This document shows positions 1-51,902 of a stretch of DNA of 51,902 bases, piece by piece (position 1 is the stretch's first letter; every line of letters begins with the position of its first letter). Source of the DNA: a virus. A model generated the notes under the pieces. It saw only the letters and a program-made list of their open reading frames with translations. It had not been told where the DNA came from and searched no databases. Location: positions 1 through 51,902 of the IMG/VR virus record IMGVR_UViG_3300046692_000176; one strand, given 5' to 3'. A program made the translations under genes and the position numbers.

Positions 1-1
1 A

Positions 2-430
2 GGCGTTCGCAGATCGGAAAGCGCCCATCGAGCAGATGCGCCTGAACACGTTATCGAGTCGGAGCGGCATGGTGGTCGAGAGCTGTGGCAGCCGCTGGTT
101 CGCCACGACGACGTGATGCGTAATCAACTGTTGTCCAGGGCTGGATTCGAGCCACTGCCGCACCGGTCCAACGAGTGCTATCCGTGCATCAATGCAAACA
201 TTGACGAACTTCGGGTGCTGACCGAGGACCGCATACAGATCATCGACATCACCGAGCAGGAGCTTGGATTCACCCAGAAAGGTAAAGCACGGGTGATGTT
301 CAGACCTGGGCGCAGAAAGAATGCTGTCGGTATCCGCGCGGTTCTTAAGTGGGCCGAGGCGCCCAGGGCGCGAGACCAAATGCAGTTATTCCCAATCAAC
401 AAATGTGATTCCGGCTATTGCGGGGGCTGA
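2..430 (+). CDS. PAPS-reductase-like protein, 5'-truncated by the window edge
   Basis: The frame is open from the first bases, so the start codon and the N-terminal nucleotide-binding loop lie outside the window. The visible part contains LWQPLV, then a Cys-containing R..C.PCI....DEL segment (ECYPCINANIDELR), a basic middle part, and a C-terminal CDSGYCGG. This order matches phage and bacterial phosphoadenosine-phosphosulfate reductase / adenine-nucleotide alpha-hydrolase family proteins, which activate or reduce sulfur nucleotides. In phages their substrate is usually unknown; roles in nucleotide or DNA modification have been suggested. It is the first visible gene of the plus-strand early operon, and the stop is followed by two palindromes before the next gene. 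Family assignment is good; the actual reaction is not known. Confidence 0.72.
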   Translation, partial: GVRRSESAHRADAPEHVIESERHGGRELWQPLVRHDDVMRNQLLSRAGFEPLPHRSNECYPCINANIDELRVLTEDRIQIIDITEQELGFTQKGKARVMFRPGRRKNAVGIRAVLKWAEAPRARDQMQLFPINKCDSGYCGG

Positions 431-456
431 CCCCGATCCGCCTGACCAACCCCAAC

Positions 457-502
457 GTAACCTCCAGAGGTTACATCTCCAAAAGTAACCTCAATGGGTT
501 AC
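457..502. promoter_or_regulatory. Two tandem palindromes GTAACC...GGTTAC
   Basis: Two 18-bp inverted repeats sit 28 bp apart: 457-474 (arms GTAACCTC and GAGGTTAC around CA) and 485-502 (arms GTAACC and GGTTAC). They fill the gap between the PAPS-reductase-like gene and the cupin-like gene, ending just before that gene's ribosome-binding site. The helical-turn-like spacing suggests a dimer-binding operator pair; a pair of RNA hairpins affecting translation is the alternative. No T-run follows, so a terminator is unlikely. Confidence 0.45.
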
Positions 503-514
503 AGGGACACTCAA

Positions 515-1042
515 ATGAAAGATCTGATCTGGCGCCTGCTTGCCAAGCTGCTGGCGCGCCCTTCGGTTGCCGACTGGTTGATTGCCCGCACCCAGCGCAC
601 GCCTTACCAGCACATCATGTCCGCCGACGGCACCGAGATGTACATGGGCCGCTGGTGGCTGTTCAACCCGTACGACCGCGTGACTCACAAAGGGAAGCTG
701 GTGTGGTTCCCGTGGTCGATTCGGATTCACCACATCAAGCGGCCGGACGCTGATCGCGATCTTCATGATCACCCATGGAACGCCCGTACCGTGATATTGC
801 GGGGCTTCTACAAAGAAGAGCGCCGAAGGTTCTGGGTGGTTGGCGGATATACCGACATCCCGGTATGGCGAGAACCTGGTGACACAGCCGAGTTGCAACA
901 TGGCGAATTCCACCGCATCGACGAGGTGTCGCCGAATGGAGTGTGGACTCTATTCATCACCAGCCGCTGGAAAGTTGACTGGGGCTTCATGGTGAACGGC
1001 AAGAAGGTTGATTGGCGCATCTACACAGGTGAGAAGCCATGA
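515..1042 (+). CDS. Cupin-like phage protein
   Basis: This 175-residue protein has a HDHPW motif in the middle (residues near 85-90) and later GEFHRID, the spaced histidines expected of a small cupin/double-stranded beta-helix metal site. The start at 515 is chosen because AGGGAC precedes it at a suitable distance; an ATG at 494 in frame lies inside the second palindrome and has no ribosome-binding site. Its stop overlaps the next start (ATGA). The substrate is not known. Similar proteins occur in Pseudomonas phages without assigned function, so the cupin call rests on the histidine pattern alone. Confidence 0.65.
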   Translation: MKDLIWRLLAKLLARPSVADWLIARTQRTPYQHIMSADGTEMYMGRWWLFNPYDRVTHKGKLVWFPWSIRIHHIKRPDADRDLHDHPWNARTVILRGFYKEERRRFWVVGGYTDIPVWREPGDTAELQHGEFHRIDEVSPNGVWTLFITSRWKVDWGFMVNGKKVDWRIYTGEKP

Positions 1043-1359
1043 CCGTCTATGTCGACAACGAACAGATCCCCTACCGGCGCATGAAGATGTGCCACATGCT
1101 CGCCGACACCGAGGAAGAGCTGCACGCCATGGCCGACAAGATCGGCATAGCGCGGCGCTGGCATCAGTTCCCCGGCTCGGTGAAGAGCCACTATGACATC
1201 TGCCTGACCAAGCGCGATCGCGCCGTACAGCTGGGCGCCAAGGAAATCGACCGACACGAACTGGTCGCGCTGATCAAGTCTCGCCGCGAGGCAATCATCC
1301 AAGCCGCCAACGCCGCCGACCAGGGCGAAGTGGGCACGTATCCGCAGGAGGCGTTATGA
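1039..1359 (+). CDS. DUF4031-type phage protein
   Basis: The 106-residue protein begins MTVYVDNEQIPYRRMKMCHM and contains ELHAMADKIG and ARRWHQFP, the pattern of DUF4031, a small family of unknown function found in many phages. It overlaps the previous stop by four bases and overlaps the following gene start by four bases, so it is translationally coupled inside the operon. No catalytic role is known for the family. Confidence 0.8.
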   Translation: MTVYVDNEQIPYRRMKMCHMLADTEEELHAMADKIGIARRWHQFPGSVKSHYDICLTKRDRAVQLGAKEIDRHELVALIKSRREAIIQAANAADQGEVGTYPQEAL

Positions 1360-2261
1360 GTCAGGAATGCCAACAACCACAAGCACATCCAGCGCGTTGC
1401 GGGTGCGAACAGAAAACGCAGTACCCCGACCGTCTTTGTCACATCGACTACACCGCGCACCCCCATCAATGCGGTTGCCTAAAAGGTGACGCCGAAGCCC
1501 AGCGTCGGTTTGACGAACACCAGCGCAACAGCACTCAGCCGCCTGCTGGCGCGGAGGTGGATTTCAAGTCAGATGCAAATGCCCTGGAAATCTTCCCTAA
1601 ACTGATGGCGCACAAGCTGGCGCAGAAATCAAAGGAAGGTCGCAGCGGTTGGCAAACGTGTAGCCAGCATGATCTAACTCGAATGCTGCGCGAACATGTT
1701 GAAAAGGGCGACCCGGTAGACGTTGCAAACTTCTGCATGATGCTTTCAGCCAATGGCTTCAGAATTGGTCGTTCGACCGATGCGGACGCCTCCGCTTTAG
1801 ACTGTGCAAGCAAGATCGTAGAGATTATTAACGGCAGGAATGCAGGCTCCTCGCAGATCAAGGCAAGGATTCAGTGCGTGGTTATTGATGCTATCGGCGC
1901 CCACGTCACCCGCCTGCAGGCCGAGAACGCCGCACTCCAGCAGCGCTTGAACGTGGCGGATCAGCGGGTTGATGAGCTCGAGGATGCGGCAACGGTCGCG
2001 TCGATGCGCATCCGCGAACTTGATCTGACATTCGGACGCTACCTGCTCGGCATGAAGTCTGCTGTGATCGCGGACGAGTCAGGTGGCAATGGTATGGAAT
2101 GGATCTTCAACGGTCTGGCTGGGCCGGGCGAGTTACCCCCTGAAGACGAGATCGATGCTCAAGCGTACTTCGACCGTGAGGTAGAGGCGATTGATGCCGG
2201 GCTTGCCGAGGTTTTTGCATTCCATGACGCGCGCCGCAAGGCAAGGCAGGTAAAACAATGA
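1356..2261 (+). CDS. Ea22-like hypothetical protein with coiled coil
   Basis: The 301-residue protein has a Cys/His-rich N-terminus (HPARCGCEQ and HPHQCGCLKG, a possible pair of metal ligands). The middle part carries FPKLMAHKLAQKSKEGRSGW and FCMMLSANG. A coiled coil rich in Leu, Gln and Glu follows at about residues 185-215 (LQAENAALQQRLNVADQRVD). Mosaic proteins with such coiled coils in lambdoid early operons are usually called Ea22-like; their role is unknown. It is coupled on both sides by ATGA overlaps. I do not recognise a defined enzyme domain. Confidence 0.7.
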   Translation: MSQECQQPQAHPARCGCEQKTQYPDRLCHIDYTAHPHQCGCLKGDAEAQRRFDEHQRNSTQPPAGAEVDFKSDANALEIFPKLMAHKLAQKSKEGRSGWQTCSQHDLTRMLREHVEKGDPVDVANFCMMLSANGFRIGRSTDADASALDCASKIVEIINGRNAGSSQIKARIQCVVIDAIGAHVTRLQAENAALQQRLNVADQRVDELEDAATVASMRIRELDLTFGRYLLGMKSAVIADESGGNGMEWIFNGLAGPGELPPEDEIDAQAYFDREVEAIDAGLAEVFAFHDARRKARQVKQ

Positions 2262-2635
2262 CCCGCGAAACCAGACTTCTACCCTGCCCGTTTTGCGGTG
2301 GGGAGCCGCTGCTGAAGCAGTACCGGGCTGACGGGCTTGAGATTAAGTGCGAATCCTGCCACTCAGGCAGGCAGCAACGATGGCTCCACAAGGGACGCGA
2401 TTGGCTGGCAGCGAGAATGATCGAGAAATGGAACACTCGCGCCGCCCCGCCCGAGGATGTCCGGGCAGTACTGCCGACACAATCAAGACTTCTTGCTAAC
2501 CACACCGCTCTTCCGCACCCACCGCGCCACTGGGGCTTCCTTCAGCCAGAGCGCGAGGTCCCCGGCTACACGCTCGAGCAGATGAAGGAATACGGCGCTG
2601 TGTGCGCTGCTGAAGCCTTCCGCCAGAACAAGTAA
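2258..2635 (+). CDS. Lar-like restriction alleviation zinc protein
   Basis: The 125-residue protein opens with LLPCPFCGGEPLLKQY and then KCESCHSG, a CxxC...CxxC zinc ribbon, followed by ARMIEKWNTRA. This is the signature of the Lar family, whose Rac-prophage member modulates type I restriction-modification. In most phages the family is assigned on the CPFCGG motif and W-N-R tail only, and anti-restriction activity is unproven. The C-terminal half (after about residue 60) is extra to the minimal Lar domain and is not recognised. It overlaps the previous gene by four bases. Confidence 0.72.
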   Translation: MTRETRLLPCPFCGGEPLLKQYRADGLEIKCESCHSGRQQRWLHKGRDWLAARMIEKWNTRAAPPEDVRAVLPTQSRLLANHTALPHPPRHWGFLQPEREVPGYTLEQMKEYGAVCAAEAFRQNK

Positions 2636-2703
2636 CCCCGCCGCCCGTCGGCCCCACCCTATCCCTATTGCCTGCTGCGTATGCGGCGAGGAGTCGTGCG
2701 CTC

Positions 2704-3126
2704 ATGGAAAACACAAAGCTTGGCCCGGACCATTTCAGGTATACGGACTCAATCGGACCTGACGGCGTCACCATCGAGTGTTGTCGCTACATCGTAATCG
2801 GCGAAACGGAGCACTGCTACTACGTGGTGAGGGACTTCCAGCACCGAATGCCGATGATTTACGGCGAAAACGGCTTCAAGAAATATCGAAAACGCATTCT
2901 GAAAGATTCGTCACGGCGTTTTTGCTATCCAGAACTGAAGGATGCAATGAACTCATACCGGGTTCGCAAATTGCGTCAGGCCCAACACGCCGAGCTTGCC
3001 TTGGAGCGTGCAAAGACCGGGAGAGCTCAGGCCGAAGCATTGATCGCTGCTCAGTCATTCTCTACCGGCGAAGTCGTATGCGAAGGCGGTGACTACATCA
3101 AGGAATTGGCGTGGGGGGATTGCTGA
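2704..3126 (+). CDS. Hypothetical phage protein
   Basis: The start at 2704 follows GAGGAG ten bases upstream; an in-frame upstream ATG at 2668 lacks a ribosome-binding site. The 140-residue protein has an N-terminal half rich in aromatic residues (HCYYVVRDFQHRMP) and a basic segment with SYRVRKLRQAQHAELALERA, probably a helix. No family is recognised. Its stop overlaps the start of the next small gene (TGATG). Confidence 0.6.
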   Translation: MENTKLGPDHFRYTDSIGPDGVTIECCRYIVIGETEHCYYVVRDFQHRMPMIYGENGFKKYRKRILKDSSRRFCYPELKDAMNSYRVRKLRQAQHAELALERAKTGRAQAEALIAAQSFSTGEVVCEGGDYIKELAWGDC

Positions 3127-3281
3127 TGACCAGCCGCGACCAATTCGAACAGGCCTACGCCGAGGACCACAACTGCGCGCTGGAGTGGTGCCAATCCCAG
3201 CGCCTGAGCAATGGCAGCTATCTGGATCGTTACATGGCCAGAGCCTGGCACTGGTGGCAGCGCGGCAAGGAGGCGGCATGA
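3126..3281 (+). CDS. Small conserved phage protein, 51 residues
   Basis: This short gene fills the gap between its neighbours, with overlaps at both ends (TGATG at 3126; ATGA at 3278). The product starts MTSRDQFEQAYAE and ends YMARAWHWWQRGKEAA. Short proteins with this N-terminal TSRDQFE and C-terminal W-rich helix are common in Pseudomonas phage early operons and have no known function. The tight coupling on both sides is the main support for its being real. Confidence 0.72.
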   Translation: MTSRDQFEQAYAEDHNCALEWCQSQRLSNGSYLDRYMARAWHWWQRGKEAA

Positions 3282-3601
3282 ATAAAGCAGAACTTGCGGC
3301 GCTTGGCCCGAAGATTGCCATCGCCATAGAAGCGGGGAAAGCAGCGGCGGCCGCATGCGCAAACGACGGCGGCAGTGCGAACCTTGATCGAGTGGTGATC
3401 CCAATCCCCGGTATGCGCGCAACATCAGTTGATGGCGTTCCGGGCTATGTGCAGAAGGCGCACGGCTATCACCGGCAAGGCATTCACCTCGACACCCCAT
3501 GGCCAGGCCAAGGCAACCAGCACAGCGCCGGTGTCCAGGCCATGCACAAATCACTCAAGGATCAGGGCGTGGACTGCTACGTCTACTACCAGGTCGACTG
3601 A
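3278..3601 (+). CDS. Hypothetical phage protein
   Basis: The 107-residue protein starts MNKAELAALGPKIAIAIEAG with an Ala-rich helix, then IPIPGMRATSVDGVPGY and a His-rich segment KAHGYHRQGIHLDTPWPGQG. The C-terminus is VDCYVYYQVD. The start is supported by the GGAGG sequence and the ATGA overlap with the preceding gene. No family is recognised. Confidence 0.6.
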   Translation: MNKAELAALGPKIAIAIEAGKAAAAACANDGGSANLDRVVIPIPGMRATSVDGVPGYVQKAHGYHRQGIHLDTPWPGQGNQHSAGVQAMHKSLKDQGVDCYVYYQVD

Positions 3602-3658
3602 CCAACCCCTTCCCCATCTATCCACATGCCTGCCGGTGTACGGCGGGCGGGAGCCATA

Positions 3659-4375
3659 ATGCTCGAAACAATTGAGGTGACGCGTGTGAAACGCTTCGCT
3701 GCGAACACTGCTGGGCGGGACATTGCTGTCGGCGACATCCATGGCCACTTCAGCCGGTTGCAAGCCGCGCTGGATGCCATCGGCTTCGACCCTACCGTAG
3801 ACCGGCTTTTCAGCGTCGGCGATCTGGTCGACCGCGGCCCCGAATGCGAGGACGTGATCAAGTGGCTGAACAAGCCATGGTTCCACCCGGTGCGCGGCAA
3901 CCACGACGACTACGTTGCCCGCTTCGACACCTGCGATATCGGAAACTGGATGCAGAACGGCGGCGTCTGGTTCATCGGCCTGCCGCTGACCGAACAGCAG
4001 AACTATCAGGTGATGTTCGAGGAGCTGCCGATAGCCATTGAGGTCGAGACCGCCGGCGGCATCGTGGGGATCGTGCACGCGGACTGCGTATTCGATACCT
4101 GGGCGCAGATGAAAGACGAACTGGAGTCGCCGGAGAGCAACAAACGGCTGCGCCTAACCCAAAACACTTGCATGTGGTCCCGCTCCCGGTACGAACAGCA
4201 TGACTGCCGACCAATCCCAGACGTGCGCGCCGTAGTCGTCGGCCATACGCCAATCGAGCGCCCTGCGGTGCTGGGCAACGTCCATCACATCGACACCGGC
4301 GGATGGCTCAAGGACGGCAGCGGCCATTTCACGCTGCTGGATATCGCCACCCTGCAACCACTCAACCCCGCATAG
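3659..4375 (+). CDS. Phage metallophosphoesterase (lambda phosphatase-like)
   Basis: The 238-residue protein carries the ordered metal-site motifs of the calcineurin-like Ser/Thr phosphatases: GDIHGHF, then GDLVDRGPE, then RGNHDDY, followed by the later histidines HADC and GHTP. It belongs with the lambda NinI-type protein phosphatases, which dephosphorylate Ser/Thr and some Tyr residues; the phage target is unknown. The start at 3659 follows GGCGGGAG; a longer in-frame start at 3626 has no ribosome-binding site. All metal-ligand residues expected for activity appear present. Confidence 0.88.
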   Translation: MLETIEVTRVKRFAANTAGRDIAVGDIHGHFSRLQAALDAIGFDPTVDRLFSVGDLVDRGPECEDVIKWLNKPWFHPVRGNHDDYVARFDTCDIGNWMQNGGVWFIGLPLTEQQNYQVMFEELPIAIEVETAGGIVGIVHADCVFDTWAQMKDELESPESNKRLRLTQNTCMWSRSRYEQHDCRPIPDVRAVVVGHTPIERPAVLGNVHHIDTGGWLKDGSGHFTLLDIATLQPLNPA

Positions 4376-4397
4376 ACCCCGGACGGAGGTAGCCACC

Positions 4398-4814
4398 ATG
4401 GCAAACGCAACAGCGGCGCAGCCGTCCACCATCGCACCCAGGTTCATTCGAGCGCGCGATGTGTACGGCTATTTGGGGATGTGCCGGACCGAGTTCGATA
4501 AGACGGTAAGGCCGCACGTCCGTGAATTTCCCATCGGAAAACAAGGGATCGCGTTCGACCGGCATGAGATTGACGAGTGGGCCGACGCCTACATTCAGGC
4601 CATGGCGATTGAAAAGGCATCCAATCAAGACAACAATCAACCCCGCAGCGAACGTCAGACCGGGGCCAAAGGAGCAGCTACATGGCCCAAAAAGCAATCA
4701 CCGGGCTCCAGAAAATGCCGAACGGCATCTGGAAGATTGACAAAAAATACCGAGGAGAACGAATTCAGGAAAGTACTGGAACTAGTGACCGGGCGGAAGC
4801 CGAGCAGTACCTGA
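4398..4814 (+). CDS. Excisionase/AlpA-like DNA-binding protein
   Basis: The 138-residue protein has a small winged-helix type domain at about residues 15-66 (FIRARDVYGYLGM then FPIGKQGIAFDRHEIDEWAD), the pattern of AlpA/MerR-like excisionases that select DNA at the att site and often regulate int. It lies immediately before the integrase, and its last 133 bases overlap the integrase gene in another frame. The basic C-terminal tail (residues 80-138) is therefore encoded by the same DNA as the integrase N-terminus. The excisionase role is inferred from position and fold type. Confidence 0.65.
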   Translation: MANATAAQPSTIAPRFIRARDVYGYLGMCRTEFDKTVRPHVREFPIGKQGIAFDRHEIDEWADAYIQAMAIEKASNQDNNQPRSERQTGAKGAATWPKKQSPGSRKCRTASGRLTKNTEENEFRKVLELVTGRKPSST

Positions 4815-5866
4815 TTCACATGCTGGAGAAGTTGCGCCAGCGCAAGGTGTACGGCGTGCGCCAGGTCCGGACGTGGCGGGAGGCGTCGATTCGCTTCCTG
4901 CTCGAGGTGAAGAATCAGGCATCAATCCATATTTCAGCTACTTACATGGAACAGCTCGACCCGTTTATCGGACACCTGCCGATCACCCATATAGATGACG
5001 ACTCACTGGCTCCCTACATCCAGTCCAAGCTTCAGCCGGAAAAGGGAAAGCCTGTGACAAACCGAACCGTGAATATCGCGCTGCAACGCGTCATCAGGGT
5101 TCTAAATCTTTGCGCGAGGAAGTGGCGTGACGAGGAGCGGCGCCCATGGCTGGACGTGGTGCCGATGATTTCACTGTTGGATGAAAAGACGAACTCACGA
5201 AAGCCCTACCCTTTGTCCTGGGATGAGCAATCGATTCTGTTCGCTGAATTGCCAGCTCATCTGCAGACGATGGCCATGTTCAAGGTGAACACGGGTTGTC
5301 GCGAGCAAGAGGTGTGCAAATTGCAGTGGGATTGGGAGATTCCGGTACCGGAGCTGAAGACCAGCGTCTTTCTAATCCCTGCCGGATTTGGCGGCCGAAG
5401 CGCGAAGGCCGGCGTGAAAAACCGGGATGAGCGCTTGGTGATTTTGAATGACGTCGCCAAATCGGTTATCGAGCAGCAGCGCGGCAAGCATCCGCTGTAC
5501 GTGTTTCCGTTTGGCAAGCCAGATAGTGAAGGGAATGAAACGACCGTTCACCGCATGAATGACTCGGCCTGGAAGAAGGCGCGAGTCAGGGCGGCGACGA
5601 AGTGGGGAGAGAAGTTCCTGCGCAAGGCCCACGATGGGTATTTGCGCATCCGCGTTCACGACTTGAAGCACACCTTTGGCAGAAGGCTACGTGCAGCAGG
5701 CGTGAGCGAGGAAGATCGAAAAGCTTTACTGGGCCACAAGAACGGAAGCATCACCAGCCACTATTCAGCAGCAGAGCTGGATCAGTTGATTGCAGCGGCA
5801 AATAAGGTATCAGTAACCGACTCGCGCGCACCAGCGCTGACGATTTTGAAGAGGAGGAATGCATGA
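4682..5866 (+). CDS. int: Tyrosine-recombinase integrase
   Basis: The 394-residue enzyme catalyses attP x attB recombination. The start follows AAAGGAG seven bases upstream. Catalytic-domain motifs in order are TGCREQE (R207), HDLKHTFGRR (H326), LLGHKNGSITSHYS (H352 and nucleophile Y361). The usual HxxR box reads H-D-L-K here, so Lys329 stands where the second catalytic Arg is usual; from memory this variant is common in Pseudomonas phage integrases. The N-terminal part (about 1-75) is an AP2-like arm-binding domain, followed by a SAM-like core-binding domain. It lies 80 bp from the att core, as expected. Confidence 0.95.
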   Translation: MAQKAITGLQKMPNGIWKIDKKYRGERIQESTGTSDRAEAEQYLIHMLEKLRQRKVYGVRQVRTWREASIRFLLEVKNQASIHISATYMEQLDPFIGHLPITHIDDDSLAPYIQSKLQPEKGKPVTNRTVNIALQRVIRVLNLCARKWRDEERRPWLDVVPMISLLDEKTNSRKPYPLSWDEQSILFAELPAHLQTMAMFKVNTGCREQEVCKLQWDWEIPVPELKTSVFLIPAGFGGRSAKAGVKNRDERLVILNDVAKSVIEQQRGKHPLYVFPFGKPDSEGNETTVHRMNDSAWKKARVRAATKWGEKFLRKAHDGYLRIRVHDLKHTFGRRLRAAGVSEEDRKALLGHKNGSITSHYSAAELDQLIAAANKVSVTDSRAPALTILKRRNA

Positions 5867-5880
5867 TGCAAAAAGGCAGG

Positions 5881-5899
5881 GTCACTCGAAAAGTCACTG
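5881..5899 (+). repeat. Integrase arm-type site, left of att core
   Basis: GTCACTCGAAAAGTCACTG contains two direct GTCACT hexamers 12 bp apart. A nearly identical copy (18 of 19 bases) lies on the other side of the att core at 6089-6107 in the same orientation. Flanking, repeated, non-palindromic sites of this kind are typical of the arm sites bound by the N-terminal domain of tyrosine integrases. Confidence 0.7.
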
Positions 5900-5948
5900 A
5901 CCCAGAAACAACAAAGCCACCAGAAGGCGGCTAAGTCATTGAATTATA

Positions 5949-5998
5949 TGGTCGGGACGGAGTGATTCGAACACTCGACCCCTAGCACCCCATGCAAG
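5949..5998 (-). other. Attachment core (attP): 3' part of a tRNA-Pro(GGG) gene
   Basis: Read on the minus strand, the segment is CTTGC-ATGGGGT-GC(T)AG, then GGGGTC, a perfect T-arm (GAGTG TTCGAAT CACTC), the acceptor strand CGTCCCG and ACCA. The 7-base anticodon loop gives anticodon GGG (Pro). The D-arm half of the tRNA is absent, so this is not a tRNA gene but an att core that restores the tRNA on integration. One anticodon-stem base (T instead of the A needed to pair) differs from a functional stem. It lies next to int and between two arm-type repeats, and phage genes continue beyond both. Host-target identity is from memory of the Pseudomonas tRNA. Confidence 0.82.
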
Positions 5999-6088
5999 CG
6001 GACTGGCCTACAGCCCGCATAACATAAGGCTCTCTGGCTTGGCGCTCGCTGCAACGATGCCTAACCGCGTTTTACCGTAATTCACTAT

Positions 6089-6107
6089 GTCACTCGGAAA
6101 GTCACTG
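6089..6107 (+). repeat. Integrase arm-type site, right of att core
   Basis: GTCACTCGGAAAGTCACTG is a direct repeat of the site at 5881-5899 with one base difference. A related half-site, TTCACT, precedes it at 6081. Having an arm site on both sides of the core is what distinguishes attP from attL or attR. Confidence 0.7.
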
Positions 6108-6144
6108 TGGATTTTAAGCCATGTCCCCGGCGTCCTGCCGACGT

Positions 6145-6474
6145 TCACCCTCTCCCTCTTATTATTTGAATGCCATCCTCCGGGCACGTACCGCCATCGA
6201 AAAGACCGATGAGTTCGGCCTCCTCCCATTCGAGCAATCCCCAGAGCCTGGCCGCGTCCGAAAGATCGAGCATTTCGTTCAACTCTTCAGCGCTGACCTG
6301 GTTCCGGCGGCGCGCGAGCATGGACAGGTCGACCAGCTTGCGCCGATGGGCCTCCGGATCGGTGACCAGATCGTCGCGAGCCTTAATAGCCACCCGCCAA
6401 TCCGCCAGAGGGTTCTCAACCAAAACGGCACCACCAGGACTGAAAATAGAAAGCCCCGTCGACTTCCTCAACAC
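6145..6474 (-). CDS. Hypothetical protein, second gene of the LexA-box pair
   Basis: The frame encodes up to 109 residues ending GTCPEDGIQIIRGRG, with acidic central part (EELNEMLDLSDAARLWGLLEWEEAELIGLFDGG). The start is uncertain: the longest form begins at GTG 6474 inside the upstream gene; the part from VENPLADWRVAIKARDDLV (near 6417) is more typical of a protein and would start close to the upstream stop. It is probably translated from the same message as the gene at 6416-6709. The function is unknown. Being next to the att core, it would be the last gene before the prophage border. Confidence 0.6.
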   Translation of the reverse strand: MLRKSTGLSIFSPGGAVLVENPLADWRVAIKARDDLVTDPEAHRRKLVDLSMLARRRNQVSAEELNEMLDLSDAARLWGLLEWEEAELIGLFDGGTCPEDGIQIIRGRG

Positions 6475-6709
6475 CCGTGATGTTCAACCCGGTCGTTCCC
6501 AACCCGGTCACCTTCGCGTCGAGCAATCGCGGAAGAATATCGGGGCCAGCCCCTGTCTTCATGATGAACGCCTCGACCGTCACACGGCCAAGGCTGGTGC
6601 TGCCCGATTCGTTCATCTGGACGTCACCCTTGATAGGGGTGGATTCTCTGACCTCTTTCGCAGTCAGCGCCACGCCAAGGCGCCGTCGCGGGGTTACAAG
6701 GAAATGCAT
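6416..6709 (-). CDS. Hypothetical protein under a LexA box
   Basis: The 97-residue protein starts MHFLVTPRRRLGVALTAKE at 6709; upstream in-frame starts lie inside or before the LexA box and are less likely. It contains STPIKGDVQMNESGSTSLGRVTVEAFIMKTGAGPDILPRLL-type segments and a Trp-rich end (FYFQSWWCRFG). No family function is recognised. A CTG-N10-CAG palindrome 17 bp upstream suggests SOS induction. The gene sits between the lysis cassette and attP, a usual place for lysogen-expressed accessory genes. Confidence 0.65.
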   Translation of the reverse strand: MHFLVTPRRRLGVALTAKEVRESTPIKGDVQMNESGSTSLGRVTVEAFIMKTGAGPDILPRLLDAKVTGLGTTGLNITGVEEVDGAFYFQSWWCRFG

Positions 6710-6725
6710 GGCTGCTGCTCGAATA

Positions 6726-6741
6726 CTGTACATGCGTACAG
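6726..6741. promoter_or_regulatory. LexA (SOS) box
   Basis: CTGTACATGCGTACAG is a 16-bp palindrome with six-base arms that fits the CTG-N10-CAG LexA consensus of gammaproteobacteria. It lies 17-32 bp upstream of the minus-strand gene starting at 6709, where LexA would block its promoter. Confidence 0.75.
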
Positions 6742-6800
6742 TTAACGAGACTCGCAGGGGATGGGTCAATACTGTATGGGATGACCGCCGACAGATGACA

Positions 6801-7304
6801 TCATTGCTTGATCATGGAGTCGTAGGAGCGCTCACAGGCAAGTCCGGCCCGACGACTTGCTGTAAGCGCTGCCGCCAGTTCGCCCGCATATCCATCAGCT
6901 TCTGATCGCAACTGGGCGAGCAGATCGGCAAGGTCGGCGATTGTCTTGCCTCGCTGGGCAAGGCGGGTACTGAGGGCGCCGCGATCGGCAAGCAACTTGT
7001 TGGTTTGCCCGCGCAGGCTGTCAACATCAGCACGCTGCTGAGCAGCAAGAGCATCATCTTTCTGTTTTTGATCGGCTGCATCGTTGCGTACCTGGTCAAT
7101 GTCACGTTGGCGTTGCTTTTCGGTTTCGCGGGCTTTCTCGCTGGCTTCGACGGCCTTCTTGTCGATGTCCGCCCGGTACTCGGCGTATTCGGCGCTGACG
7201 TGAGCCAGCGTCAGAGTTTGGTAGCCGAGTCCTACCGCCAGCGCGCTGATCAGCGCGAACACGCACCACGCCCAGACCGGGACCAGCTTCAGGGCGGCGA
7301 TCAT
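6801..7304 (-). CDS. Rz: Rz-type i-spanin (DUF2514-like)
   Basis: The 167-residue inner-membrane spanin subunit starts MIAALKLVPVWAWCVFALIS, a single N-terminal membrane anchor. A long periplasmic coiled coil follows (about residues 35-140, rich in Gln, Lys, Ala, Asp) and then a Cys-containing tail. With Rz1 it would fuse inner and outer membranes at the last step of lysis. The start ATG overlaps the endolysin stop (ATGA), so the two are coupled. The Rz1 gene is embedded in another frame within it. Confidence 0.9.
   Translation of the reverse strand: MIAALKLVPVWAWCVFALISALAVGLGYQTLTLAHVSAEYAEYRADIDKKAVEASEKARETEKQRQRDIDQVRNDAADQKQKDDALAAQQRADVDSLRGQTNKLLADRGALSTRLAQRGKTIADLADLLAQLRSEADGYAGELAAALTASRRAGLACERSYDSMIKQ
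6812..7081 (-). CDS. Rz1: Rz1-type o-spanin lipoprotein, embedded in Rz
   Basis: An out-of-frame gene lies wholly within Rz. The product (89 residues from 7081, or 81 from the Met at 7057) has a lipoprotein signal MMLLLLSSVLMLTAC with lipobox LTAC, followed by a Pro-rich region (AAPSVPALPSEARQSP), as usual for Rz1. It would be the outer-membrane partner of Rz. Nested Rz/Rz1 architecture is well known in lambdoid phages. The exact start is uncertain. Confidence 0.85.
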   Translation of the reverse strand: MQPIKNRKMMLLLLSSVLMLTACAGKPTSCLPIAAPSVPALPSEARQSPTLPICSPSCDQKLMDMRANWRQRLQQVVGPDLPVSAPTTP

Positions 7305-7741
7305 GCTTTGCTCAGGAACAATGCTTGTTCGGCGGCGCGGCGCTTGGTCAGTCCGGGCATTTCCTTTCCAGCGGCCTTGTTCCAGCGCGGGAACTGATCG
7401 GCGGCGCGGGCATAGTCGCCAGCGTTGAGCTGCTTCAGCAGAGTCGACGATGCGAGATTGGCCGATCCGAGGTTGTAGACGAAGCTCATCAGCGCATCCC
7501 ATTGGTTTTGGGTCAGCGGCACCTTCACCAATCTGGCGAGCTCAGGCTCGAACCGCGCAACGTCACCTTGAAGGTACTGGTCGGCCTGCTCTACGGTGAT
7601 CCGCATGCCTTGCTTCACGCCGCGCGTAGTGCCGTAGCCGATGGTCCATGGTTCTCCGCCGGTTGCAGGGTCAGGATAGGCATTCAGGCGCAGGCCCTCT
7701 GCTGACTTGATGAGGTCGAAACCCTTAGTAGATGTTCGCAT
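7301..7741 (-). CDS. Endolysin, T4-lysozyme-type muramidase
   Basis: The 146-residue glycoside hydrolase 24-type enzyme cleaves the peptidoglycan glycan strand. The catalytic E-8-D-8-T pattern is seen: E15, D24 and T33 in KSAEGLRLNAYPDP and EPWTIGYG. GVKQG and QNQWDALMSFVYNLG are further family features. The start at 7741 follows GGAGAC. There is no N-terminal SAR or signal segment, so release needs a separate holin; none is adjacent, and the candidates lie at 40.1-40.7 kb. It is the first gene behind its own late-type promoter motif and a terminator. Confidence 0.93.
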   Translation of the reverse strand: MRTSTKGFDLIKSAEGLRLNAYPDPATGGEPWTIGYGTTRGVKQGMRITVEQADQYLQGDVARFEPELARLVKVPLTQNQWDALMSFVYNLGSANLASSTLLKQLNAGDYARAADQFPRWNKAAGKEMPGLTKRRAAEQALFLSKA

Positions 7742-7756
7742 TGCTGTCTCCAGACA

Positions 7757-7781
7757 CAAAAAAGCCCGCTCGTAAGCAGGC
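7757..7781 (-). terminator. Rho-independent terminator overlapping a late-type promoter
   Basis: On the minus strand GCCTGCT-TACG-AGCGGGC forms a 7-bp stem (one G.T pair) followed by six T residues. The upstream arm of the hairpin is part of the -10-like end of the promoter motif at 7778-7805. A transcript starting from that promoter would begin inside the hairpin and not be terminated, while read-through from upstream would be stopped. Confidence 0.75.
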
Positions 7782-7805
7782 TCTGTGACTGGATGGCGGC
7801 GTCCA
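7778..7805 (-). promoter_or_regulatory. Late-type promoter motif H (endolysin)
   Basis: On the minus strand TGGACG, 16 bases ending CAGTCACA, then GAGCCT. It matches the nine-copy motif family with a weaker -35 and -10. It precedes the endolysin gene by 37 bp. Confidence 0.5.
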
Positions 7806-7869
7806 GTGTTATGCGGTTAATCTCGCAAGCCATGGTCACCGACTCATACCGATAATCTGGAATCATGAA

Positions 7870-8454
7870 ATGACAAATGAATCACCATCCCAAGCCGATC
7901 TTGAGCTCTGGCATAGGATCGAGAATGACGAAGCGGGAACTTGGCGCCTTTTCTACGGACACCAAACCGGCGTGAAGAAGCATATTAGTCAGCACTTAAG
8001 TGCTATCGACGAAATAGGAATGAGAATAAAACGTGCAGAGGAAAGCGAATGCTATATAGAGCTGATGTCTTTGCGTCTACAGATTATTGATTTTTGGTTG
8101 AGGATATTTATCGAAAATCAGAGCCCTCAGACGAAGAGGCAGCGGGAGTTTGGCCGCCTAATCGAGCAGGTCAAAGAGCACGGATTTTCACCGGACATCG
8201 GGCAGCGACTAACTGCTTTCAACACATCGCGGGTTTCTGCGATTCACGGATTCATAATCGGGGCAATCAAGTATGACGAAGTGGAGAGGGATGCTAAATC
8301 CTGCCGCTCGCTGGTGGTGGAGGTTGTGAAGTTCGTTATTCAAAATACCGGAATCGTTGTTACTAGCAGGGAGCAACTTGTAGCGGATGTGGGCGCGATG
8401 GTCATTCATGCTGAAGGGTTTTGCGCCGAGGTTGAAGATGGTCGCCGCTATTAA
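7870..8454 (+). CDS. HEPN-like protein, isolated plus-strand accessory gene
   Basis: The 194-residue, mostly helical protein is encoded against the direction of all surrounding genes and looks richer in A+T than they are. Residues 117-128 read FNTSRVSAIHGF, giving R121-x4-H126. This is the Rx4-6H RNase signature of HEPN domains, in a context (FN..R..AIHG) like abortive-infection-related HEPN proteins. The start is not firmly set; GGAA lies 13 bases upstream of 7870. A HEPN gene alone between the lysis and tail modules suggests a lysogen-expressed defence or exclusion gene. The family call rests on the motif and helical content. Confidence 0.6.
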   Translation: MTNESPSQADLELWHRIENDEAGTWRLFYGHQTGVKKHISQHLSAIDEIGMRIKRAEESECYIELMSLRLQIIDFWLRIFIENQSPQTKRQREFGRLIEQVKEHGFSPDIGQRLTAFNTSRVSAIHGFIIGAIKYDEVERDAKSCRSLVVEVVKFVIQNTGIVVTSREQLVADVGAMVIHAEGFCAEVEDGRRY

Positions 8455-8462
8455 ACGGCGAC
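8441..8462 (+). terminator. Possible terminator at the end of the HEPN-like gene
   Basis: GTCGCCG and CGGCGAC form a perfect 7-bp stem around an 8-base loop that contains the stop codon of the plus-strand gene. Only a weak T-rich stretch follows (GAGTTTCATTCC), so termination may be inefficient. Confidence 0.35.
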
Positions 8463-8509
8463 GAGTTTCATTCCTCTGCAGCTGGCGCACTTAATAGTCC
8501 GGCTAGCCT

Positions 8510-8914
8510 TTAGATTTCCGCTTGATTGGCCGAGTCTTGGGCGCCGGCCGATAATTGCTGATCGGCCAATTCCTCGGTAAGCCGCTCTATCTCTGCTTGT
8601 GCGGCAGTCAGTTGCTCGGTCAGTGTTGCCGTGCTTGCCTGCTCAGATACCAGAGCGTTCGACAGACTCTGGTTCTCGATGATCGTATTGGCGTTGACCT
8701 CGCCGAGAACATCGCTAAGTTTTTGGCCGTTTTCACCATCGACAAGGGCCAGCTGCTCAGGCAGGTTGATAGTGCTATTGAGCACAGATCCATCTCTTGT
8801 GAGCTGAGTAATCTGCGTCAGGCTCGCGCCGGTCAGCTTTCCCTTGTTCGGATCAGTCTCTCCAAAACGCAGAAGGACTTCGTAGAAAAACGTTTCTTCG
8901 CTGTAGACAGGCAT
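8510..8914 (-). CDS. Tail-fibre-associated protein with coiled coil
   Basis: The 134-residue protein starts MPVYSEETFFYEVLLRFGE and has a short N-terminal domain. A coiled coil follows from about residue 80 (SEQASTATLTEQLTAAQAEI and on). It immediately follows the tail fibre gene, where Pseudomonas phages often encode a fibre assembly or capping protein. The chaperone role is inferred from position only. Confidence 0.6.
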   Translation of the reverse strand: MPVYSEETFFYEVLLRFGETDPNKGKLTGASLTQITQLTRDGSVLNSTINLPEQLALVDGENGQKLSDVLGEVNANTIIENQSLSNALVSEQASTATLTEQLTAAQAEIERLTEELADQQLSAGAQDSANQAEI

Positions 8915-8916
8915 GA

Positions 8917-9939
8917 TCAGCTCACTGTGGTTGTGGTGTTGAGGATTTGCCATACGGTGCCGTTGGACCGACAACGCTTTGGGCCGCCAGTGGCGTTGGT
9001 AACATCGATTTCGTAACCGCTATACACCGAGGCAGAAGGAAGCGTGGTTAGAGTGTATTGCCCAGGGAGGACGGGCCCATTTATTCGAGCCGCGCCACCA
9101 ACCAGAAGAGTTGCTGTGCCATCTACAGCGGTGGCAGCAACTGCAACTTTACCCCCGCCGGCAGAAAGCAGAACTTCTGAGGTTGTCGCAGCGTTGCTTC
9201 CGGCGCACTTAAACTGGTGATCGACACTCGTTGAGCCATTACCTCTGTGGTAGGAAATGAGTACGTTCCCACTGGTATTAACGTTCCTGTTGAATCTAAA
9301 TAGTGACTGATCAGTATTGCTGAACGGCACATCATCAATGTCTAACTGACCGCCCGTAGCCCCCTTGACATGCTGAAGCGTGGCGCCAAGGCCCCCTACT
9401 ACCCGCATAGGAGAATCTGCGCCAAAGGAAGCCGTCCCGGTAAATCCTGGCGTATCTAGTGGCGCAGACTGATCGAGTCGGCCTCTCTGGTTGAATGTCC
9501 AGTTCGCACCATCCGTTCCTAATTCCACCCACTCTTTAGGCCCTAATACCATTGAGCTCGCGGCACCAGCGTCTGAGTCGGCATAGAGCGAACCGGAAGG
9601 GGTGGTGATTGTTAGGTTTCCGGTGTTTCCGTTCCGGATCGTGAACCCCTGGCCCGCGGTGAGCGTGGAGGGAGCAGGCAAGGTGCATGTGAGCCCTGGG
9701 ACAGTGAACCAAATAACCCGACCTATCTGAGCCGATGTCAGGGTTTGGCTTGTGTTAAATCTAGAAAAACCACCATTCCAGCTTCTGCGGATAGAAGCGC
9801 TGGTGATATTTTCAGCCTGACCTAGGCCGACCATAGACTTCGTCACTTGGGTCCAGGAGCTGGATGCTTGATCCCAGACGAACTGCCCCGCTACCGACGG
9901 GATCGGCGTCAACTTCCCGAGGTCTCTATTGACCGTCAT
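8917..9939 (-). CDS. Tail fibre / tail spike protein
   Basis: The 340-residue protein is rich in Gly, Thr, Ser and Asn with beta-type repeats. The N-terminus (LTPIPSVAGQFVWDQASSSW) looks like a virion-attachment part. The middle GFTIRNGNTGNLTITTPSGS is a common fibre motif, and the C-terminus has short beta segments (TLTTLPSASVYSGYEIDVTN). Proteins of this type bind host surface polysaccharide or protein. No lyase or hydrolase active site is recognised. It is the last of a run of fibre genes. Confidence 0.75.
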   Translation of the reverse strand: MTVNRDLGKLTPIPSVAGQFVWDQASSSWTQVTKSMVGLGQAENITSASIRRSWNGGFSRFNTSQTLTSAQIGRVIWFTVPGLTCTLPAPSTLTAGQGFTIRNGNTGNLTITTPSGSLYADSDAGAASSMVLGPKEWVELGTDGANWTFNQRGRLDQSAPLDTPGFTGTASFGADSPMRVVGGLGATLQHVKGATGGQLDIDDVPFSNTDQSLFRFNRNVNTSGNVLISYHRGNGSTSVDHQFKCAGSNAATTSEVLLSAGGGKVAVAATAVDGTATLLVGGAARINGPVLPGQYTLTTLPSASVYSGYEIDVTNATGGPKRCRSNGTVWQILNTTTTVS

Positions 9940-9942
9940 AAA

Positions 9943-10653
9943 TCACCTGTCGAACAAATAGCCGCGCACCTGAATGGTCAGGCCGCCGAGCGTGATAATT
10001 CCGTTGAGGAAGTAGTTGAGCAGCTGATTGCCGTTCACTTCCACGTCGAACTGGCCTGCTTGATTCGCCTTCACGAAAAGCAGGTAGTTCGTGGTCGACA
10101 GCGTTCCGTTGTCGGGTGTGCCGATATACGCGTCACTGGTCGATGTGTTGTTGATCAGGGTGTACATCAGGCGGCATGTCATGGGGACGACGGCTGATGC
10201 GTCAACCAAAGTCGGCGTGGTGCCGGTCGCGATGTTGAGCAAGCGCGATTGCGCAATTGCGGCTCCACCGGGCGGCACGAAGCTGATGCGGTTGGCCCGA
10301 TCGCCGACCTGGCTGTGCAGGAAGGCGAGAGTCGTCCCGCTGGCGTTGAAATACAGCGATCCGAGATAACGGCGGGTCGGATCGTTGGATTTCGTCCGGG
10401 CCGTGCCTTGGTAGGGATCTGCCGGGGCAGTGGCTGAGTATTCGAACGCCAGCACACCGTTGTCGTTGGCCAGGTAGAAGTGGCGCCAAGCGCTGGTCAC
10501 GCCGCTCACCACAACGCTCATGTCAGTCTGCGACAGAGCTCTGCCTTGGTTCGGTATGTATGCCGCGCCCGGGCTGAGACCTACAGTCACTCCATCAGAG
10601 GCCACGCTCAGCTTGAGTCCGACAATCCTTGCGTCGTTTACGTTGTAGGCCAT
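9943..10653 (-). CDS. Tail fibre component
   Basis: The 236-residue protein starts MAYNVNDARIVGLKLSVASD at 10653, overlapping the preceding stop (TAATG). It is Gly/Thr/Ser/Asn-rich and beta-type throughout, with a distinctive end (INGIITLGGLTIQVRGYLFD-like). It fits a short tail appendage or fibre-tip protein; no enzyme motif is seen. It is coupled to both neighbours in the fibre cluster. Confidence 0.65.
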   Translation of the reverse strand: MAYNVNDARIVGLKLSVASDGVTVGLSPGAAYIPNQGRALSQTDMSVVVSGVTSAWRHFYLANDNGVLAFEYSATAPADPYQGTARTKSNDPTRRYLGSLYFNASGTTLAFLHSQVGDRANRISFVPPGGAAIAQSRLLNIATGTTPTLVDASAVVPMTCRLMYTLINNTSTSDAYIGTPDNGTLSTTNYLLFVKANQAGQFDVEVNGNQLLNYFLNGIITLGGLTIQVRGYLFDR

Positions 10654-11978
10654 TACGTGGTCACCACCGTGTTGTCGGCTACGCGTAGCCAGTTCGTGCC
10701 GTTGCTCACCACCACGCCTGCCCCGCCGGCCATGTTCGTGCACCAGCGCTGCTTGAATGCATTGGCAGAGGCTGCAGGCAAGGCTGCGACTGTGTATTGC
10801 AGGAGGGCATCGTCCTGGGCGCGGACTGATCCGATTACCAGAACGGACATGATGTCGCTGGTTGTCAGTGCTCCAGAGGCCAGAACGATGTTGGTGCCGT
10901 CTGTTGCGGTGTAATCCGCTGGGGCCAGCAGCACACCGTTGAAGAATGCGACTATCGATCCGGCGGTGTAGCCATTCGGTACCGCGTAGGAGGTCTGGCC
11001 AACCGACGTTGTGGGGATTGTCTCTGCACGGAATACGCCGGTGTTCAGCTGGCCTTGGAGCTTACCTATCGCCACCAGAAGAGTGTCGGTCGCTAACACC
11101 GCCGAATTTGTCGCGGTGCTCAGCCCGGTCATCGGCGTTGAGCGGACCTGCGCCTGCGTGAACCCTGCCGGCGCTACCAGCGCGGTACCGTCTGCGCGTT
11201 CATAGTTGATCACCCGCCATGCGTTTGCAGCTGCGTCAGCTTGCAGAACAACTGAGTCACCGTTCTGCACGGTGATGTTCGCCTGCGTGGGCAGAACGAA
11301 GTTGTTGCTGTGTACGAGGATGATTCCTGGGCTGACGAAGGTAACCCGGCGGGTGGCCCCGGCCGCTGTGACCTTGGCATCGGTTATGCCGTTGATCTGC
11401 TGACCGACGCTGCCGCTTACGAACGCCACGTTGCAGTCTGTGAAGACCAGTTTCCCGCCGCCGTCGATGTTGGCCGAGCCGTAATTCTCGTTGAATGCGC
11501 CCGTCATCGTGCCGCCAGCAAGGGGAAGCTTGGTGTTGTCTGGGGTAGCCACTGATACCAACGGAGTGCCGTCGCCCCGCTGATAATCGATCATCTGCCA
11601 CTGGGCTGAACCTACTGACTGCATTACCGCAGTGTCGTTGACTCGCGCCTGAATGGATGCGCCAGTCAGCAACTGGAAGTTCAGGCTCTGAGTGATCTGC
11701 ATCGCGGCGCCGAACTTTAACAGGCGTGTGGCGCCGACCGCTGCAGCCGCCATCCCAGTCAGCGGCCCATCGCCAACTACCGTGATCGTGTTCGACCCGG
11801 CGACACTGGTGCCGTTGATCACTCCGTCGGCAGCGCTTACCGAGGCACTCCCGGGGTTTGCCTCGTTGAACGCACCGGTCATCTGCACGGTGCCGTTCTT
11901 CAGGAAGTCGCCAGCAGCGGAAAGCTGCTCTTGGCTGACTATGTCCTTCGGACTGGACCTGACCCCGACATGCTTCAT
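10653..11978 (-). CDS. Tail fibre protein with internal duplication
   Basis: The 441-residue protein contains two successive modules of about 115 residues: one at about 30-140 and one at about 150-270. Each begins with MTGAFNE and ends with a W-x-(M/V)-I-(D/N)-Y-(Q/E)-R-(G/A)-DGT-(P/A)-LV element. The C-terminal part (GYTAGSIVAFFNGVLLAPAD...) resembles another common fibre module. Duplicated fibre modules are a usual way of lengthening the shaft. The protein lies between the second and third fibre genes on the same strand. Confidence 0.75.
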   Translation of the reverse strand: MKHVGVRSSPKDIVSQEQLSAAGDFLKNGTVQMTGAFNEANPGSASVSAADGVINGTSVAGSNTITVVGDGPLTGMAAAAVGATRLLKFGAAMQITQSLNFQLLTGASIQARVNDTAVMQSVGSAQWQMIDYQRGDGTPLVSVATPDNTKLPLAGGTMTGAFNENYGSANIDGGGKLVFTDCNVAFVSGSVGQQINGITDAKVTAAGATRRVTFVSPGIILVHSNNFVLPTQANITVQNGDSVVLQADAAANAWRVINYERADGTALVAPAGFTQAQVRSTPMTGLSTATNSAVLATDTLLVAIGKLQGQLNTGVFRAETIPTTSVGQTSYAVPNGYTAGSIVAFFNGVLLAPADYTATDGTNIVLASGALTTSDIMSVLVIGSVRAQDDALLQYTVAALPAASANAFKQRWCTNMAGGAGVVVSNGTNWLRVADNTVVTT

Positions 11979-12701
11979 TTAAGCAACTACCGTTACGCGG
12001 TACTGCCCGGTCGTAGGCGCGGTGCCGAAGGTCAATTGCACCGTATTCACACCATTTGCCACCCAATCGGCGATTACGCCTGCGTTCGTGCTCACCTCTT
12101 TCACGCTGACTGCAACGTCCTGAGTGTTTAGGCCGTGAGTGATGGTAAGTGTGGTGGCGGTGCCGTCGCCGATGGTGGCGCTGGCTTTGCGGGCGACAAC
12201 AGCGGGATCCGCAGAAATAACACCACCGGAAATGATGATCCCGTTGCCGGCGCTATACGAGGATCCGCCGCCGACCTGGACAAATACCAGCGCAGTGGTC
12301 CCGATGGTGATCGGGCCATCAGTACCGTTCAGCCAGACCTGGTTTCCTTGAGCCGTGCCTTCGCTGACAAAGGTTGCTGCCCCCAAGGCCTCTGCGCCGG
12401 TATCGAAGTCAGTCGAACGAGTCCAAGCGCCAGTAGCTGCGACGTAAATGCCGTTCGCGGCACCGGCCGTTTGGTTTTTGACCAGCACCCGATCGCCAGC
12501 CACGACGCTGACGCCGTCGATAGTCTGTGCGCCAGAAAGCGTGATATTCGCAGTCGTGGCAACTCTTACAGGCTGCTTCCATGAGTAGCCCTGCACTGCA
12601 GCGTTGAGCTGAGCAACCGTGGCTGCGTCTTGAGGGTTCGTCCCGTCAGCCAGATTTACAAGCTTGAACCCACTGGCATCAAACTGGTTTGTGATTTTCA
12701 T
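11979..12701 (-). CDS. Tail fibre / appendage protein
   Basis: The 240-residue protein contains VRVATTANITLSGAQTIDG and VSVVAGDRVLVKNQTAGAAN, then NGIYV and WTRSTDFDT. This conserved block is seen in tail fibre and appendage proteins of many phages. The C-terminal half is a separate beta-rich domain (ITHGLNTQDVAVSVKEVST). The stop abuts the start of the next fibre gene. It is probably a structural link or side fibre. Confidence 0.75.
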   Translation of the reverse strand: MKITNQFDASGFKLVNLADGTNPQDAATVAQLNAAVQGYSWKQPVRVATTANITLSGAQTIDGVSVVAGDRVLVKNQTAGAANGIYVAATGAWTRSTDFDTGAEALGAATFVSEGTAQGNQVWLNGTDGPITIGTTALVFVQVGGGSSYSAGNGIIISGGVISADPAVVARKASATIGDGTATTLTITHGLNTQDVAVSVKEVSTNAGVIADWVANGVNTVQLTFGTAPTTGQYRVTVVA

Positions 12702-12711
12702 GCGTGCCGCC

Positions 12712-13026
12712 TCAATTTAGATACGCCACGCCCGCGAACGGGATGCCGTGGGTTACTTGAACAACGTCACTGCTGACGTAGGTGATGTCTGGCTCGACCT
12801 GCCTCCCCTGCCCATCGGTCACGGTCACCGACGGGAACCGATCAAGGTTGTGCGGAATAGTCCAGGTCGTGAGAGGTATGTTCTGCGGCCAGACGAAGGT
12901 TGAGCTGGCACCAGCGCCAGATTTTCCTGGTGCCCCGCGCTGCCCTGCCATGACTGTGAAGCCGCCGCCGTACTCGCGACGGATAAGGCAGCCGCCCTCC
13001 CCGCGGACCACGAACGCCGAATTCAT
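12712..13026 (-). CDS. Small tail structural protein
   Basis: The 104-residue protein has a short Gly-rich stretch (GQRGAPGKSGAGASS) followed by a beta domain (WTIPHNLDRFPSVTVTDGQG, then VVQVTHGIPFAGVAYLN). The second part resembles a C-terminal domain common in phage fibre and baseplate proteins. It overlaps the preceding gene by four bases (ATGA). The collagen-like stretch is too short to call a shaft. Confidence 0.6.
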   Translation of the reverse strand: MNSAFVVRGEGGCLIRREYGGGFTVMAGQRGAPGKSGAGASSTFVWPQNIPLTTWTIPHNLDRFPSVTVTDGQGRQVEPDITYVSSDVVQVTHGIPFAGVAYLN

Positions 13027-13628
13027 CGCGTTACCTCGGCGCCGATCGTGACCTTGCTGACGTCGGTAACTGGATAGACGTTTCCGTCAGGCGTGATCAA
13101 TTCGAGGTCATAGACGCCGCGCAACCAGGTGATGCCGGCGGTGACGGCCGGAGAAAGCCGGACAATCAGCGAGGCCAGATTGAAATCGACTTCAATTTCG
13201 CCGTCAGGCGCGGTTGAGGGGTCAGAATTCAGCGTCAGCAAAATGGTCCCGTCGACACGATCGCGGATCTGCATCCGTGCTGAGCAACCGGTGAGGTCGA
13301 AGGGGTTGTTGAAAATGACTGAACCGCCGGAGGTATATGGTCGCCACCCATCCGCCCGGACCGTGTTCAGCTCGATCGTGCTCGGGTCTATGGCTGTCGC
13401 GATGTAATAAGCGTCGTCATCGCTGTTCAGTTCGTAAGGCTGGCGAACGCCTTCAATCCTGATCGGCCACCCGTCAGGGATGCCATGATCTGAAATGGCG
13501 AGACGCACCGGAGCAGTGCTTGGCATTGCGAGGATGGGCTTGTAGACCAGGTCATGATCGGCGTACCGATACATGAACTCGAAAGTCTTGCCCTTGACGA
13601 TGTTGATGTCGACGACGGGGGCGCCCAT
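13023..13628 (-). CDS. Tail/stabilisation structural protein
   Basis: The 201-residue protein starts MGAPVVDINIVKGKTFEFMYRYAD and contains a small beta-barrel-like insert (IPDGWPIRIEGVRQPYELNS then YYIATAIDPSTIELN), similar to FCCH-type domains found in several phage structural proteins. It is the first gene of the fibre operon, 25 bp downstream of promoter motif D. The role is inferred as a fibre anchoring or tail protein; no enzyme motif is seen. Confidence 0.6.
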   Translation of the reverse strand: MGAPVVDINIVKGKTFEFMYRYADHDLVYKPILAMPSTAPVRLAISDHGIPDGWPIRIEGVRQPYELNSDDDAYYIATAIDPSTIELNTVRADGWRPYTSGGSVIFNNPFDLTGCSARMQIRDRVDGTILLTLNSDPSTAPDGEIEVDFNLASLIVRLSPAVTAGITWLRGVYDLELITPDGNVYPVTDVSKVTIGAEVTR

Positions 13629-13652
13629 GGAAATCTCCTGCGATTTCCGGTG

Positions 13653-13680
13653 AGCGTATGTGACTGGATATAACGAACAA
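13653..13680 (-). promoter_or_regulatory. Late-type promoter motif D (fibre operon)
   Basis: On the minus strand TTGTTC, a 16-base spacer ending ATCCAGTCACA, then TACGCT. It lies 25 bp upstream of the first fibre-operon gene and matches eight other copies in the window. Confidence 0.65.
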
Positions 13681-13710
13681 GAGTGGACTGATATAAACGG
13701 AAACAGACTG

Positions 13711-13962
13711 CTAGACGTCCTCCTCTCGCGAGAAGAAAGCGGTGTGCTCTTCCACTACCCGGTCCAGAACATCGCTAGAAAGGAAATCTGGGCGATTGCG
13801 GCGCGCCTTTTGTTCGACAGCCTTGCTAACCCTTGCTTCCAGACTTTGCTGGGCGTTTTTAGCTGCTCGCTCAAGAGACTCAGGATCCAGGTGGTTAGGT
13901 CGAGGATTCTTTATCCGACGCTGCGACTTAATCGGTCTAGATCCTTCGTGTTCGTTGCTCAT
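13711..13962 (-). CDS. Small basic/acidic hypothetical protein
   Basis: The 83-residue protein starts MSNEHEGSRPIKSQRRIKNP with a basic N-terminus and continues as a charged helix (SLERAAKNAQQSLEARVSKA). The start follows AGAAGA, and the gene lies 9 bp after the preceding minus-strand gene, so it is probably the last gene of that unit. No family is recognised. Confidence 0.5.
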   Translation of the reverse strand: MSNEHEGSRPIKSQRRIKNPRPNHLDPESLERAAKNAQQSLEARVSKAVEQKARRNRPDFLSSDVLDRVVEEHTAFFSREEDV

Positions 13963-13971
13963 TCTTCTGGC

Positions 13972-14433
13972 TCAACAGAGTTTCGATGCTTCGATAATAA
14001 TCCTGGACTGTTCTTTTAACCATTCACGCAGCTGCCGACGGTCGAGATTTTCAGGCATCGTTATACGGGCGCCAGCGATCGAACGTTTGACGCGGTCGAT
14101 ATCGAAATCAACGACCTCGTCTTGCACGATTTCATCTTGAGCCATGGCTGCATCAACAGCTGCATCCGCCGCCTCAAATTGAAGCCAATAGCGTGTTCCG
14201 TCAGTTATCCCAACTGATCGGGCGACATTTGCATAAGGAAAATCGCGCATATATCGGTAACGCTTGGCGTCCTTGATCAATGATGAAAGATCATATCCCG
14301 GTAACTTCTGCGACCAGCCATCCGTATCTGGGATTGGCTCAAGCGGACCGTGTTGACGGGCAATGTTCTCGATCTGTTGCTTCAACCACTTGTTCTGGGA
14401 CCGCAGCTCTCTTAGTTCTCGCAACTCGTCCAT
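13972..14433 (-). CDS. Hypothetical protein directly downstream of the structured repeat array
   Basis: The 153-residue protein starts with a Leu-zipper-like helix (MDELRELRELRSQNKWLKQQ), continues SLIKDAKRYRYMRDFPYANV and ends with a charged helical part. The KDAKRYRYMRD segment is seen in many phage hypothetical proteins with no known role. GAGGTAG precedes the start. Unit 1 of the repeat array ends 23 bp upstream, so the array would form its 5' leader on the minus strand. Confidence 0.62.
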   Translation of the reverse strand: MDELRELRELRSQNKWLKQQIENIARQHGPLEPIPDTDGWSQKLPGYDLSSLIKDAKRYRYMRDFPYANVARSVGITDGTRYWLQFEAADAAVDAAMAQDEIVQDEVVDFDIDRVKRSIAGARITMPENLDRRQLREWLKEQSRIIIEASKLC

Positions 14434-14442
14434 ATCTACCTC

Positions 14443-14830
14443 GACCTATCAGTGCAATACGCCCTCGGCGAAGGCGTATTACGCTGTTTTCAGCCCTTGC
14501 CGGACCGAGCCCTGACGCGCCACAGCGCACCTAGCCCTGCCACTCCTCAAAGTGCTTTCGCACCGCAATGCACCCTCAGTGAAGGCGCATTACGCTGTTG
14601 TCAGCCCCAAACATGCCGGACCGAAGCCAGCCTGGCCTTGCCCAATCACGGCACACCATATGGCGCTTTCGCACCGCACTGAGTTCTCGGTGGAAAACCC
14701 AGTACGCTGTTTTCAGCCCACATCAAGCCTAATCCTACCTCGCCTCGCCAGGGCCGACCGCAACATACCATGGCTCACCGCAATGCTTTCGCACCGCACA
14801 GCGCACCCACTGGATGCGCTCTACGCTGAT
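14443..14830 (-). repeat. Array of four structured repeats, probable minus-strand RNA
   Basis: No gene is seen here. Four units spaced 111, 111 and 120 bp apart each have, on the minus strand, up to three hairpins in order. H1 is GCTG-loop-CAGC (14706-14717, 14594-14605, 14483-14494; degenerate in unit 4). H2 has a long variable stem (14800-14820, 14678-14703, 14567-14591, 14456-14480). H3 is GGTGC-GAAA-GCnnn (14782-14795, 14662-14675, 14552-14563; absent in unit 1). H2 stems differ in sequence but stay paired: AATACGCC/GGCGTATT, AATGCGCC/GGTGCATT, ACTGGGTT/AACTCAGT, and AGCGCATCC/GGGTGCGCT. Imperfect positions in H2 and H3 are G.T pairs on the minus strand but A.C mismatches on the plus strand. 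Conserved blocks are separated by mostly unrelated stretches of about 55-65 bp. Confidence 0.75.
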
Positions 14831-15285
14831 TAATGCAATGCCTTAGTCATGCCTTTGAGAGCCGAGAATCTGGCCAGCGTGTCAAGGTTGGCTCGACGCT
14901 GGTCATCGTTCAGCTCAGTTATTCTGAGGTTCCTCAGCTTGCTGCCGGTATTGAGAAAGACCTTCTTCACGTTCCGGTCGAACTCCTCTACAGCCAAACC
15001 GGTTTGCTCATGCGGAGGAACCCAACGATAGCCCTTACCTCTTACCGACTGAAGGCAAACCTGATGCGATTTGAGCAACTCACCTTTGAACGCTTCGACA
15101 TTCGCCAGCCACTCAAACTGACGTTCGCGAAACTGATCTGACGTCATGGTTTTGGTTTCGGATAACGATGGCATGCCGAAGTGCTCTTCTAGCCAGGAAT
15201 GACTCACTATATCGCCATAGGCGAACTGCTTGAGGAAATCCTCAACAGCCTGCATGTGGAGCGGATGTTTTTTTAACTCAGACAT
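14830..15285 (-). CDS. Winged-helix-like partner of the RAMP-like protein
   Basis: The 151-residue protein starts MSELKKHPLHMQAVEDFLKQ after GAGGTGG and overlaps the upstream gene by eight bases. It has a helix-turn-helix-like N-terminal part (FAYGDIVSHSWLEEHFGMP) and a central HQVCLQSVRGKGYRWVPP that reads like the wing of a winged helix. A charged C-terminal helix follows (NDDQRRANLDTLARFSALKG). It looks like a phage protein of unknown role paired with the RAMP-like gene, and it lies directly upstream of the repeat array on the same strand. DNA or RNA binding is inferred. Confidence 0.6.
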   Translation of the reverse strand: MSELKKHPLHMQAVEDFLKQFAYGDIVSHSWLEEHFGMPSLSETKTMTSDQFRERQFEWLANVEAFKGELLKSHQVCLQSVRGKGYRWVPPHEQTGLAVEEFDRNVKKVFLNTGSKLRNLRITELNDDQRRANLDTLARFSALKGMTKALH

Positions 15286-15853
15286 ATGCCACCTCAAATC
15301 GCCCAAAGCGCGGGCGGTACTCGCACACGCCAATCAGCTTGCCCGCATCAGTGATAGCTTTTTTCGCTTCCTCGACGTCTAGTACATCGGAGTTTATGGC
15401 GACTTCAAGCTCGGCCGCCCAGTCGAGAAAGATCGGACGATAGCGCATGATCTTAGCCTGTCCAACCTTGACGCCTCGGCAATCTACGAAACGCTGGTCG
15501 TCCCACAAACCATCTGGTGTTGCTGGTCCATCGAACAGCAGGCTGGCCTTATCGGTCATCACCACCGCCCCGCGCTTCCAGTGCGTGCCGAGCTTTTGCA
15601 GCTTGGCCCCGGCAAGGAAAGTTGCGTCGAAGTTAGCGCCAGGCACAAAGATTCCTACCTTATCGTCGTAGTAGGCACCGGCTAGGAATTCAGATCGAGC
15701 AATCGCCAGGTGATCGTCATCGGTTTTTTTGCGCTTGGCAGTCAACTCTTTATGAGCTTTAGTAGCCGGGTTCAATGGGTTCGCCAGCTTGTCGGTATGC
15801 ATCATCAATGGAGAGGTTCCGGTGATGCGAAGGGTGAGGATTTCCATGCTCAT
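15278..15853 (-). CDS. Cas7/RAMP-like phage protein
   Basis: The 191-residue protein starts EILTLRITGTSPLMMHTDKL, like the first beta strand of RAMP-fold proteins. The middle is VGIFVPGANFDATFLAGAKL. Near residues 136-140 it reads MRYRP, and at 175-188 GVCEYRPRFGRFEV, a Gly/Arg-rich loop before the last strand. Phage proteins of this type have been likened to Cas7/Cas5 RNA-binding subunits; I make the link from the motif layout, not a search. The gene overlaps the antirepressor stop (ATGA) and the next gene. It lies outside any CRISPR locus and 450 bp upstream of a structured repeat array. Confidence 0.6.
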   Translation of the reverse strand: MSMEILTLRITGTSPLMMHTDKLANPLNPATKAHKELTAKRKKTDDDHLAIARSEFLAGAYYDDKVGIFVPGANFDATFLAGAKLQKLGTHWKRGAVVMTDKASLLFDGPATPDGLWDDQRFVDCRGVKVGQAKIMRYRPIFLDWAAELEVAINSDVLDVEEAKKAITDAGKLIGVCEYRPRFGRFEVAYV

Positions 15854-16770
15854 GCTGCATCCTCCAGGTCGACCGAGTAGCGAGTTGGTTGCTGCATGGC
15901 CACGCCGAGCCCAGTCAAGAACGAGTTAAGCTCATGAAGCCGATTACGGAGACTGCGCACTTCAAACCATGCACCCTCAATGTCGTAGCCATTGTCGCGC
16001 AGTTCGCAGAGGATTTCCTCGCATAGAGAAATATCCTGAGGCCTTGAGCAAAGATCTTGCATGTTTACGTCCAGCCATGCGCGACCATTGCCGCGATCCG
16101 AGAGCATGGCGGGGCGGCGCTTTACTAGTTCTTCCAGTGGGAATTTGATGTTGAGCCGATCAGCCTTCGACTGCACAACTTCCCTTTCGATGAACTCACC
16201 TTCAAGTACGTATGCCGCAACAAAATTGCAGGCATCGGCCAGGCATTCCGCAGGTATGAGCGCAGTGCGCTGGACATTGAAACGGGAGCGGAGCCGGCTT
16301 TTCATGGTGTGCCGAAAGCTACGCTGCATCACGCGAGGCACCGAATAGGCCTTCTGATCAATTACGCGATCAAGGACGACTTCCCCGCTACTGCCAATGA
16401 CGGCTCCGACGAGATCACCGACGATAGTTTCGGGGCTCAAACTCAGGCGATGAGCCATGTCGTTGAATGCAGCGATGTAGCCCTCCTTGATCGATGCTGC
16501 CGACTTACCGGTGAAGCCCATGACCAAAAAAATGAAACCATCCTTGGTCATTTCGAAGGCTTCGTAGGTGTTGCCTCTGTGCTCAAATTGAACCGACGAA
16601 AAGTTGTCGGTTAAAAATTGATCAGAGCATTCGAGCGACCTAACCTTAGCAAGAACATGATTGTGCAGCTTCCCAAAGGCCGTTGCGACCTGATGGGTAG
16701 TGGTGAAAGCGTACCCATCGCGGGCTTCCACGAATTTGCGCATGTCTACCACTGTGTTAGTATTTTGCAT
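15850..16770 (-). CDS. Rha-family antirepressor / regulatory protein
   Basis: The 306-residue protein starts MQNTNTVVDMRKFVEARDGY after AGGA; a longer in-frame form to 16860 overlaps the Arc-like gene and is less likely. The N-terminal domain has the Rha pattern TTTHQVATAFGKLHNHVLAK, then FEMTKDGFIFLVMGFTGKSA and FNDMAHRL. The C-terminal part (from about residue 140) is a separate helical domain. Rha-type proteins act as regulators or antirepressors in temperate phages. Here it is downstream of an Arc-like repressor, as ant is in P22 immI. Confidence 0.8.
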   Translation of the reverse strand: MQNTNTVVDMRKFVEARDGYAFTTTHQVATAFGKLHNHVLAKVRSLECSDQFLTDNFSSVQFEHRGNTYEAFEMTKDGFIFLVMGFTGKSAASIKEGYIAAFNDMAHRLSLSPETIVGDLVGAVIGSSGEVVLDRVIDQKAYSVPRVMQRSFRHTMKSRLRSRFNVQRTALIPAECLADACNFVAAYVLEGEFIEREVVQSKADRLNIKFPLEELVKRRPAMLSDRGNGRAWLDVNMQDLCSRPQDISLCEEILCELRDNGYDIEGAWFEVRSLRNRLHELNSFLTGLGVAMQQPTRYSVDLEDAA

Positions 16771-16837
16771 GACGTTTTTCCTAGATAGATTGACGTTCGC
16801 TTCATGAGCCTCAACCGTTGGCGCGGTTGGGGCTTTT

Positions 16838-16999
16838 TCATGCCTGTTGTTTTTGAGCATCTTCCTGCTCCAGTGACTTCCTTAGCCTGAATACGATCTC
16901 TCCGCTGAGACTTCGCCCATTCTCAAATGCTCGCTGCTCAAGTCGCGCACGCATCTCAGCAAGAAGCCTTACCGCTGTACTGATTTTTTTGGCCTTCAT
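16838..16999 (-). CDS. Arc/Mnt-like ribbon-helix-helix repressor
   Basis: The 53-residue protein starts MKAKKISTAVRLLAEMRARL and continues EQRAFENGRSLSGEIVFRLR, with a short charged tail. This is the size and layout of P22 Arc: one N-terminal beta strand, then helix, turn and helix with the N-G-R-S-x-(S/N)-x-E-I pattern. Arc-type dimers repress their own and the ant promoter. It precedes the Rha gene, and a TATAAA-type -10 (minus strand, 17032-17037) with TTTACA 15 bp upstream could be the shared promoter. Confidence 0.8.
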   Translation of the reverse strand: MKAKKISTAVRLLAEMRARLEQRAFENGRSLSGEIVFRLRKSLEQEDAQKQQA

Positions 17000-17015
17000 G
17001 GCTTGCACTCTATGT

Positions 17016-17118
17016 GTTTACATTTGAGCACTTTATACGCCCATGTTTCCTTTGTAAACGTGAATGTTTCCTTTTTTGTACATTAACGCACATCAGTGTA
17101 GATTTGGTGCGTTTAATG
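17016..17118. promoter_or_regulatory. Divergent promoter/operator region of the immI-like cassette
   Basis: This AT-rich gap separates the Arc-like gene (minus) from the HTH repressor (plus). It contains the inverted pair GTTTACA (17016-17022) and TGTAAAC (17053-17059), two TGTTTCC repeats, and a longer inverted repeat CATTAACGCAC (17081-17091) / GTGCGTTTAATG (17107-17118). The minus-strand promoter elements TTTACA (17053-17058) and TATAAA (17032-17037) overlap the first pair. The second inverted repeat sits just upstream of the plus-strand repressor and may be its own operator. Confidence 0.55.
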
Positions 17119-17133
17119 CACCTTGGAGCAAGC

Positions 17134-17568
17134 ATGAGTACGACTTTTGGGAAGCGCTTGGCCATGGCCAGAGCGAAGAAAAACCTGACTCAGAGGCAGC
17201 TTGGCGAGATGGCGAACGTTACCTGGTCGCAGATTTCGAAATACGAAGCCGGCAAAGCAAAGCCAAGGCTGGCCGTACTATTGAGTCTTGCGGCAATCCT
17301 AGAGGTTGAGGCTGACTATCTGTCGGGCGACAGTAGCGATGAGCAGGGCCGTGAGATCACGTTAATGCTAACCGCTAGCGAGACTGAGGCTATCGAAGAG
17401 CTAGCGGCGAAAGAGGGGATTTCGTTCGATCAGGCCGTTAACCAAATGATCGCAGCAGGCATGAAAGACCGGATCGAGAAAAGCCCAGATCTGATGGCTC
17501 AGCTGGAGGCGGAAATTCCAGGCGGCTATGCCAAGCTGCTTGAGTTGCTTGGAAAGAAGACAGATTAA
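17134..17568 (+). CDS. Xre-family HTH repressor with RHH-like C-terminus
   Basis: The 144-residue protein starts MSTTFGKRLAMARAKKNLTQ and has a complete HTH_3 domain (RQLGEMANVTWSQISKYEAG, then KPRLAVLLSLAAILEVEADY, residues about 5-66). The C-terminal part carries MLTASETEAIEELAAKEGIS and then FDQAVNQMIAAG, which resembles a ribbon-helix-helix. It is divergent from the Arc-like and Rha genes, so it probably plays the Mnt part of P22 immI, repressing the antirepressor in the lysogen. GGAG precedes the start at 17134. It has no peptidase domain. Confidence 0.8.
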   Translation: MSTTFGKRLAMARAKKNLTQRQLGEMANVTWSQISKYEAGKAKPRLAVLLSLAAILEVEADYLSGDSSDEQGREITLMLTASETEAIEELAAKEGISFDQAVNQMIAAGMKDRIEKSPDLMAQLEAEIPGGYAKLLELLGKKTD

Positions 17569-17789
17569 CGATCAGGTCTTGCAAAGCCTTCGATGACCCA
17601 TACGAAGGCTGCGCCGATTGCGTAGGTTACCGCGATCGGGATAAGGCCTGCTTTGATCCACTCGGCTAAATGCAAATCAGATTCAGTGAGCGTCAGATAG
17701 GTGATGAACAGAAGCCAAATCACCGAAACAATCAGCCACAGTCGGCGAAATCCTGTCTTGTATGCAAACTTCACTTTAACGTCTTGCAT
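17565..17789 (-). CDS. Small two-helix membrane protein, possible superinfection exclusion
   Basis: The 74-residue protein starts MQDVKVKFAYKTGFRRLWLI after GGGGGC; an in-frame Met nine codons earlier (17816) lacks a ribosome-binding site. Two hydrophobic segments are seen (WLIVSVIWLLFITYLTL and AGLIPIAVTYAIGAAFVWVI), with basic residues before the first. It converges with the HTH repressor, overlapping by four bases. In P22 the exclusion protein SieA sits next to mnt in the same place, so an exclusion role is suggested by position only. Confidence 0.6.
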   Translation of the reverse strand: MQDVKVKFAYKTGFRRLWLIVSVIWLLFITYLTLTESDLHLAEWIKAGLIPIAVTYAIGAAFVWVIEGFARPDR

Positions 17790-17844
17790 GGTGCCCCCGA
17801 TCTGCTGAAGCGCCATGATAGACGGCGTTAAAGGCCGATACCAG

Positions 17845-20169
17845 TTACTCGCTTGATCCGGCGGTCAGATAGGCCAAAGGCCCAGCCGCCTTCACGCTTT
17901 GGCGCGAAGCCTCCGACAAGTTCGATTCCCATTTCCTATACACCTGCGTGCGCACAAGCTGCTTCTCACGAGCCAGTACGTTCGCCCTCAGGTTTCCACC
18001 GCTCGCAGCATATGCTTTCACCATATTCTGGAACTGCGGTGACGCCAGCAGATTTCCCGCGCTCTCCTGGATCGGTGTCCTGGGCTTGGCCGCAGCATTC
18101 GCTATCACGCCAATCGCACCAACACCAGGCAGGCCAAGGCTGCTCGTCACTCCCTCTGCGGCTGCCGCCGGCTTGGCGACGTCCCAGATTCGACTCAACA
18201 ATCCGCCCTGGGCGGCATAATCCTTCAGCACTCCGAGAGAGACCCCGGTTTTCACTACCTCATCAGAGGCATCTTTCATGGCCTTGGCCACGGTGTAAAT
18301 GTCATCCAGGCGTTTTTGTGCGTCATCAGGCAGGTACTTGATAAGCCTGGCGCGTGCCGCGGTGTTTCGGTTCAGATCGCCGTACCAGTTCACAAACCCA
18401 GAAGCGCTGAGCTGTTTCTGTGCGCCTGACTTGTTGGTGAATGCATCGTTGAGCGCAGTTACGATCGCGTCCTGCCGGCTGGCCTCAGGGATATGCTGGA
18501 TGATATTGTCGAAATTCTTGAAATTACCCTGACTCAGCTGCTTTACCGATGAACCCAAGCTTGTTGCGATTGAGCCGGAAAGGTCTTTTCCGAGAACTGC
18601 CTGCAGGCCATCTTCCAACCCCTTTCGCTGAGCGACAATGGACTTTGCGCCCTGATAGACCGACCCGAGCTCAGGGCTTACTGAGTTCACCAGCGCTTCC
18701 TGATCTCGTGTCAGCGTGCTGTACAAGGCGTCAAGCTGTCCTTGCTGCATGTCCTTGAATGGCCCGCTTCTGCTGTACCCCTGCCCAACCTGTTTGCGCA
18801 CCAGGTCAAGCGCGCCGTAGGTCGGGTTCGTGGTGATCGTCTGGACGGTTCCAGGAATGAGAGGATTAGGCTCGGTGCGTACCTTTGGCGCGAGAATGTT
18901 GAGCGCTTTTCGCTCGTCGGCGTTCAGCAGGGGCGCGCCGCCAAGCTCGGCCATCTTGCCCTGTATGTACGCAATCGTGTTGTCAGCGGGCGCTTGGGTG
19001 GTCTTGGGTATCTGCTGGCCGATGTATCCGTACAGATCGTCTGCCTGGCCTTTCAGGCCGTCGATAGTCTGAGTGGCATTCCGCTTGAACTGATCGGAGT
19101 ACGCCGCCTTGTCTGTGTTTCCGCCAAAATCGTTAATGAAATCATCAGCCTTCTGCGCGAGCTGCAGATAGCTGGTTTTTTTCTGCTGATTAAGAGCGCT
19201 GCCGGGAATTGCCGACAGCGCACCCTCGATGTTTCGATAAGCCTGGCTGCCGGAAACTTGAGCCGGTGTGAGCCCGTCAACGCCCAGTCGCGCTGCAGCG
19301 TCCAGGACGTTTTGCTGAGGGTTGACAACTGCGGCAAGATTACCTTGCGCAAGTTCTTGTGCGGATTTTGGTGCATTTGCTGCTTTAACGATCGCCTGCG
19401 TTGCCTCATCTGCTGCGTTGGCTGCTGGCTGAGATCCAGCAGTGGGCGCCAAAGCGGGAGCGTTGACGCTCGTTGCATCTGATGCCGCCTCATTACCGAG
19501 CCGAGCAGCTCCGGCGTCCGCCGCCCTCCTGGCTACGCTGGAAACTCCGGCAATCGCAGCAGGGACTGCACCGCCAAGTGCAGCACCAATTGCTGCGCCT
19601 TGTGCCCCCTCCTTCAGTCGATCAGTCAAATCGCCCTCAGCTCCGCCTGAGCCATAAACGCCGCCGTAAGCTGCGCCTGTAAGCGCCCCTCGCGTAACGG
19701 CCGTACCGAGCGTGGCTGGAGCTGATGCACCGCCGGTAGCAATCGCCGGAATGATGCCGCCAGCCAACTCAGCAGCTGTACTGATCACCGGGTTCTGCTC
19801 GGCTCCGGCTTTGAGTGCCGCACGGTTCGTCGCGAGGTTCTCTTCATAGCGCTGGCTGAAGGTGTCTGCATTGCTGCCGGGGTTGCCAAAATCACCAGTT
19901 AACGGCTTCAAAACCGCATCGATAGCTGCGCCTGCCTCATCCCAATAATTACCGAGAAGGCCATTGAAGGCCTTATTGACGACCGTATCTGCTATTGACG
20001 GGGGCGGGTTTTGCGCCGGAGTCGCAGGCTCAACCGGCTTGAATGCGCTGAGCCAAGAATGATCATCCACCCCTTCAGTCGGACTGGTCTGAGTCGCTGT
20101 CGCTGGAGGCGCCGCGTTCGCAACTGTATCGACCGGCGTGTAATCCTTGAGCCATTCGTTATCTGCCAT
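17845..20169 (-). CDS. DNA ejection / internal virion protein (P22 gp16-like)
   Basis: The 774-residue protein starts MADNEWLKDYTPVDTVANAA. It has an N-terminal region with a recurring 'W-L-x-x-F/Y-x-P-V' element (DNEWLKDYTPVD, DHSWLSAFKPVE). An Ala/Gly-rich stretch with membrane-active character follows at about residues 135-215 (AAELAGGIIPAIATGGASAP, GAAIGAALGGAVPAAIAGVS). The rest is a long Ala/Gln-rich helical region. This matches podoviral ejection proteins that enter the host envelope with the DNA. It is last of the minus-strand internal-protein group. Confidence 0.75.
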   Translation of the reverse strand: MADNEWLKDYTPVDTVANAAPPATATQTSPTEGVDDHSWLSAFKPVEPATPAQNPPPSIADTVVNKAFNGLLGNYWDEAGAAIDAVLKPLTGDFGNPGSNADTFSQRYEENLATNRAALKAGAEQNPVISTAAELAGGIIPAIATGGASAPATLGTAVTRGALTGAAYGGVYGSGGAEGDLTDRLKEGAQGAAIGAALGGAVPAAIAGVSSVARRAADAGAARLGNEAASDATSVNAPALAPTAGSQPAANAADEATQAIVKAANAPKSAQELAQGNLAAVVNPQQNVLDAAARLGVDGLTPAQVSGSQAYRNIEGALSAIPGSALNQQKKTSYLQLAQKADDFINDFGGNTDKAAYSDQFKRNATQTIDGLKGQADDLYGYIGQQIPKTTQAPADNTIAYIQGKMAELGGAPLLNADERKALNILAPKVRTEPNPLIPGTVQTITTNPTYGALDLVRKQVGQGYSRSGPFKDMQQGQLDALYSTLTRDQEALVNSVSPELGSVYQGAKSIVAQRKGLEDGLQAVLGKDLSGSIATSLGSSVKQLSQGNFKNFDNIIQHIPEASRQDAIVTALNDAFTNKSGAQKQLSASGFVNWYGDLNRNTAARARLIKYLPDDAQKRLDDIYTVAKAMKDASDEVVKTGVSLGVLKDYAAQGGLLSRIWDVAKPAAAAEGVTSSLGLPGVGAIGVIANAAAKPRTPIQESAGNLLASPQFQNMVKAYAASGGNLRANVLAREKQLVRTQVYRKWESNLSEASRQSVKAAGPLAYLTAGSSE

Positions 20170-20171
20170 GG

Positions 20172-21905
20172 TCATTTCCTGTACTGCTTGCCGTCGGGGC
20201 CAATGAAGACGCTGCCCGCCGGCAGAGCGTCCGCCTGTGCTTTGGACGTGACGGTTGGGAAGGTTACTGGCGCGGCCACGGGCAGGTTGCCTCCGGCGGC
20301 GGCCTGGCCTGTAGAGGGTGCCGAACTTTTGCCTGATCGATCTTTTGCGGTCTGGAGTGTCGACCTAACTTCACTCAGAGATTTACGAAATGCCCCCTCG
20401 CTCATCTTCGTTGAGAGCGCACCTACCGAATCAGACAGTTTCTTTCCTTCTGCATCAGAAAGAGCGCCCGTACCACGAAGTGCGGCTATTTGCGGCAGGA
20501 ATGTTTGGGCCTTTAATGTATCAAGCCGCGCCTGAAAGTCTGCGGCATCCCCGCCAGGCAGCGTCGGCGTAAGCGCGTCGAACCTGCCAAGTGATTTTGC
20601 CAGGCCCGGGTCTTCGTCCAGCCTTTTGCCTGTCGGGTTCTTCGGGTCTACCTGCCTGCCGAGCAACGAGTCAATCGAGCTAAGTGCCTGATCAAAGGTA
20701 GCAACCTGACCCTCCTGCCCTTTAATCCTGTCCTGACTCGCCTGCTGCTGAGCCTGTGCTTTCTGCGTGAGATCCTGCTGCTTAAGTTGCCCGTCCAACT
20801 GGGTATTCGTTAGTTGCGCCTGAGCTTGTTGCCGCGCGAATGCATTCTTTCCAGTAGGATCGAGGACTCGCTGCGCTGCGGCCTGCTGTTCCGGAGTTGC
20901 GCCAGGCGCCTGACCTGCCGAAAGAATGTCTTCCAGTCGGGCATTGCGCTGCAGGACCTGCTCTGTGCCGCGACTCTGCTGGCGCCCAATAACTGCGCTT
21001 TGGGCTGATGTGATGTTGTCCCGTAGACCCTGTGCCGCCGCTTGGTTCTGCTGGTCACGGTAAACGTCCGCTCGCGTGATGGGTCGGCTGCTGTCCCTCA
21101 CGATGGTTGTGTTGTTCGCCCGCGTATTGGCCGCGAGCGCGTTGTCCAGACGATCCTGATCCCGATACGCCTGACGCAGGTCGCTTGCCTTTTGAAAGCG
21201 CGACATGGCCAGAGCCGAGTCACCGGTTTGGGCTTGGCTGAAAGTGCCAATACCATCGCCCAGATTCGATGCCGAGCCCAATGAGCCCAGCGAAGCCTGC
21301 GGGTCTGGAGATCGACCGGAGCCGGGTGATAGCTGAGAGAGGGAATTCGGGAGCTGTGCAGCAATCGCTGTCGGTTGGCGCCCGGCCGCCGAGGCTAGAT
21401 CTGCTGACTGATTGGAGAATTCAGGGACTCCCCCGACTGCGGTTCGAGTGACAATGGCATTGCTACCGGTGCCGATCCCGGTAGGACGGAATGCGTTTTC
21501 CAAACTGGCAGGAGCCTGGGCACCACTGGGCTGAGTCGCGGAAGGTTGATTGACGACTGGCGCTGTCACGGCATTGGCAGATGGCGGCGTAACCACTGGC
21601 GACAACGATGCAAGGCTCGCCGGTTGAGTCGCGGCGGGGCTGGTTCCAGTTGAGGTAGCTGCACTGGCCGTGGCTTGACCTGGTGACAGAGAGGCAAGCC
21701 CGACTGGCTGCGCTGGCGGGACAGACGCTGTCGGCTGAGCGGCAACTACGGGCGCCAGAGATGCCAGACCAGTCGCCGCAGGAAGCTGGCTTGATGCTCG
21801 AGCAATAGGCCCGCCCGTAATGGATTGCACGCCATTTTTAGCGGCTCGCTCGGCGTTGGTCATATACGCCTGCGCCAGATCTCCGGCGAGATCGCTGATT
21901 GCCAT
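20172..21905 (-). CDS. Internal virion / ejection protein, low complexity
   Basis: The 577-residue protein starts MAISDLAGDLAQAYMTNAER eight bases after GGAG. The N-terminal third is low-complexity Pro/Ala/Ser/Thr with a repeated 'LASL(A/S)P(V/G)' motif (LASLAPVVA, LASLSPGQA, LASLSPVVT). The middle is a long Gln/Ala-rich coiled coil. The C-terminal part has SIDSLLGRQVDPKNPTGKRL. It fits an internal protein ejected with the genome; the repeats may mediate assembly with the neighbouring protein that shares 'ATGLASL'. It is preceded by promoter motif E. Confidence 0.65.
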   Translation of the reverse strand: MAISDLAGDLAQAYMTNAERAAKNGVQSITGGPIARASSQLPAATGLASLAPVVAAQPTASVPPAQPVGLASLSPGQATASAATSTGTSPAATQPASLASLSPVVTPPSANAVTAPVVNQPSATQPSGAQAPASLENAFRPTGIGTGSNAIVTRTAVGGVPEFSNQSADLASAAGRQPTAIAAQLPNSLSQLSPGSGRSPDPQASLGSLGSASNLGDGIGTFSQAQTGDSALAMSRFQKASDLRQAYRDQDRLDNALAANTRANNTTIVRDSSRPITRADVYRDQQNQAAAQGLRDNITSAQSAVIGRQQSRGTEQVLQRNARLEDILSAGQAPGATPEQQAAAQRVLDPTGKNAFARQQAQAQLTNTQLDGQLKQQDLTQKAQAQQQASQDRIKGQEGQVATFDQALSSIDSLLGRQVDPKNPTGKRLDEDPGLAKSLGRFDALTPTLPGGDAADFQARLDTLKAQTFLPQIAALRGTGALSDAEGKKLSDSVGALSTKMSEGAFRKSLSEVRSTLQTAKDRSGKSSAPSTGQAAAGGNLPVAAPVTFPTVTSKAQADALPAGSVFIGPDGKQYRK

Positions 21906-21938
21906 TGTTGTCACTCCCGCAGGTATGCTGATACCCGC

Positions 21939-21966
21939 AGGCTATGTGACTGTACCGCTCAATCAA
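21939..21966 (-). promoter_or_regulatory. Late-type promoter motif E
   Basis: On the minus strand TTGATT, a 16-base spacer ending ACAGTCACA, then TAGCCT. It lies 34 bp upstream of the internal-protein gene starting at 21905. It shares 17 consecutive bases (CAGTCACATAGCCTGCG) with the copy before the large terminase. Confidence 0.65.
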
Positions 21967-22958
21967 GCAGCTACCTCGGCTTCGACAATGTTCGCCCAGA
22001 ACGCCGGCGGTGGCAGTGCTATTCGCGAGGCGAAGGCCGCTGGGCCTGCGAATTGGGTGTTTTCGCCAAGCACTGCGTCCATGATCATGCGGACGTCGGA
22101 AGTACCACTGAACCCCGAACTGGTCAGGGTCTCGGTAATCAGCCTGTAGTTCCCCAGATCGTCGTAGCCCTGTGAAGAGCTATGGGTAGGATCAGCATCG
22201 CCGGTTATATAATCCAGGGATCCGACACCATCAGCTGCAGCCAGCGCAGCAACAGATGCCAAAGGGATGAGCACACTTGGTACCTGCACATTCCTCTTGT
22301 TGGTCCAGGTACTGCCAACCTTGCGGATCAGGTATAGCGTGCTGGTTGAGGTCTGGTTGTCATCCAGAACAAACATGGATTCGCCCGCATCAGAACGGAT
22401 GAATTGTCCAGACGAGTTTGCGGCAAACCCGCTGGGCATGGTCAGTGTCGACTTCAAGTAGCCGCTGGATTTCAGCTCATAGAGAGCGAATGGGATGACC
22501 CCGCTGGGGGCGTCGGTCTGGGCTGGATCAAGACCAAAAAAGTAGGCCTCTTCCTGTCCGCCGGCGGCGAAGTTCAGCACGGGGGCACCACCCAGCCACG
22601 AGGGTGCATCCATCTGGACGTGGCTGGAAGCGATGGTGCGGGATACGCCAGCGGGCGATACAGCCGTCAGCAGCAGGTCTTGCATGAAGTTGAGCGCGCC
22701 GCCTGACTGTACCAGGCCGATGGCAAAGATCAGCTCGTCTGTGGCGCTGATGCCTATCAGCTTGAAAAGCTCTGAGTTCGACTGGTAGCTGCTGCCGTAA
22801 GCGGTCTGAGCAGTTAGCTGGAGAGGAGCAATTACGTCAGATATCGACTGCTGAGGGTAATCCATTACCCTCCCAACCTCTGCAGTAAGAGGCTCGATCA
22901 CGAGGGTCTTCAGCAGGCCTGTCTCGGTCTGGCATGGGATTGTCAGGTAGGTTCTCAC
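21963..22958 (-). CDS. Hypothetical virion protein
   Basis: The 331-residue protein starts with GTG at 22958, overlapping the upstream stop (GTGA), and begins MRTYLTIPCQTETGLLKTLV. It is beta-rich, with a DDNQTSTSTLYLIRKVGSTW segment and several SSG/YDDLGNY turns. No family is recognised. It is the second of two large coupled genes in the structural operon and is probably a virion component. Confidence 0.6.
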   Translation of the reverse strand: MRTYLTIPCQTETGLLKTLVIEPLTAEVGRVMDYPQQSISDVIAPLQLTAQTAYGSSYQSNSELFKLIGISATDELIFAIGLVQSGGALNFMQDLLLTAVSPAGVSRTIASSHVQMDAPSWLGGAPVLNFAAGGQEEAYFFGLDPAQTDAPSGVIPFALYELKSSGYLKSTLTMPSGFAANSSGQFIRSDAGESMFVLDDNQTSTSTLYLIRKVGSTWTNKRNVQVPSVLIPLASVAALAAADGVGSLDYITGDADPTHSSSQGYDDLGNYRLITETLTSSGFSGTSDVRMIMDAVLGENTQFAGPAAFASRIALPPPAFWANIVEAEVAA

Positions 22959-25177
22959 TTCGCTTTCTCTCCAGTGTCGACTCGCGTGGCGGGATCATTT
23001 GTCCATAGCTGATTGCCTACTAAGAACTGTCCGTTCTCACCACTTGCATCCTCTACATAAAGACGCCAATTCCATCCACCATCGATCGAGAGGTAGGTGC
23101 AGTCAGGAGGCGGCTCATAATCAGAAAAATAGGCTTTGATGTTGGTGTGGAACCCGGCAAGCAGAACTGCTGGACGCTCCTGTTTATCACCTTGCGCAGC
23201 GATACCCATTTGGGCGCAAGTAATGGTGCAGAACTGATCAGCAAATATTCGCTCAGCGATTTCGCCGCGAATCTCAACCACTCCCGTTACCGCATCAATC
23301 ACTGCACAGCTGACAACATGAGGGTCAACTTCCTGGTTGAGCCCGTACGCGCCACCATCTGGCGCAAACTGCGTGTAGAGACTGTAAATTTCGTTCGGGA
23401 TGCATGCGGTTACCAGCTTGTCATTACCCATATACCGGCAAGCGCCGTAGCCGTTTCGGTCGGTAAACCAAGCTTCCGATCGATCGCCTGGAGGTGGGCT
23501 GTACGCGTTAGCAACCGGGAAATAGAACCTCGGGCCCATATTCGGATGCATCATTGCTGCACAATTGTCACCACTTAAAACGGTTCGTGACAAACCATCC
23601 GGACCAATGCTGTAGAGAACGAACTCACCACCGATTGAAGCTGTGCCTGAGGGTACTCGTGTCGCACCTGGCGGATAGTCAGCTACAAGCCGCAAGCCAG
23701 CACCGCGCGATTGCCACTCCTCCCAGACCAGCGCATACGCCGTCCTTCTGACTACACCCTCGGTGTCAGTCCTGGGGATAGACTCAACTCCCACGAGCCA
23801 TGGGTTGACGAATTTGTCTGCTTCGGCGCCATCGATTGGTTGAAATCCAGAATCCGCGTAGTTCGCATCGTTTCGATCCGCTTTCAATACGCGCGCCTTG
23901 TTGTCTCCATCGATTACCACAATAGCTGTGGCCATGTACGCATGCAGGCGACCCCAGCTCATCTGCGTATTGTCCTGCCCGCTGAGGCGATGATTCGGCG
24001 CCCAGTACACACAGAAGGTTGCGAACCCCTCGGTGCCGAACTGGTCGCTATATCTAGCTACTTGCGGGTTCAGCCACCATGAATACGCCGGGAGCGCCGG
24101 CACGCCAACTGGGGGCGGGTTAGTTGAGGGGTCTCTGTCGGTTTCGTCAGTCGCGGGGAAGCCGTAATACGTGGTCGGATAGGGCTTGATATCTTCGCGC
24201 GGGAGATCTGACGTGCGGACGTAGGTAGCGCTGTCAAGGCGCGCTCGCAGTACGACTGGTTCATCCGCGTCATAATCGCGGCGGTCTATTGTTCCTCTCA
24301 CCAGCAGCAAAGCTCGCTCGCCCATGAGGTCATAGTACGTGTCGGCATTGATCTGCCAAGTGGCGCGGGATTGGCGGACAGCTTCGGCTGCCATGATGTA
24401 ATGGTCGGTTCCGTCATTATCGGAAGCCGGTACGATCGCGCCACTCGCAATCAATGACTTAGGCAGGTACCGCCCAAAATACGGACTGGATGTTGCGTAC
24501 TGGGTTTGATTTACAAGCCTCCTGGACTGTAGCGACCATCCATCACTCATCTGGCTTTCGCTGAACCAAAACGTGTTTAGGGACAGGTAATTTTTCCTTA
24601 ATTGATCAAGAGACTTTCCCATAGAAAACTGCGGCGCAGTCAACGCCAGCCCAATGCTAACCCGCTGGTTGTAAGTGAAATGGTCGTAGGTATCCATTTG
24701 CGCAACAGAGCTGATGAGCGCCATCGGCACGCGCCGATATCCTATCGCCATGAGCCCTGAATCGTATAATTGCGGCTGGAATACCTGGCAGTAAACGGTG
24801 GGGGCGCTATCCGCTTCCTCTGGAGGCATAGCGGGAACAGGCAGAAAAAGCCGTGGATCACTCGCCTCACTAGGTGAAAGAACGTAGGTAGCTTTTGTCT
24901 TTTTTTTGCTAGAGAACTCATCCCGATTTCCAACTGTGCCAAGTTCGTTTCTGGCATCTAATGCGTAGCCGGAAAACAGCAGAATTGCTGCAGGGTCCAA
25001 GATGTAGACGTTATAGGATTCAAGCAGTCGCACGGCACGAAGGATATATCCATCCAATATCTGCCCCTTGCTTCCAGCCTCCGCAAGACTGGCGGTCATG
25101 CCAAGCCGCCGAGCCTGCCCGTACACTTTTACGCCCGTGCGGGTCGTCGCCTTGACTCTTACCGGTAGCGGATCCAC
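22955..25177 (-). CDS. Large hypothetical virion protein
   Basis: The 740-residue protein appears to start with GTG at 25177 right after the upstream stop. It is rich in Tyr, Asp, Pro and Gly, with many beta-type segments (YFPVANAYSPPPGDRSEAWF, YGACRYMGNDKLVTACIPNE) and a Cys-containing C-terminal half. No known catalytic motif is seen. Its size and place between the internal proteins and the tail proteins suggest a tail-tube or baseplate-hub-like structural protein; this is inference. Confidence 0.6.
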   Translation of the reverse strand: MDPLPVRVKATTRTGVKVYGQARRLGMTASLAEAGSKGQILDGYILRAVRLLESYNVYILDPAAILLFSGYALDARNELGTVGNRDEFSSKKKTKATYVLSPSEASDPRLFLPVPAMPPEEADSAPTVYCQVFQPQLYDSGLMAIGYRRVPMALISSVAQMDTYDHFTYNQRVSIGLALTAPQFSMGKSLDQLRKNYLSLNTFWFSESQMSDGWSLQSRRLVNQTQYATSSPYFGRYLPKSLIASGAIVPASDNDGTDHYIMAAEAVRQSRATWQINADTYYDLMGERALLLVRGTIDRRDYDADEPVVLRARLDSATYVRTSDLPREDIKPYPTTYYGFPATDETDRDPSTNPPPVGVPALPAYSWWLNPQVARYSDQFGTEGFATFCVYWAPNHRLSGQDNTQMSWGRLHAYMATAIVVIDGDNKARVLKADRNDANYADSGFQPIDGAEADKFVNPWLVGVESIPRTDTEGVVRRTAYALVWEEWQSRGAGLRLVADYPPGATRVPSGTASIGGEFVLYSIGPDGLSRTVLSGDNCAAMMHPNMGPRFYFPVANAYSPPPGDRSEAWFTDRNGYGACRYMGNDKLVTACIPNEIYSLYTQFAPDGGAYGLNQEVDPHVVSCAVIDAVTGVVEIRGEIAERIFADQFCTITCAQMGIAAQGDKQERPAVLLAGFHTNIKAYFSDYEPPPDCTYLSIDGGWNWRLYVEDASGENGQFLVGNQLWTNDPATRVDTGEKAK

Positions 25178-26125
25178 TTATATGGTCTCGATTTGCGCAG
25201 TAAGAGAGCCAGCGGCGCTATAAGCATTACCTGCGATCTTGGCGAAGGCATCGACTGCCTGTCCTTGGGCCTGACTCGCACCAGAACCTGCTGAATAAAG
25301 GCCGATCTTGTTCCGATCTACGCCGATGGCAAGATCCACCTTTTCGGTCTCGGACTGAAGCCTCAACGCCTCCCAACTTGTTTCTGCGCCGTAGTAATTG
25401 CTCAAGGCGTTGTAGAACGACTGGTAAGCCTGGGCGCGAATCCGGGCGGTCTCATTGCTGAGGTTGTACACGCTGTAATAGGAGCGGAAGAAATCGGCGC
25501 TGGTCGAGAGAATGCCCATTTTAAGTTGAGCAGCAATGCCCACCGCGTGCTTCAGGATATCGACCTTGATGTCGGCCTCTTTGATCGCCTGCTCTCTGAC
25601 AACATCAATCGAGGCATCAGTAGCGCGCCTCTCCGATTGAACCAGAGCGTCAACAAGCGCACCAGGTGGCAAGGAGAACCCACGGGAGGAGAATGCCGCT
25701 TCAAGACTTGAGCGCTCACTCCGGACCGTTTTGTAAACCCGATCGCGCGCCTGCTGCCAGACCAGATCAAAAACGGTTTTGTCGACGCCGAACGGGACTA
25801 CACCACTGATCACATTGATCAAATAGTCCTCGGGCACATTCTTGAACCCTGAATTGATCGATGGGAAGTATTTCTGCAGCCACGCATCTACCTGATCATT
25901 CAGGGCAGCCGTAGTGGCCGCGGTGTTATCAGCCCCGGTGAACAAATCACTGAACTGAGGGGCAGATCCAAAGCTTTTCGGACCTACCGTATAGGTCAGC
26001 GACGGGTTGCTCAGGTTCGGCTTGACGTCGGCCCCAATTCGACCCGCGCTGAGCGAGGCAAGCCCGGTCGCCGACTGCGCACTCGAGAAGAGCTGACTGG
26101 TTGTGCTGCTGTAATCAGATGCCAT
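25178..26125 (-). CDS. Internal virion protein, helical
   Basis: The 315-residue protein starts MASDYSSTTSQLFSSAQSAT and shares 'ATGLASLSAG' with the downstream internal protein at 20.2-21.9 kb. The rest is strongly helical (about residues 90-300, e.g. RDRVYKTVRSERSSLEAAFS and SNETARIRAQAYQSFYNALS). This looks like a podoviral internal/ejection protein. The stop abuts the next gene's start. Confidence 0.6.
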   Translation of the reverse strand: MASDYSSTTSQLFSSAQSATGLASLSAGRIGADVKPNLSNPSLTYTVGPKSFGSAPQFSDLFTGADNTAATTAALNDQVDAWLQKYFPSINSGFKNVPEDYLINVISGVVPFGVDKTVFDLVWQQARDRVYKTVRSERSSLEAAFSSRGFSLPPGALVDALVQSERRATDASIDVVREQAIKEADIKVDILKHAVGIAAQLKMGILSTSADFFRSYYSVYNLSNETARIRAQAYQSFYNALSNYYGAETSWEALRLQSETEKVDLAIGVDRNKIGLYSAGSGASQAQGQAVDAFAKIAGNAYSAAGSLTAQIETI

Positions 26126-26137
26126 GCATCACCCCTG

Positions 26138-27259
26138 CTACGTTCGCCGGCCATTGGCCGATACGACCCATTCGATATTGTCCAGCTGAGCGCCAGTCGC
26201 CTGTGTAACTTCGAGGCGCATGTTCCAATGCCTGGATTTAACACCTCGGGCCAGATCAGCCCGGAATTCTGAACGCCGCTTGTACGCTCGATAGCTGCCT
26301 TCTCGTTCATCGTCACCCGTCATCCGCACGACGACATCACCATCGGTTTCAAGCCCCAAGAAAACGTTTCCGACCCGCTTAGCCTGAGTTGTCCCGAGAT
26401 CTTCTTCGGCGAAATCGATCAGCATGTTGATTGGCTGGCCCGCGTCACTACTCCCGCCGATGCGGTAAAGCCCGTCAGACCTGAAAGCGTAGGTTTCCAT
26501 CCCGACTCGACAGAAGCCGTCGAACTCGAAGCCAACGTATCGGGTAACGGCTCCGGTCAAGAGATTGGTGGCGTACTGCAGGAACGCGAGCGCGTCGACC
26601 CCTGATTCACTGGATAAGCGGAGAATGCTCTGCATGCCAGCGACTATTTCGACACTCGCCCCGCCGCCATCCAGCAGGACGATGGTGCTTTCCATGCCCG
26701 CTACGATGTAGATCCCGCCGCCAGCCTCGCTGCTGAGGGAGAGGTCGCTACTCAGATCACCGTAGAGGACGCCTCCATAGCCGTACTCATCTGACAACGT
26801 GAGCGTGCTCGACATACCTGCGTTGCCGATGTCTTGGCTGTAGACGCTGATTGCCGGGCTATCCACAGCATCACCTGGCGAATACAAAACCGTCTGGAGT
26901 GCGCGCGCACCCACCGAAGGGATTGCGCTGGTGTAATTCCAGTCACCGGCGACGTAGTAAACCGTTGAACCAACCCGATAAATCGAGACCGTGATATCGC
27001 CACTGAACTGGATTCCGCTTGAGGCAACTACGGTTCCGCCTTCAATGACACGAAGTGGCATGCCCGCCTGCGCCAAGAAACCATGCTCAACTGATGTCGA
27101 GGACGGGTTGCTTAGCGCGGGTGCCAGGCCGGCGATCACACCTGCGCTGCCAGCAACAAAGGTGAGGCTTGCTACCAGATCTGCTGAACGAGCGCTGGCC
27201 GAGACCGCACCCGCATCCCAGGCGTTTGTTGTTGCCAGCTTTACCAGCTTGTTGGCCAT
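26138..27259 (-). CDS. Tail structural protein
   Basis: The 373-residue protein starts MANKLVKLATTNAWDAGAVS and is built of beta segments with repeated 'GG-(V/I)-Y-(G/I)...GM-(E/Q)-S-(T/I)-(I/L)-x-L' units at about residues 170-230 (VAGMESTIVLLDGGGASVEI, VAGMQSILRLSSESGVDAL). The C-terminal part (RVGNVFLGLETDGDVVVRMT) resembles phage tail proteins of unknown detailed role. It lies between the propeller-like plug protein and the internal proteins. Confidence 0.6.
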   Translation of the reverse strand: MANKLVKLATTNAWDAGAVSASARSADLVASLTFVAGSAGVIAGLAPALSNPSSTSVEHGFLAQAGMPLRVIEGGTVVASSGIQFSGDITVSIYRVGSTVYYVAGDWNYTSAIPSVGARALQTVLYSPGDAVDSPAISVYSQDIGNAGMSSTLTLSDEYGYGGVLYGDLSSDLSLSSEAGGGIYIVAGMESTIVLLDGGGASVEIVAGMQSILRLSSESGVDALAFLQYATNLLTGAVTRYVGFEFDGFCRVGMETYAFRSDGLYRIGGSSDAGQPINMLIDFAEEDLGTTQAKRVGNVFLGLETDGDVVVRMTGDDEREGSYRAYKRRSEFRADLARGVKSRHWNMRLEVTQATGAQLDNIEWVVSANGRRT

Positions 27260-27274
27260 GAGGTCTCGCCTTCG

Positions 27275-27787
27275 TTATGCGAGGACGTTCTGTGTCTGAT
27301 AGAGCTGAAACGTCGACCCAGCAGGAATGTCGTACGGCGTGGCGAAACGAGCAATCGACAGCAGCACGCCTGTGTTTCCGCCTTTCGCAGACTCAGAAAC
27401 CACGAACCCGCCGTACAGGCGTTTGGCCGCCGTGAATGTGAAAACTGCACGGTTATTGATGCTGGTGATCAGGCTCACACCGTCATAGGCAGCGGTCCAG
27501 ATTGGACGCGAGGTCTGGCTATACGCCGTCGACTCACCGATCACGCTTGGCAGGTCGGATGATTTAGCGGCCTTCACCGGGGTGTAGTTGCCCTCATACA
27601 CGCCCACATACCACGGCGCGATGACTGGCTGAGTGCCAAGGAACAGGCCGGCGACATAATCAACGCCGACCTGAGGGTTCAGGTTCGCATCCACACCACG
27701 CTGCAGGACGTTGCCGTCGGCATCGATCACCTCGCCAATGAAGACAAGTCCACTGCCAAGCGGCGCGTTTTTTTCATGGGTGCTCAT
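27275..27787 (-). CDS. Virion protein, head/tail
   Basis: The 170-residue protein starts MSTHEKNAPLGSGLVFIGEV and contains QPVIAPWYVGVYEGNYTPVK and IPAGSTFQLYQTQNVLA. Similar short proteins occur in podoviral structural modules with no assigned role. It overlaps the upstream gene by four bases. No enzyme motif is seen. Confidence 0.62.
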   Translation of the reverse strand: MSTHEKNAPLGSGLVFIGEVIDADGNVLQRGVDANLNPQVGVDYVAGLFLGTQPVIAPWYVGVYEGNYTPVKAAKSSDLPSVIGESTAYSQTSRPIWTAAYDGVSLITSINNRAVFTFTAAKRLYGGFVVSESAKGGNTGVLLSIARFATPYDIPAGSTFQLYQTQNVLA

Positions 27788-28995
27788 AGAATCTCGATCT
27801 CCGCTTCTGAGTAGTCGTTGGCCCGGAGAGGATTGACCTCCGAAGCGCTGCGCATCGTGGTAACCACCAACTGGCTACCGTTGCGCTCGATAATCCCGGA
27901 GCTTCCGTGACTGGCGAGGCCTGGCAAGAAGTTTGCGGCGCTGATCAAAGCCGCCTTGCCCAGACCATCGCTTTTCGCCAACCCATAACCGGTCATCCAT
28001 GCGGCGAAGTTGTCGACCGTCTTAACCATGGACCCGCGCACGCCGCCATAGGGAAGAATGTCCAGCTGCTGAGGCTCGTCGGTTTCTACCCCGGAAACGA
28101 AGTAGGTTTTGTCAGAAAGGACGAATAAGCCGTTGTCAGCCGCGACGATGCCGTCTATTTGGGCCGGATATTGGAAGAATCGCTTTGCCTGGTTGCGCAA
28201 GTGAGGTCTTAGAGGCTCAGTCAGCCAAAGCGTTTTGCCGTCTGCAATGCAGATGACGCCACCAGCCTCGCAGATGTAGTCGCCAGGCACCGGGGCTCTG
28301 AGGCCTTCCGTTTCCAGTCTCTGCGTATCAGTGTTGACCGTGGAGCAGAGGAAGTTTCCGACGCCTTCAAATTGCAGGTAGAGCTCACTGCCTTGCGCTG
28401 GAGCAATGTACAGGCGAACTTTCCCGCCATCTGGCGGCGTAGGCAGAGTGAAGCTAAGCCCTGCGTTACTGGGCACCGTGACGACAATTGGTAGTGTCGT
28501 ACCACCTTCATCGCCGTGCGCATCGACGAATGTCACCGAGCACTGGTATTCCCCAGCTAACAGACCGCCATCGGTTATGGCGGGGACTGGCTGACTGCTG
28601 ACAAATGGCACTCCCCAAGTCCGCAAGGTGCCGCCTTGGAACCGCAGACATTCGTCTTCGGTGCAGAAAAACAGTTCCTGGTTGAATACGGCCCCAGCGA
28701 CCCGCCCATAGCTGGCAATGGCTTTCAGAGAGCTGGTTGAGTCGGTTTGCGCGTCGAACAGGCGAAGGGTCGCGCCGTCGGCCATCAGGACATAACTCTG
28801 TACGCTGAGGATTCCCCTCAGGGCGGATCCGGACACCTGTTTCGTGTAGCCAGCGCGCATCATGAACACGCCGTTTGGGCCGGGATCGACGTTCAAGGCA
28901 TCCCTGACCGTGCCGGCCGGCATTGCGAACTCATTGGCGCGGTTGTTTATTCCGCCAGGCCATGGCCCGCGAAGGACCGGAGGAGCCTCTGCCAT
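27784..28995 (-). CDS. P22 gp10-like tail plug / stabilisation protein
   Basis: The 403-residue protein starts MAEAPPVLRGPWPGGINNRA; an in-frame upstream start at 29025 lies inside the previous gene and is less likely. The GGINNRANEFAMPAGTVRDA element, then DALNVDPGPNGVFMMRAGYT and repeated short blades, are typical of propeller-type tail proteins that close the podoviral portal. It is coupled (TAATG) to the gp4-like gene, the same order as in P22 (4 then 10). Confidence 0.7.
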   Translation of the reverse strand: MAEAPPVLRGPWPGGINNRANEFAMPAGTVRDALNVDPGPNGVFMMRAGYTKQVSGSALRGILSVQSYVLMADGATLRLFDAQTDSTSSLKAIASYGRVAGAVFNQELFFCTEDECLRFQGGTLRTWGVPFVSSQPVPAITDGGLLAGEYQCSVTFVDAHGDEGGTTLPIVVTVPSNAGLSFTLPTPPDGGKVRLYIAPAQGSELYLQFEGVGNFLCSTVNTDTQRLETEGLRAPVPGDYICEAGGVICIADGKTLWLTEPLRPHLRNQAKRFFQYPAQIDGIVAADNGLFVLSDKTYFVSGVETDEPQQLDILPYGGVRGSMVKTVDNFAAWMTGYGLAKSDGLGKAALISAANFLPGLASHGSSGIIERNGSQLVVTTMRSASEVNPLRANDYSEAEIEIL

Positions 28996-29657
28996 TACCA
29001 GTTGCTCCGGATTGGGCGAGAGCAATCGCCGCGACGAAGAATCCCTTTCTCCAGAGCGGTCTGGCAGGCTGCCTCAAATCGAGCCAAGTGCTTGTCAGAG
29101 CTTTCGATGCTGTAGGTTTCACCCTCATTCACCCGATAGGCCTTGTAGGCCATATACGCGAGCAAATGGCGCCGATCTGACGGAAGCATGTCGGGAATGC
29201 GATCACACTTCGCGAGCTCCTTGATCGGCCGGCGGATGACCTGCAGCCGAACCTCACCGGCAGCAGTCGGTTTTGGGTAAAGCTTCAGGGTGCCGACCGG
29301 ATTGAAGTGGAAATGCGAGCCGCAGCCGTTGTAGGCCATCCAGTAGCCACCACGAAACCCATTCCCGAAGCCACTCAAGCATCGCTGAAGGCGGCATGAA
29401 GGACTTCCCTCGATCCAGGCATCGACAACATCAATGATGCAGGGGTCTAGCTCAAAGCGATCTTCGCCGACGCCATACGGAATCAGGGTGACGTCGCTGT
29501 CGTCGTCGTAAAAGCTCTTCGACTGCTCGGCGAACTCCGTCAGCGCCTCATTCGCCCATCGAACCAACTGGTTATCGGACCAGAAATAAGGCTCAACGGC
29601 GTCCTTTTCGTCTTCACGAAAGGCTTTTATGAGCGCGCTGACGGTCTCGTAAGCCAT
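28995..29657 (-). CDS. P22 gp4-like head-completion / adaptor protein
   Basis: The 220-residue protein starts MAYETVSALIKAFREDEKDA and has QLVRWANEALTEFAEQSKSF, then LDPCIIDVVDAWIEGSPSC. The C-terminal helical part is MLPSDRRHLLAYMAYKAYRV. The layout matches adaptor proteins that bind the portal and seal packaged heads. It lies just after the capsid genes on the minus strand, as expected. Confidence 0.7.
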   Translation of the reverse strand: MAYETVSALIKAFREDEKDAVEPYFWSDNQLVRWANEALTEFAEQSKSFYDDDSDVTLIPYGVGEDRFELDPCIIDVVDAWIEGSPSCRLQRCLSGFGNGFRGGYWMAYNGCGSHFHFNPVGTLKLYPKPTAAGEVRLQVIRRPIKELAKCDRIPDMLPSDRRHLLAYMAYKAYRVNEGETYSIESSDKHLARFEAACQTALEKGILRRGDCSRPIRSNW

Positions 29658-29660
29658 GAC

Positions 29661-30056
29661 TTATGCCAGCGAGTCTTGGAAGTGGTCCCAAGCGTCGTTA
29701 GCCTGGGCGCGGGTCACGTTGAAGCCTGCCTGCGCCTTCAGGGCTTTCAGGGTCGGCTTGCCGGTGTTGTCCAGATCGTCCGCTTCGTCGCGCTCGATGA
29801 TGGCTTCAATAGCTTTGATGATCAGTGCGCCGTTTTCAGAGCCAGACTGATCGTCGCTCTCGTCTTCTTCGTATTGGGCGCCCAAGTAGATGCACCCCGC
29901 TTTCAGGGCGTGTTTGTGGAACTTGCTTGGGATCACGCTTCCCTGCTCGCCGTCGGCAGGATCGGTCTGATAGACGCGAATGCTGTGCCCGGACGGCAGG
30001 AAAACTGGATAGGATTCTTCGCCTTTCGGCGGGAGGATGCGTAGTGGTTCAGCCAT
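29661..30056 (-). CDS. Small virion or head-associated protein
   Basis: The 131-residue protein starts MAEPLRILPPKGEESYPVFL and includes a short beta part (SGHSIRVYQTDPADGEQGSV) and an acidic stretch (YEEDESDDQSGSEN), then a helical tail (RAQANDAWDHFQDSLA). No family is recognised. It lies 3 bp from the adaptor gene and 54 bp after the decoration-like gene. Confidence 0.6.
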   Translation of the reverse strand: MAEPLRILPPKGEESYPVFLPSGHSIRVYQTDPADGEQGSVIPSKFHKHALKAGCIYLGAQYEEDESDDQSGSENGALIIKAIEAIIERDEADDLDNTGKPTLKALKAQAGFNVTRAQANDAWDHFQDSLA

Positions 30057-30110
30057 GGTTATTGCCCCTTCAAATGTTTGAATGCCCCGGCGGACCGGGG
30101 CGGCTTGGTA

Positions 30111-30503
30111 TTACTCGGAGATTTCGTCACCTTTGCGGTCCACGACGTACTCGATGTACACGCGGGCGGCACCGGCAGTTGCTGCTGCGCCTGTCTGAGC
30201 GAAGGTCACGGTTACAGGGCCTTGCCCTGGGGTGATGTAACCGGTTGGTGTCAGCGCTTTGATGCCAGCGGTCTTCAGATCAATACCAGCGCCGTAACGA
30301 GCCGGCGTTGCTGCGTCACCCACGCTCAGGGTTGCAGTGGTAGCCGAGTTGTACGGAGTGGTCACCACGACGAACGCGCGGATGACCATCGAGCCTTCTG
30401 GAAGCACGACCACGTTCTGCGTCGCAACGGTGGCGAAGTCAGCGGAGAGCATTTCGTTGTAGCCAATCACTGGCCATTGATGGTCGTAATGGAAGTAGTT
30501 CAT
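30111..30503 (-). CDS. Head decoration-like protein
   Basis: The 130-residue protein starts MNYFHYDHQWPVIGYNEMLS and is a beta-rich domain (VVVLPEGSMVIRAFVVVTTP, GYITPGQGPVTVTFAQTGAA, ARVYIEYVVDRKGDEISE). It follows the major capsid gene by 9 bp, the usual place for a small capsid-stabilising or decoration protein. The role is inferred from position and size. Confidence 0.65.
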   Translation of the reverse strand: MNYFHYDHQWPVIGYNEMLSADFATVATQNVVVLPEGSMVIRAFVVVTTPYNSATTATLSVGDAATPARYGAGIDLKTAGIKALTPTGYITPGQGPVTVTFAQTGAAATAGAARVYIEYVVDRKGDEISE

Positions 30504-30512
30504 GAGGCCTCC

Positions 30513-31631
30513 TTAAGCGCCCGAGTTCGGCAGATAGTGGTCGACAGCGACCACGCCAAAGTCTTGAACCGACTTGTCGTAGATGCTGTAGAACTGAGGT
30601 TTTTTGAAGCCGATGAAACGGTCGAGGGAGACGCCCATCTGGGTGTCGTAGTTGAACAACTTCTCAACCCAGCCCGCGCCGCCCTGATCGATGTCAGCGA
30701 AGCCCAGAGCCTGCGAACCCAGCAGCAGAGTGCGGGTGCCGTTGATGTTGCCGCCAGCGCCCCATTTGCTGCCCGCAGGTGCGCCCAGTGTGGTGTAGAC
30801 CTTGTTCGACTCGTGAATGATTGCGCCGTCAACCGTGATGGTTGCACCGGTGAACCATGGGTTGTTATCGCCGCGAACCCCTGCATTGGTGATCCCGTTC
30901 TGCCACAGCGGGTCCATTTTCAGGGCCGCCAGGGTGCCAGGCTGTACAAGCAGCACGTAGTACTCTTTGCCACCGGAGATGACAGGACGGATGTGGTGCG
31001 ACTTCGCGTAAGCGATGAGATCCACGATCATCTTGTATTTCGGGATGCCGGTAGCGGCGATCGCGGCGGTGCTGCCGGCGATCAGATTAGAGCCGTCCCA
31101 GGTCAGATACCGTTTCGATGAGGGGGCACTCACGTCAGCGGCAAAAGCCAGACCCGGGAAGGCGGAACCGACACGGGCCGAGCCGTCGGTGTTGAAGTTG
31201 TAGGCGATACCCGACAGCGTCAGGATTGCCAATTCATCAACACGCTGGGCCAGCCAGTTGGAGAGACGGCCGCGAGCCATGCGGCGGAAGTCGATCACGG
31301 ACTTCTGCTCGGCCAACTTGCCTTTGCTGCGCACTGCGTTGGAGATCAGATCAATCTGGATCTCCTGGAAGTACGCCTGCATTTCTTCTTCGTTGCCTTC
31401 ACGCCAGTTGTCACCGGTGACGCCGTCGCCAACAAGGTCAGCAACCAGGTTCATGATGACCTGAGTGCCCTTCTCGGTTTTGGTCAGCTCGGTGATGTGC
31501 TGGATGATTGCGGATTCGCCGTCGCCCAGGAATTTGTTCAGGAACATGTCGTCCCGAGCGGATTCCCAGGTCTTTTTCGACCAGTAGACTTTTTGTTGCG
31601 GCTGAAGGGCCGCGAAATTGGTAGTTGCCAT
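30513..31631 (-). CDS. Major capsid protein, N4-gp56/DUF4043-like
   Basis: The 372-residue protein starts MATTNFAALQPQQKVYWSKK after AGGA. It contains TWESARDDMFLNKFLGDGES, TKTEKGTQVIMNLVADLVGD, DNWREGNEEEMQAYFQEIQI and RRMARGRLSNWLAQRVDELA, the pattern of the N4-gp56 (DUF4043) capsid family. The C-terminal half holds the expected HK97-fold beta segments. It is 240 bp downstream of the scaffold gene and has its own promoter motif C. Capsid genes of this family are frequent in podoviruses. Confidence 0.88.
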   Translation of the reverse strand: MATTNFAALQPQQKVYWSKKTWESARDDMFLNKFLGDGESAIIQHITELTKTEKGTQVIMNLVADLVGDGVTGDNWREGNEEEMQAYFQEIQIDLISNAVRSKGKLAEQKSVIDFRRMARGRLSNWLAQRVDELAILTLSGIAYNFNTDGSARVGSAFPGLAFAADVSAPSSKRYLTWDGSNLIAGSTAAIAATGIPKYKMIVDLIAYAKSHHIRPVISGGKEYYVLLVQPGTLAALKMDPLWQNGITNAGVRGDNNPWFTGATITVDGAIIHESNKVYTTLGAPAGSKWGAGGNINGTRTLLLGSQALGFADIDQGGAGWVEKLFNYDTQMGVSLDRFIGFKKPQFYSIYDKSVQDFGVVAVDHYLPNSGA

Positions 31632-31839
31632 GAGGGCATTCCTATAAAGGTGGCTTTGTGGTTCTGGGTATGTCGCCACCCTCGCGAGGACAGGTTTGGG
31701 CGCTCCTGATGCGCTTGAAACAGGTCAGCTTTACGCCCTGCTGGCGAGAGACACCGTGACTCGGTGAGCGAGCTGCTCGGGTCGGCCATCCACTGTGAAA
31801 GCTGGATGACGTCCTTGTCCCGATGGCGCAGCAGTTACG

Positions 31840-31867
31840 AACTTATGTGACTGGATTGCTTCGTCAA
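31840..31867 (-). promoter_or_regulatory. Late-type promoter motif C (capsid)
   Basis: On the minus strand TTGACG, a 16-base spacer ending ATCCAGTCACA, then TAAGTT. It begins at the stop codon of the scaffold gene and gives the capsid gene its own promoter with a leader of about 200 bases. The leader holds no other recognised feature. Confidence 0.68.
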
Positions 31868-32830
31868 CTAGACAACATCGCCAGCTAGCGCGGCCTCATC
31901 CTCGGCGGACAGGCTCTTTAGCTCCTTACCGGTCATCTTCGACACGTCCAGGCTAGAGGCGCGCGCTCCGACGCCCGCTGGCTTGCCAGGCACCTTGGCG
32001 GCACGATCCAAACCTTTCTGAATATCAGGCTTAACCGGGTCAGGCGTCTTGGCTGCAGGCTCAGCCTTGGTTGCGGCATAACGAGGCCCGATTTTTGCGG
32101 CAGCCAGTTCCAACGCCTCGGCTGGGCTCTTGCCCTTGGCGACAAAGTGCTGGTGCCATACCAGCGTTTCGTCGATGGCATCCTGATTCTTGTCGTCGCT
32201 GTCCACGCTGAGGAAAGGATACGCGGCATAGGCCTTGCTCAACGCGAGCTCGAATTCAAGCTTGGCGCGCTTCGCGTCATCCGTGGCTTTGTTGGCTTGA
32301 TAGCGGCGGTCCGCGACCTGCTCAGCCTCGGCAATGGCGGCCTTGCGTTCCTCCGCGCGGATCTCGGCTCGAATCTGCTTTGCTTTGGTGCTGTCGCCGT
32401 CCAGGAATGCTGCTTGATAGCGATCTTCGGCGTCGTCGAAGTCGTATTGTGCTGGCGGTTCTTCCTTCTTCGGTGCGGCAGCCGGGGCCGAGCCCTTGGC
32501 ACGAGCAAGCTCCTCTTCCAGTTCAAGGACGCGCGCACGGTGCAGCTTGGCCTCTTCGTTGACCTCGTTGAAACGGGCGTGCGGGATCATCTTCGGCTTA
32601 TCGTCGCCGGCGATAGATGCCAAGGTGTCGGCGCTGTACTGTGGCTGGTCGTTGTCCAACTCACCGCCGCCCGGCGCGGACTGGTCATCAGGCTTTACTG
32701 ACTGCTGTGCTACGGCGCCATCAGGGTCATCCTGCGGCGGCACGTAGTCTTCCCCGCTCAGCGCGGCCTCTTCGGCCAGTCGAGCGTTGATGTCTTCCTG
32801 CGATTCTTGTACTGCTTCAGCTTTGCTCAT
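31868..32830 (-). CDS. Scaffold protein
   Basis: The 320-residue, highly charged protein starts MSKAEAVQESQEDINARLAE. It is disordered or coiled throughout (RARVLELEEELARAKGSAPA, KKEEPPAQYDFDDAEDRYQA, RAEIRAEERKAAIAEAEQVA) and has a basic C-terminus (SLDVSKMTGKELKSLSAEDE). The amino-acid composition and position between portal and capsid fit an internal scaffold. No protease gene is seen, so scaffold recycling as in P22 is possible. Confidence 0.82.
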   Translation of the reverse strand: MSKAEAVQESQEDINARLAEEAALSGEDYVPPQDDPDGAVAQQSVKPDDQSAPGGGELDNDQPQYSADTLASIAGDDKPKMIPHARFNEVNEEAKLHRARVLELEEELARAKGSAPAAAPKKEEPPAQYDFDDAEDRYQAAFLDGDSTKAKQIRAEIRAEERKAAIAEAEQVADRRYQANKATDDAKRAKLEFELALSKAYAAYPFLSVDSDDKNQDAIDETLVWHQHFVAKGKSPAEALELAAAKIGPRYAATKAEPAAKTPDPVKPDIQKGLDRAAKVPGKPAGVGARASSLDVSKMTGKELKSLSAEDEAALAGDVV

Positions 32831-32853
32831 GGTCTGCCCCTGGGTGCTCGTAA

Positions 32854-33018
32854 TTACTTGGCGATCTTCTGCAGTTCGGCCATTTTTTCTTTGGCCAATG
32901 CCTGCGCGGCTTTCAGTCGTTTCGGGTCTTTCTGAATCTCGGCGGCCTCAGCCAGCGAACGAAGGTCCTGCTCAACCTTCCATTTCATGTCTTCGGCGGC
33001 GATGTCGGACTTGCTCAT
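32854..33018 (-). CDS. Small helical protein between portal and scaffold
   Basis: A 54-residue protein (MSKSDIAAEDMKWKVEQDLR, then Lys/Ala-rich helix to MAELQKIAK) starts within the last codons of the portal gene (overlap of 4 bases) and ends 23 bp before the scaffold gene. It is highly charged and helical. No function is recognised; the tight coupling suggests a real gene. Confidence 0.65.
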   Translation of the reverse strand: MSKSDIAAEDMKWKVEQDLRSLAEAAEIQKDPKRLKAAQALAKEKMAELQKIAK

Positions 33019-35192
33019 GCGGGTACTCCTTCGATGCGCTGGGTTTCGATGCCGGTGTCCATGCCTACAGCAGGGCTTGCCGGTGTGAGTGGGTTGGTGT
33101 TCTTGGGAAGGTCAGGTGCTGCCAGGACGGTCCCGGTGTATTCCGGGACGATTGGAGCTGCGTCGTGGTCGACATATCCCGCCGACATCAGCAGCGCATC
33201 CGCGAGGCTGGCTGTGGCCGGGGTCTGCGCGATGGTTGCAGCTGTCTGAATGGCGCTGAACTGTGCCGTCACGGACTTGGAAACGGTATCTGCCCGGGTG
33301 TCGTCGGCTTGGGCCTTGAGCAGGTCCAGACTCGCGGCTGATTTGGCTGCATCCGCCTGCGAGCGAGTGGTTTCTGCTTGGGTCTTCTGCGCCTGGGCGG
33401 CCAGCAGATCGGCTTTGGCCTGCAAGGTAGGATCAACTGGCGGCGCTGGCTGCTGCGACATCGCGTCGACGATTTCCTGCTTATTGGCGAGGTTCGAGTA
33501 ACCGATGATGAACGGCCACGGGATATTCGCGCCTTTCTCGTTGAGCTCAATGGCTTGCAGGAACTGGCTGTTCTCGAAGGTGATCTGCGCCGGCGCCTCG
33601 GTGATGACCACGTCATATTCGCCGATGGTTAAATCGTTGAGGATGCGCGCGTCAGCCTGCGGCCAGTTCAGAGGAATTTCAGTGGTCGATTCCCTGCCTG
33701 ATGGGTCGGACTCAGTAATGCGCATGATGCGCGGCTGGTCGTAATACATCTGGATCAGCTCAAGGACTCGCTGGGCAACCATCGAGCGAGTACGCCCCAG
33801 ATTATCCAGCGGTACGGCCAATTGCTGCTGTGCGGCGAATTGACGGGTCTGGATGGCGATACCTGAGACTTCGTTGCCTTGATTGCCAGACATTGCCTGA
33901 TTGACGCCGGTGGCGCTCTCCAGCAGCACCGAGGCACGGTCGATGATGCGGTCGAAACCAGTGGGCACCTGGTTGGGCTGAATCTTCTGGGGCCGGTCTA
34001 GTGCATCGGTTCCTTTCTTGATGACCAGGTGCAGGCCCGTTTCAGCCCCTCGGCCAGCTAATTCGCCATCGGCCATGTTGGTGAGCGTACCCGCAACCGT
34101 GATCCAGCCGCTGTTCGCAGTGGTATTGATGATGTGCAGGAACTGGCTCATAGACTTGTTGAGCAGCTGCTGCGGGCCGATCGCATCATCCACAAGGCCA
34201 CGAGTCTTGCCGCGGCGGAAAGTCGGAAAGAACGGAACCACGGTGAAGTGGTTGAATGGGGACCAATCATCGTGCAGGACTTTGTCCTTGGTGGTGATCA
34301 ACCAACGCACACGTCGGACCTTGCGCTTCTGGCGAATCCCGCCGGCGGCGATCATCTCGTCAACGGCATTGGGGTTGATGTCCTCGACCAGTCGGATGTC
34401 GCCCGTCGCGCTGATCACGACGTCAGCCGTATCCATCTGCCAGAACTGCCGATCGATGATCCGGTAGCGCTTGGTGGACTTGTCATCCTCGTCTTCGCCG
34501 TAGAACTCTGGAAAGAAGGCATCGGCATCACCGAACTTCGCGCGTTCGACGTCATCGGCCACCGGCAGGAAGGTGTCGCCGGAGTAATCCTCGTCGTCCA
34601 GCGCCTTGAGCGCCTTGGTGCCCATCAGCATCTCAATCTCGACCTGGGTGAGCATTCGAGTGATGGTTACGTCAGCCCAATCGTCAGGGTCGTAGCTGTT
34701 CGCGTCAGGATCCGGAATCACGTCCATTGGGTCGAGGATGTCAATCTTGATCTCGCCGAGGATCGTATCGGCGTAGCTCATGCGAATGTCGAAGTAACCT
34801 CGCTGCTGAATCACACCATCGCTGAACACCTGCGTTTCCTTGAAGTGCAGCAGGTTATTGTCAGCGATCTGCATGGCGAGCTTTGAGAGCGTGCTGGCCG
34901 TCTCGGCATCAGCTGCACCCGCGCGTGGGCGGAAACCGATATCCATGCGGTTGCCTATCTGGTAACCCACGGCTGCGTTGATCTTGTTCTTGATCTGGTT
35001 GAATTCCAGAGCAGGACGGCCAGCCTCGGCTAGAATTTGCCGGTCGATGTCCTTCCACTGGCAGCCGCCGCCCAGGTAATAGTTCTCGCACTCGCGAGCC
35101 TTCTCGACGTAATCGCGATGACCACGGTTGAGACCGTACTCGTAGCGCGACCAGTTGTCCGTCGCTTTCTGGTTTTCGGAGGCTTCAGCCAT
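33015..35192 (-). CDS. Portal protein, P22-like
   Basis: The 725-residue protein starts MAEASENQKATDNWSRYEYG. It contains LEFNQIKNKINAAVGYQIGN, DILDPMDVIPDPDANSYDPD and DDAIGPQQLLNKSMSQFLHI, the pattern of P22-type portals. The C-terminal helical barrel is long (about residues 570-660, Gln/Ala-rich). The ring is the DNA channel and the motor docking site. It lies directly after the large terminase gene with one base between the stop and start. Confidence 0.9.
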   Translation of the reverse strand: MAEASENQKATDNWSRYEYGLNRGHRDYVEKARECENYYLGGGCQWKDIDRQILAEAGRPALEFNQIKNKINAAVGYQIGNRMDIGFRPRAGAADAETASTLSKLAMQIADNNLLHFKETQVFSDGVIQQRGYFDIRMSYADTILGEIKIDILDPMDVIPDPDANSYDPDDWADVTITRMLTQVEIEMLMGTKALKALDDEDYSGDTFLPVADDVERAKFGDADAFFPEFYGEDEDDKSTKRYRIIDRQFWQMDTADVVISATGDIRLVEDINPNAVDEMIAAGGIRQKRKVRRVRWLITTKDKVLHDDWSPFNHFTVVPFFPTFRRGKTRGLVDDAIGPQQLLNKSMSQFLHIINTTANSGWITVAGTLTNMADGELAGRGAETGLHLVIKKGTDALDRPQKIQPNQVPTGFDRIIDRASVLLESATGVNQAMSGNQGNEVSGIAIQTRQFAAQQQLAVPLDNLGRTRSMVAQRVLELIQMYYDQPRIMRITESDPSGRESTTEIPLNWPQADARILNDLTIGEYDVVITEAPAQITFENSQFLQAIELNEKGANIPWPFIIGYSNLANKQEIVDAMSQQPAPPVDPTLQAKADLLAAQAQKTQAETTRSQADAAKSAASLDLLKAQADDTRADTVSKSVTAQFSAIQTAATIAQTPATASLADALLMSAGYVDHDAAPIVPEYTGTVLAAPDLPKNTNPLTPASPAVGMDTGIETQRIEGVPA

Positions 35193-35193
35193 A

Positions 35194-36738
35194 TCAGGCA
35201 CTCATCGCAGATTTGTTTCGGGAATTCCGGTTCAGCAGCTTTGCTTTCCAGTCTTCTGTGAATACATCGTCAGCGGAAACCGGCTCGGCGAAAGTCAGAG
35301 CAAGTGCATCGCCATCGTCTGGGGAGCGGCGCAACACCTTCTTGATCTCCTCTTTCTTATCCAGCTTCAGCTGACCGTTGCTGCTGTACTGGTCGCCGCG
35401 AGCGGAGGTGAGGTCGCCATGCAGGCGGTCATCGTCAGGTATGCAAGGGGTTATATCGTCGTGAATCCATTCAGCCATCTCGCCCCACATCTCGGAGCGC
35501 TTGTTGAAGTACTTGCGCTGGTCAGAGGCAGATGACCCGAAGTTCACGGCGGTGACGCGGTCGCCAAAGCCTAGCTCCACGAGCCGGTCATAAACACCCG
35601 CACCGATTCCGCCGATATCGATGAACATCATGCGGATGGTTGGATCTTCGCGGAGCATCCGGGCGGCTTGGCCCGCTACGTTCATGGTGTCTGCGGATTT
35701 GTTGCGCTCCAGCCCCCAAGCCACACGGCCTTGGCGATGGATGAACACTGAAGGGTCGCCGCCACGCCCAGGGTCGAGACCTACAACATGGGCGCCGATG
35801 CGCTGGGCATTCTTGAGCGGTCGTTTTCGGGCGAGAGATACCTTTACCGTGTTGATCAGCGGCTTATGACCGATGCGCTGGAATGCGAGGTCAACGGTGG
35901 CCGGGTATTCCTGGTTGAACCAGTTGTGGTCGCCAGCGAAGTCGGTTGCGATCTTGGCGGCGCGCCACGACATCTGCTCTTCGTCGAGGCCGTAGGCCTC
36001 TTGATATTCGTAATCCTCATCCGACATTTCGAAGGAAAAGTCGCTACGGCGGTAGCCTCTATCCGCAAACCATGGAATGAAAACGGCCATGTAATCAGAT
36101 TCACCAGCCTCGGCCTTCACCCAATATTCGTGGAAAAGATTACCCAGACCATTTGCCGTAGATTCAATAATGCCCTCGGTTCCTTCGATCAACGGCAGAC
36201 TTTGCCCCAAGCCAGCCATGATTTCCTGCGCGTTGGGATAGAACGCCATCTCCGAAGCATGCAGATACTGAACCGTGCCTGACCGACCAGCTGCAGGACT
36301 GCCCGCTGTTGCTACCTTGTAGCCGCCATTTCTCTTTGCAAAGGACAGCTCATGGCTTGAATTTGCCTTGGTGACAGGGCGCATGAAGGACGGCATTTGC
36401 TCGTAGAAGGTCCTCGCCATGCCAAACAGGTTCTGCGTGGCTGAATCGAGGTGGGTGAGGATCATCGTCCGCTTGCCATTGTTCATGCTGGTCTTTTTGA
36501 AAAACCTCGCAGCGACGTACGTGCTGATACCCTGCTGTCTACCCTTGAGCACAATTACCCGAACCCAGCCCTTCTCGGCGCGCTGCTTTTCGATAGCTTC
36601 GTGCAGTATGCGCTGGGCGTCATTCCACACAAACGGAAGCACCGCGCCTTCTTTGGTGCGGATCTTTAGGGCAACCTTGCAGTAAAGCTCATCGTCCTCG
36701 ATAAGCTTTGTGCACATGGCGTCTAGCGACATTGGCAT
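35194..36738 (-). CDS. Terminase large subunit
   Basis: The 514-residue ATPase-nuclease has a Walker A-like GRQQGIST (residues 66-73), a LHASEMAF Walker B-like region (E163), and IIESTANG as coupling motif. The RNase H-type nuclease has GLDPGRGGD (D322) and FIDIGGIG (D374). It packages DNA through the portal. The start at 36738 (or 36732) has no strong ribosome-binding site, and the leader from promoter B would be only about 15-20 bases. Confidence 0.93.
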   Translation of the reverse strand: MPMSLDAMCTKLIEDDELYCKVALKIRTKEGAVLPFVWNDAQRILHEAIEKQRAEKGWVRVIVLKGRQQGISTYVAARFFKKTSMNNGKRTMILTHLDSATQNLFGMARTFYEQMPSFMRPVTKANSSHELSFAKRNGGYKVATAGSPAAGRSGTVQYLHASEMAFYPNAQEIMAGLGQSLPLIEGTEGIIESTANGLGNLFHEYWVKAEAGESDYMAVFIPWFADRGYRRSDFSFEMSDEDYEYQEAYGLDEEQMSWRAAKIATDFAGDHNWFNQEYPATVDLAFQRIGHKPLINTVKVSLARKRPLKNAQRIGAHVVGLDPGRGGDPSVFIHRQGRVAWGLERNKSADTMNVAGQAARMLREDPTIRMMFIDIGGIGAGVYDRLVELGFGDRVTAVNFGSSASDQRKYFNKRSEMWGEMAEWIHDDITPCIPDDDRLHGDLTSARGDQYSSNGQLKLDKKEEIKKVLRRSPDDGDALALTFAEPVSADDVFTEDWKAKLLNRNSRNKSAMSA

Positions 36739-36761
36739 AACCGGGTTAGGTGATGCACCGC

Positions 36762-36789
36762 AGGCTATGTGACTGGATTTGTCGTGCAA
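36762..36789 (-). promoter_or_regulatory. Late-type promoter motif B (large terminase)
   Basis: On the minus strand TTGCAC, a 16-base spacer ending ATCCAGTCACA, then TAGCCT. It lies 24 bp upstream of the large terminase start. Confidence 0.7.
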
Positions 36790-36795
36790 CAGGCG

Positions 36796-37107
36796 TTAAC
36801 TAACGCGCTGCTTTGGCTTTAAATTTTCAATTCGCGTGTTGGTTGCATCTCCGTCCAGGTATTCCACCTGCTGTTCAGGCCGAAGTCCCAAGAACATCGC
36901 CGCGACGACCCGGCCCACCACATGCGTCTTGCGGCCGATCCCTACCAGTTTGTAGCGGCGACCGCCGATAGTGGAAACGTACCCTGCCCGATCACCGGGC
37001 TTTGATCGTGATTGAGCCCGAACAGTCTTCCAGGTCAGCTCGCCCGTAACATCGTCGTAATAAAATTGGTCACTGAATGAATCAGTTTGCAGCGCCGGTC
37101 TGGTCAT
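36796..37107 (-). CDS. HNH-like protein with degenerate active site
   Basis: The 103-residue protein starts MTRPALQTDSFSDQFYYDDV after GGGGGC. It has a NUMOD/HNH-type layout: DDVTGELTWK, then GGRRYKLVGIGRKTHVVGRV, VAAMFLGLRPEQQVEYLDGD and NTRIENLKP. In active HNH_3 proteins the corresponding segment is V(D/N)HxxG; here it reads VEYLDG, so the central His is missing. It may be an inactive or altered nuclease. It lies just upstream of the large terminase and downstream of promoter motif F. Confidence 0.65.
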   Translation of the reverse strand: MTRPALQTDSFSDQFYYDDVTGELTWKTVRAQSRSKPGDRAGYVSTIGGRRYKLVGIGRKTHVVGRVVAAMFLGLRPEQQVEYLDGDATNTRIENLKPKQRVS

Positions 37108-37129
37108 GTTGCCCCCTTGGTTTGAGTCG

Positions 37130-37157
37130 AGGCTATGTGACTCAACCCGATTTGCAA
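37130..37157 (-). promoter_or_regulatory. Late-type promoter motif F
   Basis: On the minus strand TTGCAA, a 16-base spacer ending TGAGTCACA, then TAGCCT. It lies 23 bp upstream of the HNH-like gene. The central TCACATAGCCT block is conserved while the preceding bases differ. Confidence 0.65.
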
Positions 37158-37164
37158 CAGGCAT

Positions 37165-37193
37165 GAAAAAGCCCCGTCGACGCAGGGCTTTTT
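37165..37193. terminator. Bidirectional terminator
   Basis: AAAAAGCCC and GGGCTTTTT form a 9-bp stem around CGTCGACGCA, with T-runs on both strands. It separates the secreted-protein gene (37214-37510) from promoter F, so the two genes are separate transcription units. Confidence 0.75.
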
Positions 37194-37213
37194 CTTTGGT
37201 CCGGGCTTCGTAT

Positions 37214-37510
37214 TTAGGCGGCGATTGATTCGCCGTCAGCTGGTTCAGGCTGCAACTTGGCTGAACTCATCACGAAGTGGTTGCCCTCGGCGCGCAGATT
37301 GGAAGCAAGGCTGGTTGTGGTCGGTTCGCCACCGGAGCGCCAGTGAACCAGGGCGATGTCGAGTCGCGCGACAGAGGCACCGTGGAACTCACCGATGGAC
37401 TTCAGGCTGGACAGCACATAACTGGGCTTGTCCATGGTGGACGCGAAGGCGGAACCGAAACAGGCGCAGAGCGCGAGGCAGGCGAAGGACAGGAAGCGTT
37501 TGATCATCAT
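37214..37510 (-). CDS. Small secreted protein, own promoter and terminator
   Basis: The 98-residue protein starts MMIKRFLSFACLALCACFGS, a classic signal peptide with probable cleavage after AFA near residue 26. The mature part (about 72 residues) ends FVMSSAKLQPEPADGESIAA; no family is recognised. GGAG precedes the start. The gene has promoter motif G upstream and a terminator downstream, the usual sign of an independently expressed accessory gene. A surface or periplasmic effect on the host is possible but not shown. Confidence 0.65.
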   Translation of the reverse strand: MMIKRFLSFACLALCACFGSAFASTMDKPSYVLSSLKSIGEFHGASVARLDIALVHWRSGGEPTTTSLASNLRAEGNHFVMSSAKLQPEPADGESIAA

Positions 37511-37561
37511 GGGTAAGGCTCCGGTGCGTTTGTGGAACAGATTCAGTTGACAGGAGCCTTG

Positions 37562-37589
37562 AGGATTTGTGACTGATCTGGTATTGCAA
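37562..37589 (-). promoter_or_regulatory. Late-type promoter motif G
   Basis: On the minus strand TTGCAA, a 16-base spacer ending ATCAGTCACA, then AATCCT. It is 52 bp upstream of the secreted-protein gene; the -10 end is the most divergent of the set. Confidence 0.55.
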
Positions 37590-37598
37590 GCGGCTATA

Positions 37599-37982
37599 TT
37601 AATTACGCATCGCCCTACCCACCTCAGCAGCAACGCGAACGATGGCTCGACGGGTAGATGCAAACTCATCCATGCTGAAGCTCGGATGCTCTACTGATTC
37701 GAAACCATCAGGACTGAACGCCGTGACGTGCTCATTGTTGTAGGTTCCAGGGGTGATCTGAATTTTGAGCTTTACCGCCAGATGAAATGCATGAGCATCA
37801 TCAATCAGTGGATTCCAGGCTTTGAGACCGAAAGGGGTCTGTACTGCGAAGCGATACATCACCTGACTATCGGAATGCATTCGCTCTTCTATGTGCGGGA
37901 CAATCACGTAACTGATAGCTTTACCTGCTAACTCAACCAGTTGCTGGTCGGAAGCCTCCTCAATCGTTTGGGAATCCTGCAT
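37599..37982 (-). CDS. DUF2591-like phage protein
   Basis: The 127-residue protein starts MQDSQTIEEASDQQLVELAG and contains YNNEHVTAFSPDGFESVEHP, similar to small phage proteins of unknown function that are often grouped with DUF2591. It ends with a helical tail (STRRAIVRVAAEVGRAMRN). It lies in the accessory group between the terminase subunits. Confidence 0.5.
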   Translation of the reverse strand: MQDSQTIEEASDQQLVELAGKAISYVIVPHIEERMHSDSQVMYRFAVQTPFGLKAWNPLIDDAHAFHLAVKLKIQITPGTYNNEHVTAFSPDGFESVEHPSFSMDEFASTRRAIVRVAAEVGRAMRN

Positions 37983-38054
37983 ATCAACTACCTCTAGCCG
38001 ATGACCTCAGTGGGATGCGGCAGGTGATGAGGTGATCACCGTTCGGGAGCTACC

Positions 38055-38366
38055 CTAGCCGCAATCGGATTCTACCAGTGATCCGTCACGGGTTATCTGA
38101 AAATTACCTAGCGCCACGATTTGCTTTGATGGCGTTTCGTGGCGCGACTCGAAGATAATCTTCATGGCGCCCGGCTTGAGCCTCGCATGCACGGTTCGGT
38201 CGTAGTCTTGGCGGATGATCGTGTAGCCGGGCAAAACTTCCATATCGAAGGACCGGCATATCTTCTCGTACTGAACCAATGCCTCCCATTCGCTCGATCC
38301 AACGTAGATCGTGCTGCCTTCGACCAGCATGCGCAATGCAGCTTCGAGCCCCGGCTTTAATTTCAT
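38055..38366 (-). CDS. Hypothetical phage protein
   Basis: The 103-residue protein starts MKLKPGLEAALRMLVEGSTI and continues WEALVQYEKICRSFDMEVLP, then RTVHARLKPGAMKIIFESRH. No family is recognised. It overlaps the upstream zinc-ribbon gene by four bases, so both are in one unit downstream of the small terminase. Confidence 0.6.
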   Translation of the reverse strand: MKLKPGLEAALRMLVEGSTIYVGSSEWEALVQYEKICRSFDMEVLPGYTIIRQDYDRTVHARLKPGAMKIIFESRHETPSKQIVALGNFQITRDGSLVESDCG

Positions 38367-38737
38367 AGCTTCGGATCCGTGCAGAAGTCAAAGGACCAGC
38401 AGCCCCGGCCCCACGATGCAGGATTCCACCAGACCGAGAAGGATATCCAGCAGCCGACCACATCACGAAACCCAGAACGAGTGCCACAGCTTCCACAAAC
38501 CTTGAGATGGTCGTGCGCGTTCTCATGAGTGGCACCAAAGGGGCATGGATGCACTGCCGAGCAGTCAACGCAGATGACTACGTTGCGATAGCCTCCAGCC
38601 GATCCTTTGATGAGATCGACCTCTTCAATGAATCTGTCGAAGTTCGGTGTAGTGAGCCGCGACGGATCCATACTGAGCGGCAAGCCCATCCGACGTTTGG
38701 CCTCGGCGTAAATTGCGTCGTTGTCGCGCAACTTCAT
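38363..38737 (-). CDS. Zinc-ribbon-like hypothetical protein
   Basis: The 124-residue protein starts MKLRDNDAIYAEAKRRMGLP. It has VVICVDCSAVHPCPFGATH and then HDHLKVCGSCGTRSG, a set of spaced Cys/His pairs fitting one or two zinc ribbons. The C-terminus is Trp-rich. It is coupled by overlaps to the small terminase upstream and the next gene downstream. No function is assigned. Confidence 0.62.
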   Translation of the reverse strand: MKLRDNDAIYAEAKRRMGLPLSMDPSRLTTPNFDRFIEEVDLIKGSAGGYRNVVICVDCSAVHPCPFGATHENAHDHLKVCGSCGTRSGFRDVVGCWISFSVWWNPASWGRGCWSFDFCTDPKL

Positions 38738-39345
38738 GCCTTCGCCTCCATCAGCCGAGCAAGGCGGTCCTCGATTGACTCTTCACCACTCACTTCGTCA
38801 AGGTTGTAGGCCTGACGCTCGAGCGCGACGAGATTCTTCATCGCGGTGGACAGGTCACGCAGCACGGCAGCATTGCTCGGCAGCGAGATGGCCTTATTCA
38901 TTCGGTACCGGCGCTGGCCGTTGTCGTCGTCCTTCGTCTCGATCTCGATGTCGTTTTCGATCGACTCGCGGTTGACTGCCGTGTCGATGAGCTGGCCCAT
39001 CAGCAGGCTGACAATCTCCTGCCCTTGGCCGATGTCCTTGCGATGTCGCTTGATGACTGCCAGGTTGGTCTGGACAGCTACTGCAACGTCTTCCCGTGTA
39101 GGGGTGTTAACAGATGAGTTAACAGTGTTAACTGATTCCTCATTGTCGGCGGCGTGAACGATCAGAGCGGCCCGCGTACGCTCACGAACTTCCTGTGTAG
39201 CATCCTTCGCCCACCGCTTCTCTTTGGCCTTCTTACTGATGGCGGCGGCGGTACAGTCGTGCTTGGATGCCAGTGCACGCAGGGACAACTGACCTACCCG
39301 GTATTCCCGCTCTACGGCATCCCAGTCGACCTTCTTGGCTTTCAT
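38734..39345 (-). CDS. Terminase small subunit
   Basis: The 203-residue protein starts MKAKKVDWDAVEREYRVGQL with an N-terminal helix-turn-helix (SLRALASKHDCTAAAISKKA), basic RWAKDA, then a helical oligomerisation part and an acidic/hydrophobic tail (ESIEDRLARLMEAKA). This is the form of small terminases that recognise pac or cos DNA. It is separated from the large subunit by five small genes, unlike the usual adjacent pair. Confidence 0.8.
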   Translation of the reverse strand: MKAKKVDWDAVEREYRVGQLSLRALASKHDCTAAAISKKAKEKRWAKDATQEVRERTRAALIVHAADNEESVNTVNSSVNTPTREDVAVAVQTNLAVIKRHRKDIGQGQEIVSLLMGQLIDTAVNRESIENDIEIETKDDDNGQRRYRMNKAISLPSNAAVLRDLSTAMKNLVALERQAYNLDEVSGEESIEDRLARLMEAKA

Positions 39346-39779
39346 CGCTGCGAGCCCGCATCAAGAACCAGCAACCGAACCTGCCCACCTGTGCCTGTAT
39401 CGCGCTTCTTCGCCATTTCCACCGCCTCTCCTGCACTGGCGCCCATGTCCATGGCAGTCAGAGCGTGAGGCATACCGCTGCCCATGGCGTAGATAGATCG
39501 AGGGGATACTGGGATTTTCCAGAAGCCCCCATAGTTGTTGTGCCCGATACACCAAATTGTCTCGCCATCGAAAGCCAGACCGCTTGCATCTAGGTTTTTG
39601 TGGCTCGCGCCGAAGTAAGCTTCGATCAGGCGGGAGAAATCGCCGGTAGCACCTGTCAGGATGAACTTCACGCCCTTGGTCTCTATCAGCTTCTCGTAGT
39701 CGTCATGAGAAATGATCGCCCCGAGAGTAATGCGGGAGTCATACGCGATCACCCCGTCTTTGTAGGCGATTGTGGTCAT
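39342..39779 (-). CDS. Proteasome/HslV-like N-terminal-nucleophile hydrolase-type protein
   Basis: The 145-residue protein starts MTTIAYKDGVIAYDSRITLG and has KGVKFILTGATGDFSRLIEA, then YAMGSGMPHALTAMDMGASA and GEAVEMAKKRD. This is the layout of a small Ntn-hydrolase fold like HslV/20S beta subunits: Thr at position 2-3, D-S-R, and a GSG-A-x-A block with G-A-S-A-x-E-A-V. Phage members are common and of unknown target. Activity would need removal of the initiator Met to free a Thr. It overlaps the small terminase start. Confidence 0.75.
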   Translation of the reverse strand: MTTIAYKDGVIAYDSRITLGAIISHDDYEKLIETKGVKFILTGATGDFSRLIEAYFGASHKNLDASGLAFDGETIWCIGHNNYGGFWKIPVSPRSIYAMGSGMPHALTAMDMGASAGEAVEMAKKRDTGTGGQVRLLVLDAGSQR

Positions 39780-39801
39780 CAGAAGCGCTCCTGCTCGTCG
39801 A

Positions 39802-40059
39802 TCAGCATGTGATCAGCGGCTGCCCGATTGTGTGATGAGGCCAAACACTGCGCTCAAACCGCTCAAGGGGCGTCAGATGCCGCGCTGGCTCGGCGAAGAC
39901 CGGTCCGGTACTGGGAGGCAGCCCGATCTTCGGCGTCACCTTCACGAACACCGTATTCAGGTGGTCATTGATGGACTTCCACTGCTCGGGCGTAGGCTGG
40001 GTGCCCTCAGTCAGCTCAGCGAATCCTTGAAGCCAATAGGCGAATTGCTCTGCGGTCAT
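39802..40059 (-). CDS. Small conserved Pseudomonas phage protein
   Basis: The 85-residue protein starts MTAEQFAYWLQGFAELTEGT eight bases after GGGAGC. The N-terminal block through PTPEQWKSINDHLNTVFVKV is common in Pseudomonas phages with no known function. The C-terminal part (ARHLTPLERFERSVWPHHT) is less conserved-looking. It lies between the Ntn-hydrolase gene and the membrane proteins. Confidence 0.65.
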   Translation of the reverse strand: MTAEQFAYWLQGFAELTEGTQPTPEQWKSINDHLNTVFVKVTPKIGLPPSTGPVFAEPARHLTPLERFERSVWPHHTIGQPLITC

Positions 40060-40084
40060 GCGCACTGCTCCCGTGCTTGATTGA

Positions 40085-40408
40085 TCAGTTGTGCTTGTCG
40101 GTCGACTGGATGCAGTGCTCGCAGTTGAGCTTCCTGCACAGCCAGCGCTTGACCTGCGGCCACCAGGTGACCATGAAGATGTGCCTCATACCTGCGCATG
40201 CCAGTGATGCATGGAACGTGACTCCTGCGACCGTAGGGGTGATGTAGAGCGATTCAGCGCGGGTGACGATGGCGTAGCCAGACAGGGCGATAGAGGCGTA
40301 GATCACCTTGCCTATCACCCCATCACGCACCCTGCGGCTGAAAACGGACCAGATCGCCCATAAGACGATCAACGCGATGAAGAATGTGCTGAAGTTCTGT
40401 GTGGTCAC
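40085..40408 (-). CDS. Membrane protein next to holin candidate
   Basis: The 107-residue protein starts MTTQNFSTFFIALIVLWAIW and has hydrophobic segments at about 8-22, 35-50 and 60-80. The C-terminal tail is Cys-containing and basic (RWLCRKLNCEHCIQSTDKHN). Its start overlaps the upstream membrane protein stop (ATGA). Small coupled membrane proteins in this place are often holin or antiholin, but no diagnostic motif is seen. Confidence 0.6.
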   Translation of the reverse strand: MTTQNFSTFFIALIVLWAIWSVFSRRVRDGVIGKVIYASIALSGYAIVTRAESLYITPTVAGVTFHASLACAGMRHIFMVTWWPQVKRWLCRKLNCEHCIQSTDKHN

Positions 40409-40731
40409 GGATTGCCTCCTCCAAACTTGGAGCGAATCAGCGCCCAGATGTCGGCCGCCTTGATGGCTCTGTAGACAGCGATCATTAGAGATCCGCCAAA
40501 GGCACCAAGGAGAAATCCGACGCCTGCCACATTCCCAGGGTCGGTGATGCTCAGATGGTTGCTGACCATGCCAGTCAGGTAGAAAGCGCAGGCTACGCCG
40601 GTCAGCATGAAGATTGCCCAGCCCTTCCAGTTGTCCAATTCACCCTTGTGCCACCAGCTCGCGATAATGGAACCTATGAACCCGGCGATGAGGACATCAA
40701 CCTTGTCAATCACGCGGGACAGGTACTCCAT
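40405..40731 (-). CDS. Holin candidate
   Basis: The 108-residue protein starts MEYLSRVIDKVDVLIAGFIG. It has three likely membrane segments (VLIAGFIGSIIASW, AIFMLTGVACAFYLTGMV, VAGVGFLLGAFGGSLMIAVY) and a short charged tail. The size and topology suit a class I holin; the endolysin at 7.3 kb has no signal and needs one. It is the first gene downstream of promoter motif A. The holin call is inferred from topology and the lack of a better candidate. Confidence 0.6.
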   Translation of the reverse strand: MEYLSRVIDKVDVLIAGFIGSIIASWWHKGELDNWKGWAIFMLTGVACAFYLTGMVSNHLSITDPGNVAGVGFLLGAFGGSLMIAVYRAIKAADIWALIRSKFGGGNP

Positions 40732-40804
40732 TCCTCACCTCCGCCGTGGTACTGCTGATTTCATTGGTCATGTTCGGCCCTTGGGCTGATTGCGTCTTGC
40801 CATC

Positions 40805-40832
40805 AGCCTATGTGACTGGATTCTTTGGGCAA
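40805..40832 (-). promoter_or_regulatory. Late-type promoter motif A (holin-candidate operon)
   Basis: On the minus strand TTGCCC, a 16-base spacer ending ATCCAGTCACA, then TAGGCT. Its -35 hexamer is three bases from the -35 hexamer of the divergent motif I on the plus strand. It is likely to drive the operon from the holin candidate to the small terminase. Confidence 0.7.
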
Positions 40833-40835
40833 GGC

Positions 40836-40864
40836 TTGCACGGCTACCGTCAGTCACATGGACT
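40836..40864 (+). promoter_or_regulatory. Late-type promoter motif I (plus strand)
   Basis: TTGCAC, a 17-base spacer ending GTCAGTCACA, then TGGACT. This is the only plus-strand copy of the nine and stands back-to-back with motif A. It precedes the gene at 40893 by 28 bp. Confidence 0.6.
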
Positions 40865-40892
40865 GAATGCTCAATCACACGGGGCACTTCAC

Positions 40893-41159
40893 ATGACTGC
40901 GAAAAACTTTATCGGCTCTACTCGCGACTCTGCGTACATGGCGATCACTGAGGTGATGGGCATTGCTGCCTATGCCATGGACCAGAATCCGTCCGACGCT
41001 CTGCTGGTAATCAGCCTGTCCGGCTCCAACGAGAACGCCATCGTCGGCGGCACCCTGGACTCCGAGAAGATCACCCGCCTGCAATCCTTGGTCGACGAAC
41101 TGAAGTGGCGCGCAGCCGCGGAAGGCGACGGCGACAAGGTTCTGCATGTCTGGCGCTAA
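40893..41159 (+). CDS. Hypothetical protein, lone plus-strand gene
   Basis: The 88-residue protein starts MTAKNFIGSTRDSAYMAITE and contains DALLVISLSGSNENAIVGGT and KITRLQSLVDELKWRAAAEG. Its stop overlaps the convergent gene at 41156. No family is recognised. It is isolated among minus-strand genes and has its own promoter motif I, so it may be expressed with the late genes. Confidence 0.62.
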   Translation: MTAKNFIGSTRDSAYMAITEVMGIAAYAMDQNPSDALLVISLSGSNENAIVGGTLDSEKITRLQSLVDELKWRAAAEGDGDKVLHVWR

Positions 41160-41428
41160 CCGTGCATCTTCCAGCCTGACATGAAGGTGCTGCGCCTCAA
41201 CTCTGGGGCCAGCGCCTCCTTCCAGTTATCACCGCGCAGTCGCCGCATCTTCACTGTCTGCCACTTCAATCCCCTTCTCACTGCCCATTCCATTGCGGGC
41301 ATCGTTACGCCATCCAGAGTGACCAGTGTGGCGCCAGCACAGATCGTGCTGCGTATCGGCCTGCGTGGGATCTGGATAACCAGGGCGGTGAAGTCGATGG
41401 TGAGTTGCTGCGGCGACTGCTGGATCAT
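41156..41428 (-). CDS. Small HTH-like protein at the end of the early operon
   Basis: The 90-residue protein starts MIQQSPQQLTIDFTALVIQI. Its C-terminal half reads VTMPAMEWAVRRGLKWQTVK then MRRLRGDNWKEAL, a helix-turn-helix of the type where W-A-x-R-x-G-L and R-x-R-G-W-x-x-x-x-A-L mark the two helices. It is the last gene of the minus-strand early operon and lies next to the divergent late-type promoters, the usual place of a late regulator (Q in lambda). A regulator role is inferred from motif and position. Confidence 0.6.
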   Translation of the reverse strand: MIQQSPQQLTIDFTALVIQIPRRPIRSTICAGATLVTLDGVTMPAMEWAVRRGLKWQTVKMRRLRGDNWKEALAPELRRSTFMSGWKMHG

Positions 41429-41474
41429 GGTTAACCCGCCTTCATCGGTAGAATTTGAACGCGCACAGCCTCTT

Positions 41475-41645
41475 TCACGACTGCAGGCCTCGATCGCGCG
41501 AATCCGTAAGCAACGGCTTCTGGTCCTTTTCCAGATTCCATGCTTCGGTGTACGGGCAGCCGGTGCACATGCGAACGAACTGGCTAGCGAGACTGGACAT
41601 AGGCTCACCGCAGGCTGGGCAAGGCTTGCCCTTGGCCGAATCCAT
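41475..41645 (-). CDS. Small zinc-ribbon protein
   Basis: The 56-residue protein starts MDSAKGKPCPACGEPMSSLA after AGGCGGTGG and has a CPACG...MCTGCP pair fitting a zinc ribbon. The C-terminal part is charged. It is one of the small genes at the end of the early operon; the function is unknown. Confidence 0.65.
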   Translation of the reverse strand: MDSAKGKPCPACGEPMSSLASQFVRMCTGCPYTEAWNLEKDQKPLLTDSRDRGLQS

Positions 41646-41683
41646 CACGCCACCGCCTTGGCGGGAATACCCGCACTGCTCAG

Positions 41684-41866
41684 CTAATCGAGTTCGTAAT
41701 CGGCTATGGCCTGGGTGTATTCCGTGCAGTCGGCCAGCATGGTTGCGACGATGGGTTCTGGCGTGAAGGTGCCGACGAGCATCAGATTGCCTCGGCACCG
41801 AACGATCATCCCCGGCAGCAATTCTTCCGGCGCGCCCTTGCTCCACTTCAAATTCAGAATGGTCAT
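41684..41866 (-). CDS. Small hypothetical protein
   Basis: The 60-residue protein starts MTILNLKWSKGAPEELLPGM and includes IVRCRGNLMLVGTFTPEPIV. It overlaps the NinG stop by four bases. No family is recognised. Confidence 0.6.
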   Translation of the reverse strand: MTILNLKWSKGAPEELLPGMIVRCRGNLMLVGTFTPEPIVATMLADCTEYTQAIADYELD

Positions 41867-42474
41867 GCTGCTTGCTCCTTCAGGGCTCTGGTCAGCGCGC
41901 GGTAATGCGCCTTGATGGCTTTCAAATCGTCGACGGTGTACTTCTTCACGGTCTGGTCGGACTCCAGCGCCTCAACCTCGGCGAGACCAATGCGCGCAAT
42001 GAGTCCGATCCGGTAATCCACGGCATTGCCAGACAAGAACCGATTGTCCTGTTTGCTCTGGGCGTGACAGTTGCGCTCGTCGAAGCGCAGGTGCGGCGCT
42101 GAGCCAACGCTGCGGTAATGCCCGGCGTCTACGGCGTTCCCGTTCCAGTCCAATGGCTTGCCGCTGGAGATGCACAAGTGCCCGGCCAACTGATCACGCC
42201 AGCGGATGAACTCGTTAAACGCCTGCTGAGCCTCGCGCAGATGATCGCCGCGGCTCTTCAGCTTCTCCTTGCGCGCACGCAATTCCTTACGCTCGATCTG
42301 AGCCAGTGCCTTGCGCGCCTTATCCTGATTCGCCGGAGCGATGGCCAGGCCGCACGCCCAGCCGCAAACCTTCTGCCCCAGCTTGGCCGGCACGAACTTG
42401 GTGGCGCATTCCGGATTGGCGCAGGTCTTATGCTTGCGTGCCGGCGGCGACTTCTTCACTGCCTGTCCGATCAC
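41863..42474 (-). CDS. ninG: NinG-like recombination protein
   Basis: The 203-residue protein starts MIGQAVKKSPPARKHKTCAN. It has a zinc-type CANPEC...VCGWACGLAI, a long basic coiled region (RKALAQIERKELRARKEKLK), then CISSGKP, DAGHYRSVGSAPHLRFDERN and CHAQSKQDNRFLSGN, with Cys/His/Asn positions typical of NinG/Rap. Rap-type proteins bind branched DNA and help focused recombination. The gene order with DUF1367 nearby is that of lambdoid nin regions. Confidence 0.9.
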   Translation of the reverse strand: MIGQAVKKSPPARKHKTCANPECATKFVPAKLGQKVCGWACGLAIAPANQDKARKALAQIERKELRARKEKLKSRGDHLREAQQAFNEFIRWRDQLAGHLCISSGKPLDWNGNAVDAGHYRSVGSAPHLRFDERNCHAQSKQDNRFLSGNAVDYRIGLIARIGLAEVEALESDQTVKKYTVDDLKAIKAHYRALTRALKEQAA

Positions 42475-42578
42475 AACCCACCTCCGAACTTGAATTCCAC
42501 CTGGTGGTGCTGATACCCAGCCTCAATGAGCGTGACGAAGCAGCGGATGGTGCTGATGAGGGCCTTGATGGTCTTCAT
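42471..42578 (-). CDS. Very small hypothetical protein
   Basis: A 35-residue reading frame (MKTIKALISTIRCFVTLIEA and on) starts after GGGGGC with overlap of the DUF1367 stop (ATGA), and its stop overlaps the NinG start. One hydrophobic stretch is seen. The double coupling supports it, but the short length leaves it uncertain. Confidence 0.5.
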   Translation of the reverse strand: MKTIKALISTIRCFVTLIEAGYQHHQVEFKFGGGL

Positions 42579-43162
42579 GCGAAGCCCCCAATCATGTCCG
42601 CGGCTGCCTGAGCGTCCTGCTCGGTTTCGAAATGCGCAGACAGCACCAGTCGCCAGCAAGCGTTGAAGACGTCGCGGTAAAGAGGCTCGAATTCGGTGTC
42701 GTCCATCGAAGCCCAACTGATAGACTTGCGCTCCTTGCGGATGCCGTCGGGCGTCTGCACCAGGTGGAAATGCCCGGCCTCGATAGTGATCCAGTCGCGG
42801 AACGCCTCGCGGCTCTTGTCCACCGAAGGGAAGCGTTCAGCGCGCTCGGCTTCGATCTGGGCGATATACGCCGCCACCGCCTCAGACAGCTGGCCCGGCT
42901 TGCCGTTGGCTTTCTCGAAGAACTTGGCCAGGCCCTGGATGCCGCGCAGCTCCTGCCGAGGCACAAGCCCCCCGACCGGCTCCCAGTACTCCCACGCAAG
43001 ATCCAGCATGGAGAAGAACTTGCCATGAAATTTAGCGTTCCTCATCTTGGTGAACTTGCCGTGGATGACCTGACCGGCCTTCCACTTCTGCATGGTTTCG
43101 CGGTCCGCCTCCGTGGCCGGGACCAGACCTTGAGCGGTACGAATAAGCGCAACTTCAGCCAT
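42575..43162 (-). CDS. DUF1367 phage protein
   Basis: The 195-residue protein starts MAEVALIRTAQGLVPATEAD and has GQVIHGKFTKMRNAKFHGKF, then FFSMLDLAWEYWEP and FRDWITIEAGHFHLV. This is the pattern of DUF1367 (lambdoid nin-region family). The function is unknown. It lies just before ninG in the operon. Confidence 0.85.
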   Translation of the reverse strand: MAEVALIRTAQGLVPATEADRETMQKWKAGQVIHGKFTKMRNAKFHGKFFSMLDLAWEYWEPVGGLVPRQELRGIQGLAKFFEKANGKPGQLSEAVAAYIAQIEAERAERFPSVDKSREAFRDWITIEAGHFHLVQTPDGIRKERKSISWASMDDTEFEPLYRDVFNACWRLVLSAHFETEQDAQAAADMIGGFA

Positions 43163-43892
43163 TGGATGCCTCCTTGCTTGCGCCTGCGATCAGCTCATCA
43201 CACTGGCGAACTACAGCGTCCAAGACTTCCTGGCGGCCAGGCCGATAACTGCCCATGCACTGGCGGTGCTGCTCGGCCTCTTCGGCAGCGGCGTCCCGCA
43301 GCCCCTCGAACAGCTCAAGCGGGCATGAAATCTTGGGATGAGCCGCATCGCAGTTTTCGCAAACTCCGCCATTAGCATCCATGAAGCCAGCGCCATAGCT
43401 GTTCGCCGGGTATCCGTCACCGCATTCGCACCAGATGATTTCGGTACTTGGAGCGTGTTTGCGCAGCGCTTCGTTCTCGGCCTTGAGCCTTTCAATCTCC
43501 CCCTTAGCAGCGTGAAGGGTGGCGTGTAGGTCGGTGTTCTCGGCCTTGAGCTGGTCGCGCTGGTGATTCGCCCCGATCAACTGAGCGGAAAGACAATCGC
43601 ATTCGCCCAGCCATTCGCCGACAGGGTTATGAACGTCGCCAGTGTCTCCGCAATTCCAACAAAATGGGCCATGACGCCAAACCTCAAGTTCTTGCTCAAG
43701 ATCTCGCTCTGTTTTGCTGCGCAACGTCTTCAGCCGCTCAATCTCCGCGATCAGCTCAAGAACTGCGGCAGGGTTGGCAGCCGCCTTGAATGAATCCATT
43801 GCGCCAATCAGCTCGACGATGGGCATGGTCGCAGGCTTGTCGCCAACATGCGCCGCCTCAGCCAGCGCCTTCAGCTTCTGAATGTCGGTCAT
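43155..43892 (-). CDS. Ea22-like protein with zinc-type motifs
   Basis: The 245-residue protein starts MTDIQKLKALAEAAHVGDKP and has FCWNCGDTGDVHNPVGEWLG then ECDCL. A coiled coil follows (about residues 110-150, QLKAENTDLHATLHAAKGEI), with a second Cys cluster after it (IIWCECGDGYPANSYGAGFM, CENCDAAHP). Such mosaic Ea22-like proteins are common in early operons and have no known role. It overlaps DUF1367 by eight bases. Confidence 0.65.
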   Translation of the reverse strand: MTDIQKLKALAEAAHVGDKPATMPIVELIGAMDSFKAAANPAAVLELIAEIERLKTLRSKTERDLEQELEVWRHGPFCWNCGDTGDVHNPVGEWLGECDCLSAQLIGANHQRDQLKAENTDLHATLHAAKGEIERLKAENEALRKHAPSTEIIWCECGDGYPANSYGAGFMDANGGVCENCDAAHPKISCPLELFEGLRDAAAEEAEQHRQCMGSYRPGRQEVLDAVVRQCDELIAGASKEASNG

Positions 43893-44140
43893 GGCTTCAC
43901 CACGAAATCGGTAAGGATTTTGGCGTGGCTCTTCCAGTGACTTCGCGCAGTCCAATCGCATCCGGCTGGCTCAAGGTATGCGGCAGGCTTGCCGCCGATT
44001 GCTTGGCCACTCGGATGGCGAATGATGTACTGGCCGTTGTCCTTTTTACGGAACAGTTTTTTGCCTTTCAGGTGTGCAATCTCTTCAGGCCATTCCTGAA
44101 GCCCGGAGAACTTCTCGAAAGCGGAAAGTGGGCTACTCAT
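43889..44140 (-). CDS. Small hypothetical phage protein
   Basis: The 83-residue protein starts MSSPLSAFEKFSGLQEWPEE and includes KKLFRKKDNGQYIIRHPSGQ and SHWKSHAKILTDFVVKP. It begins after GGGAGC and overlaps its neighbours at both ends. No family is recognised. Confidence 0.62.
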   Translation of the reverse strand: MSSPLSAFEKFSGLQEWPEEIAHLKGKKLFRKKDNGQYIIRHPSGQAIGGKPAAYLEPAGCDWTARSHWKSHAKILTDFVVKP

Positions 44141-44253
44141 CTGAACAACGCTCCCTGCTGAGCAGGCGCAGTCACCCGCTGAATTTTGTGGTGAAAGCCA
44201 TAACCGGCTACCACGACGATGATGGTCAGGACGATCCAGATTCGGTTGGTCAT
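44137..44253 (-). CDS. 38-residue single-pass membrane protein
   Basis: The frame MTNRIWIVLTIIVVVAGYGF and a short basic tail ends at a stop overlapping the next start, and its own start overlaps the upstream stop. Residues 5-19 form a clear membrane helix. The double overlap is the main support. No function is assigned. Confidence 0.62.
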   Translation of the reverse strand: MTNRIWIVLTIIVVVAGYGFHHKIQRVTAPAQQGALFR

Positions 44254-44477
44254 GGCTTCGCCCCACAATCGTTGCAGCCAGGACGGCAGATCCATTCAGG
44301 CATCCCGTCACCTTCGTAACGCTCAACACGCTCGACGGTATCGCCACGCTTGATGTAACCGGCCACGCACTTAGCGGTCCCCTTTTTGTCACCTGCGTCA
44401 TCCCAGCAAGCGGCAGAAACCTTCCCGCACGCGCGGCGGGCCAGATACATGAACCCCAAGGATTTACGACCGATCAT
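44250..44477 (-). CDS. Small Cys-rich hypothetical protein
   Basis: The 75-residue protein starts MIGRKSLGFMYLARRACGKV and contains AACWDD, KCVAGYIKRGDTVERVERYE and WICRPGCNDCG, a set of Cys residues that may bind zinc. The Y-I-K-R-G-D-T-V-E-R-V segment is common in Pseudomonas phage early genes. Coupled on both sides. Confidence 0.65.
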   Translation of the reverse strand: MIGRKSLGFMYLARRACGKVSAACWDDAGDKKGTAKCVAGYIKRGDTVERVERYEGDGMPEWICRPGCNDCGAKP

Positions 44478-44644
44478 GGCTTCACCCTCTCGAAATGCGG
44501 CTGCGCCCGACGCTGGCTGCCGTCATGGCGCACAAGACGGTTATCCGCACCCTTGGTCATGAGCGTCATGTCGTGGTAGTTGCGGGAAACCTGGAAGCCC
44601 TCAGACTTGAGCGCGTCGATTGTTTTCTGCTGGTTGGGAGTCAT
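44474..44644 (-). CDS. Small hypothetical protein
   Basis: The 56-residue protein starts MTPNQQKTIDALKSEGFQVS after GGAGG and includes DMTLMTKGADNRLVRHDGSQ. It overlaps both neighbours by four bases. No family is recognised. Confidence 0.62.
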   Translation of the reverse strand: MTPNQQKTIDALKSEGFQVSRNYHDMTLMTKGADNRLVRHDGSQRRAQPHFERVKP

Positions 44645-44910
44645 GGGTGGGCCTCCGACTGCTGAGAGCCCATGCCCATGGCCGCTCGCACTGACGAGGT
44701 GCATTTCGGACCGATCTCGGCAGCCAGAGCCATCAGGCCGCGTAGCAGTGCGGCGTTGTTGGCTGTCGGCCACTGGCCTGCGCCTGTCAGCGTCTCGATG
44801 CACAACCCAACGCACTTTTCGCAAATGTTCACACTCGGCCCCTGAACAAGTGCGACTACGTCGTCCTGGCTTTCGCCGCAGAACGAGCAATAAAGCTTCT
44901 GTTCGGTCAT
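44641..44910 (-). CDS. Stand-alone ClpX-type C4 zinc-finger protein
   Basis: The 89-residue protein starts MTEQKLYCSFCGESQDDVVA and continues LVQGPSVNICEKCVGLCIET. This is the ClpX N-terminal zinc-binding domain (CSFCG...(I/V)C(D/E)xCVxLC) without the AAA+ ATPase. In ClpX this domain binds adaptors and substrates such as SspB and lambda O. A free copy beside the replication genes could compete for, or recruit, the host ClpXP. The C-terminal half (residues 45-89) is helical and not recognised. Confidence 0.78.
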   Translation of the reverse strand: MTEQKLYCSFCGESQDDVVALVQGPSVNICEKCVGLCIETLTGAGQWPTANNAALLRGLMALAAEIGPKCTSSVRAAMGMGSQQSEAHP

Positions 44911-45692
44911 TTCGCTGCCCTCTGTGCGGCCAGCTCTTCGGCTTGACGGTTGAGCAGCGCGCGGCGCTCAGCGAGCTCGTTTGCAGCCTCGATCTTCATT
45001 TCGACACGACGCTCTTCTGACGCCGCCTGCATCTCGGCCATGTTGTCTTTGATGACCTTCAGCTTGGCGCGGACGTCGGCACTTGGCCGGGCGACCGACC
45101 CGGTAAGCAATCCAGCAACGGCGCGGCCGTCTTCTGTAACCGGAGCAATTCGCAAGTCGGCCAGATACTTCGTGCCAGCGTCCTGACTGATCAGTTGCGA
45201 GCGGACTGCCGATTCAATGGCCTGTACGCGACGAGCAGAGTCATAGCCGAGAGAAACCTCCCACTTGAGTGGAAGACCTTCGGCGCGCGCAGAGCTAACC
45301 AGGCGCTCATAGGCGCTGAGGAACGCCATACGGGCGCCAACCTTATCGCCTGCGTCGAGAATCGGCCCAGACGCGCTCATGGCTTGCCTGATCTCGTGAG
45401 TCAGCACGACGGTGTCAAACTCATCGCTGGCTGCCATGGCGATCGACCAGGCCTCATCCTTTCCCGGGCGACCGTCCGCGGCCTGGATGCGCTGCAGGAT
45501 CGCTCCGAGGGTCAGGCGTCCAGTCAGTTCGCGGCGGCAGCTACGCAAGGCGCTGGCGATCACCTCAATGGTGTACTCCGCAAGATCCTCGGCCATCATC
45601 TGGGCAGCGTTGGAACTGATGGTCTGCCCAAGGGTTTCAGCAGTAGCGCAGATCGCCATGGCGAGTTCTGCTTGATCATCGAATGAAAGCAT
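44907..45692 (-). CDS. Replication-associated protein
   Basis: The 261-residue protein starts MLSFDDQAELAMAICATAET after GGGGAGG; GTG two codons earlier is an alternative. It has helical segments (AEDLAEYTIEVIASALRSCR, RELTGRLTLGAILQRIQAAD) and GRPGKDEAWSIAMAASDEFD, a block seen in Pseudomonas phage genes paired with replication initiators. The C-terminus is coiled. It overlaps the initiator by 17 bases. A helicase-loader or similar role is inferred from position. Confidence 0.65.
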   Translation of the reverse strand: MLSFDDQAELAMAICATAETLGQTISSNAAQMMAEDLAEYTIEVIASALRSCRRELTGRLTLGAILQRIQAADGRPGKDEAWSIAMAASDEFDTVVLTHEIRQAMSASGPILDAGDKVGARMAFLSAYERLVSSARAEGLPLKWEVSLGYDSARRVQAIESAVRSQLISQDAGTKYLADLRIAPVTEDGRAVAGLLTGSVARPSADVRAKLKVIKDNMAEMQAASEERRVEMKIEAANELAERRALLNRQAEELAAQRAAK

Positions 45693-46590
45693 TGCCACGC
45701 CCTCCCCCGTTGCGGATAGCGGACGCTGCCTGTTGCGCAGCGTTGATGTTGGCCTGCGTGTTCTCCATCTGGCGGGCGGTCACGGCGTTGACCTGGCGAC
45801 CAGTCAGCCATTGCGTGCGGATGCCTTCAGCGCGAGCCACCAGCAACCCAAGGTCGTGCGAGGCGCGGATGAAGAACGAGTCGTTGATGGTCACGTAGAA
45901 CATCGCGACCAGCGGGGCCTCATCAGCCCCAAGGCGTTGAACGAGTTGGGCAACCTGGGCGTTGACCTTGGCGTTACGAACAGGCTCGACGCCGTAGCGT
46001 TCGAGATAGGCGATCGTGTAGGCGTCCCATGTCGCGGCGTTGGCCTGCTGGGCTTCGGTCTTTTGCTTGGGCCGTGGCTTCAGCACTTCGATGTTCGACG
46101 GCGCCGGAGCGACAGCGCTCGGCAAGGGTTTTTGTTCCGGGATCAGAACATCAGGAATCAGAGAATCAGGAATCAGAAGATCAGAATCAGAAGAGAGGGA
46201 ATCAGCCCGAGCCGTACCGATTAATTCGGAACGAGTACCGAGAAAATCGGAAGTGATACAACCATCTGTTACGGAAGGGATTTCTGAGTCCTTCTCGTTC
46301 TTGTGCGGGTTCTGATGTTTGGTGAAGTTCACGACCTCGATATACGACTTGCCACTGGCCGTGTAGCGAACGATGAAGCCTTTGTGCGCCAACCAGTGCA
46401 GCATCGAGTCAACGTCAGCTTCGCGGTAGGGAAAGATCTCTGCCTTAATGCGCAGCGGACGATCTTCAAGGCGACCCTCTTTGTCGGCCAGCAACCAGAG
46501 CCCTTGGAATAGCAAAGTGCACAGTGGATGACCAACGCCGAGAATCTCGTTGGTGAACAGTGCGGGCTTGATATTGCGTGCGCGAGCCAT
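45676..46590 (-). CDS. Replication initiator protein with internal iterons
   Basis: The 304-residue protein starts MARARNIKPALFTNEILGVG. The N-terminal winged-helix part (about 1-95) has LCTLLFQGLWLLADKEGRLE, RPLRIKAEIFPYREADVDSM and VNFTKHQNPHKNEK, the pattern of phage replication initiators of the DnaD/O type. A Pro/Ser-rich linker follows (about residues 128-150, LLIPDSLIPDVLIPEQ) and is encoded by the iteron DNA. The C-terminal part is helical. It probably binds the iterons inside its own gene, as lambda O does. Confidence 0.75.
   Translation of the reverse strand: MARARNIKPALFTNEILGVGHPLCTLLFQGLWLLADKEGRLEDRPLRIKAEIFPYREADVDSMLHWLAHKGFIVRYTASGKSYIEVVNFTKHQNPHKNEKDSEIPSVTDGCITSDFLGTRSELIGTARADSLSSDSDLLIPDSLIPDVLIPEQKPLPSAVAPAPSNIEVLKPRPKQKTEAQQANAATWDAYTIAYLERYGVEPVRNAKVNAQVAQLVQRLGADEAPLVAMFYVTINDSFFIRASHDLGLLVARAEGIRTQWLTGRQVNAVTARQMENTQANINAAQQAASAIRNGGGRGNAFIR
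46142..46205. repeat. Iteron cluster, candidate replication origin
   Basis: Eight copies of ATCAG begin at 46142, 46150, 46157, 46165, 46172, 46180, 46186 and 46201, giving a 15-bp repeat of two 7-8 bp units (ATCAGGAATCAGAGA type). On the coding strand this gives CTGATTCC/CTGATTCT repeats. They lie in the middle of the initiator gene, where lambdoid origins sit, and the flanking DNA is purine-rich. Confidence 0.65.
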
Positions 46591-46910
46591 TACGCCGCCT
46601 CCTGTATATGGGCCGGCCGGTAATCAGCAAGAGCACGGACAGCGCTGAGATGGCGACGACGCGCGTTGTACTCGGCTTTCTTTGCTGCCTGTACGCGTTG
46701 ATATTGGTGATCGGTGAAAAGCATCACCGGCAGGAAATCGTCGTTGTCCTGATGAAATTTCCCTGCAGGGCGGCCGTGCTCCTCAAAAAAGGTTGCGTAC
46801 ATTTCGCTCAGTTCGGCTTTTAGCGCCTTATAAGCGCTGAGCGCCTTGAACTGATCCAGCGCAGTCAACGCTGCGCGCTCGATCAACTGCTGATAGGTAA
46901 GCTTGGCCAT
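46590..46910 (-). CDS. Hypothetical early protein
   Basis: The 106-residue, mostly helical protein starts MAKLTYQQLIERAALTALDQ and includes EHGRPAGKFHQDNDDFLPVM and QRVQAAKKAEYNARRRHLSA. Its stop overlaps the start of the replication initiator (TAATG). No family is recognised; it may be a replication accessory protein. Confidence 0.62.
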   Translation of the reverse strand: MAKLTYQQLIERAALTALDQFKALSAYKALKAELSEMYATFFEEHGRPAGKFHQDNDDFLPVMLFTDHQYQRVQAAKKAEYNARRRHLSAVRALADYRPAHIQEAA

Positions 46911-46912
46911 GG

Positions 46913-47716
46913 TCAGAACTCCAGGCGCTTGATTTCGGAAAGAAGAGCCCGGCTGTGACGCTGGATGTAGATCTGGCTGAGCTTTTCCTTGCGTGACTCG
47001 TAGTCCATGCCCACGTCGATCAGTGATGCATTGACTCGCTGCAGGTGCTCAATGCAGCGAATCTCGCAAGGAGTCAGATGGTCACGGATAGCCTCGGTCG
47101 GACCGATGCAGTGCGCAGCGCGATACGCCTTCGACGGCATGCCCAGGGCAATGCGGTTGATCAGGTCGAACTCGTTGCTGAAGTGGTAATGCTTGATCTC
47201 TTTTCCAGCAGCAAGGCGACCGTGCTTGATGGCGTCGGTAAGCGCTGGTGCTTCGAGACGCGCACGCTCGCGCGACATGGCTCGGTCAACGCCATCGCGC
47301 ACGCTTTCGGCGGCAGAGCGCTTGGCCGACTGGAAGGTACGGTAGACATCGACCTCGAAAGCTGGATCGATCCAAGCGGCGTAGCGAATGGCGATCAGCT
47401 CATCAGCGAAAGTGCCGCCAGAGCGTCCAGGGAGCTTTACGCAAACTGCTATTTTCGTAGCAGTTTCCAGCGCCTTGATAAAGGCTGATATGGAATCAGC
47501 TTTCAGGAAGTTGCCCGGCCGCTGGCTTTCGGTGGCTTTGCGATTTTCCATCGCTGAACGATGAAGGTCGTTCAGTGAGTAGCGCCCCTCCTCGTCACGA
47601 CGGATAGTCACGCCACCAACATGTACAACATCCGTGAGCGCCACGTTTTCCGAGATGACAAAACGTGGCGCGGCGTGAATTGATGCGGGATTGACATTAC
47701 TGTGCTGAGTGCGCAT
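46913..47716 (-). CDS. KilA-N domain protein
   Basis: The 267-residue protein starts MRTQHSNVNPASIHAAPRFV. Its central domain has IRRDEEGRYSLNDLHRSAME, QRPGNFLKADSISAFIKALE and FADELIAIRYAAWIDPAFEV, the KilA-N fold; the pattern LA-IRYA-W-I-x-P-x-F is clear. KilA-N proteins bind DNA and often act as antirepressors or toxins. A C-terminal helical part (about 140-267) is separate. It is the first gene after an early terminator. Confidence 0.82.
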   Translation of the reverse strand: MRTQHSNVNPASIHAAPRFVISENVALTDVVHVGGVTIRRDEEGRYSLNDLHRSAMENRKATESQRPGNFLKADSISAFIKALETATKIAVCVKLPGRSGGTFADELIAIRYAAWIDPAFEVDVYRTFQSAKRSAAESVRDGVDRAMSRERARLEAPALTDAIKHGRLAAGKEIKHYHFSNEFDLINRIALGMPSKAYRAAHCIGPTEAIRDHLTPCEIRCIEHLQRVNASLIDVGMDYESRKEKLSQIYIQRHSRALLSEIKRLEF

Positions 47717-47752
47717 TATTCGCTCCAGAACTGATTTGAAATTGCTGCACTG

Positions 47753-47779
47753 AAAACCACCCTGGCCGGTGGTTTTTTT
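47753..47779. terminator. Early terminator between the small regulators and the KilA-N gene
   Basis: AAAACCACC-CTGGCC-GGTGGTTTT forms a long stem with seven T residues on the plus strand and A/T runs on both sides, so it can act in both directions. On the minus strand it separates cro and the two small genes from the replication operon, as tR1 does in lambda, so antitermination may be needed for replication genes. Confidence 0.75.
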
Positions 47780-47838
47780 GTGTCTGCGATTTGGTGGTTG
47801 GGTTTTTCATTGGCAGTTCCTCAATAGTCCCTGAGGGG

Positions 47839-48030
47839 CTAATCAGCCCTTCTCCCTAGCGACCTGACGTTGCTCCGGCTGGGAGGCGGTCGGGACATTC
47901 GGTCCAAATGCTTGTTTATGATTTTTGCGGCCAACTCTTCGGGGGTGATTCCCTCACGCTCGGCGAGCAGCTCCAGGTGGCTGACTCCGATCCCGTCAAG
48001 CTGGACTTCCAGCTCTTTTCTTTCAGGCAC
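47839..48030 (-). CDS. Small early DNA-binding-like protein
   Basis: The 63-residue protein starts MPERKELEVQLDGIGVSHLE and has LLAEREGITPEELAAKIINK, a helix-turn-helix or ribbon-helix-helix-like segment, with a basic Ser/Arg-rich tail. It is one of two small genes after cro and before the terminator. No function is assigned. Confidence 0.6.
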   Translation of the reverse strand: MPERKELEVQLDGIGVSHLELLAEREGITPEELAAKIINKHLDRMSRPPPSRSNVRSLGRRAD

Positions 48031-48048
48031 AGGGCCTCCTCGGCGACT

Positions 48049-48240
48049 TCAGGCCACATCAGTCTTTGCGTTAAGCTCTTCCATCATCTGGTTCAGTCCA
48101 CGCTCAAGAATCTCGCGGGCCAAAACGGCTTTTTGCGTGCGTTGATATCTGGCCATTGCGGTCAGCAGATCGTCGGCCACCTCGTCGAGGCGAACCTTCG
48201 TTGGTTTGTCATGCAGGTGGTCAGGGGCGAAGTACGACAT
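48049..48240 (-). CDS. Small ribbon-helix-helix-like early protein
   Basis: The 63-residue protein starts MSYFAPDHLHDKPTKVRLDE and has ADDLLTAMARYQRTQKAVLA, then REILERGLNQMMEE. The K-V-R-L-x-E strand followed by two helices fits a ribbon-helix-helix domain. It may add to early regulation. It is first after cro. Confidence 0.65.
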   Translation of the reverse strand: MSYFAPDHLHDKPTKVRLDEVADDLLTAMARYQRTQKAVLAREILERGLNQMMEELNAKTDVA

Positions 48241-48269
48241 CTGTGTTTCCTTGTGTGATTGGAAATTGG

Positions 48270-48518
48270 TTAGGCGGCAGAAAGTGTTTGGGTGGCCGCA
48301 GACTGGATCTGCGACCAGGGGAACGATGGGCAGAGGTCGGCGCGGTCAACTGCGCCTCCGGTCAATGCCTCGATTTCGATCGCGCGCTTGGCAGGAACAG
48401 CGCGCTCTCCGGAACACCACTGGTTGACGGTGGGCGCCTTAACCCGCAGGCGGCGCGCCATTTCCGCTTGGCTGCCGAGCAAGCGGGATGCTTCTTTGGC
48501 TGCTTCTGCTGATTTCAT
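48270..48518 (-). CDS. cro: Cro-like repressor
   Basis: The 82-residue protein starts MKSAEAAKEASRLLGSQAEM after AGGAGAG and has a helix-turn-helix (AEMARRLRVKAPTVNQWCSG) and ERAVPAKRAIEIEALTGG, the layout of phage Cro/YdaS-type repressors. It is divergent from cI across the operator region and is the first gene of the minus-strand early operon. A strong-looking promoter (TTGTGT, 17 bp, TTATAT) overlaps operator 48550-48564. Confidence 0.82.
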   Translation of the reverse strand: MKSAEAAKEASRLLGSQAEMARRLRVKAPTVNQWCSGERAVPAKRAIEIEALTGGAVDRADLCPSFPWSQIQSAATQTLSAA

Positions 48519-48549
48519 GAGTTCTCTCCTGGAGATTTCGAGATGAATA

Positions 48550-48622
48550 TAAGGCATTACCTTATCGAAACACAAGCCATTGCCTAACCAACTCGTGAAA
48601 AGGCTAAATTAGGCAATGCTTA
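48550..48622. promoter_or_regulatory. OR-like region: three CI/Cro operators and divergent promoters
   Basis: Three related sites are seen: TAAGGCATTACCTTA (48550-48564), AAGCCATTGCCTAA (48574-48587, inverse orientation) and TTAGGCAATGCTTA (48609-48622), consensus TTAGGCATTRSCTTA. The minus-strand promoter (TTGTGT/TTATAT) overlaps the first. For cI, TTGCCT (48580-48585) and TAAATT (48605-48610) could form a promoter whose start falls at the cI ATG (48616), so the cI message may be nearly leaderless. The third site covers the ATG. Confidence 0.75.
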
Positions 48623-49473
48623 CCGGACCGGATTTAGGTGCTGCCATCGAGGCAGCGCGGATCGCCAAGGGCGTATCAAAGAAACAACTCGCAGACGACT
48701 TCTCAGTGAAGCCTCCGTCGATACAGGGCTGGGTGAAAAACGGCAGGATCGACAAGTCCAAACTTATGGACGTCATCGCCTATTTTTCAGACGTTGTTGG
48801 CCCCGACCACTGGGGGATGCCCCCTGGCTTCACTTATGAACATCACAGCGCCGCCGAAGCAAAGCCCTCTCCAACAAAGAGCGAGGCTGTTACGACGGCT
48901 GCCGACAAGATCCGGGAAATGCTGGCTGGCAAGGCATTAGGTGATGACCGGCTTCAGAAAATACTGGCGGTTGCTGAAGGCAATGAGCAGGAAGGCACTA
49001 TCGAAGTGCTGGTGAATGACGCCTACAAGCCTGGGATGGGCAAGGTTGGCGACGAGGTATGGATTGCGCACTATGACGTGCGCGGCGCCCTGGGCGGCGG
49101 CGAGGTGGTCCACGACTACCCCGAATTGCTGCAGGACGTCCGCATCAGCCCCTCTCAACTCCGCTCAATGGGCGTCGAGTTCAGAGAGCACTACCACTTA
49201 AAAATGGTCACTGGCTGGGGTCAATCAATGACGCCGACGATCAAGCATGGCGACCCCTGCCTGGTTGACATCAGCATCAAGGAATTCGTAGGTGATGGGA
49301 TCTACTACTTTTCGTACGGCGGCTTTCAGTACATCAAGCGCCTGCAGATGAAGGGAAAGGACAAATTCAAGATGATCTCGGACAACCGGAAGCACAAGGC
49401 CGAGGACATTTTCATTGACGAGACCTACATCCAGGCGCGCGTGTTGTTCGTGTGGAATGGCAATCTGGTTTGA
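48616..49473 (+). CDS. cI: CI-type repressor, HTH plus S24 peptidase
   Basis: The 285-residue protein starts MLTGPDLGAAIEAARIAKGV, with an N-terminal Xre helix-turn-helix (SKKQLADDFSVKPPSIQGWV, residues about 20-45). A linker with Pro/Ser follows, then a C-terminal S24 (LexA/UmuD-like) domain with catalytic GWGQSMTP (S204) and QYIKRLQ (K241). The cleavage site is probably within the region near RGALGGGEVV (about 157-166). RecA-stimulated self-cleavage would cause SOS induction. Operator sites flank the gene at both ends of the immunity region. Confidence 0.9.
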   Translation: MLTGPDLGAAIEAARIAKGVSKKQLADDFSVKPPSIQGWVKNGRIDKSKLMDVIAYFSDVVGPDHWGMPPGFTYEHHSAAEAKPSPTKSEAVTTAADKIREMLAGKALGDDRLQKILAVAEGNEQEGTIEVLVNDAYKPGMGKVGDEVWIAHYDVRGALGGGEVVHDYPELLQDVRISPSQLRSMGVEFREHYHLKMVTGWGQSMTPTIKHGDPCLVDISIKEFVGDGIYYFSYGGFQYIKRLQMKGKDKFKMISDNRKHKAEDIFIDETYIQARVLFVWNGNLV

Positions 49474-49474
49474 T

Positions 49475-49657
49475 TCATTTCTCTATCGGCTCATCCAGAC
49501 CTGGCTTGTCCGTCAGTTCGGATTCCCAGGAGATGCAATTTCTTATGCTGCGGGTGATTTCGTACCGGCGCGCCTCAAGGTTTTCGCCCGATTCGAGAAT
49601 CTCCTGAACAAATCTCAAGCTTGAAAAAACGCGTTCTTTAGGAGTTAACTCGATCAT
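49475..49657 (-). CDS. Possible small protein with overlapping divergent start
   Basis: The 60-residue frame MIELTPKERVFSSLRFVQEI and on has natural-looking composition. Its start codon shares CATG (49655-49658) with the plus-strand gene at 49656, and its own ribosome-binding site is weak (GGGCGG), so it is less certain than its neighbour. No family is recognised. Confidence 0.4.
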   Translation of the reverse strand: MIELTPKERVFSSLRFVQEILESGENLEARRYEITRSIRNCISWESELTDKPGLDEPIEK

Positions 49658-49919
49658 GACGGACCGCCCGGAAATTAAGGTTGGTGACTGGATATATGTG
49701 GGTCACACAGCTTGCGTGGTAGCAATGGTGCATCAAGACTCTACGATCTGCGACTGCATGGTCGTTTCTCACCCGGATAAGCCTACCAACAGTGACGTCA
49801 TCTGGGATGGCAATCAGTGGTCATTCGCGCCCGGCGACTTCGGTGGCTATGCGGAACATAACCCTCGACTAACTGAGTTTGTAGCCAAATTGAAGCGCGG
49901 CCCGCACTATAAGCCCTAA
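49656..49919 (+). CDS. Small hypothetical protein
   Basis: The 87-residue protein starts MTDRPEIKVGDWIYVGHTAC after AGGAG and includes VVAMVHQDSTICDCMVVSHP, IWDGNQWSFAPGDFGGYAEH. It follows cI and would be in the same transcript, ending before a terminator. No family is recognised. It is expected to be expressed in the lysogen if the cI transcript extends this far. Confidence 0.65.
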   Translation: MTDRPEIKVGDWIYVGHTACVVAMVHQDSTICDCMVVSHPDKPTNSDVIWDGNQWSFAPGDFGGYAEHNPRLTEFVAKLKRGPHYKP

Positions 49920-49939
49920 CCTGTTTCGAGTATCAGAAT

Positions 49940-49964
49940 GCCCGCCCTACGAGCGGGCTTTTTT
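49940..49964 (+). terminator. Terminator after the cI operon
   Basis: GCCCGCCCTACGAGCGGGC is a stem-loop followed by six T residues. It ends the plus-strand cI transcript and separates it from the convergent DUF1654 gene. Confidence 0.82.
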
Positions 49965-49971
49965 GTGCCTG

Positions 49972-50289
49972 TTAGAAAGGCGCCGGCTCCTCTGATTCAA
50001 ATGGGTCAGCTGCCTGGACGGGCTTTTCGTCATCTTCTGACGGCTCCCACCTTAACGTGATCGATGCATCTTCGTGATTGTGCGTAAGGTTGATCCCGTC
50101 TGCTTCTGAGATCGCATTCACGATCTCGTTCCACTCCCTCTCCCCGTCCGTATCCAGCCGATGAATCCTGACCTCCCGCCTTTCCTGGGCGATCGGGTGA
50201 TTGATCATCGACGACACGCGCATGGTAAGCCGCTCCATTGGGCTGATTGTCGCCTGTCCCGAACTCTTCTTATTGCCCTGCTGCGCCAT
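49972..50289 (-). CDS. DUF1654-type protein under LexA and CI operators
   Basis: The 105-residue protein starts MAQQGNKKSSGQATISPMER after AAGGAGGTG. It contains MRVSSMINHPIAQERREVRI, then HRLDTDGEREWNEIVNAISE and DGINLTHNHEDASITLRWEP, the pattern of DUF1654, a family found almost only in Pseudomonas and its phages. The C-terminus is acidic. The function is unknown. It is preceded by a LexA box and a CI-type operator, so it may be induced by DNA damage and by loss of CI. Confidence 0.8.
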   Translation of the reverse strand: MAQQGNKKSSGQATISPMERLTMRVSSMINHPIAQERREVRIHRLDTDGEREWNEIVNAISEADGINLTHNHEDASITLRWEPSEDDEKPVQAADPFESEEPAPF

Positions 50290-50310
50290 AAAACACCTCC
50301 TTAGCGAATG

Positions 50311-50326
50311 CTGTATATCCATACAG
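50311..50326. promoter_or_regulatory. LexA (SOS) box
   Basis: CTGTATATCCATACAG fits CTG-N10-CAG with near-perfect dyad. It lies 22-37 bp upstream of the DUF1654 start, overlapping a GATATA -10 (minus strand), and abuts the operator at 50327-50343. Confidence 0.8.
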
Positions 50327-50447
50327 GTTAGGCGAAGCTTAACGTCTGAATTTGGAAATGCAATCCCTCCCCGACCGATTCCACGGTGAGAAAGAAATTT
50401 GAAAATAGTTAGGCATTACCTATTTACACGAATTAGGCATTGGCTTA
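50327..50447. promoter_or_regulatory. OL-like region: three CI/Cro operators and the plus-strand early promoter
   Basis: Three operator copies are seen: GTTAGGCGAAGCTTAAC (50327-50343), TTAGGCATTACCTA (50409-50422) and TTAGGCATTGGCTTA (50433-50447). A plus-strand promoter is likely: either TTGAAA (50398) with TATTTA (50420), or TTTACA (50423-50428) with TATTGT (50446-50451), 17 bp apart. Together with the three sites at 48.55-48.62 kb this gives the 3+3 arrangement of lambda-type OL and OR. Confidence 0.75.
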
Positions 50448-50451
50448 TTGT

Positions 50452-50833
50452 TCACCCATCGCAGCGACAAACCAACGGTGCGACAGGGCCTCAAGAGACC
50501 CGCCGCTCTTTAACAACCAAACCGTTGAAAGGCTTCCAGCCAGCAAAAGGACTGACGCACCGGGCGTGGGCGATTCCCACCTTGATGCGCCGTATCTGAT
50601 GAGCACTGGAAGCCCAAACCGAAAACGTATGGAAAGAAGTTCGCCCAGCCGGAGGTGGCGAGTAACACCGGCCTGGAATACCTGTTGAGCTGTTGTGCCC
50701 GGCATGCCGTCGCGATGGTGAGACACGACATCAGATTCAAGCCAGCGACCGACGCCAGTAGCGGGTCGCGGCGCCACAGATTTACTGATGCCGCTTCTAT
50801 GAGGCGGCATTGGAAATCAACGGAGGCAAAAGT
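50452..50833 (+). other. Long leader of the plus-strand early operon
   Basis: No gene is seen in these 380 bp between the promoter and the first gene. The segment contains a boxA-like element near its beginning and several short inverted repeats (e.g. GGC-TTCCA-GCC). It is GC-rich and could form a structured leader. Antitermination or post-transcriptional control is possible. Confidence 0.45.
50505..50515 (+). promoter_or_regulatory. boxA-like antitermination element
   Basis: GCTCTTTAACA matches the rrn/lambda boxA consensus TGCTCTTTAACA at all 11 positions covered. It is about 60 bases downstream of the likely plus-strand early promoter, the place of a nut site. A candidate boxB-like hairpin (GGC-TTCCA-GCC) follows about 18 bases later. 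No N-like gene is recognised in the window. Confidence 0.65.
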
Positions 50834-51043
50834 ATGCAGATGGAGATCGAACTGAAATCTACCGCGACACCTAATCCAGCAATCGAGCAGTGGCATAAGG
50901 TTGCCGAGGAAGCAGAGCGAGCAGGTATTTCCGGGAATGCCTATCGTCGCGCTGCTCGGAGCCTGGAGATTGAACAGGAAACTGGCGTTGCGGTATGCGC
51001 CTGCTGCTTCAAGCCATTCGGGCGCGGCACGCTTCGTCACTGA
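50834..51043 (+). CDS. Small hypothetical early protein
   Basis: The 69-residue protein starts MQMEIELKSTATPNPAIEQW after GGAGG and has HKVAEEAERAGISGNAYRRA, and a CxxC pair (CACC) near the end. No family is recognised. First gene of the plus-strand early operon. Confidence 0.62.
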   Translation: MQMEIELKSTATPNPAIEQWHKVAEEAERAGISGNAYRRAARSLEIEQETGVAVCACCFKPFGRGTLRH

Positions 51044-51236
51044 ACCATCACTCCTGCGCATTCACAGAGTGCGCAGTGGGATGCGGAAGACTTCTGCACC
51101 GCGCAACGCGGCCCCCTGCATCACCCCCTACCCCACAACGACCGCATCGACAGGTGCCCGCGTGCTTCACGGCACGGGCTTGGTCACCTGCGCGGGCATC
51201 TGATCGATGCGGTTGAACAGCGCCTACGGAGGCGAC

Positions 51237-51467
51237 ATGGACGCATTTCAACGTAAACGCTTTGAAAACCTGATCGCCCGGGCGTTGAACCCTGACTTCG
51301 AGGTGATCGCCCGTGAGCTCATTGCCCAAGCGCGCGGCTGGATTGAAGGCTTGCTGGAAGGCAACGTCATCAGCCCCGAGCGCTACTCCGAACTGTTCAG
51401 GCAGATTGCCCAGGTGGAACACGAGGTTCGCACCCGCACTCACGGCCGCCTGAGCATCGCATCGTGA
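51237..51467 (+). CDS. Small hypothetical early protein
   Basis: The 76-residue helical protein starts MDAFQRKRFENLIARALNPD after GGAGG and includes WIEGLLEGNVISPERYSELF. It is coupled to the next gene through a GTGA overlap. The 190 bp before it hold no convincing gene. Confidence 0.65.
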   Translation: MDAFQRKRFENLIARALNPDFEVIARELIAQARGWIEGLLEGNVISPERYSELFRQIAQVEHEVRTRTHGRLSIAS

Positions 51468-51691
51468 ACACCAGTTATGCGGACAGTGCGCAGGCCAGGG
51501 CGCTCGATGAGCGGATGTCGGGTGCAGCGGAAAGCGGGCCGGTGGACAACTGGTTCGACTATGGGCCTGACCCGCTTCAAGAGAGGCGCAAGGCGGCAGA
51601 AGCGCGGCGTCTGGCTGCGCTGCCCGGCCGACTCCGCATCGCCATGGGTCAGATGGAAGCAGTACTCGCCAAGCAAGGAGGTTCGGTATGA
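51464..51691 (+). CDS. Small hypothetical early protein
   Basis: The 75-residue protein starts with GTG overlapping the previous stop (MNTSYADSAQARALDERMSG) and has a basic helical C-terminus (RRKAAEARRLAALPGRLRIA). No family is recognised; it is coupled to both neighbours. Confidence 0.62.
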   Translation: MNTSYADSAQARALDERMSGAAESGPVDNWFDYGPDPLQERRKAAEARRLAALPGRLRIAMGQMEAVLAKQGGSV

Positions 51692-51861
51692 CGACTTCAC
51701 CAGTTAAATCGATTGTGGATGAGCAAGTTGAAGAGGCGACAGCCCGTGTTCGCGGAACGTTCAGCTTCCCGCCAGGCATGCGTGTAGCCGACCTGCCATT
51801 TCCCATGAAGGCGGACTGGCTAAAGCGCCGCCCAATTGCAAGGCCGAAGCCATGTCCATAA
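51688..51861 (+). CDS. Small hypothetical early protein
   Basis: A 57-residue frame starts MTTSPVKSIVDEQVEEATAR after AGGAGG and ends RRPIARPKPCP. It overlaps the previous stop and the following start. No family is recognised. Confidence 0.62.
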   Translation: MTTSPVKSIVDEQVEEATARVRGTFSFPPGMRVADLPFPMKADWLKRRPIARPKPCP

Positions 51862-51902
51862 CCCGTCAGCAAGCCCGCCGAGCCGCGTACTGGCGCGGAT
51901 CT
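51852..51902 (+). CDS. Early gene truncated by the window end
   Basis: A frame starting MSITRQQARRAAYWRG begins within the previous gene and is open to the window edge. It has a basic N-terminus. Joining the window end to the window start does not continue this frame for more than 14 codons, so the window ends are not directly adjacent in the genome. Confidence 0.5.
   Translation, partial: MSITRQQARRAAYWRGS

Follow-up and report, generated by a model that had tools for sequence, protein, structure and literature searches.

A likely type II VIPR locus in a Pseudomonas phage, with predicted targets in sibling phages

Identification of the locus

The phage DNA studied here (IMG/VR record IMGVR_UViG_3300046692_000176; the window is the whole stretch analysed, 51,902 nucleotides) almost certainly carries a VIPR locus of type II and of the Pseudomonas (P. 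fulva-like) kind, in which vipr, the accessory gene vap1 and three vrRNAs lie together on the minus strand and would serve in competition with close relatives. VIPR (Viral Interference Programmable Repeat) is a phage-borne, RNA-guided system related to CRISPR and described in a 2026 preprint (PMC13142463). According to its main text, the Vipr protein acts with vrRNAs composed of 9-16 GGY/NN repeats plus a structured tail, the NN letters bind double-stranded DNA with one base skipped, and transcription is repressed; predicted targets are competing phages, mostly lysogeny regulators for the Pseudomonas clade, while expression, Vipr binding and target repression were shown for Escherichia phage SUSP1. 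The VIPR kind of system is known already; added here are natural targets, an apparently unread tail-proximal repeat and a conserved junction cap.

The original prediction, made from the window's letters, was of a structured RNA array with differing inserts, confined to 14443-14830 on the minus strand and not recognised as a known element. As far as sequence can tell, the reading as a minus-strand RNA array was right, and the stems covary. The element is nevertheless of a known kind, a VIPR vrRNA array (PMC13142463), though absent from Rfam (no real match to the array at gathering or relaxed thresholds), and it extends into two protein genes, 14830-15853.

Array layout and guide repeats

The array occupies 14443-14830 between two genes, and both the sequence and a repeat search returned the four predicted blocks, spaced 111-120 bases apart. 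Read along the minus strand, its parts are:

14781..14828, minus strand: 5' leader block, with junction stem and third hairpin (GGTGCGAAAGCAT), no GCTG arm; begins at the vap1 stop codon
14720..14779, minus strand: vrRNA1 guide tract, 12 GNY-NN repeats; NN = GA AT AT GC CG CT GA GA AG TA TT GT, with GC before
14662..14719, minus strand: vrRNA1 tail hairpin GGCTG-AAAA-CAGC, junction stem and third hairpin, supported by covariation
14608..14657, minus strand: vrRNA2 guide tract, 10 repeats; NN = GT GT TG AA CA TG TC CC AT TG, with AT before
14551..14607, minus strand: vrRNA2 tail hairpin, junction stem and third hairpin, supported by covariation
14497..14546, minus strand: vrRNA3 guide tract, 10 repeats; NN = GT AG TA GC GT GC AG TC CC AA, with GA before
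14454..14496, minus strand: vrRNA3 tail hairpin and junction stem, third hairpin lost, as judged from the sequence

Three hairpins had been expected in every unit, which does not hold at either end. The unit nearest the protein genes (14828-14781) begins at the vap1 stop codon and so has no GCTG arm, and in the last unit (14496-14454) the GGTGC-GAAA-GC hairpin is missing.

The stretches between the blocks, 50-60 bases long, had been taken as mostly unrelated, but they are built of a five-base repeat of the form GGYNN (G-G-pyrimidine-N-N). The GNY pattern is in phase in 31 of the 32 repeats of the window, while dinucleotide shuffles gave a mean of 11.5 and a maximum of 19 (n = 5000). Because these inserts are in phase at period 5, they, and not the hairpins, are the ordered, information-carrying part of the array. 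Their 12, 10 and 10 repeats fall within the range of 9-16 GGY/NN repeats given for VIPR, with the strict GG present in only 21/32; in the main text of PMC13142463, GGY is kept in all vrRNAs inspected.

The drifted second G could mean that the locus is a decayed VIPR that no longer works and whose guides have lost their targets. The missing target of vrRNA2 and the missing third hairpin of the last unit would fit such decay, as does the retention of GG in just 21 of the 32 repeats, but we consider it quite improbable: the first G and the pyrimidine are kept jointly in 31 repeats, vipr and vap1 are both intact, and vrRNA1 still matches its predicted target at 12 of 12 NN, repeats with an altered second G included. 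Moreover, position 2 is G in only ~80% of repeats across 111 tracts decoded from fetched loci of relatives (repeat count mode 11), so that this drift is usual for the clade.

Structure of tails and junction stems

A structured 3' tail follows the guide tract in the window and its relatives. In an alignment of 46 tails, 95.5% of cells are paired, and the covariation score of 0.512 compares with 0.176 for shuffled and at most 0.135 for slid controls. The original prediction had named homologous loci with unpreserved stems as what would speak against it; the stems of these 46 related tails are preserved, with covariation far above both kinds of control.

The variable middle stem, here called the junction stem, is present in all four blocks, and it stays paired and covaries as predicted; its length, however, is 13 bp rather than 8-9 bp, counting the flanking G-C, U.G and CUUC/GAGG pairs, with compensatory changes in 12 of the 13 pairs. 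Its cap, CUUC-NNN-GAGG, is almost invariant. The prediction had also argued for a minus-strand RNA from imperfect pairs that are G.U on that strand and A.C on the other, and the U.G pair at columns 25-34, found in 45 of 46 sequences, bears this out. The vrRNAs of SUSP1 are flanked by the same capped hairpins (CTTCTAAGAGG with a further 15 bp, plus others), which are absent from some more distant loci.

Tandem hairpins in an intergenic gap are also what DNA-level repeats such as REP/BIME elements, attC-like sites or replication iterons would present, with no guide RNA role. Strand-specific U.G pairs in 45/46 tails, compensatory changes in 12/13 junction-stem pairs, in-phase guide repeats and an orientation that is fixed relative to vipr argue against this, and we give it next to no weight.

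A further idea, that the junction stems were diversified inside arrays against recombination, was not supported (permutation p = 0.54), the mean distance within an array being smaller than that between arrays. At the array ends of four related loci (L017, L022, L025 and L015) the last vrRNA closes with GGGCCGTAAACGGC, a tail hairpin with changed pairs, after which an apparent intrinsic-terminator hairpin replaces the junction stem.

Protein genes at and around the array

The genes that matter here are:

14830..15333, minus strand: accessory gene vap1 (phrog_5926), adjoining the array
15278..15853, minus strand: vipr (phrog_4652), 191 aa, RAMP/Cas7-like guide-RNA-binding protein
15850..16860, minus strand: Rha-family regulator (PF09669, E=3.2e-20), upstream of vipr on the same strand
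17014..17568, plus strand: the phage's own HTH repressor-like gene (PF01381, E=7.5e-13), divergent from the Rha gene
20172..21914, minus strand: the phage's own phrog_2534 allele, of the gene targeted by vrRNA3 in siblings, with a diverged site (15/22)

A profile of the 191-aa Vipr matches one PDB entry, 36pp "SUSP1 Vipr protein" (E=2.6e-57). Its AlphaFold2 model (pLDDT 82) is likened by Foldseek to Csm3 and type VII Cas7, with probability up to 1.00, and the protein is a small single-domain RAMP homolog. In hhalign the vap1 product matches that of the gene that follows vipr in SUSP1, with probability 98.4% (E=7e-15). The vap1 start likely lies at the ATG at 15285, giving 151 aa. Its AlphaFold2 model has pLDDT 72, and the fold search gave weak, uninformative winged-helix-like matches, so that DNA binding by Vap1 is predicted, not established by the model. 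The Rha gene and vipr probably form one operon.

The Vipr match to 36pp and the vap1 match to the SUSP1 accessory gene therefore mark this as a type II-like VIPR locus; the placement in type II, one of seven types in the Vipr phylogeny, would rest on vap1 homology together with the form of the array, and membership of the P. fulva clade on host and array form.

Related loci

Phage Medea1 has two units at the same place, and two pattern scans of IMG/VR led to 35 further contigs. In all but a few array-bearing contigs, phrog_4652 and phrog_5926 genes lie beside the array, before or after it; vap1 (151-167 aa) is a conserved partner in related loci. Approached from the other side, 75 of 79 viral loci chosen by vipr alone have a GG period-5 run beside vipr on the same strand, and three of the four without this signal end close to vipr.

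Two further loci depart from this arrangement: (i) P. aeruginosa phage vB_Pae_CF28b has vrRNA-like units (L003:2349-2544) with no recognisable vipr in the 5 kb examined, possibly an orphan array. (ii) Another contig encodes a distant Vipr-like protein (L013:1824-2537; ~24% identity, 237 aa), and no units of this form were found on it.

The guide code

The one-base skip rule was examined on those 105 of the 111 tracts that have nine or more repeats, each scored against the fetched DNA. With up to 2 mismatches allowed, best targets numbered 18 when one base was skipped, compared with one for skip 0, none for skip 2, none for shuffled NN and two for the reversed order. The 18 include three guides of the window, and window patterns had been used to fetch their target loci; in addition, some guide-target pairs are related by descent, so the excess is clear while the count is not one of independent cases. 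Of the window's own guides, vrRNA1 decodes under this rule at 12/12 NN and vrRNA2 to no target. No clear relation was seen between the pyrimidine or the second repeat base and the skipped target base.

The NN adjacent to the tail behaves differently from the others. In 82 of 111 tracts it reads AT or AA. Across good guide-target pairs, which are few and partly related, 18 of its 38 letters are mismatched, compared with 16 of 368 in the rest of the guide, and it probably serves as an anchor instead of being read.

Conserved structured blocks that alternate with variable stretches, next door to a RAMP-type protein, might suggest a CRISPR or TIGR-like array of contiguous spacers. However, the variable stretches are themselves period-5 repeats, contiguous (skip 0) reading of the NN gives no target excess, and the genes examined between 13023 and 20175 have no Pfam match to a Cas family; we regard such an array as extremely improbable. 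The period-5 tracts, the skip test and synteny led us to reject the CRISPR/TIGR and iteron readings alike, in favor of a VIPR array.

Some guides of relatives decode to other genes. Those of L028 (6244) and, at three mismatches, L033 (3145) point to the vipr gene of siblings (TKAHKELT), i.e. VIPR aimed at VIPR. For related guides of L041, L042, L043 and L079 the decoded target is VDKWELYRI(A/S)Q, encoded by a large gene of siblings (ORF of 1287 aa in L009).

Predicted targets of the three vrRNAs

The 20-base gapped pattern of vrRNA1 was found in exactly one IMG/VR contig, L118. There, each base skipped by the 12 matching NN is a third codon base within an Arc-type repressor gene (Pfam Arc E=1.2e-8), and two of the NNs lay outside the searched pattern. 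Some 85,000 genomes of bacteria and archaea contained no match to the same pattern, and the reversed-order pattern had none in IMG/VR. In L118 the Arc gene and a Rha gene are divergently oriented, and the place of the Arc gene is taken in the window by the HTH repressor.

For vrRNA3 the pattern was relaxed to allow the differences of a related guide in L011, and it then matched L166 and L167 at the first codons of one gene (MAVGDLIGDLATAYLTP). Nine consecutive dinucleotides match in both; mismatches are in the first NN and the tail-proximal NN. The best match among 400 Pseudomonas genomes (L156) belongs to the same gene family, so that two separate searches converge, although matches in those genomes were no more numerous than for the reversed control and only L156 was later backed, via L166 and L167. 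PHROGs describes the family (phrog_2534) as "released from the phage upon host infection", making this an ejection-protein gene. The phage's own copy agrees at 15/22 of the site.

No credible target was found for vrRNA2, with two weak matches in the 400 Pseudomonas genomes and none in 44 records, nearly all of them related phages. Its 18-base matches in L119-L121 do not extend and are probably due to chance.

Target matches at vrRNA guide length rest on one or a few contigs, and the array could be a true VIPR whose real targets lie elsewhere, those of vrRNA1 and vrRNA3 reflecting chance or shared protein motifs. Arc-type helices share NAEIIARLEES, so many Arc genes score 20-22, and vrRNA3 required the relaxed pattern. 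We nonetheless judge this explanation unlikely: the matches fall in sibling phages with shared virion genes, the skipped bases are codon wobble bases, the reversed control produced no match, and the two vrRNA1 NNs beyond the searched pattern match as well. The three sibling contigs (L118, L166 and L167) have neighbouring virion genes in common with the window, most of them at 50-96% identity. None of these three records, which may be fragments, yielded a vipr gene.

Comparison with known systems

SUSP1 (type II) carries one of the closest known systems, with similarities in protein and RNA alike: its Vipr has ~42% identity over 98% of the protein, a vap1 homolog occurs in the same gene order, GGYNN guide tracts with structured tails are found in its DNA, and CUUC-NNN-GAGG capped hairpins flank the vrRNAs in both. 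It differs in having one upstream and three downstream vrRNAs, whereas the three of the window are all downstream. According to the main text of PMC13142463, the SUSP1 tails bear a pseudoknot and its predicted targets are satellites; the window has a plain GCTG/CAGC hairpin, junction stem and third hairpin, and its predicted targets are sibling phages. With the P. fulva prophage VIPR clade the window shares the Pseudomonas prophage setting and also predicted targets of the sort given for that clade in the same source, lysogeny-switch regulators of other Pseudomonas prophages.

The class 1 CRISPR effectors (Csm3/Cas7; types III and VII) resemble Vipr in their RAMP fold and, presumably, in holding a guide RNA along a protein filament. 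Such systems have direct repeats, contiguous spacers and several cas genes; the VIPR locus, in contrast, has no spacer array and a five-base period with gapped instead of contiguous pairing, and no other cas genes were seen among the genes examined around it.

A model for the locus

The model proposed here starts from what was observed, i.e. the genes, the repeat phase, the RNA structure and the decoded targets. One minus-strand transcript, after processing, would supply vipr, vap1 and the three vrRNAs. Each vrRNA would run from 10-12 GNY-NN repeats into the GCTG/CAGC tail hairpin, with the junction stem and third hairpin separating one vrRNA from the next and the junction stem perhaps marking their ends. 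By homology with the experiments described in the main text of PMC13142463, Vipr subunits would cover the repeats and expose the NN dinucleotides for pairing with double-stranded DNA, one base being skipped each time, and the complex would block transcription of the matched gene; binding and repression in the window phage itself are thus proposed by analogy. On this model vrRNA1 would strike a sibling's Arc-type repressor opposite Rha, upsetting the rival's control of lysogeny, and vrRNA3 would strike the start of the gene for the siblings' ejected virion protein, limiting the rival's virion production. The phage's own phrog_2534 allele, being diverged, would escape vrRNA3. The net role would be competition with close relatives.

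More tentatively, and at a little under an even chance, we propose three things together for type II VIPR: that the CUUC-NNN-GAGG hairpin, whose cap is conserved between Pseudomonas phages and SUSP1 although the remaining stem varies freely, is a mark of vrRNA ends at which processing or the loading of Vipr takes place; that the AT/AA tail-proximal repeat is an unread anchor; and that guides are kept specific to the alleles of rivals, so that the allele of the phage itself escapes. The cap mark, the unread anchor and own-allele escape do not appear in the main text of PMC13142463, and may already be known to its authors.

The skip-one excess lends the VIPR guide code independent support in a separate set of ~100 loci. 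The natural targets named here by prediction are the lysogeny repressor of one rival and the ejected virion protein of others, in both cases siblings with virion genes in common with this phage. With them, the notion that VIPR serves as a weapon among close relatives can be put to a direct test in a defined pair of phages, and the predictions on RNA ends and guide reading are concrete ones for a system known only since 2026.

Other features of the window

A motif, (C/G)TTG ... ATCCAGTCACATA, is repeated along the minus strand, in at least some cases in the gaps ahead of genes, at 7782-7806, 13657-13681, 21943-21967, 31844-31868, 36766-36790, 37134-37158, 37566-37590 and 40809-40833. With at most one mismatch, CAGTCACATA has 9 matches where 1.8 are expected. 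The recurring motif resembles a late promoter or operator specific to the phage. A tRNA-Pro(GGG) gene lies at 5949-6017 on the minus strand.
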